Shown: in pieces, positions 1-45,837 of the stretch
Layout: each line of letters starts with the position of its first letter
How positions within the stretch are numbered: position 1 is the stretch's first letter
Source of the DNA: a virus
Virus record (IMG/VR): IMGVR_UViG_3300046167_000503
Span: 1-45,837 of that record
Reading direction: 5' to 3' (one strand)
Length of the DNA stretch: 45,837 nt
Translations under genes and position numbers: made by a program
Notes under the pieces: model-generated
What the model was told of the DNA's origin: nothing
Databases searched by the model: none
What the model saw: only the letters and a program-made list of their open reading frames with translations

Positions 1-1
1 T

Positions 2-55
2 GGCGAGATAGACTTCATGGACTTCTCAGAATCTAATCCGTTTGGAGATCCATAA
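2..55 (+). CDS. C-terminal end of an upstream gene, probably neck protein gp14
   Basis: An open frame enters from the left edge and ends in TAA whose last A is also the first base of the next gene's ATG. Only 17 residues are visible, ending DFSESNPFGDP. In T4 and its relatives the gene immediately before gp15 is neck protein gp14, and the 1-base stop/start overlap suggests a tightly coupled unit, so gp14 is the best guess. The assignment rests on position alone; the peptide is too short to prove the family. Confidence 0.45.
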   Translation, partial: GEIDFMDFSESNPFGDP

Positions 56-834
56 TGTTTGGTGGTTGGTTCTATAATTCTAGAGTACGAAAAGCAGTTG
101 CATCTTTTGGCACATTGTTTAATAACATAAATGTCATACGTAAGAATAGCACAGGCGCAGTCATAAGTCAAGTAAAAGTTCCACTTTCTTATGGTCCTAA
201 GCGTGACTTTTTGGATCGTCTGGACGCAATGCAGAATGGCGAAGATGCTGAACGTCAGATCGCACTCAAACTACCTCGTATCTCGTTTGAGATGGTGGGT
301 ATGAACTATGATGCAACGCGACAGTTACCTAAGACAAATGCGTGTCAGTTAGGCAATGGTACAGATCGAAAGAGACTGTACGTTCCTGTACCCTATGTCA
401 TACAATTTCAGTTAAATGCGTATGCAAAGAGTCAGGACGATGCGTTACAGATCGTCGAGCAGATCATGCCTTACTTTACTCCGGCATATACGGTGACGAT
501 CATACCTATCGAGGGCGAGACGATACGAGAAGATTCTCCTATCACTTTAACAGGCGTTACATTTCAAGATGACTATGATGCGCCACTCGAAGCAAGACGA
601 ACGATCATATATACACTTGACTTCGAGATGAAGATATCGTTGTATAAAGACGCAGGGCAAGATCGCAGTGTCATTAATCAGTATGAAGTGGAAATCAAAG
701 ACTTCGATGATAATGATGTATTCACAACACTTACCGATACGTTCACCGAAGCAGATCTATCTACTGAAACAGAGTTTATATTTGAAGATGGTCTAACACT
801 TACTGTGGAACTAGACACACTATTAACAATTTAA
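55..834 (+). CDS. gp15: gp15-like tail sheath stabiliser / tail terminator
   Basis: This 259-residue protein matches T4 gp15 (272 residues) in its opening MFGGWFYNS (T4 MFGYFYNSS), in an early 'LFNNI..IR' segment, and in the mid-protein stretch DALQIVEQIMPYFTPAY (T4 has FQIVEQILPYFQPHF). Gp15 forms a hexameric ring that caps the finished tail tube and sheath and joins the tail to the head neck (family knowledge). It begins on the last base of the upstream stop and is followed 9 bases later by the fibre block. In T4, gp15 is followed directly by gp16; here about 13.7 kb of fibre/appendage genes has been placed between them. The C-terminal tail is acidic and not recognisably conserved. Confidence 0.93.
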   Translation: MFGGWFYNSRVRKAVASFGTLFNNINVIRKNSTGAVISQVKVPLSYGPKRDFLDRLDAMQNGEDAERQIALKLPRISFEMVGMNYDATRQLPKTNACQLGNGTDRKRLYVPVPYVIQFQLNAYAKSQDDALQIVEQIMPYFTPAYTVTIIPIEGETIREDSPITLTGVTFQDDYDAPLEARRTIIYTLDFEMKISLYKDAGQDRSVINQYEVEIKDFDDNDVFTTLTDTFTEADLSTETEFIFEDGLTLTVELDTLLTI

Positions 835-843
835 GGTACTAAG

Positions 844-1080
844 ATGGCAACGAAAACACTCTCACAATTGACAGCATTAGTAGGTACACCTGCCGATAGC
901 GATGAGACACTCATTCTTGACGTATCAGGTAATCTCACAAAGAAGGTTACTGTCGAGAACTTGCTAGATGGTATATTAAACAAGAGTGCTCTGGTGTTTC
1001 CTAATCTTCCCACCAGTGATCCTATCAATGCTGGTCAACTATACAATGATGCTGGAACACTCAAGATTTCATTAGGGTAA
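844..1080 (+). CDS. Small appendage protein: free-standing copy of a repeated fibre N-terminal module
   Basis: 78 residues, start preceded by AAGG. Residues 1-45 carry the pattern K-x-L-S-x-L...GTPAD-x-D...TKKVTVENLL, which recurs at the start of the proteins at 1087 and 5146 and, more weakly, 5812. Its last 30 residues (NLPTSDP..AG.LYNDAGTLKISLG) match the C-terminus of the 219-residue protein at 5146 and residues about 190-215 of the 1332-residue protein. It therefore looks like the 5146 protein with its middle removed. It may be a small fibre-attachment or trimerisation subunit, but no enzymatic or named function can be assigned. Not a shadow ORF: it has a ribosome site, neat spacing and clear paralogues. 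Confidence 0.75.
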   Translation: MATKTLSQLTALVGTPADSDETLILDVSGNLTKKVTVENLLDGILNKSALVFPNLPTSDPINAGQLYNDAGTLKISLG

Positions 1081-1086
1081 TAAAAG

Positions 1087-4000
1087 ATGACAGGAATTAA
1101 AATTACAGACTTGCCTGAATTCGCTGGTACGCCAGCGGATAATGATTTCCTGTTTGTCAGTGATGTAAGTACCACACTCACAAAGAAAGTCACTGTAGCA
1201 AATCTGATTAGCAATGTCCTGAAGAACGATGGCAATCTAAATTACGATCCTGCGACTAGTACTATTACAGCAGAATTCTTTATAGGTGATGGATCGGGAA
1301 TTACTGGTATTCTAACAGACTTAGTGAGTGCTGTCAACATCGATTCGAGTGCAGGCACGCATTACCTAATGCTTCAAGACCAAGCAACGTCTGCCGCATC
1401 GACTGACGCTCAACTGTCATGGAATCCTACAACAGGAACTGTCACTGCAAAACTAAGTGGCGATGGTTCGAATGTCACAGGTGTTACAGCAAGTGAAGCA
1501 TTGAATGTCAATCAAGTAGAGATCACGGATGCTACGGCAATTGCAGACACGTATTATCTACAAATGAGCAGTACTCTATCTGGTTTCGATGGCACTGATA
1601 TACATACCGATGTCTTTTACGATCAAGCGACGAAAACTCTCACAGCACCTAAACTCATTATAACAGATCTGCCTACAACAGAACCTCCAGATATTGGATC
1701 GTTCTGGAATGACGGTGGTGTCTTAAAGGTCGTACTGTTTATCGCACACGTCCACGAATGGGAGCAAGCAAGGTTTAACAATTTTGCAACGGGTTCGAAT
1801 GTAGAGAGTACCGTATCAGGTGCGACCAACGTAGGATTCTCTGCGGCAATTGATCAAAACAATACTACGTTTGCACATTCATCAACAAATATTGGTGGTC
1901 GCGTCGAGATATATGATCTGGATTCGGGCACTACAACAACATCATTTCGTCAACTCATCCGCAACACCGATGCTCTGATTGGTATAGGTGCTACTAATAA
2001 CGATGATACTTTTGGTAGTGGTATCGTGTTTAACGAAGACGCAACAGTTATGGCGTCTGCGGGTATATTCCATAGACGAGGTACTGGTAGATACCAAGGT
2101 GCTATTGGGGTTATGCAACGAGATAGCAGTCGGGCAGACTTCACGCACTTTCAAACATTGGTCGCAGGTCCTACTGACCCAAGCAATGATCCTGTATTTG
2201 GTGATGTAATTCGAATGACTCCTGACGGTCTAATACTAGCAGGAACCAGACGAGCAAGTGCAACCAACCCCGCACACGGATCATTATATCTGTTCGAGCG
2301 GGATAGTGTTGGTGCACAGTTTACTTTACATCCCGACTTTCCTTATGATAACACAGAGAGGTCTTCGTTTGCATTTGGTCTTACATCCAACACAATTGTA
2401 ATTCCTCGCAACGAGAAGAATTGGATCACTCTCAAGAACGATGGTACAAACTGGACCTATACTGATTCAGTTAATGTCGCACGATCTGATGGAAGCATTG
2501 CACCGTGGCGAGCAGAATGGGCAGATATATCACCTGACAATAATTGGATTTTAGTAGGTGGTCAAAATTCTCCTGTAGGTTATTCTATAGGTGAAGGTGG
2601 GCAATCTGGTGTTCGAGGCACTGGTTTAACTGCGAGACTTGCTTCGTCAGACCCCAATATTAATGGGGCAGACATTCCTTGGATAGGTCCACAAGTAGCA
2701 TCTGGTACCAGATCTGGTACCACAATATCAACGACTGAAGATGTACGGTTCGATTTGTTAATTGGAGTTGGAGAGACTATACGAATTGATGGGTCCAATT
2801 ACACATGTGCTGAAATTTTTTCTGCCAAGTCTTTTCGAACGACAGTTGCCGCTACAAATATCAACAATAGTTGGACTAACGTTACTTTTCAGGCGAGATC
2901 ACCCGGAGAGATTGCAGTCTATAAGAACTCAAGTGGAACTCCAGTAATACACCAGTTCATATATCCTCCACGAGCAATAGATTCACGTCTTGCTGGAGGT
3001 GGTGCCGAACGTCTACCAATTTCATGGTGTAACCAAGGGCATGCTTTTGTTACTGGGACTAACCCTATATCGAGTGATACTAAAGCAAGAACACTTCTTT
3101 ACGAACTTGACTCGGCAAATGGTTATTTCAGATCGTCTATGCAAGGCGCTGATATAACTATGGGCGATAATGGTCAAAATAATGTCTTTATATCACCTGA
3201 TGGTGAAACCATTGCTTATGAGCAAGGTGGTTTTTCTGCTGGTAATGGTTCTAACGGTGCAACACGATTGCTTCGATATGACCAACAGACAATAAGCACT
3301 TCATTAGATTCATCGGCGCTTAATACAACCACTGTAAACGATGAGTTTGGTGGTGCAGTAGGAATAATCGATACAAGAAATCTACCAGGGTTTAAACTTG
3401 TTGGTGAAAAAGACGCACCGACTGGTGGGGTTGTGCGAGTCTATAACGATAACAATCAATACAGATATAGTATCTCTCCAGCAGTAGTAAACGCTCAGTT
3501 CGGTGAGTCTATTGCGACTTACGGTGACTATGCTCTAATTGGCGCAGACGGTGTTGAAGTCTCCGGACAAGTTGGTGCGGGTAGTGCATATCTCTATAGA
3601 ATAAATGCATGGGGCGAAGCAACGTTAGTGTGGCAATATTTACCTCCGACACCAACAATTGGCGGAAGTTTTGGCAGAAGAGTAGATCTTAGTAAAGACT
3701 ATGCTTCGATGACCGATGCCGCAGGAGTGTGTTACGTATTCCCATGGTCAAGTAATACTGCAACGCGAACGATCACGGGTGCGATAGGCGATTGGTTCGC
3801 ACACGAGGGTAACTACTTAGTACAAGGCGAACCTGCATACACTTCCACTGCAACGTCGGAAGGGCGAGTGCGCGTCTATGCTATCGATACCGGTGCTACT
3901 GTGTGGGACAAAACGAGCGATGTGCCACTTACAAATGGTAAACTAGGTTCTGTAGTAGATGTTAACGAAACATACTTTATGGCATCTGAACCTGATGACA

Positions 4001-5085
4001 CGAACGGTACGCCTGGCAAAGTTATATGCTGGGATCTTGCGACTGGGACACAACAGGGTACGTTCACTTCGAGTGGTGATGTGGGCGCAACCATTATAAG
4101 ATTGGGCGAATCTGTTGTAAGTGGTCACAGTCTTAGATTTACAACTGCGACTTCTGCACAGGCAGTTGTAGGTCGATATCGATACAATAACAACAATGGC
4201 AAGGCATATTTCTTTGATGCAGTATCGGGTGTACAACATACTGCACTCTATAATCCAAATCCGTACTTATCGTCTTCGACCTTGGATGGATCATTTGGTA
4301 CAGCGGTAGCAGGATCGAATACGATTTTAGCAATCGGTGCTCCGTTTGAGAAAGATTCAGCAAACACATTGGGTGCGGCACACTTCTATAAGAACGATGA
4401 CTTCGACTTTAACTTTGGTGACGTAATACACTTAATTAATGCTACCGGAACAGTAAATGGAATTTCGGCAGATTATGCGAGTGATGTAAAGGGTAATCCG
4501 GTTTCAGCAAATAACGGCGTTCAAAGCGAACCGCATGATGGGATAACCAAGTTTCAATCTTTCGCCATGGAAGGGAACGGGTCGTTCGATACTATTACTA
4601 GTACCAATACAACTTCAGGCGGGACTCTCGGTGCAGGAGAATATACTGTTGAATGTTGGTGTTATCCAAGGGCAGACGGAAACTATAAACTGTTAAGTAC
4701 AAGTGCATCAGTTACTGGGGGTAACACTTCAGGCATCGGTTTGATTATGGAGGTTGTTACTAATGAACTTAAAATCACAACTGGAGGTACTGGTCAAACA
4801 GCAACAGTCGGCACTCCTCTTACGATAGGCGATTGGAATCATGTTGCAGTTACGAGAGATGCATCAAACACTTCTAGAATATATGTGAATGGAGCGAAGG
4901 GTAAAGAGTTTTTAGACACACGTAATTATCAAGATCAAATTGTTACACTTTTTGATGATGTATTTAATGCTTTCGGTGGTGCACGTTGGAACGGATATAT
5001 TGAAGACTTTCGAGTTACAAAAGGTGTCGCACGATATACTGGAGACACTTTTACAGTACCAACACAAGCATTTCCGACAAACTAA
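1087..5085 (+). CDS. Large tail-fibre-like protein with FG-GAP-type propeller and LamG-like C-terminus
   Basis: 1332 residues. Residues 1-45 are the shared fibre module (GTPADND...TKKVTVANL). Residues up to about 215 parallel the whole 219-residue protein at 5146, including DGTDIHTDVFYDQATKTLT. From about 235 to 1080 there are repeated units of the kind FG..V......L.IGA......GA.YLY, for example FGESIATYGDYALIGADG and FGTAVAGSNTILAIGAP. These resemble FG-GAP (integrin alpha) blades and suggest a beta-propeller. Residues from about 1160 to the end (YTVECWCYP, GDWNHVAVTRD, SRIYVNG, YIEDFRVTKGVARY) look like a LamG/concanavalin-like jelly-roll lectin domain. The likely role is a virion appendage whose distal part binds host glycans or protein; this is inferred from fold pattern and position after gp15. 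Confidence 0.82.
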   Translation: MTGIKITDLPEFAGTPADNDFLFVSDVSTTLTKKVTVANLISNVLKNDGNLNYDPATSTITAEFFIGDGSGITGILTDLVSAVNIDSSAGTHYLMLQDQATSAASTDAQLSWNPTTGTVTAKLSGDGSNVTGVTASEALNVNQVEITDATAIADTYYLQMSSTLSGFDGTDIHTDVFYDQATKTLTAPKLIITDLPTTEPPDIGSFWNDGGVLKVVLFIAHVHEWEQARFNNFATGSNVESTVSGATNVGFSAAIDQNNTTFAHSSTNIGGRVEIYDLDSGTTTTSFRQLIRNTDALIGIGATNNDDTFGSGIVFNEDATVMASAGIFHRRGTGRYQGAIGVMQRDSSRADFTHFQTLVAGPTDPSNDPVFGDVIRMTPDGLILAGTRRASATNPAHGSLYLFERDSVGAQFTLHPDFPYDNTERSSFAFGLTSNTIVIPRNEKNWITLKNDGTNWTYTDSVNVARSDGSIAPWRAEWADISPDNNWILVGGQNSPVGYSIGEGGQSGVRGTGLTARLASSDPNINGADIPWIGPQVASGTRSGTTISTTEDVRFDLLIGVGETIRIDGSNYTCAEIFSAKSFRTTVAATNINNSWTNVTFQARSPGEIAVYKNSSGTPVIHQFIYPPRAIDSRLAGGGAERLPISWCNQGHAFVTGTNPISSDTKARTLLYELDSANGYFRSSMQGADITMGDNGQNNVFISPDGETIAYEQGGFSAGNGSNGATRLLRYDQQTISTSLDSSALNTTTVNDEFGGAVGIIDTRNLPGFKLVGEKDAPTGGVVRVYNDNNQYRYSISPAVVNAQFGESIATYGDYALIGADGVEVSGQVGAGSAYLYRINAWGEATLVWQYLPPTPTIGGSFGRRVDLSKDYASMTDAAGVCYVFPWSSNTATRTITGAIGDWFAHEGNYLVQGEPAYTSTATSEGRVRVYAIDTGATVWDKTSDVPLTNGKLGSVVDVNETYFMASEPDDTNGTPGKVICWDLATGTQQGTFTSSGDVGATIIRLGESVVSGHSLRFTTATSAQAVVGRYRYNNNNGKAYFFDAVSGVQHTALYNPNPYLSSSTLDGSFGTAVAGSNTILAIGAPFEKDSANTLGAAHFYKNDDFDFNFGDVIHLINATGTVNGISADYASDVKGNPVSANNGVQSEPHDGITKFQSFAMEGNGSFDTITSTNTTSGGTLGAGEYTVECWCYPRADGNYKLLSTSASVTGGNTSGIGLIMEVVTNELKITTGGTGQTATVGTPLTIGDWNHVAVTRDASNTSRIYVNGAKGKEFLDTRNYQDQIVTLFDDVFNAFGGARWNGYIEDFRVTKGVARYTGDTFTVPTQAFPTN

Positions 5086-5112
5086 TTATGCTATCATTCT
5101 TCTATAAGAACC

Positions 5113-5120
5113 TATAAATA
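5113..5120 (+). promoter_or_regulatory. T4-type late promoter (TATAAATA)
   Basis: An exact TATAAATA lies in the 60-base gap between the 1332-residue fibre gene and the next fibre gene, about 26 bases before its ATG. It has no -35 box, as expected for promoters read by gp55 plus the sliding clamp (gp45). It probably starts a transcript covering 5146 onward. Confidence 0.7.
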
Positions 5121-5145
5121 AAGACAAAGATCGAGGGTAACAACA

Positions 5146-5805
5146 ATGGCAGGTATTAAGGTATCCGCACTGACAGAACTAGCAGGGACACCGGCAGACA
5201 ATGATGTTTTTGCCATGGTTGATGCTGACCTAAATATCACCAAGAAAGTCACTACGGCGAATTTATTGGCCGATGCATTGACACCTGATGGTAATTTACA
5301 ATACGATCCGGGGACTGGAACGATCACGGCGAATGCATTTGTCGGTGACGGTTCAGGTCTGACGAATGTAAGTGCTTCGGGTATTAATACAACACCAACA
5401 TCGTCGGGTACATACTTCGTCTTGCTAAAAAACTCTCTTACGGGTAACGATAGTGTCAACACTGATGGTAACCTTGTATATGATCCGGCAAGTGATACAC
5501 TATCTGCATTGAATTTCAGTGGAGATGGTTCATTACTTACTAACGTTGTTGCTACGACAGCAGTGAGTGCGACCAACGTAGAGGTCACTGATCGAACATT
5601 AGTTGCCGGAACATACTATCTGCATACGGGAAGCGAGACAACAGGTAACGATGGAGTGGATATTCATACCGATCTAACCTATTCGCAAGCAACTAAGACA
5701 TTAACCCTTGAAAAGATTGCATTAACAAATTTACCTACTAGTGACCCTACAATTGCTGGCGCACTATGGAATAACTCTGGTACAATTAACATATCGGCAG
5801 GATAA
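5146..5805 (+). CDS. Tail-fibre-like protein, short member of the repeated-module family
   Basis: 219 residues. It starts with the shared module (ALTELAGTPADND..TKKVTTANLL) and ends with NLPTSDPTIAGALWNNSGT, the same ending as the 78-residue protein at 844. Its central part (FVGDGSGLTNVSA, FSGDGSLLTNV, VDIHTDLTYSQATKTLT) aligns along its length with the first 215 residues of the 1332-residue protein. 'GDGSGLTNV'-like segments are common in beta-solenoid shafts of phage fibres. It is likely the shaft-only counterpart of the large fibre, perhaps a connector subunit. Expressed from the late promoter just upstream; 6 bases separate it from the next gene. Confidence 0.78.
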   Translation: MAGIKVSALTELAGTPADNDVFAMVDADLNITKKVTTANLLADALTPDGNLQYDPGTGTITANAFVGDGSGLTNVSASGINTTPTSSGTYFVLLKNSLTGNDSVNTDGNLVYDPASDTLSALNFSGDGSLLTNVVATTAVSATNVEVTDRTLVAGTYYLHTGSETTGNDGVDIHTDLTYSQATKTLTLEKIALTNLPTSDPTIAGALWNNSGTINISAG

Positions 5806-5811
5806 TAACAA

Positions 5812-8508
5812 ATGGCAGATAGAAAAATATCACAATTAGGTTCACTCACTGGAGTCGATTCGACAGATGTTATCATCATCAACGACACTTCAGAAGGAGG
5901 TGGCACTAAAAAAGCAGTCTTGTCCGACGTAATCACTGGTCTGGGTATACCCACTAATCTTCGTGATTCTGGTGCAGATGTTGTCGTTAATTCTGGTCTC
6001 GAAGTCCAGAACAACATAGTAATTGGTGGCGATCTTACGCTAGAGACTGGTACTGTATTCTTTGGTGGACTTCAAGACGCTACAAACAGTAGGTTTGTTT
6101 CTGAGATACTAAACACTGCCGCTGGACTCTCAAGATCTGACTCTGCTATTGTAACCAGTGGTGCGATTCTAGACTACATCGATCAGAACGTTGCCACCGC
6201 AGACATTATTCAGACTGACTCAGTTGGTGTAGACGCGGCCGCTGTTTTCTATCCTGTCATGACTGGCACTCTAACCGGACAAGATAGTGCGGTAACAGAT
6301 GCCAGCATTAACTGGACTCCTACAACTTCAACATTGTCGATAAAGGGTAACATTTTACCTGAAGCAGACTCCGCATATGATTTAGGTTCTCCAACAAAGA
6401 AATGGAAAGATCTGTATCTTAGCGGTAGCACAATCAATCTTGGTGGCAGAACGTTTAAAGAGGTTGGCAACAATCTTGTAATCGGCGCCGACCAAGTGAT
6501 TGCAACACAGTTTGTCGGTGACGGTTCGCTGTTGTCTGGCGTTGGTGTGCAAGACTCAGCAAAAGCGAGAGCAGTATTTCTTGATCCCGTCAATGGTCAG
6601 GTCATTCCTTATGACTCTGATGGTGCTGAAAAACCCGAAACGTCTTTGGTCTTTACTGCGATACCCGAGAACAATGTAACAACACCGCAATACCAATTCT
6701 ATCTTGATGGTGTATTACAATCAACAGGTGTGAGTGGAGACACGTTTACTCTACCCGATGGTTCTGAACCAACGCCAGGACAAACAAAGGTTGTTAAAGT
6801 AACCGCAGTTGAAAACATCGGTGCTGGCGGTAACATCACATCTAACGACACTGTAACGATCTATGGTGTTCAAGACGGTGGTTCTGGTATTAATGCTATT
6901 ACAGCATTTTTAACAAACGAAGCACACGTAGAACCTGCTGACTCATCAGGCAACTTGACTACATCACTGACCGATGCTGGCGGTACATACAAAGTATTCT
7001 CGGGCATCACAGATGTTACAGGCGATGCCGCATTAACATACTCAGTTAACAGTCAGTCGGGTACCACACTAGCAATAGGTGCTAACGGTGTGTACACAGT
7101 TTCAGCAGTCTCGGCAGATATCGGTACTGCTAACCTTCGAGTGGTTGTACCCGCATCATTGGTTCCACGATCTGATCAAGGTGTGACAATCGATAAGACT
7201 TACACTGTAGTGAAAGCGAAACAGGGTCCTGCCGGCGCCGGTGGTGTAGGTGCTGATGGTGTAGGTGCGCGAGCAGTTAAGGTTATTGGTAATAACGGAT
7301 ATGTTATTCGATACGACTCTGCGGGCACCGAAAGGGACACTCTCACTTTCACTGCAATTCCCGAAAACGGCGAGAACACGTTAACATACGATTGGTATGT
7401 AAAGAATGCGATAGACGTATCATGGGGCACAGCGGTACAGAAAGGACCTTCGGTTAACTTCACATTACCTGATGGACAAGAACCTAATGTCAATGGTGTT
7501 AAGACGATTAAGTGTGAGATGTTCGAGAACACTAATGGAGCAGACAGTGCAGAAAAAGCACAGGATGTTGTAAGTGTATACGGACTCATTAACGGTACGA
7601 CTGTTACTGGATTTCTTACCAACTCATCACACGTAGAACCTGCTGACTCTGCTGGTGTATTGACCACAGGTCTAGGAGATGCAGGCGGTGAGTTCCGAGT
7701 GTTTGTGGGTACGACACGAGTAGACGCCGATGCTGGTGTTACCTTTGCTAATACTGCGAACAGCGGCATCAACGTTACAATCAATAGTAGTACGGGTGCC
7801 TATGGACTCAGTAGTTTCGTATCGAATAACACAAACTCAGGTACAGCAGAATTTACTGCAACCATAAGTGAATCATTGGTACCAGGTGCAACACAACCCG
7901 TTGAACTCGTACAGCAATACTCAGTTTCAAAGAGTAGACAGGGTGTTGCAGGTGTTGGGTCCGGTAGTGCAGGTACTGATGCTTCTCCTGCGACTGCATC
8001 GGGTTATGTTTATTATGCATTAACCAGTGTGAATGCGCCGGCAACACCGTCTGCGACTTCATATAACTTAACGACTGACGTATTCACAGGTCTGTCCGCC
8101 AACTGGAGTACAACTCCACCTATTGTTGATGGAGATGACTTTAAGTCATGGGCGGCGAGATTCTACTGTGCAGAGCAATCAGTTGGTAATGGTACTGCAA
8201 CCACAGTATCATTCTCATCTCCATTCAACAGCACGAACTTCTCGGGTCTCGTTACATTCACCAATCTAAATACTGAATTGGCAAATCCTGCTTCGTCGGA
8301 GATCACGACCATCGATGGTGGTTTAATTAGCACTGGTACGATCAATGCGGGTGAGGTAAATATAGAATATGATAGTGATGCCGCTACAACTGGCGGGTTT
8401 AATATATCATCAGGATCAAGTGGAGCAAGACTGAAGATGACGGGTGGAAGAATTGAGGTATTTGACGAATCGGGAGTACTCCGAGTCAAGATTGGCAAAT
8501 TGAGTTAA
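5812..8508 (+). CDS. Large tail fibre with duplicated domain and Gly-rich hinges
   Basis: 898 residues. The start (RKISQLGSLTGVDSTDVIII...TKKAVLSDVI) is a diverged copy of the shared module. Residues about 189-215 contain AYDLGSPTKKWKDLYLSG, a motif typical of phage tail-fibre shafts. Two repeats follow, about residues 251-465 and 486-700, each with a '(L/I)xFTAIPEN' strand, a '(T/N)FTLPDG.EP' strand and 'ITAFLTNEAHVEPADSSG' or its equivalent. Each repeat ends in a short glycine-rich hinge (QGPAGAGGVGADGVGA; QGVAGVGSGSAG). The C-terminus (GLISTGTINAGEV..., RIEVFDESGVLRVKIG) resembles the end of tail-tip or fibre proteins. Role: long adsorption fibre, inferred. Confidence 0.8.
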   Translation: MADRKISQLGSLTGVDSTDVIIINDTSEGGGTKKAVLSDVITGLGIPTNLRDSGADVVVNSGLEVQNNIVIGGDLTLETGTVFFGGLQDATNSRFVSEILNTAAGLSRSDSAIVTSGAILDYIDQNVATADIIQTDSVGVDAAAVFYPVMTGTLTGQDSAVTDASINWTPTTSTLSIKGNILPEADSAYDLGSPTKKWKDLYLSGSTINLGGRTFKEVGNNLVIGADQVIATQFVGDGSLLSGVGVQDSAKARAVFLDPVNGQVIPYDSDGAEKPETSLVFTAIPENNVTTPQYQFYLDGVLQSTGVSGDTFTLPDGSEPTPGQTKVVKVTAVENIGAGGNITSNDTVTIYGVQDGGSGINAITAFLTNEAHVEPADSSGNLTTSLTDAGGTYKVFSGITDVTGDAALTYSVNSQSGTTLAIGANGVYTVSAVSADIGTANLRVVVPASLVPRSDQGVTIDKTYTVVKAKQGPAGAGGVGADGVGARAVKVIGNNGYVIRYDSAGTERDTLTFTAIPENGENTLTYDWYVKNAIDVSWGTAVQKGPSVNFTLPDGQEPNVNGVKTIKCEMFENTNGADSAEKAQDVVSVYGLINGTTVTGFLTNSSHVEPADSAGVLTTGLGDAGGEFRVFVGTTRVDADAGVTFANTANSGINVTINSSTGAYGLSSFVSNNTNSGTAEFTATISESLVPGATQPVELVQQYSVSKSRQGVAGVGSGSAGTDASPATASGYVYYALTSVNAPATPSATSYNLTTDVFTGLSANWSTTPPIVDGDDFKSWAARFYCAEQSVGNGTATTVSFSSPFNSTNFSGLVTFTNLNTELANPASSEITTIDGGLISTGTINAGEVNIEYDSDAATTGGFNISSGSSGARLKMTGGRIEVFDESGVLRVKIGKLS

Positions 8509-8512
8509 GTAA

Positions 8513-9604
8513 GTGGCAAACTTTAACTGTACAATAACAGTCGATCTTGAGGCAGGCAGTCCTCCATTCGTAGGCGGGTTTGGTTCTGGTAGTACCAGTA
8601 ATAGTCCCGATTCGTTGCAACCGGGCGATACCGTTACGTTTATACGTAGTGGCGCGTCTGCTGGCACCATTGACGTCACAGGATTTTCTTCCGTTTTGTG
8701 GACAAATATTAGCGATATTACGTTAACAAGTGGAAGTCCATCGTCGGTTAAGACAGTATTGGCATCGCCTGTCCAAGGTCAGGTCGATGTGATTCTGATA
8801 GCAAAGTCTGCCACTCCTGCTGACAACGTTGACATATTTGCCATTTATCCATTTCTACAACCATACAAAAACATCGCATTACTTAATAACGACTATACAA
8901 TAGAAGTTAACAATGTAGCAACCAGTCATGCGATTGGTTTGTATCAGAACGATGGTACAACTCAGACAAACACAAGCACAAGTGCTGACACATTGTATCG
9001 AGTACGAAACGGTGCGAACGGGCAGGGTACTCTGGTAGCAAGCGCGACTCGAACAGGTCTGGGTGACATTACTGTCAACAGTGTACCAGATGAGATTGGT
9101 GGGATCAATCTATATGAGATTGAAGCAAATCTACCTATCGCAGATGGTGGTGAAGGTGTTTGGATAACATGCAATCTAAATAGAGATAACGATTTAGATT
9201 ACTATCAGGTTAAAGTTACAGGTACACTTGATGCTTCTGATCCGTTACAGACAGATTATGGTATGGCGATCTACGATAACACAGGAGAATTGGTCTCATC
9301 GTTCAGCGATGGGTCATCGATACTCCGTCTAGTCAAGACTGGTACTGTAACGACATCTACTACTGGTACTGTAGATTTTGATACGGGAGTACAAGGGGTG
9401 AATCGTCTCAATGGTCTTGTACAGTTGAGTGGTATTTCTATAACAAACAACGAGGATACATCTCAGCATAGTGTGAATCTATCTGCCCAGATCATCTCAA
9501 ACAGTAATGTTTCGAATACAATTGTACGGATTGGACGAGATACGTCCGCAAGAACGATAGAAGTAAATCTCTTACAGTGGAAAGGATTGAGTATTAACAC
9601 ATGA
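8513..9604 (+). CDS. Unassigned appendage protein, first of a tandem paralogue pair
   Basis: 363 residues from a GTG start 4 bases after the preceding stop; the GTG is chosen because MANFNCTI then aligns with the start of the next protein (MSFTCTV). Both proteins share an N-terminal beta-rich domain with the pattern G.T(V/I)TF....I.(V/I).GF.S....TN.S.I.L..G....KT over about 85 residues. No cysteine pattern, enzyme motif or membrane segment is evident. It is rich in Thr, Ser, Asn and Asp, as are its neighbours in the fibre block. Probably a virion surface or fibre-associated protein. The last 4 bases overlap the next gene (ATGA), suggesting translational coupling. Confidence 0.72.
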   Translation: MANFNCTITVDLEAGSPPFVGGFGSGSTSNSPDSLQPGDTVTFIRSGASAGTIDVTGFSSVLWTNISDITLTSGSPSSVKTVLASPVQGQVDVILIAKSATPADNVDIFAIYPFLQPYKNIALLNNDYTIEVNNVATSHAIGLYQNDGTTQTNTSTSADTLYRVRNGANGQGTLVASATRTGLGDITVNSVPDEIGGINLYEIEANLPIADGGEGVWITCNLNRDNDLDYYQVKVTGTLDASDPLQTDYGMAIYDNTGELVSSFSDGSSILRLVKTGTVTTSTTGTVDFDTGVQGVNRLNGLVQLSGISITNNEDTSQHSVNLSAQIISNSNVSNTIVRIGRDTSARTIEVNLLQWKGLSINT

Positions 9605-11034
9605 GTTTTACATGCACAGTTGGATATGATAGTGACATCGGAACAATTCGATGGTATAAAGGGTTTGGTCTTGAAGGCAACCCCTTTACGATTGTTGGTG
9701 GGCAGACGATTACGTTCAAGTATGAGCGAGCAAATGGTGGCATAGGAACATCTGTCACCACACCACCTAGTCAAGTTACAATCGATGGGTTTACGTCAGA
9801 CTTCTTTACGAACACATCATCAATCAACTTAGCATTAAATGGCACTGCAACAAAGACATTGCAGAGCGGTGGTAAGTTTACTTCGGTACTCACGACTGAT
9901 TGGAACGACGATACGGTCGTGGCAAAAATACGAGCAACGAACAACGCAAATGCCGACAGTGATATAAACTATCTCGAACCTGATCGATTCTCGTACGTAG
10001 CAGATCCAGATCCATATGGCATGAAGATCTATAATGGTTCAGGTTCTGCGATTATCGACCGCTTCGAACCATGTTATGCTGTCAAAGAATTAATACCACT
10101 TGATACTGCCCAGTCTAACATCACTGCATACGGGCCATCGAATTCTTCGGGCGTGTCAAAGTATGTTGTGGTAGAATTAACTGCGGGTGACTATCCTGTT
10201 AATAATGGACTTCCCATACCTGCGATCAAGGGACCGACAGGTGCGTGGTTGCACCCGCCTAGAATCTATGGTACACACACGGGTTCACCCGACTCATATC
10301 GATATGTATCATGTGTCATTGACGGTGATGCCGCTGTAGGAGATCATGAACTAGCAATCTTAACAAATGTCAATACAGTAGAACCCGCAGTTTATGGTGG
10401 ATCTACGAGTGCATATGGATTTGATCTATTCAATGATAATTCCGAAAAGACATGGTCTTCTCAGTGGAGACAGGGGATTGTTAACAACATACTTCCTTTA
10501 CAGTTCGACTCTGCGACAATGAACACCAATGGTGGAGCGGCAGAAGCAGGTGGGTTCCAGAATGCTTCAGACTCATTCAAGGGTATTGGTAACTACGATG
10601 TTGACGGTCAATTCCCCACAGCACAGTATGATGGTGTGTATCAACCTACTGCATGTCAAGACTCAGTTAACTCAGTATCCCCTGGTCCTGGATTCCCTGG
10701 TGAGGCAGAAATAACGTTTGCACTGACCTCGACCGGCGTTGCAAAGACTTATGATAATCTAAATGCAATGGATGTCGCAAAGACTTATTTGCTAGGTAAC
10801 ACAACCAGTGGTTTTGTTGAATACTATGCGGGCGATTTAAGAGTAGATGGAGTAGTCGAGCAAGCAAACATTGGTGGTGGTCAGCATTCTCCTGCATGTA
10901 AACTAATCAACTCGAAGAAAGCACAAACAACGATGAGACGATACGTAGGCGGTTCGACCAATGCTAACAAGTTGGCACGTAATCCAGACAGTCGCAAACC
11001 GACAGGTGTATTTGTTCTAATGAGGATAATCTAG
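9601..11034 (+). CDS. Unassigned appendage protein, second of a tandem paralogue pair
   Basis: 477 residues. It begins with the same beta-rich domain as the protein before it (FTCTVGYDSD, GGQTITFKYE, TIDGFTSDFFTNTSSINL) and then diverges. The C-terminal 150 residues contain FPTAQYDGVYQPTACQDSVN and a segment rich in Gly/Asn, without a recognised family. An ATGA overlap joins it to the upstream gene, and the next gene begins 1 base after its stop. The pair probably forms two components of one appendage, one possibly a distal extension of the other; this is an inference from paralogy and coupling. Confidence 0.72.
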   Translation: MSFTCTVGYDSDIGTIRWYKGFGLEGNPFTIVGGQTITFKYERANGGIGTSVTTPPSQVTIDGFTSDFFTNTSSINLALNGTATKTLQSGGKFTSVLTTDWNDDTVVAKIRATNNANADSDINYLEPDRFSYVADPDPYGMKIYNGSGSAIIDRFEPCYAVKELIPLDTAQSNITAYGPSNSSGVSKYVVVELTAGDYPVNNGLPIPAIKGPTGAWLHPPRIYGTHTGSPDSYRYVSCVIDGDAAVGDHELAILTNVNTVEPAVYGGSTSAYGFDLFNDNSEKTWSSQWRQGIVNNILPLQFDSATMNTNGGAAEAGGFQNASDSFKGIGNYDVDGQFPTAQYDGVYQPTACQDSVNSVSPGPGFPGEAEITFALTSTGVAKTYDNLNAMDVAKTYLLGNTTSGFVEYYAGDLRVDGVVEQANIGGGQHSPACKLINSKKAQTTMRRYVGGSTNANKLARNPDSRKPTGVFVLMRII

Positions 11035-11035
11035 A

Positions 11036-14000
11036 ATGGCGCATAAAAACTTTCTAGATAAAAACAGACGCTATCTCAATCTGCGTGAAGGTGAGGTCGA
11101 ACAGATATTGCCTGAACACTATGGCGAACTGTATCCGAAATTCATCACACTCCTCGAGAAGTATTATTCGTTTGTAGATGAACAGTCAAGCACAGAACTT
11201 CTCAATCATCTCTTTGCATCTCGTGACATCAACGAGACAGACATCACCTTACTCTCTTATATCGAAGATGAGTTACTATTAGGTGATGCGTACTTTGAAG
11301 GGTTTGGTGCAACAGAAGCAGAGAAACGTGCCGCGGCAAACTTCTCTAATACTTTGTTTAGAAGCAAAGGCAGTAAGTTTGCAATCGAATGGTTCTTCCG
11401 TTCATTCTATGGTGTGGATGCAGAAGTAGTCTATCCTAAAGAAAACATATTTGCTCTCAATAACGATGACTCTCGATTGGGTCCTGAGTCATTACGATAT
11501 ATCACAGATGACAAACTCTATCAGACGTTTGCATTGTTGGTGAGAACATCGATACCTATCTCGCGGTGGAATGATATCTTTAAGTTATTCTCTCATCCTG
11601 CAGGAATGTATTTGGGCAGTGAAGTATTGATATCAGGTGATGCAACTTCAATTGTTGGTAGTGCCAATGCTGATTCAGCGGCAGAACAATATACTAGTCT
11701 TGCATACTCAATCACTGCTGATACTAACCAAGATAGTGAGGGTACTGCATTTGGATTCACTGCTACGAGAACTAGTGGTGGGAGTGCTTTAGAAAACTAT
11801 GATGCATTATACTACTATATCGAGAACTTGTCAACCAATAATTTAGATTTTTTAGGGAATGTGCCCGATAGTGACAATCCACAGTACTTCGGTGTACAAC
11901 CATCGGGCGTGGATGCTATAGGAACATTTTCTGTTACTGCACGATTAGACAGCGATGAGACCGAAGGGCAAGAATCGTTTAAGGTCTACGTACAAGATCG
12001 CAACGGAGTACAGCAAGGCGTACAGACAATACTGGTAGATGATGCAAAAGCAGTCTATACTGTAACCGTTGATGATGCGACGATTAACGAAGGCGATACA
12101 GTTAACTTTACCATCACGGGTGATCCAACGAACGTGCCTAATCAAACGTTGACATGGTATGTTAATCCTACTGGTGGTAATCCAATCACTGCGGCAGACT
12201 TTACTACGACTCCGCCTCTGATCGGTTCACAACAAACAATTCAGATCGTGAACGACAGTGCGCGTATGAGTCTTACGACTGAGGTTGACAATAACATCGA
12301 GGGTGATAAGACTTTCAACGTTGCAGTAGCACTTGGTGCGATCAATAAAGGTACTTCTCCTCAAGTAACGGTATCAGACACGACACCAAGTCTCTCTGTC
12401 TCCGTTCCTAATGTCACTGAAGGCGAACCATTTGTTGTCACGGTTACTGCTGACGCATTTGATATCGGCGAGACACTTGACTGGAACATTAGCGGTGCAC
12501 TTGCCTCTGACGTTCGTGTGCCAGTGACTAGTGGTCAAATCACTCAGACTGGCACTGTCACGACATTTGAGATACCCACGGTGTATAATGACGAGTACTC
12601 GATTCAGATCGGTGGAACACTTACCGTCACAAACAACAATTACACTAACCCCGTGTCAAATTTTGCGTCCCCGCAACTTTTAAATTCGTCACCTAACTAT
12701 ATTCTCAAACAAAGTCCTGAGGCGCCTGGTACTGAAGGTCAGGTTCGAAGATTCCAAGTGACGGGTACGAACTTACCTAACAGCAACACATATTTCTACA
12801 TTGGCAATTTACAGACAGATGGCGCAGACTTTATTGGCGAACCTACAATAGGTTCTCCTGCGACAATCGCAGTGTCGGGCAACTCTGGATTCAGTAATTT
12901 TGTGACGTTCGCCGTTAATGGTGATACTGAAGACGAAGCATTCTTTGGTCGTCTCTATAACGATGCGGGTCTTTCGGTATTACTTGACTCTGCAAACTTT
13001 CAGATTATTGGTGCTCCACCAACACTAACTGCAACGCCTACTAGTGGTGACGAAGGTACGACACACACGTTTGAACTTAGTGGTGCCGACGACGGAGCAT
13101 ACTGGTACTGGTTAGAAGGTACGAACATAACCGCAGGCGACTTCTCGGCAGGTTATGCACCACAAAGTGCAAAGGCAAACTTTTCAGTATCAGGTGGTAC
13201 CGGTTCGTTCGATGTAACGACTTCGCTCGATAACACTTTTGAAGGTCAAGAAACGTTCACAGCAAAAGTATCTAAGAATTCGAATCCTAGTGATCCTCTA
13301 TTCGCAAATACTAATGTGGTTGTCAATGACACATCATTCCCGGGTTACACGGTTTCTGCACCTAACATTACTGAAGGTGATCTACTAAGTGTTACAGCAA
13401 CATCTACTGGTTTGGTAGGCACTGAGGTAGCATACATAGAGATCACTGGTGCCGCCGCAACTGAGTTTGCGACTGTACAGAAGACAGAGATCTTTACGAA
13501 CGAACAAACTAAAGTTATCACATTCCAATCAGATGCCGCAAGCAATGTGTTTGCAGGTACATTTGCGGGTGAAGTGAAGATTGCTCGAAACGATTACTCG
13601 ACTGGTACTGGTACAGTAGTAGGCAGTGACACATTCTCTCTGGCAGACGAAGCACCCACCGCAACTCTGGCATCGACTGATACGACACCTGACGAAGGTG
13701 ACACAATTACTCTGAGTGCTTCGGGTACAAACCTACCGAATGGTACGTACTATGTTAAAGAAACATCTGCCGTAACCAAAGAGAATGCACAGACAGTATC
13801 AAGTGGCACAACCGTTTACATCGATGATCTGACAGGTTTGACCACAGGTATGTCATGCGACAATGTACTGATCGGTGGTACGATTAGTGCTTTGAATTCA
13901 ACTCTTGGATATGTCACGATGTCAACTCCTATCTCGGGTACAGTGAATGCTGGCGAAGCGTTGAACTTCTTGCCTAGTGCCTTGGTCGAAGATATCACAT

Positions 14001-14587
14001 CGGGTGTAACGGGTACCATGACAATCAGTAGCAACACATCGTCAGTGAATCATAACGTTACGTTCGCAGTCAATTCAGATACTGCAAATGATAGTTTAAC
14101 GTTTGGTCTTTACACTGATGCTTTATGTACGGATCTACTAGATACAATTGCAATCACCGTAGTAGACGCAACACCAAGCAACAGCGTCTCGATGCCGGCA
14201 ACGCAGTCATCTAATAGACTTGGCATATCCCCGATTACGGCGGCAATACGTCTTGAAACTGATGGTGATATATTGTATGCGTTGCTTGGTAATACTCCTA
14301 ACGTCGATGGTGGTGACTGGGTAAATAATAAGACAGGACTTGTATCAAGCGACTATGAATTCTTCGCAACGGTTGTAGACTTCCCCGGAGATGGTTTCTT
14401 GTTCGGAACGTTTGATACATGGACAACAATCTCAAGCAATGTGACTCATTCTCTGAGTTATGGGGGTGAACCAGGATCATCTGTCAACTCAACATGCTTG
14501 TACGATCTCACGGTGCGTGAGATTGCAAACCCATCAAATACGGACACGATGAGATGTACTCTATCATGTACCGTGGATCTATCATAA
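11036..14587 (+). CDS. T4-like phage structural N-terminus fused to Calx-beta-like repeats
   Basis: 1183 residues. Residues 1-195 (FLDKNRRYLNLREGEVEQ, YPKFITLLEKYYSF, NTLFRSKGSKFAIEWFF, YPKENIFALN) look like a conserved virion protein domain that I associate with marine T4-like phages, perhaps baseplate- or neck-linked. The rest is a string of repeats of about 110 residues with the Calx-beta-like signature 'INEGDTVNFTITG...N(I/T)EGDKTFNV', seen near residues 350, 450, 560, 680, 770 and 880. In other proteins Calx-beta domains can bind calcium through acidic loops; the acidic turns are present here, but binding is not shown. The stop overlaps the gp16 ATG by 1 base. Confidence 0.78.
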   Translation: MAHKNFLDKNRRYLNLREGEVEQILPEHYGELYPKFITLLEKYYSFVDEQSSTELLNHLFASRDINETDITLLSYIEDELLLGDAYFEGFGATEAEKRAAANFSNTLFRSKGSKFAIEWFFRSFYGVDAEVVYPKENIFALNNDDSRLGPESLRYITDDKLYQTFALLVRTSIPISRWNDIFKLFSHPAGMYLGSEVLISGDATSIVGSANADSAAEQYTSLAYSITADTNQDSEGTAFGFTATRTSGGSALENYDALYYYIENLSTNNLDFLGNVPDSDNPQYFGVQPSGVDAIGTFSVTARLDSDETEGQESFKVYVQDRNGVQQGVQTILVDDAKAVYTVTVDDATINEGDTVNFTITGDPTNVPNQTLTWYVNPTGGNPITAADFTTTPPLIGSQQTIQIVNDSARMSLTTEVDNNIEGDKTFNVAVALGAINKGTSPQVTVSDTTPSLSVSVPNVTEGEPFVVTVTADAFDIGETLDWNISGALASDVRVPVTSGQITQTGTVTTFEIPTVYNDEYSIQIGGTLTVTNNNYTNPVSNFASPQLLNSSPNYILKQSPEAPGTEGQVRRFQVTGTNLPNSNTYFYIGNLQTDGADFIGEPTIGSPATIAVSGNSGFSNFVTFAVNGDTEDEAFFGRLYNDAGLSVLLDSANFQIIGAPPTLTATPTSGDEGTTHTFELSGADDGAYWYWLEGTNITAGDFSAGYAPQSAKANFSVSGGTGSFDVTTSLDNTFEGQETFTAKVSKNSNPSDPLFANTNVVVNDTSFPGYTVSAPNITEGDLLSVTATSTGLVGTEVAYIEITGAAATEFATVQKTEIFTNEQTKVITFQSDAASNVFAGTFAGEVKIARNDYSTGTGTVVGSDTFSLADEAPTATLASTDTTPDEGDTITLSASGTNLPNGTYYVKETSAVTKENAQTVSSGTTVYIDDLTGLTTGMSCDNVLIGGTISALNSTLGYVTMSTPISGTVNAGEALNFLPSALVEDITSGVTGTMTISSNTSSVNHNVTFAVNSDTANDSLTFGLYTDALCTDLLDTIAITVVDATPSNSVSMPATQSSNRLGISPITAAIRLETDGDILYALLGNTPNVDGGDWVNNKTGLVSSDYEFFATVVDFPGDGFLFGTFDTWTTISSNVTHSLSYGGEPGSSVNSTCLYDLTVREIANPSNTDTMRCTLSCTVDLS

Positions 14588-14940
14588 TGAAAGACGATAA
14601 GAATATTGGCGACGATTACAACTACTCACGAGCAACGTATTACGAACTCATAGATAAAGGGAGAGAGTCTCTTGATCTAATGATTGAGGTTGCGAGAGAG
14701 AGTGAACACCCTCGTGCGTTCGAAGTACTGTCTGGTATGATCAAGAATATCAGTGATGTCAACGACAAATTGATGGAACTAAATAAGAAGACAAAAGACG
14801 TACGCAACGACCCGAAAGAAGAGCAAAAGGCAATCACTAATAATAATGTGTTTATTGGCAGTACCACTGACCTTCAGAGGTTACTCTTAAAGAATGAAGA
14901 TGAGAAAGTGATTAATGCAAGCATTACGGATGACGAATGA
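14587..14940 (+). CDS. gp16: gp16 small terminase subunit
   Basis: 117 residues from the ATG that overlaps the upstream TAA. Upstream in-frame ATGs (from 14554) lie inside the previous gene and would add an unconserved extension. The gene sits directly before gp17 and the protein has the helical small-terminase pattern: 'YYELIDKGRESLDLMIEVARESEHPRAFEVLSGMIK' is split here as YYELIDKGRESLDLM and HPRAFEVLSGMIK, followed by a helix (DVNDKLMELNKKTKDV). The C-terminal segment FIGSTTDLQRLL is typical of this family in marine T4-like phages. The small subunit forms a ring that regulates gp17 ATPase/nuclease and DNA recognition during head filling. Its 3' end overlaps gp17. Confidence 0.9.
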   Translation: MKDDKNIGDDYNYSRATYYELIDKGRESLDLMIEVARESEHPRAFEVLSGMIKNISDVNDKLMELNKKTKDVRNDPKEEQKAITNNNVFIGSTTDLQRLLLKNEDEKVINASITDDE

Positions 14941-16534
14941 CAATTACCTTGGCAATATTAATGTTAAGCGTGACGGAATTCAACAAGAGTGGACTGAACA
15001 CGAGGTTCTAGAGTACGCAAAATGTATGGCAGATCCTGCATACTTTGCACGTACATACATCAAGATTATATCATTGGACAGGGGACTTGTCAACTTTGAC
15101 TTATACCCATATCAAGAAAAGATGTTTGAGCATTTTAGAGAGAATCGTTTCTCAATCGTCTTGGCCTGCCGGCAAAGTGGTAAGTCTATTTCATCCGTTG
15201 TTTTTCTTCTATGGTATGCTATTTTCCATCCTGAGAAAACAATCGCCGTTCTCGCGAATAAGGGTGCAACCGCAAGAGAGATGCTACAACGGGTCACGTT
15301 GGCACTTGAAAATCTGCCCTTCTTTTTACAACCTGGTTGTCGTGCTCTTAACAAAGGTTCTATCGAGTTTAGTAATAATAGTCGTATTATTGCCGCTGCC
15401 ACTTCTGGCAGTTCTATACGTGGTATGTCTGTTAATTTGCTTTTCTTGGACGAGTTTGCATTTGTTGAGCGAGCATCTGAGTTCTATACTTCGACCTATC
15501 CTGTCGTCTCTGCTGGTAAAGACACGAAGGTTATCATCACGTCTACAGCAAATGGAATTGGTAATACGTTTCATAAGATATGGGAAGGAGCGGTTCAACA
15601 AGTAAACGAGTACAAAGGGTTTACTGTTAACTGGTGGGACGTTCCAGGGAGAGATGAAGAATGGAAGCGTCAAACTATTTCAAACACATCGGTGATGCAA
15701 TTCGATCAAGAATTCGGCAACACATTCTTCGGTACGGGCGACACCCTTATCAATGCATCGACTCTTTTGGATCTACGATCTAAGAATCCTATACGTGCCC
15801 TAGAGGGCGGAGATCTTCTCGTATACGAAGAAACTCAAAAAGATCATGATTATATCATGACTGTCGATGTAGCAAAAGGAAGAGGTCAGGACTACTCTAC
15901 ATTTAATGTTATCGATATAACTCAACGCCCGTTCCGACAGGTCGCAGTGTATCGGAATAATACTATCTCTCCAATACTCTTCCCTACAATTATATATAAG
16001 TACGCAATCGTCTACAACAGTGCTTATGTCGTTATTGAAGCAAACGATCAGGGCAGTTTAGTCTGCAATGGATTGTATCACGATTTCGAATATGAGAACA
16101 TGCACGTCGAATCTGCTATTAAAGCAAATGCACTTGGCATCGAGATGAATCGAAAGACCAAGAGACTTGGTTGCTCGGGTATCAAAGACATACTAGAGAA
16201 CAATAAGTTAAGCATATGCGATGAGAACACGATATTAGAAATATCTACCTTCGTTGCAAAAGGTCAGTCATACGAAGCGAGTGATGGCAACCACGATGAT
16301 CTAATGATGAATCTAGTCATGTTCGGTTACTTCGTAGGTACAGGCACGTTCGGTGATAACTACGACATCAATCTCAAAGAGATGTTGTTCAAGCAACGTA
16401 TGCAAGAGATCGATGATGACATGGTCCCTTTTGGTTTTGTTGATGACGGGAGCGCAGAGATTGAGAGATATGAATTAGAAGATCGTATGAAGGATGGCGA
16501 CTGGCATATACCATTCGATGTGGAGACTTGGTAA
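14930..16534 (+). CDS. gp17: gp17 large terminase subunit (packaging ATPase-nuclease)
   Basis: 534 residues from the ATG at 14930 (MTNDNYLGN), which fits the family start better than an in-frame ATG 15 bases earlier; neither has a strong ribosome site. The ATPase domain carries Walker A CRQSGKS (about residue 80) and Walker B LLFLDEFAF (about 170), with the coupling motif STANG downstream. The nuclease domain begins with YIMTVDVAKGRGQDYS (first catalytic Asp about residue 313), followed by VIEAND and the late acidic NHDDLMM. It translocates DNA into the prohead through the gp20 portal and cuts the concatemer. It overlaps gp16, as usual. No intron or homing endonuclease interrupts it. Confidence 0.97.
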   Translation: MTNDNYLGNINVKRDGIQQEWTEHEVLEYAKCMADPAYFARTYIKIISLDRGLVNFDLYPYQEKMFEHFRENRFSIVLACRQSGKSISSVVFLLWYAIFHPEKTIAVLANKGATAREMLQRVTLALENLPFFLQPGCRALNKGSIEFSNNSRIIAAATSGSSIRGMSVNLLFLDEFAFVERASEFYTSTYPVVSAGKDTKVIITSTANGIGNTFHKIWEGAVQQVNEYKGFTVNWWDVPGRDEEWKRQTISNTSVMQFDQEFGNTFFGTGDTLINASTLLDLRSKNPIRALEGGDLLVYEETQKDHDYIMTVDVAKGRGQDYSTFNVIDITQRPFRQVAVYRNNTISPILFPTIIYKYAIVYNSAYVVIEANDQGSLVCNGLYHDFEYENMHVESAIKANALGIEMNRKTKRLGCSGIKDILENNKLSICDENTILEISTFVAKGQSYEASDGNHDDLMMNLVMFGYFVGTGTFGDNYDINLKEMLFKQRMQEIDDDMVPFGFVDDGSAEIERYELEDRMKDGDWHIPFDVETW

Positions 16535-16536
16535 TC

Positions 16537-16544
16537 TATAAATA
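16537..16544 (+). promoter_or_regulatory. T4-type late promoter upstream of gp18
   Basis: Exact TATAAATA 2 bases after the gp17 stop and about 64 bases before the gp18 ATG, leaving a leader of about 55 bases that contains AAAAAGGGA near the gene. The placement before a major late gene matches gp55-dependent promoters. Confidence 0.75.
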
Positions 16545-16607
16545 AATAGGATTGAATCTTCCGTATTATGATAATCTTATTCATGTTAACGAAAAAGGGA
16601 CACGACT

Positions 16608-18308
16608 ATGGCACTTAAACCATCTGAATCTCCCGCTATCAGCATCAAAGAGATTGATCTGTCGAGCGTAGTGCCCGCGGTGACATCTTCTACAGGTGCT
16701 ATAGTAGGCGATTTCGCTTGGGGACCAGGTAATCAACCAGTACGTATCGGCAACGAAGCGGAACTGGCGACGAACTTTGGATCACCCGAAATTGGCGGTA
16801 ATGACACAGACTTTTTATCTGCATCATACTTCCTTAAATACTCCTCGAATGCTTTTGTTGTACGTTCACTAGCAGACTCCGATCGCAACGCAGTTGCGGC
16901 AGGTACCGCTGTTAAAGTAGACAACAACGAAGTCTTTCAAACAGGAACTTACACTACACAACAAATACTTGCAAAGTATCCAGGAACTGCTGGTAACTCA
17001 CTGAAAGTAGAAGTATGTCCAAACGGCGCAATTGCTGATTCAGCATTTGATGGTTGGGGTTTCAAGTCAAACTTTGACGCGGCACCAGGGACATCTTCAT
17101 ACGTTTCAGCACGAGGCGATGGAGTTAAAGACGAAGTACACGTAGCAGTCATCGATAGCGATGGTTTGTTCAGTGGCGCGAAAGGAACTGTTCTTGAAAC
17201 ATTCCCATTCGTATCACTTGCTACCGATGCTAGAACAGACGATGGAACAAGCAACTACATCTTAGACGTATTGAACGATCGTTCATCATACGTGTACGGT
17301 GGAAGTGTTTCAACGCAATTCACAGGTGTTGCGACATCTGCCGAGTTTGCCGCTCCTGGTTCTAATGCTGTCGCGAACTACTCACTGGGCAATGCTGTAT
17401 CAGCAACGCAAAACGTTGGAGACTACACGACTGGTTTTGATCAGTTCGAAGATGAGAACACAACTCAGGTTGACTTCTTAATCGCTCCTCAGTTTGCATC
17501 ACAAGAAGATCAAGTAACAATGGTTGCAGATCTTGCTGGTACTGCCGCATCACGTAAAGACTGCGTGGTTGTATCTTCTCCTCATCGAGCAGGTATCGTA
17601 GGTGTAAATAACGCAACAACTGTTACCACTAACACTAAAGCATTCGCAGACGCAGTGTCTGGGTCTTCTTATGTGATACTTGACGGTAACTTCCTGAAGG
17701 TGTATAATAAGTACAAAGACGAATATGTCTATATTCCAGCGGCAAGTTCTACTGCCGGACTCATGGCGGCGACCGATGCTGTATCAGCACCTTGGTTCTC
17801 ACCTGCTGGACAGAGACGTGGATTGTACTTTGGTGCCTCAACTCTTGCTTGGAATCCAACGAAGTCTCAACGAGACACGTTGTACAAAGCAGGCGTCAAC
17901 CCTATCGTTAACTTACCTGGCCAGGGCATTGTTCTGTTCGGGGACAAAACGAAACAATCGCGACCATCTGCATTTGATCGTATCAATGTCCGAAGATTAT
18001 TCTTGGTCATCGAGCGAGCAATTAAAGGTGCCGCACAGAACGTTATGTTCGAATTCAACGACGAGTTTACTCGTGCAGAATTCGTAAACGTTGTCGAACC
18101 TTTCTTGAGAGAGATCAAGGGTCGAAGAGGTATCAGTGACTTCCGAGTAGTTTGTGATGAAACAAACAACACTCCGGACATCATTGATAATAATTCATTT
18201 GTCGCTTCCGTGTTCGTCAAACCTGCACGTTCTATCAACTACGTAACATTGAACTTCGTAGCAGTTAGAACTGGTGTAGATTTTGATGAAGTCGTTGGTC
18301 TGGCATAA
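16608..18308 (+). CDS. gp18: gp18 contractile tail sheath protein
   Basis: 566 residues (T4: 659). The opening (SPAISIKEIDLSSVVPAV, GAIVGDFAWGPGNQP, LATNFGSP) is the classical phage sheath N-terminus. The conserved C-terminal third (FSPAGQRRGLY, LYKAGVNPIV, GIVLFGDKT, FDRINVRRLFLVIE, FEFND..TRAEFVN, FLREIKGRRGI, SINYVTLNFVAVRTG) is the sheath domain that contacts the tube and the neighbouring subunits. It is shorter than T4 gp18, as in many marine relatives that lack a surface domain. It is followed after 20 bases by the tail tube gene with a good AGGAG site, so the two are co-expressed from the late promoter. Confidence 0.97.
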   Translation: MALKPSESPAISIKEIDLSSVVPAVTSSTGAIVGDFAWGPGNQPVRIGNEAELATNFGSPEIGGNDTDFLSASYFLKYSSNAFVVRSLADSDRNAVAAGTAVKVDNNEVFQTGTYTTQQILAKYPGTAGNSLKVEVCPNGAIADSAFDGWGFKSNFDAAPGTSSYVSARGDGVKDEVHVAVIDSDGLFSGAKGTVLETFPFVSLATDARTDDGTSNYILDVLNDRSSYVYGGSVSTQFTGVATSAEFAAPGSNAVANYSLGNAVSATQNVGDYTTGFDQFEDENTTQVDFLIAPQFASQEDQVTMVADLAGTAASRKDCVVVSSPHRAGIVGVNNATTVTTNTKAFADAVSGSSYVILDGNFLKVYNKYKDEYVYIPAASSTAGLMAATDAVSAPWFSPAGQRRGLYFGASTLAWNPTKSQRDTLYKAGVNPIVNLPGQGIVLFGDKTKQSRPSAFDRINVRRLFLVIERAIKGAAQNVMFEFNDEFTRAEFVNVVEPFLREIKGRRGISDFRVVCDETNNTPDIIDNNSFVASVFVKPARSINYVTLNFVAVRTGVDFDEVVGLA

Positions 18309-18328
18309 TAGCACTAGGAGAATAAGCA

Positions 18329-18856
18329 ATGGCAATCTTAGGAGTCGATGACTTTAAATCCAAACTGCGAGGCGGTGGTGCTAGACCAAACCTGTTCAAA
18401 GCGACCATCAACTTTCCGGTTTATGCAAACGGTGATGTCGAACTGGCATCATTCATGTGTAAAGCGGCGCAGTTACCGGCATCATCAACCAACATGTTAC
18501 CTGTTCCATTTCGTGGACGGGAACTAAAAGTTGCAGGTGATCGTACGTTCGAAGACTGGACCGTTACTATCATTAACGATACAGACTTTACCGTACGTGA
18601 TGCAATGGAGCGTTGGATGAATGGTATCAATGCACATAGCGCCAATACTGGTCTCACTAACCCAGTTGACTATCAAGCAGACTTGATCGTCGAGCAACTG
18701 GACCGTGATGAGTCAGTCATTAAGAAGTATAACTTCCGCGGCGCGTTTCCCGTGTCTGTAGGATCAATCGTTCTTGATTACGATACTCGTGATCAGTTAG
18801 AAGTGTTTGATGTTACATTCTCTTATCAGTATTGGGAAAGCAACACAACGAGTTAA
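18329..18856 (+). CDS. gp19: gp19 tail tube protein
   Basis: 175 residues (T4: 163), preceded by AGGAGAATAAGC. The sequence has the tube fold pattern: LFKATINFPVYANG, FMCKAAQLPASS near the start; VPFRGRELKVAGDR then FEDWTVTIINDTDFTVRDA in the middle; and a terminal VFDVTFSYQYWESNTT. Subunits stack as hexameric rings inside the gp18 sheath and conduct DNA. A related but diverged copy lies at 34469. A hairpin follows the gene and separates it from gp20. Confidence 0.95.
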   Translation: MAILGVDDFKSKLRGGGARPNLFKATINFPVYANGDVELASFMCKAAQLPASSTNMLPVPFRGRELKVAGDRTFEDWTVTIINDTDFTVRDAMERWMNGINAHSANTGLTNPVDYQADLIVEQLDRDESVIKKYNFRGAFPVSVGSIVLDYDTRDQLEVFDVTFSYQYWESNTTS

Positions 18857-18867
18857 CGCTCGACTAA

Positions 18868-18898
18868 ATAACAGGGTGTCTTCGGGCACCCTTGTTAT
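18868..18898 (+). terminator. Hairpin with UUCG loop between gp19 and gp20
   Basis: ATAACA-GGGTGTC, loop TTCG, GGCACCC-(T)-TGTTAT forms a stem of about 13 pairs (one G-U pair, one bulged T) closed by a stable UUCG tetraloop. Instead of a clean U-run it is followed by TATTATTAA. It could attenuate transcription after the sheath-tube unit or protect the 3' end of that mRNA. Confidence 0.65.
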
Positions 18899-18918
18899 TA
18901 TTAAGTGTAGGAACACAT

Positions 18919-20595
18919 ATGGCAGATACAGACAGCGTATTAAAACTTTTCGGATTCGAGATACGAAAAGCAAACAAGCAGAGCGAGAAAAAGGTTCTAC
19001 CCTCAGTCGTACCTCCTACTGACGTAGACGGTGCGGGTTACGTTACTGCCACTGCAGGTCACTACGGTCAGTATATCAATCTCGAAGGCGATGATTCGAA
19101 AGACAATCATCAACTAATTCTAAAATATCGTGGTGTATCAATGCACCCCGAAGTCGATATGGCGATTGAAGAGATCGTCAACGAGTCGATTGTTGGTTCA
19201 GAACTAACATCCTCAGTTGAACTCGCTCTCGATGACATAGAAACATCTGACAAGATCAAAGATCAGATCCGAGAAGAGTTCGAGAACATTGTTGCCATGC
19301 TCAAGTTCAATGATGTTGGACATGACATGTTTCGTTCTTGGTACGTAGATGGAAGAATCTACCACCACTTACTAGTAAACGAAAGCAACACCAAAGCAGG
19401 CATTCAAGAAATACGAAGCATAGACTCTGCACGTATCCGTAAGATACGAGAAGTCAAGTATAAGAAAGATCCAAAGACAGGCGTTAAGATTGTCGATAGG
19501 GTTGATGAGTACTATGTTTTCGAAGAGAAACCAGGGCAGACCAACAGTGGTGTAAAACTGTCGAATGATTCGATATCATATGTTACATCTGGTATGCTTG
19601 ATGAGACAAAGAAGAAAGTAGTCTCGCATCTACACAAAGCACTGAAACCAATTAACCAGTTACGTATGATGGAAGACTCTTTGGTCATCTATCGTCTTGC
19701 TCGTGCGCCTGAACGTCGAATCTTTTATATTGACGTAGGTAACTTGCCCCGTGGTAAGTCCGAGCAGTACATGAAAGACATCATGGCGAAGTATCGTAAC
19801 AAGTTGGTATATGATGCTAACACTGGACAACTCAAAGATGATCGAAAGCATATGTCTATGCTCGAAGACTTCTGGTTGCCACGAAGAGAAGGTGGACGAG
19901 GGACAGAGATCTCGACACTTCCTGGTGGTGACAACTTAGGTCAAATCGATGATATCATCTACTTCCAGAAGAGACTTTATCGTTCTCTCAACGTACCTAT
20001 CAATCGCTTAGAGCAAGAAGCACAGTTCTCTCTTGGTCGTTCTACAGAGATCAGTCGAGACGAAGTGAAGTTCCAGAAGTTTGTTGACCGTCTCCGTCGT
20101 AGATTCTCTATGATCTTCCTGGGCATTCTCAAGAAGCAATTGTTGATCAAATCGATCATCACTGAGCAAGACTGGGAAGAATGGAAAGACGACCTATACA
20201 TTGACTTCATCAAAGACAACCATTTCACTGAACTGAATGAGATGGAAGTATTGCGAGAGCGTGTTGGTGTCATGAACGAACTCGATCAGTTTGTAGGTAA
20301 CTACTTCTCGAAAGAATGGGTCATGCGATCTGTTCTGCGTATGTCTGACGAAGATATCGAAGATATGAAGAAGCAGATAGAACAAGAAGAGAAGTCAGGT
20401 GAGTTACCAGATCCAGATGAAGAGGAAGAGAAAGTACCACAAGAAGCAAAACCAGTTCCTGTTCAAGTAGTACCTGATACTCCTAAGAAAGAGGAAGAAC
20501 CAAAAGAGAAGAAAGAGAAATACACAGTATCTAATGAGGATGAGTTAACAGAAGAACTCACTAGGTATATGGCAAAACTCAATGAGCAAAATTGA
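18919..20595 (+). CDS. gp20: gp20 portal vertex protein
   Basis: 558 residues (T4: 524) from ATG 18919 (TAGGAACACAT upstream); an in-frame ATG 27 bases earlier lies in the terminator hairpin and is rejected. Portal hallmarks include YRGVSMHPEVDMAIEEIVN, SWYVDGRIYHHLLV, IRSIDSARIRKIREV, RLARAPERRIFYIDVGNLP, YRNKLVYDANTG, MLEDFWLPRREGGRGTEIS and YRSLNVPINRL. The dodecameric portal occupies one capsid vertex, nucleates prohead assembly and is the gp17 motor dock. The last 60 residues are low-complexity, rich in Glu, Lys and Pro, and unlike T4. The 3' end overlaps the collagen-like gene by 14 bases. Confidence 0.96.
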   Translation: MADTDSVLKLFGFEIRKANKQSEKKVLPSVVPPTDVDGAGYVTATAGHYGQYINLEGDDSKDNHQLILKYRGVSMHPEVDMAIEEIVNESIVGSELTSSVELALDDIETSDKIKDQIREEFENIVAMLKFNDVGHDMFRSWYVDGRIYHHLLVNESNTKAGIQEIRSIDSARIRKIREVKYKKDPKTGVKIVDRVDEYYVFEEKPGQTNSGVKLSNDSISYVTSGMLDETKKKVVSHLHKALKPINQLRMMEDSLVIYRLARAPERRIFYIDVGNLPRGKSEQYMKDIMAKYRNKLVYDANTGQLKDDRKHMSMLEDFWLPRREGGRGTEISTLPGGDNLGQIDDIIYFQKRLYRSLNVPINRLEQEAQFSLGRSTEISRDEVKFQKFVDRLRRRFSMIFLGILKKQLLIKSIITEQDWEEWKDDLYIDFIKDNHFTELNEMEVLRERVGVMNELDQFVGNYFSKEWVMRSVLRMSDEDIEDMKKQIEQEEKSGELPDPDEEEEKVPQEAKPVPVQVVPDTPKKEEEPKEKKEKYTVSNEDELTEELTRYMAKLNEQN

Positions 20596-21664
20596 TAACA
20601 TTTCTACTGCGTTCGCGGTTGTACATACGCAGAAAGAGATTGAAAAACTAGAAAACAAAATCTTCACTGTTCTTGAAGACATCGAACCTGTACGAATATA
20701 TGGGTTAGATGGCGAGCGTGGAGATAGAGGACCGCAAGGGGCGCGTGGCGACACGGGCGAGAAAGGAGAGAAAGGTGATACAGGACCGCAAGGACCCAAA
20801 GGAGACACTGGAGCAACTGGTGACAGGGGCGAAGTCGGCGCTAAAGGCGATGCAGGTCCAAAGGGAGACGTGGGGTTACAAGGCGTCCAAGGAATACAAG
20901 GTCTCAAAGGAGACACAGGAGATACTGGACTTCGTGGAGCAGACGGTCAACAGGGTGCACCCGGACCTCAAGGAGTTAAAGGTGATCGAGGAGAGAAAGG
21001 GGAAACTGGCAAGACTGGGAGCATGGGTCAGCAGGGCGTGGCAGGAATACCTGGAGATCGCGGGGAACGCGGTTTACCCGGAGACACAGGACCTATGGGT
21101 CCGAAAGGTGATCGAGGAGAACGAGGCGAAGTGGGTGCGAAAGGCGCACCAGGACGAGATGGAAAAGACGGATCAGATCACCGAGAAGAATTCGAAGAAG
21201 CATTAAAGCAGTTTAATGAGAAGTTAACCAAGAATGCCAATAAAGTCGAGGGCAATTTAAGTAAACAGATCGATCGTATTAATCGATCTCTGGCGTCATT
21301 AGGCGGTGGTGGTTCATATAAGATACTAGACAATGCGGATGTAGATAAGACCAAGTTGTCGAGTATAGTAGGTGACAGTATATTGATATACGATCCTACT
21401 AAGAATAAATTCGTAGTTGAATCATTCATAAGCATTTTAGATAGGATAAAAGCAGACTTGGAAGTTCAATATAACAAATTGATAGATCAGGTGGGTACGT
21501 TTTACTATATTGGTGAAGCACTCCCTGGTACTGGCGAGGCAGAAGCAACTTGGAGAATCAAGCGGATCGAAGAGGTCGGCGAAGATTACAACATTCTATG
21601 GGCAAGCGGTACTGCAAATTTCGATAAGATTTGGGATGATAGGTTAACCTTAACGTACAGTTAA
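20582..21664 (+). CDS. Collagen-like virion protein (53 uninterrupted Gly-X-Y triplets)
   Basis: 360 residues. Residues 1-40 are mostly helical (HTQKEIEKLENKIFTVLEDI, a likely coiled coil). Residues 41-199 are an unbroken run of 53 Gly-X-Y triplets rich in GDR, GEK, GPQ and GPK. Residues about 200-235 (EEFEEALKQFNEKLTKNANK) look like a second coiled coil, followed by a globular C-terminal domain of about 125 residues (TWRIKRIEEVGEDYNILWASG). It is probably a homotrimeric, rod-like capsid or neck fibre, with the coiled coils acting as trimer registers. The start lies inside the 3' end of gp20, implying translational coupling. Function in the virion is not established. Confidence 0.85.
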   Translation: MSKIDNISTAFAVVHTQKEIEKLENKIFTVLEDIEPVRIYGLDGERGDRGPQGARGDTGEKGEKGDTGPQGPKGDTGATGDRGEVGAKGDAGPKGDVGLQGVQGIQGLKGDTGDTGLRGADGQQGAPGPQGVKGDRGEKGETGKTGSMGQQGVAGIPGDRGERGLPGDTGPMGPKGDRGERGEVGAKGAPGRDGKDGSDHREEFEEALKQFNEKLTKNANKVEGNLSKQIDRINRSLASLGGGGSYKILDNADVDKTKLSSIVGDSILIYDPTKNKFVVESFISILDRIKADLEVQYNKLIDQVGTFYYIGEALPGTGEAEATWRIKRIEEVGEDYNILWASGTANFDKIWDDRLTLTYS

Positions 21665-21665
21665 G

Positions 21666-21673
21666 TATAAATA
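21666..21673 (+). promoter_or_regulatory. T4-type late promoter
   Basis: Exact TATAAATA 1 base after the stop of the collagen-like gene and 41 bases before the next ATG, leaving a leader that includes a TTGGAG ribosome site. No -35 element is visible. Confidence 0.72.
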
Positions 21674-21714
21674 AACGAACAATATAACATAACCCGTTAT
21701 TGGAGAAAAACACA

Positions 21715-23661
21715 ATGGCATTAATCGTAGATCCCGATAATCTACTTGACGCTTCAGTTGATTCAGCACAGAATATCTTTATCAACACTGCGACTCGTAC
21801 GATTAAGATTCGGAATAACTCCGCGGCACCTTCGGGACCCACACTGTCGAATGACGGAGTTACGCACCAAGCACTCTATTCTTTCCTTAAAGAAGAATGG
21901 AAAAACGATCCTAAATCTAAAGACCTAATTGCTTACCCATTCCCGCTCATTGCTATTACGCCTGAGCAGTTCGAATGGCGATTCGGTTGGTCACCTGCTG
22001 ACGATTCGTCACGATCACTGTTACGTACTGGTGGTTGGAGAGAATTTGACGTAGACGATGCTACTCAGTTAAAAGAATTTGTCGGTACAATTTCTTTGGG
22101 TAACATTCAAGGTACACCTCGCGAAGAAGATGCGGGTTCGAACCAACATAAAGTATACTATGCATTCTTTAATTCATCTAACGGTACGCCTGTTACTACT
22201 GCGACTGACTACGACTACTCTGGTGAAGTTAACCAAGCAGTACAGACGTTCGAAAATGGTTCGTTTGACTATCGAACAAATATTCTTCGATTGTTTATTC
22301 GTTCACAACCCTACACCGCACCCGAGTCTACGTTAGCATGGACGTTCGACCAGACTGACACGACTGACATTGGTTTGGCGGCAGGTTCACAACTTCCTTT
22401 CAACACTCAGCGATTCCCGTTGGTTGAAGGTCAGGATTTGAACATCAAAGATCGTGCTGGTGCAAACGTTACTGACGCAGTAATTGCCGCGGCAGACAAT
22501 GCTGGACAGAAGTACTCACTGCAAGGCGACGGTCCTACGATCGAATATCTCGCGGCAGACGAAGCATCTAATACGTTTGGTTATACTCAGGATCTTCTGG
22601 GTGGACCGTTCAACTTTGGTGTTAAGATCGACGCGACTTCGCCAACTGTTACTCAGTTGTCTAACCAAGAATTGTACTCATGGGTACAGTATAACTTAAG
22701 ACAAGACAGTGACATCGAATTTGCCGCTGGTACTGCTAAGACTGGTAAGTTAGCAGATGAACTGTTAGCATTCGTCGGATCTACTCTGACCACTAAACTG
22801 GCAACTAACCTTGATCAGTCTGGTACTAAGACAGGTACTGCGATTACAAACATTCGCCCTGCTGACATCAACAACACTCAGTTACGTGATACAGTCAACA
22901 ATGCACTGCAATCATTCCCGTTCTCATCAACGGTAACGATCTCATTCTCTGACCAGATTCTTGGTGACAGTGATAACGCAAAAGCATCTGTATTCTACGA
23001 CTACACTCGTGAATACACAGGCACTTCAATTACACTGTCTGGCGTAGGTCCTGCATCAACGTTTGGTGCCGCAACAGTCGATAGTGCTACTATTGATCTT
23101 GCTGGATTTGCTACGACTCCTTTGAGTCCTACTAACACGAATGGTCTTCAGACGATTGCCGCTAGTGCTGGTGATGCTTACTTCAAGATCACAGGTGCAA
23201 CCAACACAGATAATAACGTTATCTTTGGTGTGACTCAGCGATACAGTGACACTAAGTTTTCTGTTATCACGCTTGACGATACTCCTACGTTGGTCAACGA
23301 GGCAATTACTGGTGGAACAATTCGTACTCACCCGATCAATAGTCCATCAGCACTGCTTGTAGACTCTGCGGGTACTACGGTAGAGAACACCGGTGGTATC
23401 ACATCACTTCTGGCAACTCCTCCTTTGTATCAAGGGGCAGAGCGTACTGTTAATGCTAGTGACGAACTTGTGTTCTCATACGCATATGACGGTAACACTC
23501 AGAAGGATCGAGTATCAGGTGCTGACGTTGCGATTAATGTAAGAGCAATTGGTCTTAATTCTGGACAATGGGTACAGCAGACAGGTTCAATTGCACGAGT
23601 GGATAATAACCCAGTATCGGTTATCTCGGCGGTAGAACGAAACTACAACAACCCAGTATAA
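21715..23661 (+). CDS. Unassigned large virion protein
   Basis: 648 residues from ATG 21715 (TTGGAGAAAAACACA upstream); an ATG 15 bases earlier overlaps the ribosome site and is rejected. The N-terminus (LIVDPDNLLDASV, ALYSFLKEEWKND, AYPFPLIAITPEQFEWRFGW, LLRTGGWREFDV) is familiar from uncharacterised structural proteins of marine T4-like phages. The rest is beta-rich. It ends in ERNYNNPV, a motif echoed at the end of the 699-residue protein at 24139 (DRNYKNPA). It has its own late promoter and a hairpin after it, so it may be a single-gene transcript. Its exact virion location is unknown. Confidence 0.8.
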   Translation: MALIVDPDNLLDASVDSAQNIFINTATRTIKIRNNSAAPSGPTLSNDGVTHQALYSFLKEEWKNDPKSKDLIAYPFPLIAITPEQFEWRFGWSPADDSSRSLLRTGGWREFDVDDATQLKEFVGTISLGNIQGTPREEDAGSNQHKVYYAFFNSSNGTPVTTATDYDYSGEVNQAVQTFENGSFDYRTNILRLFIRSQPYTAPESTLAWTFDQTDTTDIGLAAGSQLPFNTQRFPLVEGQDLNIKDRAGANVTDAVIAAADNAGQKYSLQGDGPTIEYLAADEASNTFGYTQDLLGGPFNFGVKIDATSPTVTQLSNQELYSWVQYNLRQDSDIEFAAGTAKTGKLADELLAFVGSTLTTKLATNLDQSGTKTGTAITNIRPADINNTQLRDTVNNALQSFPFSSTVTISFSDQILGDSDNAKASVFYDYTREYTGTSITLSGVGPASTFGAATVDSATIDLAGFATTPLSPTNTNGLQTIAASAGDAYFKITGATNTDNNVIFGVTQRYSDTKFSVITLDDTPTLVNEAITGGTIRTHPINSPSALLVDSAGTTVENTGGITSLLATPPLYQGAERTVNASDELVFSYAYDGNTQKDRVSGADVAINVRAIGLNSGQWVQQTGSIARVDNNPVSVISAVERNYNNPV

Positions 23662-23678
23662 TATAGATAATAGTGTAC

Positions 23679-23699
23679 GGGGGATCATCTCGATCCCCC
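23679..23699 (+). terminator. Strong GC hairpin, probable terminator
   Basis: GGGGGATC, loop ATCTC, GATCCCCC gives a perfect 8-base-pair stem directly after the 648-residue structural gene. The downstream tail (ATTGATTT) is only partly U-rich, so termination may be incomplete or helped by other factors. Confidence 0.7.
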
Positions 23700-23719
23700 A
23701 TTGATTTCCGGAGAATATT

Positions 23720-23986
23720 ATGAAAATTACACTCGCTCAGGCATCTGAGATTTTAAGTCGTTCTGAAGATGAAGTTTTATTCATCGCAAATAGTGAACAA
23801 CGACTACCTATCACATTGGTATCCGACCAAGAACTCACATATAATAAAGACGGTACTATATCATTTAACGATGATGTAGAGCATACCACGCCTGAATGGA
23901 TTTTCGAATTAGAAGATGTATTGGCGTTTAAGAAAGAAATGGACGAAGGTCTCGTTGGGACCGTCGAAAGACTATTAGAGAGTTAA
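23720..23986 (+). CDS. Small conserved-type protein, possible HTH-like fold
   Basis: 88 residues with a strong site (CCGGAGAATATT). The first 30 residues (MKITLAQASEILSRSEDEVLFI) have the helix-turn-helix-like look of small excisionase/MerR-type domains, and WIFELEDVLAFKKEMDE near the C-terminus is a conserved-looking helix. Small proteins of this kind are scattered through marine T4-like phage structural regions. DNA binding is a guess from the N-terminal pattern. The next small gene starts immediately after its stop. Confidence 0.7.
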   Translation: MKITLAQASEILSRSEDEVLFIANSEQRLPITLVSDQELTYNKDGTISFNDDVEHTTPEWIFELEDVLAFKKEMDEGLVGTVERLLES

Positions 23987-24139
23987 ATGACATCTAGAAA
24001 TCGCACTCGTATCACGATAGATGGAAAGGTCGTTGAATTACTTAAAGACGGCCAGAAGACCTATTATGAGTACGATACAGAAACCGAAGCACTGAACCAA
24101 GCAAAAACATTAATTGATGAAGAGTTAGCGGAGCAGTAA
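23987..24139 (+). CDS. Tiny 50-residue protein between structural genes
   Basis: An ATG directly abuts the previous stop (TAAATG), and its TAA shares one base with the ATG of the next gene, so it fills the gap exactly with no spare sequence. The protein is charged and soluble: RNRTRITIDGKVVELLKDG, a Tyr-Tyr-Glu-Tyr stretch, then a helix ending DEELAEQ. No family is recognised. The perfect stop/start fit on both sides is the main reason to call it real. Confidence 0.7.
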   Translation: MTSRNRTRITIDGKVVELLKDGQKTYYEYDTETEALNQAKTLIDEELAEQ

Positions 24140-26238
24140 TGGCAATTAGTTTTGGTACAGGAGGTGGCGTCAAAGAGATGCAGGTGTGGTACACTGCTGA
24201 TACTACTGCCGGATGGGGCGGCGCAAACGATGGTCTCGAAGACACTGGTGCTCAGATTGAAGGTAATAACTGTATCATTGCCGCACTACGTAAAAACGAA
24301 AACGTATCAATCACGTATAGTACCACTCTCACGAACATACCTACAGGTTCGGTATACATTGCAAACTTCTACACGTCGATTGGTTCTATTCTAACATCAC
24401 TTGATGTTGATGTCAATGATGGTGCCACTGGGACAGCAAACTTCGACATCCTCTCTGAGTTCACGGGTGCCGCTCGAATAACGTTAAAGCAGTTCATACC
24501 TATCGCATTTGATCTCAGTGCAGGTACACTCAACGTAGTAACAAACGATCTTTCGGACATGTCATTCAACATTAACGTACAGAACGTTAACGTGAAAGCG
24601 GCAGATAATCAATACTGGGATATAGCACACGTAGGTAATGGTCTTACTCTAGTCGGTACGACTGTCGGCGATCAACTATTTACAGAAGCACAATCGTTTG
24701 ATGTTACCAACGATGATCACATCGGAGTACTTCAAGCATTCGAAGGGGTTATTTTTTCTCAACATAATGTTGACATAAACACAACTACTGGCAATAGTAG
24801 TAATGAAGCACTGACCTTTGTAGAAACAAACCACGGTACAAACAACTACACACTTGCTGGTACGGGTACTGCGGTATTCAATGGCACCGCTATTGCATCG
24901 ACGGGCACCGTAACATTTGTGATGGATATGTCTAGCATGACAGCATTCACGATGACTGCGGGTTCAGTTAACAAGGCAACAACTGTTACGTTTGGTGCCA
25001 ACACTATTCAACGAGCAAATTTCTCTAACATCACAACGTTGAACACAGGTACTGGTACGTTTACTTCTAATACGCTCGACACAGTTGCTACAGTAAACTT
25101 ACAAACCGACAATACTGAAACACGATTGCAGGATTGTACTACTGTCAACCTCTCGAATAATGCTGACATAACAGACGCAAATATTACTTCGAGCGGTTCG
25201 ATTGCTATCGGGGCGGCAGGATCTGCCACATCTACCATTACCGGATCTACCTTTACAGACCCTAGTGGGACCGAAGCAGTGCGTATTGCATTTCCTGGTG
25301 GGGCGACGGACGTTAATAAGGTAATAAACTGTACGTTTGTACGCACTACCGGCACGACCAATGCTGTCGATCTTGGAAACGTTGGATCAAACACATCCAT
25401 TGACTGGAATGGTAATACACTAACTGGTTACGGAACACAGACTGCTGGAAATAATATCTCAAGCACTGCGAACGGTGCGCTTAAGGTGACCTTTTCAGTT
25501 AACGTCACACTTACGATTAACGTGCTGAACGGTGCGACGATACCTACAGTAGAGATTGTTGGTACAGGCACAGTTAATATCGTCGCAAGTGTTACTGTGA
25601 GTGTTACAGGTATTCACGGTGCAAGTGAGGTCAAAGTATTAGAGAATCCATCTCCTTATACTGCGACATCTTTACCCGCACCAACTGCGGTGACTATCGC
25701 CTCTACTGAGAGAGTGTCTGCGGATATCATAGAGGGTGATGGTACTAACTACTTCCAGTACACGAACAATAATGGCAAGTTGCGACTCAATGCGATTGGT
25801 ACTGCGGCATTTAGTGGGGTATTGACTGACGGTGATTTGGCCGGTTCTGCACTTGTCGCGGGTGATCAGGTATGTGTATTCATACGTGACGATGATGATA
25901 ACCCTACACTACAGTTAGAAGATGATGGGTTAATTGTTGCGACTGGTGGCACAGGGCAGACAGCACCTACTGCAAGTACGATAGACACTGATACTGATTT
26001 TGCTACTTTTACTTCTGTATTTGGTACAACGTTAAATAGTGCAAACTCGAAGATGGTATTAGTAGAACGCAAAGATTCGGTTTATCAATTTTCTACTTCG
26101 GATCAACAAGTCGTTGACTTTTTAGTGTTTAAGATTGGTGACGAACCTGTTCTGGTAAAAAATCAGACAATATCCTCTACTAACAACAACTTTCCGATAT
26201 CACAAGTTGGCGATAGGAACTATAAGAACCCAGCATAA
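24139..26238 (+). CDS. Unassigned beta-rich virion protein (probable beta-helix)
   Basis: 699 residues beginning AISFGTGGGVKEMQVWYTAD. The middle (about residues 90-490) is a repetitive Thr/Asn/Gly/Val-rich sequence, with pieces such as TLNTGTGTFTSNTLDTVATV and NLSNNADITDANITSSG spaced like rungs of a right-handed beta-helix. The C-terminal part is a mixed domain ending FPISQVGDRNYKNPA, sharing the last residues' pattern with the protein at 21715. A surface fibre or decoration protein is likely. It overlaps the tiny upstream gene by one base. Confidence 0.78.
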   Translation: MAISFGTGGGVKEMQVWYTADTTAGWGGANDGLEDTGAQIEGNNCIIAALRKNENVSITYSTTLTNIPTGSVYIANFYTSIGSILTSLDVDVNDGATGTANFDILSEFTGAARITLKQFIPIAFDLSAGTLNVVTNDLSDMSFNINVQNVNVKAADNQYWDIAHVGNGLTLVGTTVGDQLFTEAQSFDVTNDDHIGVLQAFEGVIFSQHNVDINTTTGNSSNEALTFVETNHGTNNYTLAGTGTAVFNGTAIASTGTVTFVMDMSSMTAFTMTAGSVNKATTVTFGANTIQRANFSNITTLNTGTGTFTSNTLDTVATVNLQTDNTETRLQDCTTVNLSNNADITDANITSSGSIAIGAAGSATSTITGSTFTDPSGTEAVRIAFPGGATDVNKVINCTFVRTTGTTNAVDLGNVGSNTSIDWNGNTLTGYGTQTAGNNISSTANGALKVTFSVNVTLTINVLNGATIPTVEIVGTGTVNIVASVTVSVTGIHGASEVKVLENPSPYTATSLPAPTAVTIASTERVSADIIEGDGTNYFQYTNNNGKLRLNAIGTAAFSGVLTDGDLAGSALVAGDQVCVFIRDDDDNPTLQLEDDGLIVATGGTGQTAPTASTIDTDTDFATFTSVFGTTLNSANSKMVLVERKDSVYQFSTSDQQVVDFLVFKIGDEPVLVKNQTISSTNNNFPISQVGDRNYKNPA

Positions 26239-26244
26239 ATCTAT

Positions 26245-26252
26245 TATAAATA
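26245..26252 (+). promoter_or_regulatory. T4-type late promoter
   Basis: Exact TATAAATA in the 50-base gap after the 699-residue gene, about 36 bases before the ATG at 26289. The leader contains AACAGGATT as a ribosome site. Confidence 0.72.
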
Positions 26253-26288
26253 GATCTATTAACGGAAACACATTAACAGGATTTAAAC

Positions 26289-28199
26289 ATGGCAGGCGAA
26301 AAACGATTTACTAGGATACCACCGGAGAGTACGGGTGATCGGTTGTACATGGTACATACTGCCGAGATCGAATTTATAAACAAAGGCAATTACGATGCCG
26401 CTGTAGGGTATGAGTGGCAGATCGGTCAGCGGTATACCATTGCTGGGTTTGGTGGTGGTGGCAAAGTTCACGTTCACGGTGTATTCGATAGAGGTGATGG
26501 TACAGGTATCCTTGCAGTTCACTACAACAAAACTGCAAAGTTTGAAAACCTAGAACCTTCAGTTGGTAGTAGAATTCAATTTGATATTGACAATGACGAT
26601 CAATTAGAAGGTATTGCGGATGTGTCGGCATTCTATGACGTATATGTTCCCACTCAACATATCATGGGTTACGACAACCCAGAATATGGTCTCGATGTTG
26701 ATACCTTTGGTGCCGCTAATGTTCGTTTCTTTGAAGGGCAACCTCAGTTAGACGCATGGGGTAAGTTACGTGTTTCTCAAGCAACGATGATGGGAAACTA
26801 TGTATTTGGTGGTGAATCGAAAGTTACGGATAACTTTTCACCTGTAGAAATTGACGGCGGTGCAGTGACATACGATATAACACGTAAGTCAGTCAAAGTG
26901 GGTTATGATTTACCATCGGTTACTGCCGCAACATTTGCAGGTAACACATCAAACACTTATCACCCCTACATCCCTGGATCATCACACTTATGGCAGGGCA
27001 CTTTCTTATTGAATTCACCTGCATCTGGTGATGGCACGAATGGTGCGATTCGACGTTGGGGACTGTTCGACGCAGACAACGGATTCTTCTTTCAGTTGGG
27101 TAAAAGTGGTTACGATAAAGCAAATTCACCATCAACAACAACCGATGGGTTATGTGTAGTCATTCGTTCAAAAACGTCTGGTTCAGTTGTCAATACTATC
27201 ATTCCACAAGATGAATGGAATGGTGATAAACTAGATGGTTCAGGTCGTTCTCAAGAAGTTTTTGATTTAGAGAAGAACAACCAGTACTGGATTGATATTC
27301 AATGGCATGGTGCTGGGCGAGTACGTTTCGGTACATACATCAATGGTACTCGTATCGTTCTACACACGTATTATAACGGTAACAAGGAAAATGTAGCGAT
27401 GACGCAAACTGCTTCATTGCCTTCTTGTACATCAATCAAAACTGCGGGTACACCGTTGACTGCGTTGTACATTGAAACTTGGGCACAATCAGTGTGGTCT
27501 GAACAGACGCTTGATCTTAACGAGTTTGGTAAACCAGCAACGTATTCTACAATTCACCAGTCAGTTACCGCAAATGTTGATAGCGATTGGAATTATCTCT
27601 TTTCACTATCACCGAAAGAAGTATTGGCAGATGGTCGTGTTGATCGCGCATTGTTCGTGCCGACTTCAATTACAGCATATGCATTTGACACTACAGCAAA
27701 AAATGGTGTAGATGCTATCATTGACCTCAAAGCAGAAGTCAACTCAATTACAAACCACGGTAACTGGACTGATGTGCCAGGAACTAACGTTCAGGTTTCT
27801 TATCCAAATCCAGGCAATGGTGATAGTTCATATCAAGGTGGGTTGGTGCAGGTGTATGAAATGTTCCGTGGTCGTTACGAAACCAATCTCACTGACACAT
27901 ACAACAACTTTCAGTACGGATCAATCAAAAATAGAGCAGAAGACGGCGGTACTGCGGAAAATACAATCACCAATGTATCAGCAACCAATCCTGCGGTAAT
28001 TACAACAGGTGAGTTGTTGAAATTCAAGTCGGGTGAAGTACATGCTGTTACGTTCCCACTGAACACAAATCGGTATCAAGGTAAACTCGAAATTAATGGC
28101 CTTGACAATGCGACTTCTTTGAATGGTCAGAAGGTCTTGATCAAACCGACTGGTCTGACAAGTGCTGAACTCTATACTGACTCAGATGGTTCGGTGTAA
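26289..28199 (+). CDS. Unassigned virion protein, main part of a gene split by a +1 shift
   Basis: 636 residues to an in-frame TAA. The protein (IPPESTGDRLYMVHTAEIEF, GGGGKVHVHGVFDRGDG, VHYNKTAKFENLEPSVGS, DAWGKLRVSQATMMGNY, RRWGLFDADNGFFFQLG) resembles a uniform family of structural proteins in marine T4-like phages. The reading frame ends at SDSDG-like residues (LYTDSDGSV), whereas the expected continuation 'CNIDLATAVDG' lies in the next frame. Dropping one G at 28193-28194 restores a single 701-residue protein ending at 28395. The truncation is therefore more likely apparent than real. Expressed from the late promoter just upstream. Confidence 0.82.
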   Translation: MAGEKRFTRIPPESTGDRLYMVHTAEIEFINKGNYDAAVGYEWQIGQRYTIAGFGGGGKVHVHGVFDRGDGTGILAVHYNKTAKFENLEPSVGSRIQFDIDNDDQLEGIADVSAFYDVYVPTQHIMGYDNPEYGLDVDTFGAANVRFFEGQPQLDAWGKLRVSQATMMGNYVFGGESKVTDNFSPVEIDGGAVTYDITRKSVKVGYDLPSVTAATFAGNTSNTYHPYIPGSSHLWQGTFLLNSPASGDGTNGAIRRWGLFDADNGFFFQLGKSGYDKANSPSTTTDGLCVVIRSKTSGSVVNTIIPQDEWNGDKLDGSGRSQEVFDLEKNNQYWIDIQWHGAGRVRFGTYINGTRIVLHTYYNGNKENVAMTQTASLPSCTSIKTAGTPLTALYIETWAQSVWSEQTLDLNEFGKPATYSTIHQSVTANVDSDWNYLFSLSPKEVLADGRVDRALFVPTSITAYAFDTTAKNGVDAIIDLKAEVNSITNHGNWTDVPGTNVQVSYPNPGNGDSSYQGGLVQVYEMFRGRYETNLTDTYNNFQYGSIKNRAEDGGTAENTITNVSATNPAVITTGELLKFKSGEVHAVTFPLNTNRYQGKLEINGLDNATSLNGQKVLIKPTGLTSAELYTDSDGSV

Positions 28200-28395
28200 C
28201 ATTGACCTAGCAACTGCGGTAGACGGAACTGCTCTTGTTGGTACTGGCGCACAAGGTGCGGGCACAATCAAAGGGTTCACGGGTTCACGTATTACTTGGA
28301 GTTTCTATGCGAAGTCACGAACCAATGGCATGACCAACTTGCACGATAACGTGAAGATCATGACCACTGTGAACTGGAAAGAGATTATTCAGTAA
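28162..28395 (+). pseudogene. C-terminal fragment of the 26289 gene in the +1 frame
   Basis: This frame is open from a stop at 28156 and continues the upstream protein from about 28195: CNIDLATAVDGTALVGTGAQ and onward to MTTVNWKEIIQ. There is no ribosome site for an independent start (a GTG at 28162 is inside the upstream coding sequence), so it is read as the displaced C-terminus of about 67 residues. Its TAA shares one base with the ATG of the next gene, as expected for the true end of a coupled gene. Confidence 0.75.
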
Positions 28396-29027
28396 TGCCT
28401 TCTATTCACCAGTTTTATGGAACTCGATGGAATTGGTTGCCGGACGATGAGGGAGGATTTCCGAATCAGAAGGTCGCATTTGATGGGCGTTATAAAATCA
28501 TATATGTTAATGAAGGTGTAACGGTCCTTAATGTAAAAGATGATATCTACTCTGCGTGGAAAGAATGGACGCTGGAATCACCTGAGTATCCTGCCGCAAT
28601 TGGATGGAAACGAGCAATCAGTGCAATTGGTGGTGAACCACTAAACGATACACTGAATGTTGGTAGTACATTCTTCTTGGAGAATAATTGGAGAATACAA
28701 CCACAATCCAGTAAGACGCCTTATATTCTTACAGTAAACGGTAACATATACACACGAGAAGCGGGCGGAAACCCGTTTCTCTTTGCACAAGGCGCGTCAA
28801 TAAACTTGACACGTTCTAACCTTGTTGACCAATTAGTTGCCTCGGCATCAATTAGCGAGGAAGATTACAACAACATAGCAAACAAAGTATGGGAATATAG
28901 TCAGAGTATTAACACTGGTAGCAACTCATACGGCGCATTAGCAAAGGGCATAGATAGTGACTTGAGCGATGTGAGAACTGAAGTAGACAAGACCTTGAAG
29001 AAGGGTGAATTTTTAGCACTATCATAG
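28395..29027 (+). CDS. Unassigned virion protein of a marine T4-like type
   Basis: 210 residues, start overlapping the stop of the preceding (rejoined) gene. The sequence has FDGRYKIIYVNEGVTVLNVK, IYSAWKEWTLESPEYPAA, AISAIGGEPLNDTLNVGSTF and NGNIYTREAGGNPFLFA, a pattern I associate with uncharacterised proteins that neighbour the protein upstream. It ends in a probable helical segment (DLSDVRTEVDKTLKKGEF). Likely a structural partner of the 26289 protein, given the coupling. No precise function. Confidence 0.8.
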   Translation: MPSIHQFYGTRWNWLPDDEGGFPNQKVAFDGRYKIIYVNEGVTVLNVKDDIYSAWKEWTLESPEYPAAIGWKRAISAIGGEPLNDTLNVGSTFFLENNWRIQPQSSKTPYILTVNGNIYTREAGGNPFLFAQGASINLTRSNLVDQLVASASISEEDYNNIANKVWEYSQSINTGSNSYGALAKGIDSDLSDVRTEVDKTLKKGEFLALS

Positions 29028-29036
29028 GAGATATAA

Positions 29037-29342
29037 ATGAGCGAAGTCGAACACGAATTTGAAGTAGAAATAACTGATCCACAAGTTGGCGTTGTAGGTG
29101 AAACTGAACCTGAAGCGATCAAGACTAATAGTCAGAACATCGGTGATTTTCTCGATGCGATCAAGGATCAAAACTTTACTCAAGCAGAACGACAGTTCAA
29201 TGATCTAATTGGAGATAGACTCCAAGACACACTCGATGCTACCAAAGCACGTATTGCCGCATCGATCTACGATGAGGCACCTACCGAAGAAGAAGCGGAA
29301 GAAATGGTCGATGATCTTGAAGACGATGAAGAAGAAGTCTAG
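29037..29342 (+). CDS. gp67: gp67-like prohead core (scaffold) protein
   Basis: 101 residues with AGGAGATATAA before the ATG. The core FLDAIKDQNFTQAERQFNDLI followed by an ATKARIAASIY helix and a strongly acidic tail (EEEAEEMVDDLEDDEEEV) parallels T4 gp67 (LIEAIKSNDLVAARKLFAEA, then a Glu/Asp tail). Gp67 is an essential component of the inner scaffold and is degraded by gp21 during head maturation. Position immediately before the gp68-gp21-gp22-gp23 set supports the call. The N-terminal 35 residues have no T4 counterpart. Confidence 0.85.
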   Translation: MSEVEHEFEVEITDPQVGVVGETEPEAIKTNSQNIGDFLDAIKDQNFTQAERQFNDLIGDRLQDTLDATKARIAASIYDEAPTEEEAEEMVDDLEDDEEEV

Positions 29343-29353
29343 AACCTTTTTTG

Positions 29354-29361
29354 TATAAATA
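29354..29361 (+). promoter_or_regulatory. T4-type late promoter immediately before gp68/gp21
   Basis: Exact TATAAATA ending only 6 bases before the ATG at 29368. By T4 geometry the transcript would start at or beside that ATG, so it may yield a leaderless gp68 message or mainly serve gp21 and the downstream head genes. Confidence 0.65.
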
Positions 29362-29367
29362 ATTGCT

Positions 29368-29571
29368 ATGAAAAGATTTTCCGCGCTAAGAGAAAAAAAG
29401 AAAATGCCAGCGGGCGAACATGTTTCTTCGAAGCGTGTGAATCGCCATACGGTAATGATTCATAAAGATAATAAAGGGTTCGTTGTCTATATCGACGGCG
29501 ATAAACTCGATACCTTCCGATCTGAGAAAGAAGCAGAGAAAGTGGGTACACAGTTTGCTAAGGATATGTAG
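29368..29571 (+). CDS. gp68: gp68-like prohead core protein
   Basis: 67 residues, basic: FSALREKKKMPAGEHVSSKR, then VMIHKDNKGFVVYIDGDKLD and a terminal helix (SEKEAEKVGTQFAKDM). The '(V/K)MIHKD.GKFV.YIDGDKLD' pattern recurs in small proteins located between gp67 and gp21 in marine T4-like phages, usually labelled gp68. It is much shorter than T4 gp68 (141 residues). The gp21 ATG follows its stop without a gap. Ribosome-site evidence is weak (AATTGCT before the ATG). Confidence 0.75.
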   Translation: MKRFSALREKKKMPAGEHVSSKRVNRHTVMIHKDNKGFVVYIDGDKLDTFRSEKEAEKVGTQFAKDM

Positions 29572-30231
29572 ATGAAGTTAATTGCTGAGTATCATGAACA
29601 GGACCTAGAATGTCTCGTAGAGAGAAACGAGAATGGCGATAAGTCTTATGTTATCGAGGGCGTCTTCGCCCAAGCAGAATCAAAGAATAGAAACGGACGT
29701 GTTTACCCTAAGCAGATCATGGAGTCTGCTGTAAACAAGTACGTTAAAGAACAGGTTAGCAAGAAGAGAGCAGTCGGTGAGTTAAATCATCCCGAAGGTC
29801 CTACTGTTAATCTGGATAAAGTTTCACATCTCATCACTCAACTTGAATTCAAGGGGAATGATGTGATTGGAAAGGCACAAATTTTGGATACTCCCATGGG
29901 TAAGATTGTTAAAGGTCTTCTCGAAGGTGGCGTTCAACTAGGAGTGTCAACTCGTGGTATGGGTAGTCTTGAGCAACGTAATGGCACAATGTACGTGAAA
30001 GAGGATTTTATCCTCAACACGGTAGATATTGTACAAGACCCCTCTGCTCCTGGTGCGTTTGTTAACGGCATCATGGAAGGAGTAGACTGGGTTTGGAACA
30101 ATGGAGTCATAACGCCTCAAGTAATTGAAGAAATGGAGACAGAAATTAAAACCGCTCCCGTAAAGCATCTCTATGAGACGCAGGTTCGTGAGTACAAAAA
30201 TTTCCTCTCATTACTCAAAAAAACACTTTAA
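29572..30231 (+). CDS. gp21: gp21 prohead core protease
   Basis: 219 residues (T4: 212). The herpes/T4-type serine protease motifs are intact: GVFAQAESKNRNGRVYPK near the N-terminus, GELNHPEGPTV with the catalytic His, and GVSTRGMGS with the catalytic Ser. They are followed by VDIVQDPSAPGAF, a conserved segment. Gp21 sits inside the prohead, is activated after assembly and cleaves scaffold and capsid proteins at (L/I)-x-E sites before DNA packaging. Start abuts the gp68 stop; gp22 follows after 10 bases with AAGGAG. Confidence 0.95.
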   Translation: MKLIAEYHEQDLECLVERNENGDKSYVIEGVFAQAESKNRNGRVYPKQIMESAVNKYVKEQVSKKRAVGELNHPEGPTVNLDKVSHLITQLEFKGNDVIGKAQILDTPMGKIVKGLLEGGVQLGVSTRGMGSLEQRNGTMYVKEDFILNTVDIVQDPSAPGAFVNGIMEGVDWVWNNGVITPQVIEEMETEIKTAPVKHLYETQVREYKNFLSLLKKTL

Positions 30232-30241
30232 GGAGTGAAGC

Positions 30242-30559
30242 ATGTCTGAAGAGAACAATGTGGCAACTTCTGAGGTAGATGAGTCTATCGAGGAAGCAAG
30301 TGGTCACGACATGAAGAATGCCGAAGCACAATCTGTAGCGTCAGTTGACAAAGCAGAAGACGGCACTAAGAAAGCGCCTGCGCGTAAAGGAGATTCTAGT
30401 AAGCAAGATCCAATGCCTAAAACTAAGGCAGGAATGTTGAATGCTATGTACTCTAAGTTATCAGGTATGAAAAAAGCAGACCTCCATGCAATGTATGGAA
30501 AAATGGCAGAAGAGATTGATCTAGGAAGAGACCGAAGGCGAAGAAGTAGAATTGCCTGA
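30242..30559 (+). CDS. gp22: gp22 prohead core scaffold, N-terminal part (frame broken)
   Basis: 105 codons. The start has an AAGGAGTGAAGC site and the protein begins with the marine gp22 pattern (VDESIEEASGHDMKNAEAQS, KAPARKGDSSKQDPMPKTK). The frame then runs out through RDRRRRSRIA, out of character for this acidic protein. If one G of the GG at 30524-30525 is dropped, the reading becomes EEIDL-EETEGEEVELPEF and continues smoothly into the next frame, giving a 344-residue gp22 (30242-31277). Gp22 is the major scaffold of the prohead and is digested by gp21. The two halves are one gene. Confidence 0.88.
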   Translation: MSEENNVATSEVDESIEEASGHDMKNAEAQSVASVDKAEDGTKKAPARKGDSSKQDPMPKTKAGMLNAMYSKLSGMKKADLHAMYGKMAEEIDLGRDRRRRSRIA

Positions 30560-31277
30560 GTTCACTTATGGAAACGAACTCGATGCACTGGTAGAAAACG
30601 AAGCAACTTTGTCCGATGAGTTTAAAGCGAAAACTGCTGTAATTTTCGAATCTGCTATGCGTAGCAAACTTGCTGAGGAAGTAGAGCGGTTAGAAGATGA
30701 ATATCAATCACGTCTCGACGAAGAACTGGACGCAACTCGTTCTGATCTTGTAGAGAAGGTTGATTCCTACCTCAACTACGTAGTTGAACAATGGATGACG
30801 GAAAATAAGGTTGCTGTAGAGACTGGTCTCCGAACAGAAATTGCTGAAGGGTTCATGAACTCTTTACGTGATCTGTTTGAAGAGTCTTACATCTCCGTTC
30901 CTGATTCTAAGGTTGACTTAGTTGATGAACTCGCTACACAGGTTGAAGAACTCGAAGAGAAGTTAAACGCCTCTACAGGTACTGTTCTTGAGATGTCTGA
31001 GAAAGTGGAAACTTTCCAACGTGAAAGTATCGTTCGCGATGCGGCACGTGACCTCGCAGAAACAGAAGTAGAGAAGTTAAACTCACTCGTTGAGAATCTC
31101 GACTTCGAAGACGAAGAATCTTTTGCTTCTAAAGTCAAGACTGTTAAAGAGTCTTACTTCAAGAAGGAAGTGGTTCAAGAAGAAGAAATTATTGAAGACT
31201 GGTCTGGTTCAGAAAACTCTGAAGTTTCTGGCATCATGTCACAGTACCTCAATGCAATCAAGAAATCTAATACTTAA
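30552..31277 (+). CDS. gp22: gp22 prohead core scaffold, C-terminal part in the +1 frame
   Basis: The frame is open from 30525, just after a TAG at 30522-30524, so the join must be at 30524-30525 or later. It encodes the bulk of gp22: ALVENEATLSDEFKAKTAVI, SDLVEKVDSYLNYVVEQWM, EGFMNSLRDLFEESYISVP and coiled-coil ELEEKLNASTG. It ends SGIMSQYLNAIKKSN, a classical gp22 C-terminus. The only in-frame start near its beginning is a TTG at 30552 without a convincing ribosome site, so independent translation is unlikely. It is 11 bases upstream of gp23. Confidence 0.88.
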   Translation: MPEFTYGNELDALVENEATLSDEFKAKTAVIFESAMRSKLAEEVERLEDEYQSRLDEELDATRSDLVEKVDSYLNYVVEQWMTENKVAVETGLRTEIAEGFMNSLRDLFEESYISVPDSKVDLVDELATQVEELEEKLNASTGTVLEMSEKVETFQRESIVRDAARDLAETEVEKLNSLVENLDFEDEESFASKVKTVKESYFKKEVVQEEEIIEDWSGSENSEVSGIMSQYLNAIKKSNT

Positions 31278-31288
31278 GGAGTACTTCA

Positions 31289-32659
31289 ATGCAAGTATCT
31301 TACGACAAATTAATTGAGAAGTGGGCACCCGTTCTCAACGAAGAGAGTGCTGGTCAAATCACTGATCAACACCGTAAATCAGTCACCGCCGCAATCTTGG
31401 AAAACCAAGAGCAAGCGATGATTAAAGAAGGTCAGTTAAACGAAGTCGCCGCTAACGTTGCGGCCGGTGGTACAGTAGCATCTGGCGGTGCCGCTGATAA
31501 CTGGAACCCAATCCTGATTGCCCTCGTACGTCGAGCAATGCCTAACTTGATGGCATACGACTTATGTGGTGTTCAACCAATGACTGGACCTACTGGACTT
31601 ATCTTCGCTATGAAGAGCAAGTACAAGTCAACCAAAGCAGGCGTTTCTGCTGGTGATGAGGCGCTCTTCGACGAAGCGGCAGTCTCTTTCTCTGGCGATT
31701 CATCTATTGGTGCTAACGGTACTCGTGGACCTTCTGGTCTTGTTGGTGCCGCTGACACTTCTGCTGACTCAAGCATCGTCGATTCTGGCGACACTTACAT
31801 TCCTGGTGGATTGAACACTCCTCCTGCTGGTCCTGGTTACTCTACGACCGCCGCAGAAGCATTGGGCAACACTGGTGGTGCATTTGCTGAGATGGGATTC
31901 ACCATCGAGAAGTCTACCGTCACTGCACAAACTCGTGCATTGAAGGCAGAGTACTCACTCGAACTCGCACAAGACTTGAGAGCAATCCACGGTCTTGACG
32001 CAGAGCAAGAGTTGGCAAACATCTTGTCTACTGAAATTCTTGCTGAGATCAACCGCGAAGTAATTCGTACGATCAACAGTCAAGCAAAGATCGGTTCACG
32101 TCAAGCAGGTATCCAAACTGCTGGTATCTTCGACCTTAGCACTGATGCTGATGGCCGTTGGTCAGTAGAGAAGTTCAAGGGTCTGTTGGTTCAATTAGAG
32201 CGTGAAGCAAACGTAATCGCGAAAGAAACTCGTCGCGGTAAGGGTAACATCGTTGTATGTTCATCTGACGTTGCTACTGCACTTGTTGCATCTGGCATGT
32301 TGGACTACAGTCCTGCTATCTCTGCAAACTTGCAGGTTGATGACACTGGTAACACGTTCGCAGGTGTATTGAACGGTCGTACTCGTGTTTACATCGATCC
32401 TTATGCACAAGCAGACTACGTTACTGTTGGTTATAAGGGAACTAACCCTTACGATGCTGGTGTTTTCTACTGCCCATACGTCCCTCTCCAGATGGTACGT
32501 GCGGTTGGTGAAGATGACTTCCAACCTCGGATCGGTTTCAAGACTCGTTATGGCATGGCATCTAACCCATTCGTTGGGTCAACGCCTGCTGACGGTCTTG
32601 CCGCAGTTCGTACCAATCAATATTATCGTATCTTCAGGGTTGACAATATCCTGGCATAA
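31289..32659 (+). CDS. gp23: gp23 major capsid protein
   Basis: 456 residues (T4: 521), TAAGGAGTACTTCA before the ATG. The conserved core includes PNLMAYDLCGVQPMTGPTG, FAMKSKY, FAEMGFTIEKSTVTAQTRAL, KAEYSLELAQDLRAIHGLD, ELANILSTEILAEINREV and the C-terminal IGFKTRYGMASNPF. T4 gp23 is trimmed by gp21 after (L/I)-x-E; the likely site here is LNE at residues 50-52, before an Ala/Gly-rich linker, though L16-N17-E18 also fits (inference). It builds the hexamers of the head. No separate gp24 vertex gene is seen in the window. A strong terminator follows. Confidence 0.97.
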   Translation: MQVSYDKLIEKWAPVLNEESAGQITDQHRKSVTAAILENQEQAMIKEGQLNEVAANVAAGGTVASGGAADNWNPILIALVRRAMPNLMAYDLCGVQPMTGPTGLIFAMKSKYKSTKAGVSAGDEALFDEAAVSFSGDSSIGANGTRGPSGLVGAADTSADSSIVDSGDTYIPGGLNTPPAGPGYSTTAAEALGNTGGAFAEMGFTIEKSTVTAQTRALKAEYSLELAQDLRAIHGLDAEQELANILSTEILAEINREVIRTINSQAKIGSRQAGIQTAGIFDLSTDADGRWSVEKFKGLLVQLEREANVIAKETRRGKGNIVVCSSDVATALVASGMLDYSPAISANLQVDDTGNTFAGVLNGRTRVYIDPYAQADYVTVGYKGTNPYDAGVFYCPYVPLQMVRAVGEDDFQPRIGFKTRYGMASNPFVGSTPADGLAAVRTNQYYRIFRVDNILA

Positions 32660-32696
32660 TATTGCTAATAAAAAGAATCAGTTTACTGATCATTTT

Positions 32697-32723
32697 GGGG
32701 AGACTTTTAGTCTCCCTTTTTTT
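32697..32723 (+). terminator. Rho-independent terminator after gp23
   Basis: GGGAGAC, loop TTTTA, GTCTCCC, then seven T residues: a 7-base-pair GC-rich stem with a classical U-tail. It ends the head-gene transcript and separates it from the accessory envelope cassette. Confidence 0.92.
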
Positions 32724-32744
32724 GCATAAGGAAACTAACATCAT

Positions 32745-33107
32745 ATGAAGAAATTAGCAATTGGTCTCATGACCTTTTTGCTATGTTTTAGTAATACAGT
32801 AAACAGTAAAGAGTGGAGTGAACGAGAAAAACAAATCTATTACTTTTATACTGGAGCAGTAATCGCAGATGGATTACAATCTGCAACTGCGATGAGAGAA
32901 GGTGGGTATAAAGAATCAAACCCTCTTTATGGTAACCGCATAAGCGACGAAGAAATCCTCGCAAGCACAATCCTTAGTTTATGGGGAATGCACTGGATGA
33001 TTGAGAAGGACGCCCCAGAATGGTTGCTCTGGACGATCACCGCTGGTAGATTTGCTGTAGTGGTCAATAACCACGAAGTCGGAGTGCGTATAAACATTAG
33101 ACTTTAA
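32745..33107 (+). CDS. Accessory secreted or membrane protein with signal peptide
   Basis: 120 residues, AAGGAAACTAACATCAT before the ATG. The N-terminus MKKLAIGLMTFLLCFSNTVNS is a clear Sec signal peptide (cleavage probably after VNS). The mature part has YYFYTGAVIADGLQSATAM, YKESNPLYGN and a weakly hydrophobic segment (ILSLWGMHWMI), with a second one near the C-terminus. The 'YTGA..AD..QS..A......ESNP(L/I)(L/Y)G' arrangement recalls small uncharacterised bacterial inner-membrane proteins. It is the first gene after the gp23 terminator, in a cassette of three envelope proteins. Function unknown; modification of the infected cell envelope is a reasonable inference. Confidence 0.75.
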   Translation: MKKLAIGLMTFLLCFSNTVNSKEWSEREKQIYYFYTGAVIADGLQSATAMREGGYKESNPLYGNRISDEEILASTILSLWGMHWMIEKDAPEWLLWTITAGRFAVVVNNHEVGVRINIRL

Positions 33108-33121
33108 CAGAACCTTAACAA

Positions 33122-33138
33122 AAGATTGATCCAATCTT
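33122..33138 (+). other. Short AT-rich hairpin between envelope genes
   Basis: AAGATTG, loop ATC, CAATCTT: a perfect 7-base-pair inverted repeat 14 bases after the stop of the 120-residue gene. There is no U-run, so it is at most a weak terminator or RNA-processing structure. Confidence 0.35.
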
Positions 33139-33161
33139 AACTTAATCCAATAGTCATTTAC

Positions 33162-33169
33162 TGTAAATA
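33162..33169 (+). promoter_or_regulatory. Possible late promoter (TGTAAATA, one mismatch)
   Basis: TGTAAATA differs from the late consensus at one position and lies 26 bases before the ATG at 33196, the same distance as for other late promoters here. It could start a transcript for the beta-strand protein and the permease-like gene. Supporting evidence is limited to position and similarity. Confidence 0.4.
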
Positions 33170-33195
33170 ATAGTAGCAAATAACAGGATGCTACT

Positions 33196-33501
33196 ATGAA
33201 AATGATTATTGGATTTCTATTTCTCTTCGTGCTAATTAATGCCCATCACAAGGCGTTAGCAAACCCCTACATAGAATACAAACGTGAGGACAACACTGTT
33301 CGTCACACCCATCAAGAACATCTGCGTGTAGGTTATAAAGCAGATAACAATCTCTACATTGAAGCAGGCACCATGACTGACAATAAGATCAGTGTGGAGA
33401 CTGGTTACAAGTTCAAGCAAAACAACTGGGTGTTCAAAGGTAAATTTGAACTGAAAGATAAAAGCGAAAAACTTGAAACTGAAATAAGGTATACATTCTG
33501 A
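33196..33501 (+). CDS. Small secreted beta-strand protein, possible mini outer-membrane protein
   Basis: 101 residues with CAGGATGCTACT before the ATG. A signal peptide (MKMIIGFLFLFVLINAHHKALA, shown here split: hydrophobic core IGFLFLFVLI, cleavage after ALA) is followed by about 79 residues of alternating polar/hydrophobic strands: HLRVGYKAD, LYIEAGTMTD, ISVETGYKFK, WVFKGKFELKD. It ends LETEIRYTF with a terminal Phe, the signature used by outer-membrane beta-barrels for Bam recognition. With about six strands it is too small for a porin, but it could form an oligomeric barrel or sit as a periplasmic sheet. No named family is recognised. Stop and next ATG overlap by one base. Confidence 0.72.
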   Translation: MKMIIGFLFLFVLINAHHKALANPYIEYKREDNTVRHTHQEHLRVGYKADNNLYIEAGTMTDNKISVETGYKFKQNNWVFKGKFELKDKSEKLETEIRYTF

Positions 33502-34433
33502 TGGACACAATGACTCTTGTTTGGACCATGCTTGGATTTGGTCTAGCATCTTACTCCGTTCTTGCAAACGATTCTATTCAAACTCTTGGTACTTGGATGG
33601 CGAGTAATCGTCAAGTCAAGTGGCAATACCTCTGGGCAGGTGCGAGTACAGTTCTCGTGTTTGCGCTCTGGTACGGTTGGGGAATGTACGGTGACATATC
33701 GTATGGGCGACTCGATAAGATTCCTTATGTTGACCCTCAATGGTATCATGCCGCCGCACCCGCAGTTCTTCTACTACTCACCCGCATAGGTGTACCCGTG
33801 AGTACATCGTTCCTTGTACTCTCAGCATTTGCATCAACATTTGTACTAGAGAAAATGTTAGTTAAATCCTTTGCAGGATATGGTGTTGCCGCAGTGAGTG
33901 CATACGTATTGTGGGCAATCGTTACCAAGTACATGCAGAATGTCAATCTTGGTGGTAGTGACACACAATGGCGAGTCGCACAGTGGGTCGTTACTGGATG
34001 GTTGTGGTGGACTTGGTTAAGTCACGATATGGCAAACATCGCAGTGTTCTTGCCTCGTGAGATCTCTGCGGAAATGCTTGTGGGTATCTCAGTATTATTT
34101 GTTGCTGGTCTTGCGTTTATGTTTCAAGAACAGGGTGGTAAGATCCAACAGATTGTCCGACAGAAAACTAGCACACAATACGTAAAGAGTGCGACACTGA
34201 TTGATCTGATTTATCTGATCATTCTGTTCTACTTCAAGCAGTACAACAACATCCCGATGTCAACGACTTGGGTGTTCATTGGTCTGCTGAGTGGTCGTGA
34301 ACTGGCAATTCAAACGTTTGCAAACAAACTGCCTGCAAAAGCATACCCGATTATCGCCAAAGACTTTGGTAAATTAATGGTTGGTGTGGGTGCATCTTTA
34401 GGAATTATTGTGGGTATTCATACTTTCACTTAG
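33501..34433 (+). CDS. PiT-type (inorganic phosphate permease-like) membrane protein
   Basis: 310 residues with about 8-9 hydrophobic segments. The N-terminal LANDSIQTLGT (residues about 21-31) resembles the 'GANDVANSFGT' signature of PiT sodium/proton-phosphate permeases. Each half has the partner motif: GVPVSTSFLVLSAF (about 97-110) and NIPMSTTWVFIGLLSGREL (about 250-268), matching 'PVSTTHA' in the inverted repeat of that family. The second ND motif is not obvious, so transport activity is uncertain. I have seen the general type as uncharacterised bacterial membrane proteins. In a phage it could alter phosphate uptake or act as a receptor-type or exclusion factor. Coupled to the secreted gene upstream. 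Confidence 0.75.
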   Translation: MDTMTLVWTMLGFGLASYSVLANDSIQTLGTWMASNRQVKWQYLWAGASTVLVFALWYGWGMYGDISYGRLDKIPYVDPQWYHAAAPAVLLLLTRIGVPVSTSFLVLSAFASTFVLEKMLVKSFAGYGVAAVSAYVLWAIVTKYMQNVNLGGSDTQWRVAQWVVTGWLWWTWLSHDMANIAVFLPREISAEMLVGISVLFVAGLAFMFQEQGGKIQQIVRQKTSTQYVKSATLIDLIYLIILFYFKQYNNIPMSTTWVFIGLLSGRELAIQTFANKLPAKAYPIIAKDFGKLMVGVGASLGIIVGIHTFT

Positions 34434-34441
34434 TATAAATA
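34434..34441 (+). promoter_or_regulatory. T4-type late promoter
   Basis: Exact TATAAATA directly after the stop of the permease-like gene and 27 bases before the ATG at 34469. It gives the tail-tube-like gene its own late transcript, independent of the envelope cassette. Confidence 0.72.
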
Positions 34442-34468
34442 CTCTTATCATAAAACTGATAACGAGCA

Positions 34469-34957
34469 ATGGCAGACTTTACTTGCAACACAAATTATTT
34501 AACACCGACTGGATTTAAGATCACGATTAGTCGCACAGACTATCCGAATCTTCAATTCTTTGCTCAACAGGTGCAACATCCATCAATGGACATTGGTGTA
34601 ACCGAGGTGGGTCGTCCTAGACTCGCCTCGTTGCCCTTTACCGGTGATGCGATTCAACACGCCAGTGTAAACATGGATGTGATTCTCGATGAAGAGATGA
34701 AAGTCTATGAAGAATTGTACACATGGATGGAGCGTCTGGTGAACGAACCCCACACGTTACCCACGGGTGACGGCACTGCATCTTACAACGATATTCGCGT
34801 GTCGATACTAAATAGCAATAACAATCCTATTCGTACGATACAATACGTCAATGCATTCCCCATCATGATTGGTGACATCACATTGGCGGCGACAAGCGAA
34901 GAGCAGTTTATTACATTCCCCGCATCATTTAGATTTGATTACTTTAAGTTTTTATGA
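34469..34957 (+). CDS. Second tail-tube-like (gp19-family) protein
   Basis: 162 residues. The layout follows the tube fold: a start FTCNTNYLTPTGFKITISR, then YPNLQFFAQQVQHPSMD, a middle LPFTGDAIQHASVNMDVILD with a 'YEELYTWMERLVNE' helix, and a terminal FITFPASFRFDYFKFL. It is a diverged paralogue of gp19 at 18329. T4 baseplate and tube-end proteins such as gp54 and gp48 contain tube-like domains, so this may be a tube initiator or terminator ring rather than the main tube; which one is not decidable here. It is the last late gene before the recombination block and has a late promoter. Confidence 0.72.
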   Translation: MADFTCNTNYLTPTGFKITISRTDYPNLQFFAQQVQHPSMDIGVTEVGRPRLASLPFTGDAIQHASVNMDVILDEEMKVYEELYTWMERLVNEPHTLPTGDGTASYNDIRVSILNSNNNPIRTIQYVNAFPIMIGDITLAATSEEQFITFPASFRFDYFKFL

Positions 34958-34963
34958 TATAAT
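34935..34963 (+). promoter_or_regulatory. Sigma70-type promoter upstream of uvsY
   Basis: TTGATT (34935-34940), 17-base spacer, TATAAT (34958-34963), with TG one base before the -10 (extended -10). It overlaps the end of the tail-tube-like gene and is placed to start transcription about 20 bases before uvsY. It lacks the late element. Confidence 0.78.
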
Positions 34964-34992
34964 GGTGATTATTTTTACTATGGAACTACATT

Positions 34993-35439
34993 ATGACCTT
35001 AGAACAAATTCTCGAAATGTGGAAAGAAGATGCTCAGATCGAGTTCAATAAACTTGACGTATCATCCCACGAGACTCCTAGACTACATGCTAAGTATCTA
35101 GAACTACACGCAACGACCAAACTCAAACTCAAGGACGCACAGTTCAAGCAACGTACGCTCCTGTTCGATAAGAAAGCATACTATGAAGGTAAGATGCCAA
35201 AGGAAGACGTAGAGAAGCGAGGGTGGGCGTTCGATCCCTACGATGGTTTGATTGTCAAGACCAACAAAGATCGCGAGTACTACTACGAGACTGACGATGA
35301 CATTCGCAAGAGCGAAGCACAGATTTACTACCTAGAAACAATGATAGATACATTGAAAGAGATTCTTGAGAACGTCAAGTGGAGACACCAGACGATTGGC
35401 AATATGATTAGATGGAAACAGTTCGAGGCAGGGTTTTGA
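34993..35439 (+). CDS. uvsY: UvsY recombination mediator
   Basis: 148 residues (T4: 137). It begins LEQILEMWKEDAQIEFNKL, similar to T4 (LEDLQEELKKDVFIDSTKL), includes LHAKYLELHATTKLKLKDAQ, a YYEGKMPKED segment (T4 DYYSGRGDGDE) and ends IRWKQFEAGF (T4 DMRAFEAGK). UvsY loads UvsX recombinase onto gp32-covered single-stranded DNA and is needed for recombination-dependent replication. It is first in the recombination unit and its stop overlaps the uvsW ATG (TGATG). Confidence 0.92.
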   Translation: MTLEQILEMWKEDAQIEFNKLDVSSHETPRLHAKYLELHATTKLKLKDAQFKQRTLLFDKKAYYEGKMPKEDVEKRGWAFDPYDGLIVKTNKDREYYYETDDDIRKSEAQIYYLETMIDTLKEILENVKWRHQTIGNMIRWKQFEAGF

Positions 35440-36905
35440 TGCAATCTTTCTCGATGCGTATGAAAGACCATTCGATGCTCAAGTTAGTTGACTGCGAACC
35501 AGGTATCGCCGCAGAACTGTCGCAGTATTTTACCTTTGACGTACCAGGTGCTAAGTTCATGCCTGCTGTCAAACAACGTCGATGGGATGGCAAAATACGT
35601 ATGCTCAATCGTACCAATGGTGAGATCAATGCTGGTCTCTACTGGGCGATTAAGAAGTTTGCAATGGAGCGCGGGTACGGTGTTAAAGTAGAAGACGGAC
35701 CATATGGTTTCCCGTACGACTACAACACAGTACAACACATGTCAATGATGGAGTGGATTCAGACGCTTGAACTACCATTTGCTCCTCGCGACTATCAGTA
35801 CGAAGCAATGTGTCACGCGATTAAGTATCGACGTAGTATTCTTCTCTCTCCGACTGGTAGTGGTAAGTCTCTCATCATCTACCTATTAATGCGTTGGTAC
35901 TTGCATAACCACGCCGAGAACGTGCTTCTAATCGTGCCTACGACATCTTTGGTAGAACAGATGTACTCAGACTTCGAAACCTACGGGTACGATGTTGAAT
36001 CCAACTGTCACAAGATCTACAGCGGAAAAGACAAAGTAACAACGAAACGTGTTATCATAACAACATGGCAGTCCATCTATAAGTTACACCCAACGTGGTT
36101 TGCAAACTTTGGTTGTATCTTTGGTGATGAGGTTCATGGGTTCAAGTCTACGTCACTGTCAGGTATTATGAACAAGTCAGTGAATGCAGAGTATCGATTT
36201 GGTACGACAGGTACATTAGACGGGACACAAGTACACAAGTTGGTGCTTGAAGGTTTGTTTGGTCCTGTACATCGAGTTACGACAACTGCTGAACTACAAG
36301 CAAAAGAAACCCTCGCTAAATTAGATATAGATATCATTCTATTGAAGTATAACAAAGATGTCTGTATCGAGAGAACGTATCAGGAAGAGATTGACTTTCT
36401 GGTAGGACACAGGCAACGTAATAACTTTATCTGTAACCTTGCGTTATCACAGAGAGGCAATACACTCGTACTGTTCAATCTAGTAGATAAACATGGTAAA
36501 GTATTACGTGATTTAATTGATGGGAAGATAGACAGTGCAAGAAGACTTTTCTACGTGTCCGGAGAAACGAAGACAACTGATAGAGAGGCGATACGAGGAA
36601 TTGTCGAGACACAAAACGACAGTATTATTCTTGCTAGTCTTGGTACTTTTAGTACTGGTATCAACATTCGGAATATCCATAACATCATATTCGCCTCTCC
36701 AAGTAAGTCACAGATTCGAGTGTTACAATCGATTGGTCGGGGTCTTCGAGTGTCTGATGATGGTCGTGATGCAAAACTCTTTGATATAGCAGATGATCTA
36801 CAACACAAGAGAAAGAACTTTACTTTGCTACACAGCGGTGAAAGAGTTAAGATATATAATAGTGAGAAGTTTCCCTACAAGATAACACAGGTGAATATAG
36901 AATAA
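35439..36905 (+). CDS. uvsW: UvsW RNA-DNA/DNA helicase
   Basis: 488 residues from ATG 35439 overlapping the uvsY stop; an earlier in-frame ATG lies inside uvsY. N-terminal substrate domain (FMPAVKQRRWDGKIRML), superfamily 2 motifs: Walker A SPTGSGKS (about residue 137), GDEVHG (about 229), TGTLDG, and motif VI QSIGRGLRVSDDG (about 430). UvsW unwinds branched DNA and R-loops and helps move T4 from origin- to recombination-dependent replication. Length and motifs are complete (T4: 502 residues). The next gene starts on its stop (TAATGG). Confidence 0.95.
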   Translation: MQSFSMRMKDHSMLKLVDCEPGIAAELSQYFTFDVPGAKFMPAVKQRRWDGKIRMLNRTNGEINAGLYWAIKKFAMERGYGVKVEDGPYGFPYDYNTVQHMSMMEWIQTLELPFAPRDYQYEAMCHAIKYRRSILLSPTGSGKSLIIYLLMRWYLHNHAENVLLIVPTTSLVEQMYSDFETYGYDVESNCHKIYSGKDKVTTKRVIITTWQSIYKLHPTWFANFGCIFGDEVHGFKSTSLSGIMNKSVNAEYRFGTTGTLDGTQVHKLVLEGLFGPVHRVTTTAELQAKETLAKLDIDIILLKYNKDVCIERTYQEEIDFLVGHRQRNNFICNLALSQRGNTLVLFNLVDKHGKVLRDLIDGKIDSARRLFYVSGETKTTDREAIRGIVETQNDSIILASLGTFSTGINIRNIHNIIFASPSKSQIRVLQSIGRGLRVSDDGRDAKLFDIADDLQHKRKNFTLLHSGERVKIYNSEKFPYKITQVNIE

Positions 36906-37354
36906 TGGAACTAGCACAATTCAAGTTTAGTAGTGGTCAAGAAATTGTCTGTGAAATTATGGAGTACCCATCTGAAAATTCTAAAGAGTTTATCATTCGT
37001 AATGCCATGGCAATTGTCACAGGTACTAGTAATGGTGAAACGCTTCATATGTTTCGACCATGGGTACATTATCTAGAGTCTGACATGGCATACGTTATGG
37101 TAAGCACCAATCATGTAGTCGCAACGACTCGACCCAGTAGACCTCTGATTGAAGAATATATGTATGCTGTTCGTGAGATGAATAAGGTTTCTGCGGAAAG
37201 AGAACTAGAAACTGAGCAAGCAACTGCTCGTGCATTACAAAAGATCACTGAGGCAATCTCACAGATCTATGCAGACAGTGATGAAGAGAACGAGCAGGAA
37301 CGTGCTGGTTCAAATATTATTAAATTTCCCAGTGGAGATGACATACTTCATTAA
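36905..37354 (+). CDS. Conserved-type hypothetical between uvsW and gp55
   Basis: 149 residues. The N-terminal 75 residues (FKFSSGQEIVCEIMEYPSEN, FIIRNAMAIVTG, HMFRPWVHYLES) look like a small beta-barrel of the Sm/Lsm-like type: 'G..I.C.I.E' then 'I.NA..I'. The C-terminal half is a charged helix (SAERELETEQATARALQKI) and an ending NIIKFPSGDDILH. I associate this protein with the same location in other marine T4-like phages, but no function is assigned to it. RNA binding is only a fold guess. It overlaps uvsW by one base. Confidence 0.75.
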   Translation: MELAQFKFSSGQEIVCEIMEYPSENSKEFIIRNAMAIVTGTSNGETLHMFRPWVHYLESDMAYVMVSTNHVVATTRPSRPLIEEYMYAVREMNKVSAERELETEQATARALQKITEAISQIYADSDEENEQERAGSNIIKFPSGDDILH

Positions 37355-37417
37355 GTATACTCTGAACCCTGCGCGGTGAAAAGATATTATAACAGACTTT
37401 TCCGAGTTTGTCAAGAC

Positions 37418-37446
37418 TTGATTTAAATGTTTATTTGTAGTATAAT
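37418..37446 (+). promoter_or_regulatory. Sigma70-type promoter upstream of gp55
   Basis: TTGATT (37418-37423), 17-base spacer, TATAAT (37441-37446), in the 119-base gap before gp55. The predicted start is about 20 bases before the gp55 ATG, leaving room for its GGAG site. Nothing else is recognised in this gap. Confidence 0.78.
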
Positions 37447-37473
37447 ACATGCTAATTGATTATGGAGAGCATC

Positions 37474-38082
37474 ATGGCACCCGCCGTTAAACCAAAAGAA
37501 AAACCTCATTACGTTAACAACGCACAATTCTCGCAAGCAGTCGTTGACTATGTGAAGTCATCACGCGCCGCGAAAGAGATAGGCGAAAGACCACCTATTG
37601 TCACTGACTATATCGCGTCATGCTTTCTTAAGATCTGCGAGGGTCTGTCACACAAGGCAAACTTTGTGAGATACACCTACCGTGAAGAGATGGTAATGGA
37701 TGCTGTCGAGAACTGTCTCAAAGCAATCGAGAACTATAACATCGACAAAGCAACCCGCACAGGAAAACCCAATGCCTTCGCTTACTTCACTCAGATCTCA
37801 TGGTATGCGTTCCTACGGCGTATTGAGAGGGAGAAGAAGCAACAAGACATAAAGTTACGATACCTCAGTGAATCTGGCATGGCACTGCTCGTGAGTGAAG
37901 AGATCAACAATAACGAAGCGGCACGACAGACACATGCATTCGTCGAAGACCTACGTGATCGTATTGATCTGGTCAAAGAGAATGATCGTATGTTTAAGTT
38001 GTATGCCAAAGAAGAGAAAGTCAAGACACGGCGCAGACGCACCGCTGACTCTGATTTATCTGATCACTTTGAATCCGATTGA
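37474..38082 (+). CDS. gp55: gp55 late-transcription sigma factor
   Basis: 202 residues (T4: 185) from ATG 37474, chosen because TATGGAGAGCATC supplies GGAG at the right distance; an in-frame ATG at 37462 overlaps that site. Family features: VTDYIASCFLKICEGLSHK, FVRYTYREEMVMDAVENCLK, IENYNIDKAT, NAFAYFTQISWYAFLRRIER. Gp55 replaces host sigma70 on RNA polymerase and, with the sliding clamp gp45 tethered to DNA, recognises TATAAATA promoters. Those promoters precede most structural units in this window, so this gene controls them. It is itself under a sigma70-type promoter. Confidence 0.93.
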   Translation: MAPAVKPKEKPHYVNNAQFSQAVVDYVKSSRAAKEIGERPPIVTDYIASCFLKICEGLSHKANFVRYTYREEMVMDAVENCLKAIENYNIDKATRTGKPNAFAYFTQISWYAFLRRIEREKKQQDIKLRYLSESGMALLVSEEINNNEAARQTHAFVEDLRDRIDLVKENDRMFKLYAKEEKVKTRRRRTADSDLSDHFESD

Positions 38083-38107
38083 CATTCACCAAAAATTAGT
38101 GTATAAT
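38079..38107 (+). promoter_or_regulatory. Perfect-consensus sigma70 promoter upstream of gp47
   Basis: TTGACA (38079-38084), exactly 17 bases, TATAAT (38102-38107). Both boxes match the full consensus. The -35 overlaps the gp55 stop and the -10 overlaps the ATG of a 53-residue ORF. Transcription would begin near 38114, about 150 bases upstream of gp47. Confidence 0.85.
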
Positions 38108-38267
38108 GAATAAAATTTGGACCGTATGGAAGTACGCGATCGGTTCGTTTAGCGACGATAAGACCGAAAAGTACGACAACACTGTGGCAGTGATAAGAAC
38201 ACTAGTAGTACTAGTCAATTTTATCACCTGCTTTTTTATTATGTCTGGAGTGGTGCACAACTGGTGA
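38106..38267 (+). CDS. Possible 53-residue membrane peptide upstream of gp47
   Basis: ATG to TGA, one predicted transmembrane segment (about residues 29-50, VIRTLVVLVNFITCFFIMSG) after a short polar N-terminus (TVWKYAIGSFSDDKTEKY). Its stop overlaps the GTG of gp47 (GTGA), a typical coupling arrangement. Against it: no ribosome site is visible, and the ATG is inside the -10 of the promoter, so that promoter's transcript would start after it. It could be translated from read-through of gp55 transcripts. Kept as tentative. Confidence 0.45.
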   Translation: MNKIWTVWKYAIGSFSDDKTEKYDNTVAVIRTLVVLVNFITCFFIMSGVVHNW

Positions 38268-39337
38268 AACTGGCAATCCTGAATGATACCCATTGCGGTA
38301 TACGAAACTCATCTGAAATAATGATGGACTATCAAGAGAAGTTCTATGGTGAAGTATTCTTTCCTTACCTTGAAGAACATGGCATCAAAAAGATTCTTCA
38401 CCTGGGCGATTATTATGATAATCGCAAGTTTATTAATTTCAAAGCACTCGAACACAATCGGAAGATCTTTCTGGAGAAACTCCGAGAACTATCGATACAC
38501 ATGGATATCATACCAGGTAACCATGATGTATATTACAAAAATACGAATAACCTTAATAGTCTGAAAGAACTGCTCGGTCACTACATGAGCGAGGTTCGTA
38601 TCATCGAAGACCCTACAGTGGTCAACTACGATGGTCTGGATGTTGCACTCGTACCTTGGATCAATTCTACGAACGAAGAAGAGTGTATGAGATTCCTCAA
38701 GACGTGCAAGGCGTCTATCTGCGGTGCTCACCTTGAACTTGCTGGTTTCGAGATGCAAGCAGGCATACATGCACACGATGGTATGGATGCTGGTATCTTC
38801 TCACGGTTCGAGACTGTACTGACTGGTCACTACCACACGAAGTCGAACATAGGTAACATACACTATCTGGGCAGTCAGATGGAATTCTTCTGGAATGATG
38901 CCCATGACCCCAAGTACTTCCATGTGTTTGACACTGACACTCGTGAACTGACACCCGTACAGAATACTGCGACACTGTTCCAGAAACTGTACTATGATGA
39001 CACGACAGAGAAGGCAGAGTATGAATACAAGACTGGTAAACTGCCTGAACTGAATCAGAAGTTTGTCAAACTGTTTGTAGTCAACAAGTCCAACCCTAGA
39101 CTGTTCGAACACTATGTTGATCGTATTCAGTCCAAGCGAATACACGAACTCAAGATCGCAGAAAACTTCGAAGAGTATCTCGGATCTAATGTCGGCGATG
39201 ACAAAATAACACTTGACTCTACCGAGGATTTGCTGTATACTTATATCGATGCTGTAGAAACTTCCTTAGACAAAGATCGCATCAAGTCGCAAGTCCACGA
39301 GTTAATGGTAGAAGCACAAACCCTAGAGATTGTATGA
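38264..39337 (+). CDS. gp47: gp47 recombination nuclease subunit (Mre11/SbcD-like)
   Basis: 357 residues (T4: 339) from GTG 38264. The metallophosphoesterase motifs are present: NDTHCG (residues 7-12), LHLGDYYDNRK (about 46-56), PGNHDVYY (about 84-91), GAHLE (about 156-160) and LTGHYHTKS (about 185-193). With gp46 it forms the Mre11-Rad50-type complex that resects double-strand ends for recombination-dependent replication and host DNA breakdown. Its stop overlaps the gp46 ATG (ATGA). It is driven by the full-consensus promoter upstream. Confidence 0.96.
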   Translation: MKLAILNDTHCGIRNSSEIMMDYQEKFYGEVFFPYLEEHGIKKILHLGDYYDNRKFINFKALEHNRKIFLEKLRELSIHMDIIPGNHDVYYKNTNNLNSLKELLGHYMSEVRIIEDPTVVNYDGLDVALVPWINSTNEEECMRFLKTCKASICGAHLELAGFEMQAGIHAHDGMDAGIFSRFETVLTGHYHTKSNIGNIHYLGSQMEFFWNDAHDPKYFHVFDTDTRELTPVQNTATLFQKLYYDDTTEKAEYEYKTGKLPELNQKFVKLFVVNKSNPRLFEHYVDRIQSKRIHELKIAENFEEYLGSNVGDDKITLDSTEDLLYTYIDAVETSLDKDRIKSQVHELMVEAQTLEIV

Positions 39338-41034
39338 TTGTATTTAAAACCCTTCGGTACAAGAATTTCTTGTCCACCGGTGATTCCTTTACACATATCG
39401 ACTTAGACAAATCTTCATCAACACTGGTCGTTGGTCAGAATGGTGCAGGTAAGTCTACGATGCTGGACGCATTGTCGTTTGGTCTGTTCGGTAAAGCACA
39501 CCGTAACATTAGCAAGACACAGTTAGTTAACTCCATCAACGGCAAAGGTACCATGGTCGAGATCGAGTTCGCGATTGGTCCATCACTCTACAAGATCAAT
39601 CGTGGTGTGAAACCTAACAAGTTCGAGATATGGAAAGACGATGTACTCTTGAATCAAGAGAGTCATAACAGAGAATACCAACAGGTGCTTGAACGTAACA
39701 TTCTCAAACTCAACCACAAATCGTTCCACCAGATCGTTGTACTAGGCAGTAGTAGTTTCATTCCTTTCATGCAACTACCTGCACAGCATCGACGTGAGGT
39801 CATCGAAGACCTACTAGACATCAACGTGTTCTCGAAGATGAACAACATCCTCAAAGAGCGTTCGTCGATACTGAAAGAAGAGATCCGAGCAAACGGTGTG
39901 GCACTCGACACACTCGAAATGAAGATCGACACTCAGTTCAAGTACGTCTCGAAGTTGCAAGCGATTAGCAAGGACGCAAGAGAAGAGAAGTTGGCACAGA
40001 TCGCGTCACTACAGAATGATGTAGATGTTATCAGATCATCTATGGTAGAACCAGAAGACATTGGTGATCTGAAAGAACAGATTGCAAACAACACCAAGAA
40101 ACTTAAGACCGTAGAGAAATACGACACACAGTTTGCAACCAAGCAGAAACAGTTGAACAAAGAGATTTTATTCTATGAAGATAACACCACTTGTCCCACC
40201 TGCGATCAAAGTATTGACGAAGGACTTAAGCAAGAAAAGACCGCAACCGCCGCAAAGAAGTGGGACGAACTCGAAGAAGGAAGACATCAAGCGGGAGCAA
40301 ACATCACCAACTACAACGAGGAGTTGGCGAATCTGACCACGCAGTTAGATATCATTGCAACGCAGACACAGGAGTACTCGCAAGCACAGGTAAAGGTAGA
40401 TGGATATCTTAGACAGATTTCCGACATCCAGAATCGACTGGCAGAACAAGAGCAAGACGTACGTAATATTGAGAGCGAACAGACTTCACTCCTTTCTTAC
40501 CAAGAAGATCAACGCAAACTACTCGGAGTTAAATCCGACCTCGGCGAGACCTTTGCGTATCAGAGTGTTATCATCGAATTACTCAAAGACACAGGAATCA
40601 AGACCAAGATCATCAAGCAGTATCTCCCGGTCATTAACACACTGACCAACAAGTATCTACAGGTACTAGATTTCTTTGTATCATTTAATCTAGACGATAC
40701 GTTCAAAGAGTCTATCAAGTCCCGTCATCGTGACGAATTCTCGTATGACTCATTCTCTGAGGGTGAGAAGCAACGTATCGATCTAGCACTTCTTTTTACT
40801 TGGCGACAGGTCGCGAAGATGAAGAACAGTGTTGCTACTAACCTACTGATACTCGATGAGACATTCGACAGTAGTTTAGACGCAGACGGCGTGGATAATC
40901 TCACCAAGATTCTCGAAACGTTACCCGATGACTCGAACGTATTCATCATCTCACACAAGGGCGAGATGCTCGATGGTAAGTTTGATGACAAGATCGAGTT
41001 CGTCAAGTCCAAAAACTTTTCGAAAGTTGCTTGA
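39334..41034 (+). CDS. gp46: gp46 recombination nuclease subunit (Rad50/SbcC-like ATPase)
   Basis: 566 residues (T4: 560). Walker A GQNGAGKS (34-41), Q-loop region near VLGSSSFIPFMQLP, a coiled-coil middle with the zinc hook CPTCDQS (Cys287 and Cys290), the ABC signature SFSEGEKQRIDLAL (about 472-485) and Walker B NLLILDETFD (about 502-511), with a D-loop SSLD. The hook dimerises pairs of gp46, and ATP controls gp47 nuclease access to DNA ends. The C-terminal FIISHKGEM is the H-loop. It overlaps gp47 by 4 bases. The gp45 promoter lies over its stop. Confidence 0.96.
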   Translation: MIVFKTLRYKNFLSTGDSFTHIDLDKSSSTLVVGQNGAGKSTMLDALSFGLFGKAHRNISKTQLVNSINGKGTMVEIEFAIGPSLYKINRGVKPNKFEIWKDDVLLNQESHNREYQQVLERNILKLNHKSFHQIVVLGSSSFIPFMQLPAQHRREVIEDLLDINVFSKMNNILKERSSILKEEIRANGVALDTLEMKIDTQFKYVSKLQAISKDAREEKLAQIASLQNDVDVIRSSMVEPEDIGDLKEQIANNTKKLKTVEKYDTQFATKQKQLNKEILFYEDNTTCPTCDQSIDEGLKQEKTATAAKKWDELEEGRHQAGANITNYNEELANLTTQLDIIATQTQEYSQAQVKVDGYLRQISDIQNRLAEQEQDVRNIESEQTSLLSYQEDQRKLLGVKSDLGETFAYQSVIIELLKDTGIKTKIIKQYLPVINTLTNKYLQVLDFFVSFNLDDTFKESIKSRHRDEFSYDSFSEGEKQRIDLALLFTWRQVAKMKNSVATNLLILDETFDSSLDADGVDNLTKILETLPDDSNVFIISHKGEMLDGKFDDKIEFVKSKNFSKVA

Positions 41035-41058
41035 CTTTCGTGCAGAAAAGTGTATAAT
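41031..41058 (+). promoter_or_regulatory. Sigma70-type promoter upstream of gp45
   Basis: TTGACT (41031-41036), 16 bases, TATAAT (41053-41058), overlapping the gp46 stop. The predicted start is about 35 bases before the gp45 ATG, whose site is CAAGGA. A perfect -10 and 5/6 -35 make this convincing. Confidence 0.78.
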
Positions 41059-41098
41059 AGATCTAAATTAACCCGCAGAAAACTGCAAGGAATATATT

Positions 41099-41803
41099 AT
41101 GGAATTAACTGAACAGACCATTTCAGTGTTGCGAAACTACGCGACGATCAATCCCAATGTGGTGATTGACGAAGGTAACAAGATCAAGACGATCAGCGAA
41201 GCGAAGAACATCCTCAGTCACTCATCTGTTGACGTGCAGTTCCCTCGCAAGGTTGGTTTCTATGATCTTGGCGAGTTTCTAAACACACTCTCTCTAGTGG
41301 ACTCACCTCGGTTGTCATTCGAAGATAACTTCGTGTCAATCACTGATGGTTCTGGTCTATCTAGAATCAAGTATCACTATAGTGAACCCGACATTCTCAC
41401 GACTCCTAAGAAAGAGATCATCATGCCTCAAGCAGTTGTCTCATTCAAGTTGACGCGAGATGTACTTGCAAAGATCAAGCGAGCATCTGCTGTACTTGGT
41501 CATACAGAGATGTCCGTGTCTCGCGCAAGTGGTGGTGACATTGTTCACCCATCACGGGATGTTGTTTCTATTAGCGTTATAGATAACAACGACCGAACAT
41601 CGAACGCCTTTACGATTGACGTACCTGCGGAATGCAATGGGGACGAAGACTTCTCCTTTGTATTCAACATTGCGAATCTGAAAGTGATCGATGGTGATTA
41701 TGAGGTTGGTATCTCAGAAAAACTAATTTCACATTTTGTGAATGAGAATCCCGGTATTGAATACTGGATAGCACTTGAAAAATCTTCTACTTTTGGAGCA
41801 TAA
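41099..41803 (+). CDS. gp45: gp45 sliding clamp
   Basis: 234 residues (T4: 228). It begins LTEQTISVLRNYATINPNVV, includes VGFYDLGEFLNTLSLVD and the C-terminal VFNIANLKVIDGDYEV and IEYWIALE. The trimeric ring tethers the phage DNA polymerase and, separately, gp55-RNA polymerase to DNA, so it is needed for both replication and late transcription. It has its own promoter, plus read-through from gp46. A 4-bp hairpin (GCAG..CTGC, 41075-41086) sits just before the ribosome site. Confidence 0.95.
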   Translation: MELTEQTISVLRNYATINPNVVIDEGNKIKTISEAKNILSHSSVDVQFPRKVGFYDLGEFLNTLSLVDSPRLSFEDNFVSITDGSGLSRIKYHYSEPDILTTPKKEIIMPQAVVSFKLTRDVLAKIKRASAVLGHTEMSVSRASGGDIVHPSRDVVSISVIDNNDRTSNAFTIDVPAECNGDEDFSFVFNIANLKVIDGDYEVGISEKLISHFVNENPGIEYWIALEKSSTFGA

Positions 41804-41804
41804 A

Positions 41805-41996
41805 ATGAACGAAGAAATGACAGATCTAGCAAACCGAATTACGCGAAGCACCGTTGCAGTGATTGATACTGTGGCAGGGCGTGGTGGTTTTAGAGGTGAA
41901 GAACTCGCCACAATTGGACAACTGCGAGACCAGTGTATCGCATTGATTCAATTGATCGAGAACGCGGAACAAGAAGAGGTTGCTACTGAAGAATAA
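41805..41996 (+). CDS. Small conserved-type hypothetical between gp45 and gp44
   Basis: 63 residues from ATG 41805; the ribosome-site-like TTGGAG is inside the end of gp45. An ATG 30 bases earlier is inside gp45. The sequence (TDLANRITRSTVAVIDTVAG, RGGFRGEELATIGQLRDQ, CIALIQLIENAEQEE) is a soluble helical protein. It lies in the clamp/clamp-loader operon, where marine T4-like phages often carry a small gene. Function unknown; a role with the clamp is only suggested by position. Confidence 0.75.
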   Translation: MNEEMTDLANRITRSTVAVIDTVAGRGGFRGEELATIGQLRDQCIALIQLIENAEQEEVATEE

Positions 41997-42008
41997 ATCT
42001 GCTATAAT
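41980..42008 (+). promoter_or_regulatory. Sigma70-type promoter upstream of gp44
   Basis: TTGCTA (41980-41985), 17 bases, TATAAT (42003-42008). The -35 matches 4 of 6 positions and the -10 is perfect. It lies at the end of the small gene, about 40 bases before the gp44 GTG with its TTGGAG site. Confidence 0.62.
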
Positions 42009-42046
42009 GTCTCATGTGAAAACCCCTTTATTATGTTGGAGATATT

Positions 42047-42664
42047 GTGAAAGATTTTCTTTGGTGCGAAAAGTACCGACCTCAAACAATTGCGGATTGT
42101 ATTCTACCGTCCGAACTTAAATCTGTATTTACTAAGATCGTCGAGACTGGTGAACTACCTAATATGTTGTTCACTGGTACCGCTGGTCTTGGTAAAACCA
42201 CAGTTGCTCGTTGCCTAGCAAATGAACTCGATCTCGATTATATCGTGATCAATGGTTCAGAAGAAGGTAACATTGATACCCTACGCGGCAAGATCAAACA
42301 GTTTGCTTCGAGTGTATCTCTCAATGGCGATGTCAAAGTTGTCATACTTGATGAGGCAGATTATCTGAATGCTCAATCGACACAACCTGCCTTGCGTGGG
42401 TTCATCGAAGAGTTCTCAGATAACTGCCGATTCATTCTCACCTGTAATTTCAAGAACCGTATCATCGAACCACTCCACTCACGGTGTGGTGTCTATGAGT
42501 TCAATACGTCCAAGAAAGACATGCGAGTCCTCTGTGAACAAATGATGAAGCGTATCAAGTTCATCATGACCGAAGAAGGGTATGCCAGTCGGCGGCCCTA
42601 CAATGCAAGGCATCGCAGAACTCATCATGCGACATGCCCCAGATTGGCGCCGAGTACTCAATGA
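42047..42664 (+). CDS. gp44: gp44 clamp-loader ATPase, N-terminal part (frame broken)
   Basis: 205 codons from GTG 42047 (TTGGAGATATT before it). WCEKYRPQTIADCILP, Walker A GTAGLGKTTVAR, Walker B VVILDEADYLN and the sensor/arginine-finger segment LTCNFKNRIIEPLHSRCGVY are intact, marking the AAA+ large subunit. From about residue 178 the frame turns into an unrelated Arg-rich tail (YASRRPYNARHRRTHHA). Removing one G from GGG at 42578-42580 yields EEGMPVGGPTMQG and joins the C-terminal collar, giving a 311-residue protein (T4: 319). Gp44 and gp62 load the gp45 ring on primer ends. Confidence 0.9.
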   Translation: MKDFLWCEKYRPQTIADCILPSELKSVFTKIVETGELPNMLFTGTAGLGKTTVARCLANELDLDYIVINGSEEGNIDTLRGKIKQFASSVSLNGDVKVVILDEADYLNAQSTQPALRGFIEEFSDNCRFILTCNFKNRIIEPLHSRCGVYEFNTSKKDMRVLCEQMMKRIKFIMTEEGYASRRPYNARHRRTHHATCPRLAPSTQ

Positions 42665-42983
42665 GTTACAACGCAGTTCGATCTCTGGTGTCCCGGTGTC
42701 ATCTAGGTCTGGCACCGAAGATATCAACGACTTGATCGTGGCACTCAAAGACAAGAACTTTAAGAAGATGCGGCAATGGGTTACAGATAACGTCGATGTT
42801 GATGCGTCCTCTATCTTTCGTGGACTATATGATAAGATGAATGATCGTATAGTTCCAGCATCAATACCACAAACGGTACTGATACTCGCTGACTATCAAT
42901 ACAAAAATGCATTCGTTGCAGATCATGAACTTAATGTAGTTGCCTGTATGACTGAGATCATGGCAAACGTAGATTTCAAATGA
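42582..42983 (+). CDS. gp44: gp44 clamp-loader ATPase, C-terminal part in the +1 frame
   Basis: Continuation of gp44: PTMQGIAELIMRHAPDWRRV, LNELQRSSISGVPVSSRSG (the LNELQR segment is standard in gp44), then FRGLYDKMNDRIVPA, LILADYQYKNAFVADHELNV and VACMTEIMANVDFK. This is the collar-type domain that completes the clamp loader. Its ATG has no ribosome site and is internal to gp44, so it is not an independent gene. The stop overlaps the gp62 ATG (ATGA). Confidence 0.9.
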   Translation: MPVGGPTMQGIAELIMRHAPDWRRVLNELQRSSISGVPVSSRSGTEDINDLIVALKDKNFKKMRQWVTDNVDVDASSIFRGLYDKMNDRIVPASIPQTVLILADYQYKNAFVADHELNVVACMTEIMANVDFK

Positions 42984-43354
42984 ACCCCTTTGACTATGTG
43001 AACAGTATTAATCTGACGAAGAAAGACATCATGTTGGATGATTTAGATGAGAAGGGATATAACTCTTATTTGACAAATCGATCCCTATCTTATTTCTCAG
43101 ATACCGTAATTGCTGCCAATACTGTGAACCAGTTCTCGCACATTGATAGTAAACTCCAATACCATTTTCTGCTAAATATAGTCAGAAAACGTAAGCGATT
43201 CTCTAAGTGGAATAAAGCAAACGTTCATGACGACTTGGAAGCGGTAAAAGAGTATTATGGATATAGCAACGAAAAAGCAAGATCTGCCTTATCGATCCTC
43301 TCCCAATCCCAAGTAAAGGCAATACACGAAAGGATTAATAAAGGTGGAAGATAA
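42980..43354 (+). CDS. gp62: gp62 clamp-loader small subunit
   Basis: 124 residues (T4: 187), short but in the expected place and overlapping gp44 by 4 bases. NPFDYVNSINLTKKDIM, YNSYLTNRSLSYFSDTVIAA and NQFSHIDSKLQYHFLLNIV are typical gp62 segments, and marine relatives are shorter than T4. With four copies of gp44 it makes the pentameric loader. Its end overlaps the annotated regA start. Confidence 0.88.
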   Translation: MNPFDYVNSINLTKKDIMLDDLDEKGYNSYLTNRSLSYFSDTVIAANTVNQFSHIDSKLQYHFLLNIVRKRKRFSKWNKANVHDDLEAVKEYYGYSNEKARSALSILSQSQVKAIHERINKGGR

Positions 43355-43751
43355 TAAGATATGGACCCCCGCAGAAATGCTGGAAATTGTGTTACACGAA
43401 CCCGATGATTTTCTGAAGGTTCGTGAGACACTTACCCGCATGGGCGTGGCATCCAGAAAAGAAAACAAACTCTACCAGTCGTGTCATATTCTGCACAAGC
43501 AGGGTAGATACTTTGTGGTACACTTTAAAGAATTGTTTTTGCTCGACGGCAAGAAATCCAATTTAGAAGAGAGTGATATACAGCGCCGCAACACCATCGC
43601 AACACTATTGAGCGATTGGGGTTTGGTAAAGATACTTGATAAATCGCAAGCAAGCAACTGTGCACCATTGCGACAGATCAAGATCATCTCTCACAAAGAC
43701 AAGATGGATTGGGAACTATGTCCCAAGTACAACATAGGTAATAAACAGTAG
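43344..43751 (+). CDS. regA: RegA translational repressor
   Basis: 135 residues from GTG 43344; the AGGA nine bases upstream is moderate. The alternative start, ATG 43377 (MLEIVLHEPDDFLKV), aligns exactly with T4 RegA (MIEITLKKPEDFLKV) and gives 124 residues versus 122 in T4, but it lacks a ribosome site; I cannot decide. Conserved body: VRETLTRMGVASRKENKLY, QSCHILHKQGRYFVVHFKEL, LLSDWGLVKI and the ending WELCPKYNIG. RegA binds mRNA at ribosome sites of replication genes, including gp44/gp45 and its own, in T4. The position after gp62 is canonical. Confidence 0.93.
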   Translation: MEDNKIWTPAEMLEIVLHEPDDFLKVRETLTRMGVASRKENKLYQSCHILHKQGRYFVVHFKELFLLDGKKSNLEESDIQRRNTIATLLSDWGLVKILDKSQASNCAPLRQIKIISHKDKMDWELCPKYNIGNKQ

Positions 43752-43753
43752 GC

Positions 43754-44767
43754 ATGAAAACTTTGTTAATCTGCTGGCCTAGGCGAGAAGGTGAGGATCT
43801 GGATACATTCTTTGTTGATAAAAATTTAAGACACAAGAATGATGATGGTCACTATTATATGGGCAAGCGAGAGCAAGACGCAGTTGCAACCTTATATAAG
43901 AATCTAGTCGAGGTATGTAAAGAAGAAAGTATACCTCATAAGATTGTGTATAACAAACGTTACAGGTGGATACCCTATAGCAATACCGACATTACGTTGT
44001 GCTATCATATCCATAAGAATGCAAACCAGGCGAAAAATGACAACGAGTGGTGTTCGCACACTTCTGGTTCGCCTGGTTACTTTACCTTTGATCAGATGGG
44101 TTATGCAGGTTTCTCTACCGTATGTAACGTTGCACCACCATCGTTTAACGAGGGGTATGCTGAACTCTTTAAGACGAAAGAATGGTTCGAAGAGTTTGCT
44201 AGTGATTACATTGGCAACAATGTGTCACGCAATACGCAGTACATCAAAGCACCCAAGATTGAGGGTGAATATGTTTTCATAGCAGGTCAGTTAAGTTATG
44301 ACTCGGTGCTACAACTCAGTGACATACCAGGGCAAGTGTACTACGACAACATGGCAAGACGTGCACAAGAACTTGGACTCAAGGTCGTGTACAAACCACA
44401 CCCCGGTGAGATGTTAAAGGATGCGAGAAAAGGTACGTTCAAAGCACCTAATGGTTCGATCGTCACACAGGGAAACATTCACGAACTCATTGCTGGAGCG
44501 AAAGCAGTAATTACTGTAAACTCAGGTGTCGGAATGGAAGCACTCTTCCATCGCAAACCTGTCTACATCTGTGGGTCTGCCGACTACGAAGGCGGGTGCT
44601 ACAAAGTAAGGAAAGGAGAGTATGACCGCATCGACTTCGGTTGGACTCCCGATCAACAACATATTGAAAATCTTTTGTACTATCTTCATAAGCAATTCTA
44701 TGTGGATGTTTATGACAAAGAGAGCATACGAAAGAGACTAAAATTTATGTATTCGTTGCAGGTTTAG
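43754..44767 (+). CDS. Capsule/Kdo-transferase-like (KpsC/KpsS-type) glycosyltransferase
   Basis: 337 residues, 2 bases after regA. The C-terminal half has the capsule-polysaccharide/CDP-glycerol-type signature: VVYKPHPGEM (about 211-220), then GNIHELIAGAKAVITVNSGV and GMEALFHRKPVYICG (about 255-275). These are the GT-B-like donor-site segments of KpsC/KpsS beta-Kdo transferases. The N-terminal half (WPRREGEDLDTFFVD, PYSNTDITLCYHIHKN) is not recognised. It is an accessory gene inserted between regA and hsp20. It may modify host surface glycans, or a virion protein or nucleotide; substrate unknown. No signal peptide or membrane segment, so cytoplasmic. Confidence 0.72.
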   Translation: MKTLLICWPRREGEDLDTFFVDKNLRHKNDDGHYYMGKREQDAVATLYKNLVEVCKEESIPHKIVYNKRYRWIPYSNTDITLCYHIHKNANQAKNDNEWCSHTSGSPGYFTFDQMGYAGFSTVCNVAPPSFNEGYAELFKTKEWFEEFASDYIGNNVSRNTQYIKAPKIEGEYVFIAGQLSYDSVLQLSDIPGQVYYDNMARRAQELGLKVVYKPHPGEMLKDARKGTFKAPNGSIVTQGNIHELIAGAKAVITVNSGVGMEALFHRKPVYICGSADYEGGCYKVRKGEYDRIDFGWTPDQQHIENLLYYLHKQFYVDVYDKESIRKRLKFMYSLQV

Positions 44768-44792
44768 AATCTCGTAATGTATATATAGATGC

Positions 44793-44817
44793 AACGATGC
44801 GGAATTCTCCGATCGTT
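44793..44817 (+). other. Hairpin upstream of hsp20
   Basis: AACGAT-(G)-CGGA, loop ATTC, TCCG-ATCGTT: a 10-base-pair stem with one bulged G, in the 88-base gap between the glycosyltransferase-like gene and hsp20. No U-run follows. It could end or protect the upstream mRNA, or act as a processing site; the hsp20 ribosome site (TAAGGAG) is well downstream of it. Confidence 0.5.
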
Positions 44818-44855
44818 AGACAACAATCTTGCTTAAATTAAATAAGGAGATAGCA

Positions 44856-45284
44856 ATGGTTACTACACGAACAAAAGTGTTTTCGTTCCCCCACTCTCGT
44901 TTCATTGGTTTCGACCATGTCTGGGATGAGATAGAAAGACTAACTGCCGCAGGCGCAAACGAGAAGGGTTTTCCTCGTCACAATATTATCAAATATTCTG
45001 ATACGGATTACGCCATGGAGTTTGCCCTAGGCGGTTATGCAAAGAAAGATCTAGACATTGAAGCAAAACCTGGTGTACTAGTGATCAAGGGAAACCCAGA
45101 AGAGGATACGAGAGAGTATCTTCACAAAGGGATTACTACGAAGAAATTCGTGGAAACATTTCGACTCGCAGACCACGTTGTCGTTGATGGAGCGGAATTC
45201 GTCAACGGACTACTAGTGATTAAACTCAGAGTAGAACTGCCCGAAGAGAAGCGTCCGAGAAAAATAGAAATCAATTCTCAATAA
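44856..45284 (+). CDS. hsp20: Small heat-shock protein (Hsp20/IbpA family)
   Basis: 142 residues from ATG 44856 (TAAGGAGATAGC before it); an upstream ATG lies before that site and is rejected. The alpha-crystallin domain runs from about residue 40 (YPRHNII-like FPRHNIIKYSDTDYAMEF) through GYAKKDLDIEAKPGVLVIKG, YLHKGITTKKFVETFRLADH and the terminal NGLLVIKLRVELPEE with an IxI-type ending (KIEIN). Hsp20 chaperones hold unfolding proteins. The gene is frequent between regA and gp43 in marine T4-like phages, where a role in folding or protecting phage proteins during infection is assumed. Confidence 0.92.
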   Translation: MVTTRTKVFSFPHSRFIGFDHVWDEIERLTAAGANEKGFPRHNIIKYSDTDYAMEFALGGYAKKDLDIEAKPGVLVIKGNPEEDTREYLHKGITTKKFVETFRLADHVVVDGAEFVNGLLVIKLRVELPEEKRPRKIEINSQ

Positions 45285-45296
45285 GGACACTTATAA

Positions 45297-45536
45297 ATGA
45301 AAACTAAAAACACTATCCTCGCCGCTTGTAGTGGCGTAATCTTAGCGGCATCTTTAACATCAACACCAGTTATGGCAGAAGAGTCATACACTGCAACTGA
45401 ACGTGAAGATGGCAAATTCTGTGCACGAGTAAAGGTTCAAAATGTTGGTATGACTACCATCAAAAGAACTAAGTGCAGAACACTCGAAGAGTGGGAAAGA
45501 GCAGGTTATGTCGTATCGGCAACAGAGGAGATGTAA
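45297..45536 (+). CDS. Small secreted protein with two cysteines
   Basis: 79 residues with AAGGACACTTATAA before the ATG. A clear signal peptide (hydrophobic ILAACSGVILAASL, cleavage after VMA) precedes a mature peptide of about 52 residues with FCARVKVQNVGMTTIKRTKC and RTLEEWERAGYVV. The spacing 'C.......G......T.C.T.EEWE' resembles small periplasmic proteins of Proteobacteria, where the two Cys may form a disulfide. In this phage it follows hsp20 and overlaps the next tiny gene by one base. It could act on the cell envelope or on a secreted host factor; nothing more specific can be said. Confidence 0.7.
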   Translation: MKTKNTILAACSGVILAASLTSTPVMAEESYTATEREDGKFCARVKVQNVGMTTIKRTKCRTLEEWERAGYVVSATEEM

Positions 45537-45643
45537 TGAAAACGTTATATGAAAACCGAGAGTCAGTAATTGCAACCTTGCAATTGCTCTCTATCTTAGC
45601 AGTAGCACCATTTATTATCGTGGTAAGTATGGTGTCTGCATAA
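45536..45643 (+). CDS. 35-residue single-span membrane peptide
   Basis: The ATG shares one base with the preceding stop (TAATG). A charged N-terminus (MKTLYENRESVIA) is followed by one hydrophobic span (LLSILAVAPFIIVVSMV). The stop/start overlap, the preceding GAGGAGATG and the clean transmembrane pattern support a real small gene. It may partner the secreted protein upstream. No family recognised. The 194 bases after it contain no supportable gene. Confidence 0.55.
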   Translation: MKTLYENRESVIATLQLLSILAVAPFIIVVSMVSA

Positions 45644-45837
45644 TGATTAAGAAAGCAAAGAACATCGTAGGCGATTGCCCTGTTCGCATTTTTTAATCAT
45701 TGGAGGACTGGTATCACCATTCTTCTATACCCCCCACGTATAGCATAGGTTATGGACCATTCGTTAACTATATGTTGTAACACCGTATACAAGTTTACCG
45801 GCGTTCTTGGATCTTACGGAACGGATCGCTTAAAAAT

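Follow-up and report, generated by a model that had tools for sequence, protein, structure and literature searches.

A two-gene phage cassette pairing a small outer-membrane-type protein with a PiT-like permease is likely to import phosphate under host Pho control

A genome fragment of a marine T4-like phage carries, among its head and tail genes, a compact cassette that most likely feeds phosphate to the infected cell. The stretch we analysed (IMG/VR record IMGVR_UViG_3300046167_000503, positions 1 to 45,837; hereafter the window) is 45,837 nucleotides long, and the cassette within it consists of two genes, B and C, plus a promoter in the gap between B and the ORF that precedes it (gene A). 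The unit is conserved and transferable. Its proposed role follows from the linkage of B, a small signal-peptide beta-strand protein, and C, a diverged PiT-type permease, behind what is probably a host-regulated switch. We consider it likely that the Pho boxes, B and C form a phosphate-import module switched on via the host PhoB, with a PiT permease replacing PstS, and that this route is most likely related to, but different from, the pstS cassette of cyanophages. Host PhoB control of phage phosphate genes is already known, and so, separately, are PiT genes in viruses.

Table 1. Features of the cassette and its borders, in window coordinates
Feature	Position	Strand	Remark
gp23 rho-independent terminator, upstream border	32697..32726	+	9-pair stem 32697-32717, then T run
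Gene A, orphan ORF, 120 aa, hydrophobic leader, judged outside the cassette	32745..33107	+	
Tandem Pho-box-like array, 11-bp period	33103..33142	+	TTTAACA 33103, CTTAACA 33114, ATTGATC 33125, CTTAACT 33136
TAAATA, candidate -10 of a Pho-type promoter	33164..33169	+	placed by eye, weak
Gene B, 101-aa signal-peptide beta-strand protein, probable distant Phage_OMP/DUF680 relative, last residue Phe	33196..33501	+	
Gene C, 310-aa diverged PiT-superfamily permease	33501..34433	+	
TATAAATA, downstream border; T4-type late promoter serving the gp19-like gene that follows	34434..34441	+	

The cassette is flanked by gp23 (PF07068, E 3e-143) and a gp19-like tail-tube gene (phrog_45). A first-pass annotation had placed three ORFs here, between a terminator behind gp23 and a late promoter, and all of these elements were recovered (Table 1). 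The downstream motif, TATAAATA, occurs at 6 sites in the window, all on the + strand, where 1.7 would be expected, and is also found 3' of C in a related contig (L003). B and C share one base (TGATG), an overlap that probably couples them and agrees with the earlier proposal that at least two of the genes are coupled. The same annotation treated A, B and C as one self-contained set expected to recur elsewhere, and this holds for B and C alone. In six IMG/VR contigs (L001-L006), B and C lie between gp23 and gp19 and A is absent; the gp23 terminator is followed directly by a Pho-box sequence and B, and the gene order gp21, gp22, gp23, gp19, uvsY, uvsW, gp55 is unchanged as far as each contig reaches. 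DNA alignments of the window to L003 and L001 place A almost entirely within a gap, and a search for relatives of A that included Pfam, PHROGs and NCBIfam found none. We therefore rejected the three-gene unit in favour of the two genes and their promoter. In C48C1, the nearest named phage by gp23, the tail-tube gene is directly 3' of gp23 and the cassette is absent. The window itself holds two gp19-like tail-tube paralogues (phrog_45), at 18329-18856 and 34469-34957, the second directly 3' of the cassette.

Gene C had been described as a PiT-like permease, and profile and fold comparisons uphold that description. C by itself falls below the cut-off of the Pfam family PHO4 (PF01384; E 0.057, 12.8 bits vs a cut-off of 33.7), and 7 of 15 of its relatives match that family, the best at E 6e-6. 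A 59-row profile of C matched only one PDB entry with E up to 10, the phosphate transporter 6l85 (E 3.2e-6), with a strong second half, a weak first half and the order of the two kept. The same entry was the only match at E < 0.001 in a fold search with the predicted structure of C (pLDDT 82, pTM 0.81), at E 2e-4, probability 1.00 and TM 0.62. C shares with PiT/PHO4 proteins (PF01384; 6L85) the fold, the two inverted halves and the P-V/M-S-T-S/T and N-D motifs; it differs from them in its length (310 aa), which is shorter, in its sub-cut-off Pfam score, and in carrying ANDSxQ in the first half and SHDMAN in the second instead of GANDxAN. Within the PiT signature, P-V-S-T-S and P-M-S-T-T are kept, N-D stands in half one and H-D-x-A-N in half two, and other positions are changed, while NDS-x-QTLGT, PVST, HD-x-AN and PMSTT are invariant across the C family. 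On these sequence and model comparisons, C is best described as a diverged PiT relative and not as a formal member of PF01384, and its substrate would be phosphate. Bacterial relatives with 55-62% identity occur in SAR11 and other Alphaproteobacteria and in Flavobacteriales.

Gene B, which has the hydrophobic leader and terminal Phe noted in the first pass, is one of a family that numbers at least 39 distinct phage sequences and in which certain Lys/Arg positions are invariant. Within this family, 30 of 39 members match PF24653 (Phage_OMP, a cyanophage outer-membrane-like beta barrel; best 3.4e-9) and 29 of 39 match phrog_417, and the B profile scores 25.5 bits on the P-SSM2 protein PSSM2_247. 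The window's B searched alone against family profiles, PF24653 among them, gave no match. Judged at the level of the family, B is probably distantly related to Phage_OMP/DUF680. Its model shows six strands in addition to a signal helix (pLDDT 82.6, pTM 0.57), and fold matches were weak and none significant; several of them were outer-membrane barrels, including KdgM, and six strands fit no known monomeric outer-membrane barrel. We lean slightly towards B being an outer-membrane channel. Assignment of B to a known porin was rejected after no PDB sequence match and no significant fold match were found, as was the NCBIfam porin OmpL, which reached E 0.0022 only, far below the family cut-off. B was found in 0 of 299 bacterial host genomes of one phylum, a count that shows little because the search had no positive control. 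The envelope placement suggested earlier remains plausible as an inner- and outer-membrane pairing of C and B, with the insertion of B into the outer membrane as its predicted part.

In four further loci (L010, L017, L018 and L203), a secreted beta-rich protein of 181-205 aa occupies the place of B upstream of a PiT-like gene; it has no detectable homology to B and is possibly a full-size barrel with an equivalent job. For the 181-184-aa versions preceding C in L010, L017 and L018, hhalign gave a probability of homology to B of 3%, so these proteins look like analogues of B.

The gap between A and B contains a Pho-box-like promoter region that is the cassette's own and that the first pass had missed. 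It reads TTTAACA-N4-CTTAACA-N4-ATTGATC-N4-CTTAACT, the first box overlapping the stop codon of A, and so presents the tandem, 11-bp-spaced boxes upstream of a gene by which Pho regulon promoters are recognized. When scored as three tandem YTTAAYYW units (consensus PyTTAAPyPyT/A as quoted in PMC10976474), the site at 33114 ranks best of 91,616 window positions on both strands, and the 11-bp periodicity of the array exceeds that of shuffles. Sites with p < 0.05 were found at 11 of 29 non-redundant B loci vs 3 of 248 starts of control genes from those loci (Fisher exact 7e-10, an optimistic value since the B loci are partly related), and the same scorer finds a site upstream of P-SSM2 g247 (p 0.024). 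From these sequence features, the cassette promoter is probably controlled by the host phosphate-starvation regulator. Pho-box prediction in phages is considered unreliable without binding tests (PMC10976474). A scan of the window with the E. coli-type consensus CTGTCAY gave no signal, and a scan with the pattern CTTAACA, being derived from the site itself, is not independent evidence.

It could instead be supposed that the array is a chance repeat in an AT-rich region and that the cassette is expressed by read-through or as part of a phage late operon, free of phosphate control. The candidate -10, TAAATA, does resemble the late motif TATAAATA, the scores in L001 and L003 are weak (p 0.06-0.07), and the consensus was picked only after the repeat had been spotted by eye. 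We nevertheless regard this as unlikely, since the array is the window's best site by a published consensus, sites are enriched at B loci over control starts, and L009 carries a perfect E. coli-type box pair instead, yet keeps the 11-bp register. In L126 and L127, a TonB-receptor-like ORF (judged by sequence) is located upstream of a Pho-box-preceded B gene.

Comparison with related contigs indicates how the cassette travels. Between the window and L003, DNA identity is about 79% at the gp23 end, 86% in the Pho-box stretch, 90-98% across the whole of B and C, and about 60% in gp19, an identity profile from which B and C move as one block. Relative to L001, C is 81-94% identical and B 71-79%; with B less similar than C, the block can itself recombine. 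The synonymous divergence of C exceeds its non-synonymous divergence in both comparisons (0.23 vs 0.021 for L003; 0.44 vs 0.022 for L001), indicating purifying selection.

The genes found next to B and C elsewhere are related to phosphate. Among 72 B loci with room for a following gene, C follows B in 14 and no PiT gene lies behind B in 58. PstS adjoins B in two loci (L171 and L181) and stands before C in two others (L219 and L231); its identity rests on PF12849 matches at about 1e-48 (L171, L181 and L219), on TIGR02136 (E 1e-38, L171) and, for L231, on sequence judgement. The phage neighbours of C are PstS or beta-rich secreted proteins, unlike those of PiT/PHO4 genes. In bacteria, Porin_O_P adjoins the C relatives of L030, L059, L031 and L035 (matches at E 6e-72 and 7e-73), and C relatives lie behind PhoR-kind histidine kinases (L031, L038 and L050 tested). 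Porin_O_P (OprP/OprO, PF07396) is an outer-membrane phosphate channel paired there with a C-like permease, as is proposed for B; it is, however, large (366-471 aa in these loci), whereas B has about 80 mature residues and no homology to it. The direct succession of a PstS-like and a PiT-like gene in the phage contigs L219 and L231 is an unusual pairing of binding protein and permease. Two contigs of the Rhodobacteraceae bin Water_Bin34 that carry a PiT-like gene (L026 and L033) resemble phage contigs, and in L026 a porin-like ORF lies behind that gene.

These neighbours bear on whether C carries phosphate at all. C stands apart as a subfamily of its own, with altered motifs and a low PHO4 score, and its relative is followed by an SBF-family transporter gene at four loci in Flavobacteriales, so that C might move another anion (e.g. 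arsenate or sulfate) or act as an exporter, with Pho control a mere cue and B a general diffusion channel. We find this improbable, as the adjoining PstS, Porin_O_P and PhoR-like genes and the Pho boxes all indicate phosphate.

The closest known counterpart is the cyanophage DUF680/Phage_OMP (PF24653, phrog_417)-pstS cassette. In P-SSM2 (PSSM2_246-248), pstS comes immediately after two PF24653 genes, PSSM2_246 and 247, and in 39 of 39 cyanophage records common to both listed tables a PF24653-type gene lies on the same strand as the PstS match, its end 6-129 bases ahead of it. Zeng and Chisholm reportedly found in 2012 that g247, beside pstS, responds to phosphate starvation together with pstS. 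Both systems occur in T4-like marine phages and share a small signal-peptide beta-strand protein gene with a Pho box upstream, placed directly before a phosphate-uptake gene. They differ in that the partner of B is a PiT-type permease and not PstS, C standing in the window where pstS stands in cyanophages; B is also too distant from the cyanophage DUF680 members for direct BLAST, and no isolate carries the B-C pair, unlike the cyanophage cassette. DUF680 and PstS are the cyanophage genes given as over-represented at BATS in the phosphorus-poor Sargasso Sea (PMC3686209). Viral PiT genes have been described from algal viruses and from a single metagenome clone, where a phage ORF is the neighbour (PMC3429862), and pit from soil phages (PMC10987575). 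Like C, these were proposed to aid phosphate uptake; porins and Pho boxes go unmentioned in the soil-phage paper, and no outer-membrane partner appears in the passages of PMC3429862 consulted. The open-licence papers searched yielded no report of a Phage_OMP relative paired with a PiT permease.

Under our favoured phosphate-import reading, phosphorylated host PhoB would bind the box array at low phosphate and recruit host RNA polymerase, and a coupled mRNA would yield both proteins. B would be exported and form, in the outer membrane, a small channel that lets phosphate pass, or a subunit of one, and C would serve the inner membrane as a PiT-type permease coupled to ions, so that the infected cell could import phosphate for phage DNA synthesis, to the presumed benefit of the phage. 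Phosphate supply was among the roles first suggested for these genes, and it draws support from the homology of C to 6L85, the Pho boxes, the gene neighbours and the apparent kinship between B and the DUF680 protein of cyanophages. Small envelope proteins that act in exclusion or receptor masking are encoded by T4 relatives, and B resembles a small surface protein, but the other roles suggested, superinfection exclusion or receptor masking with B covering or blocking an outer-membrane phage receptor and C altering the inner membrane, gain no support and are very improbable given that the Pfam, PHROGs and NCBIfam matches of A, B and C include no exclusion family, that C is a conserved transporter also present in bacteria, and that promoter and neighbours are phosphate-linked.

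A wider, tentative proposal, to which we give somewhat less than even credence, is that Phage_OMP-like proteins are a phage-specific family of minimal phosphate pores: induced by PhoB and about 80 residues long when mature, they would assemble into outer-membrane channels and be partnered interchangeably with PstS in cyanophages or PiT in other marine phages. If so, the virus would have a phosphate route across both membranes. The cassette ties cyanophage DUF680, an unexplained protein, to a testable role, and it suggests that phages other than cyanophages share this host-regulated layout but employ another transporter. Uncultured marine viruses commonly carry the PiT-like gene (at least 578 stretches in IMG/VR match it), yet searching 50,697 phage records directly with B and C gave no hit; the strategy would be a widespread one that the isolate record misses.

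Elsewhere in the window, the clamp-loader large subunit (phrog_168) is split between two overlapping ORFs, 42047-42664 and 42582-42983, whose frames differ; the frameshift is either genuine or an assembly error. A gene at 44829-45284 encodes a small heat-shock protein of the Hsp20 type (phrog_432, E 4e-30).
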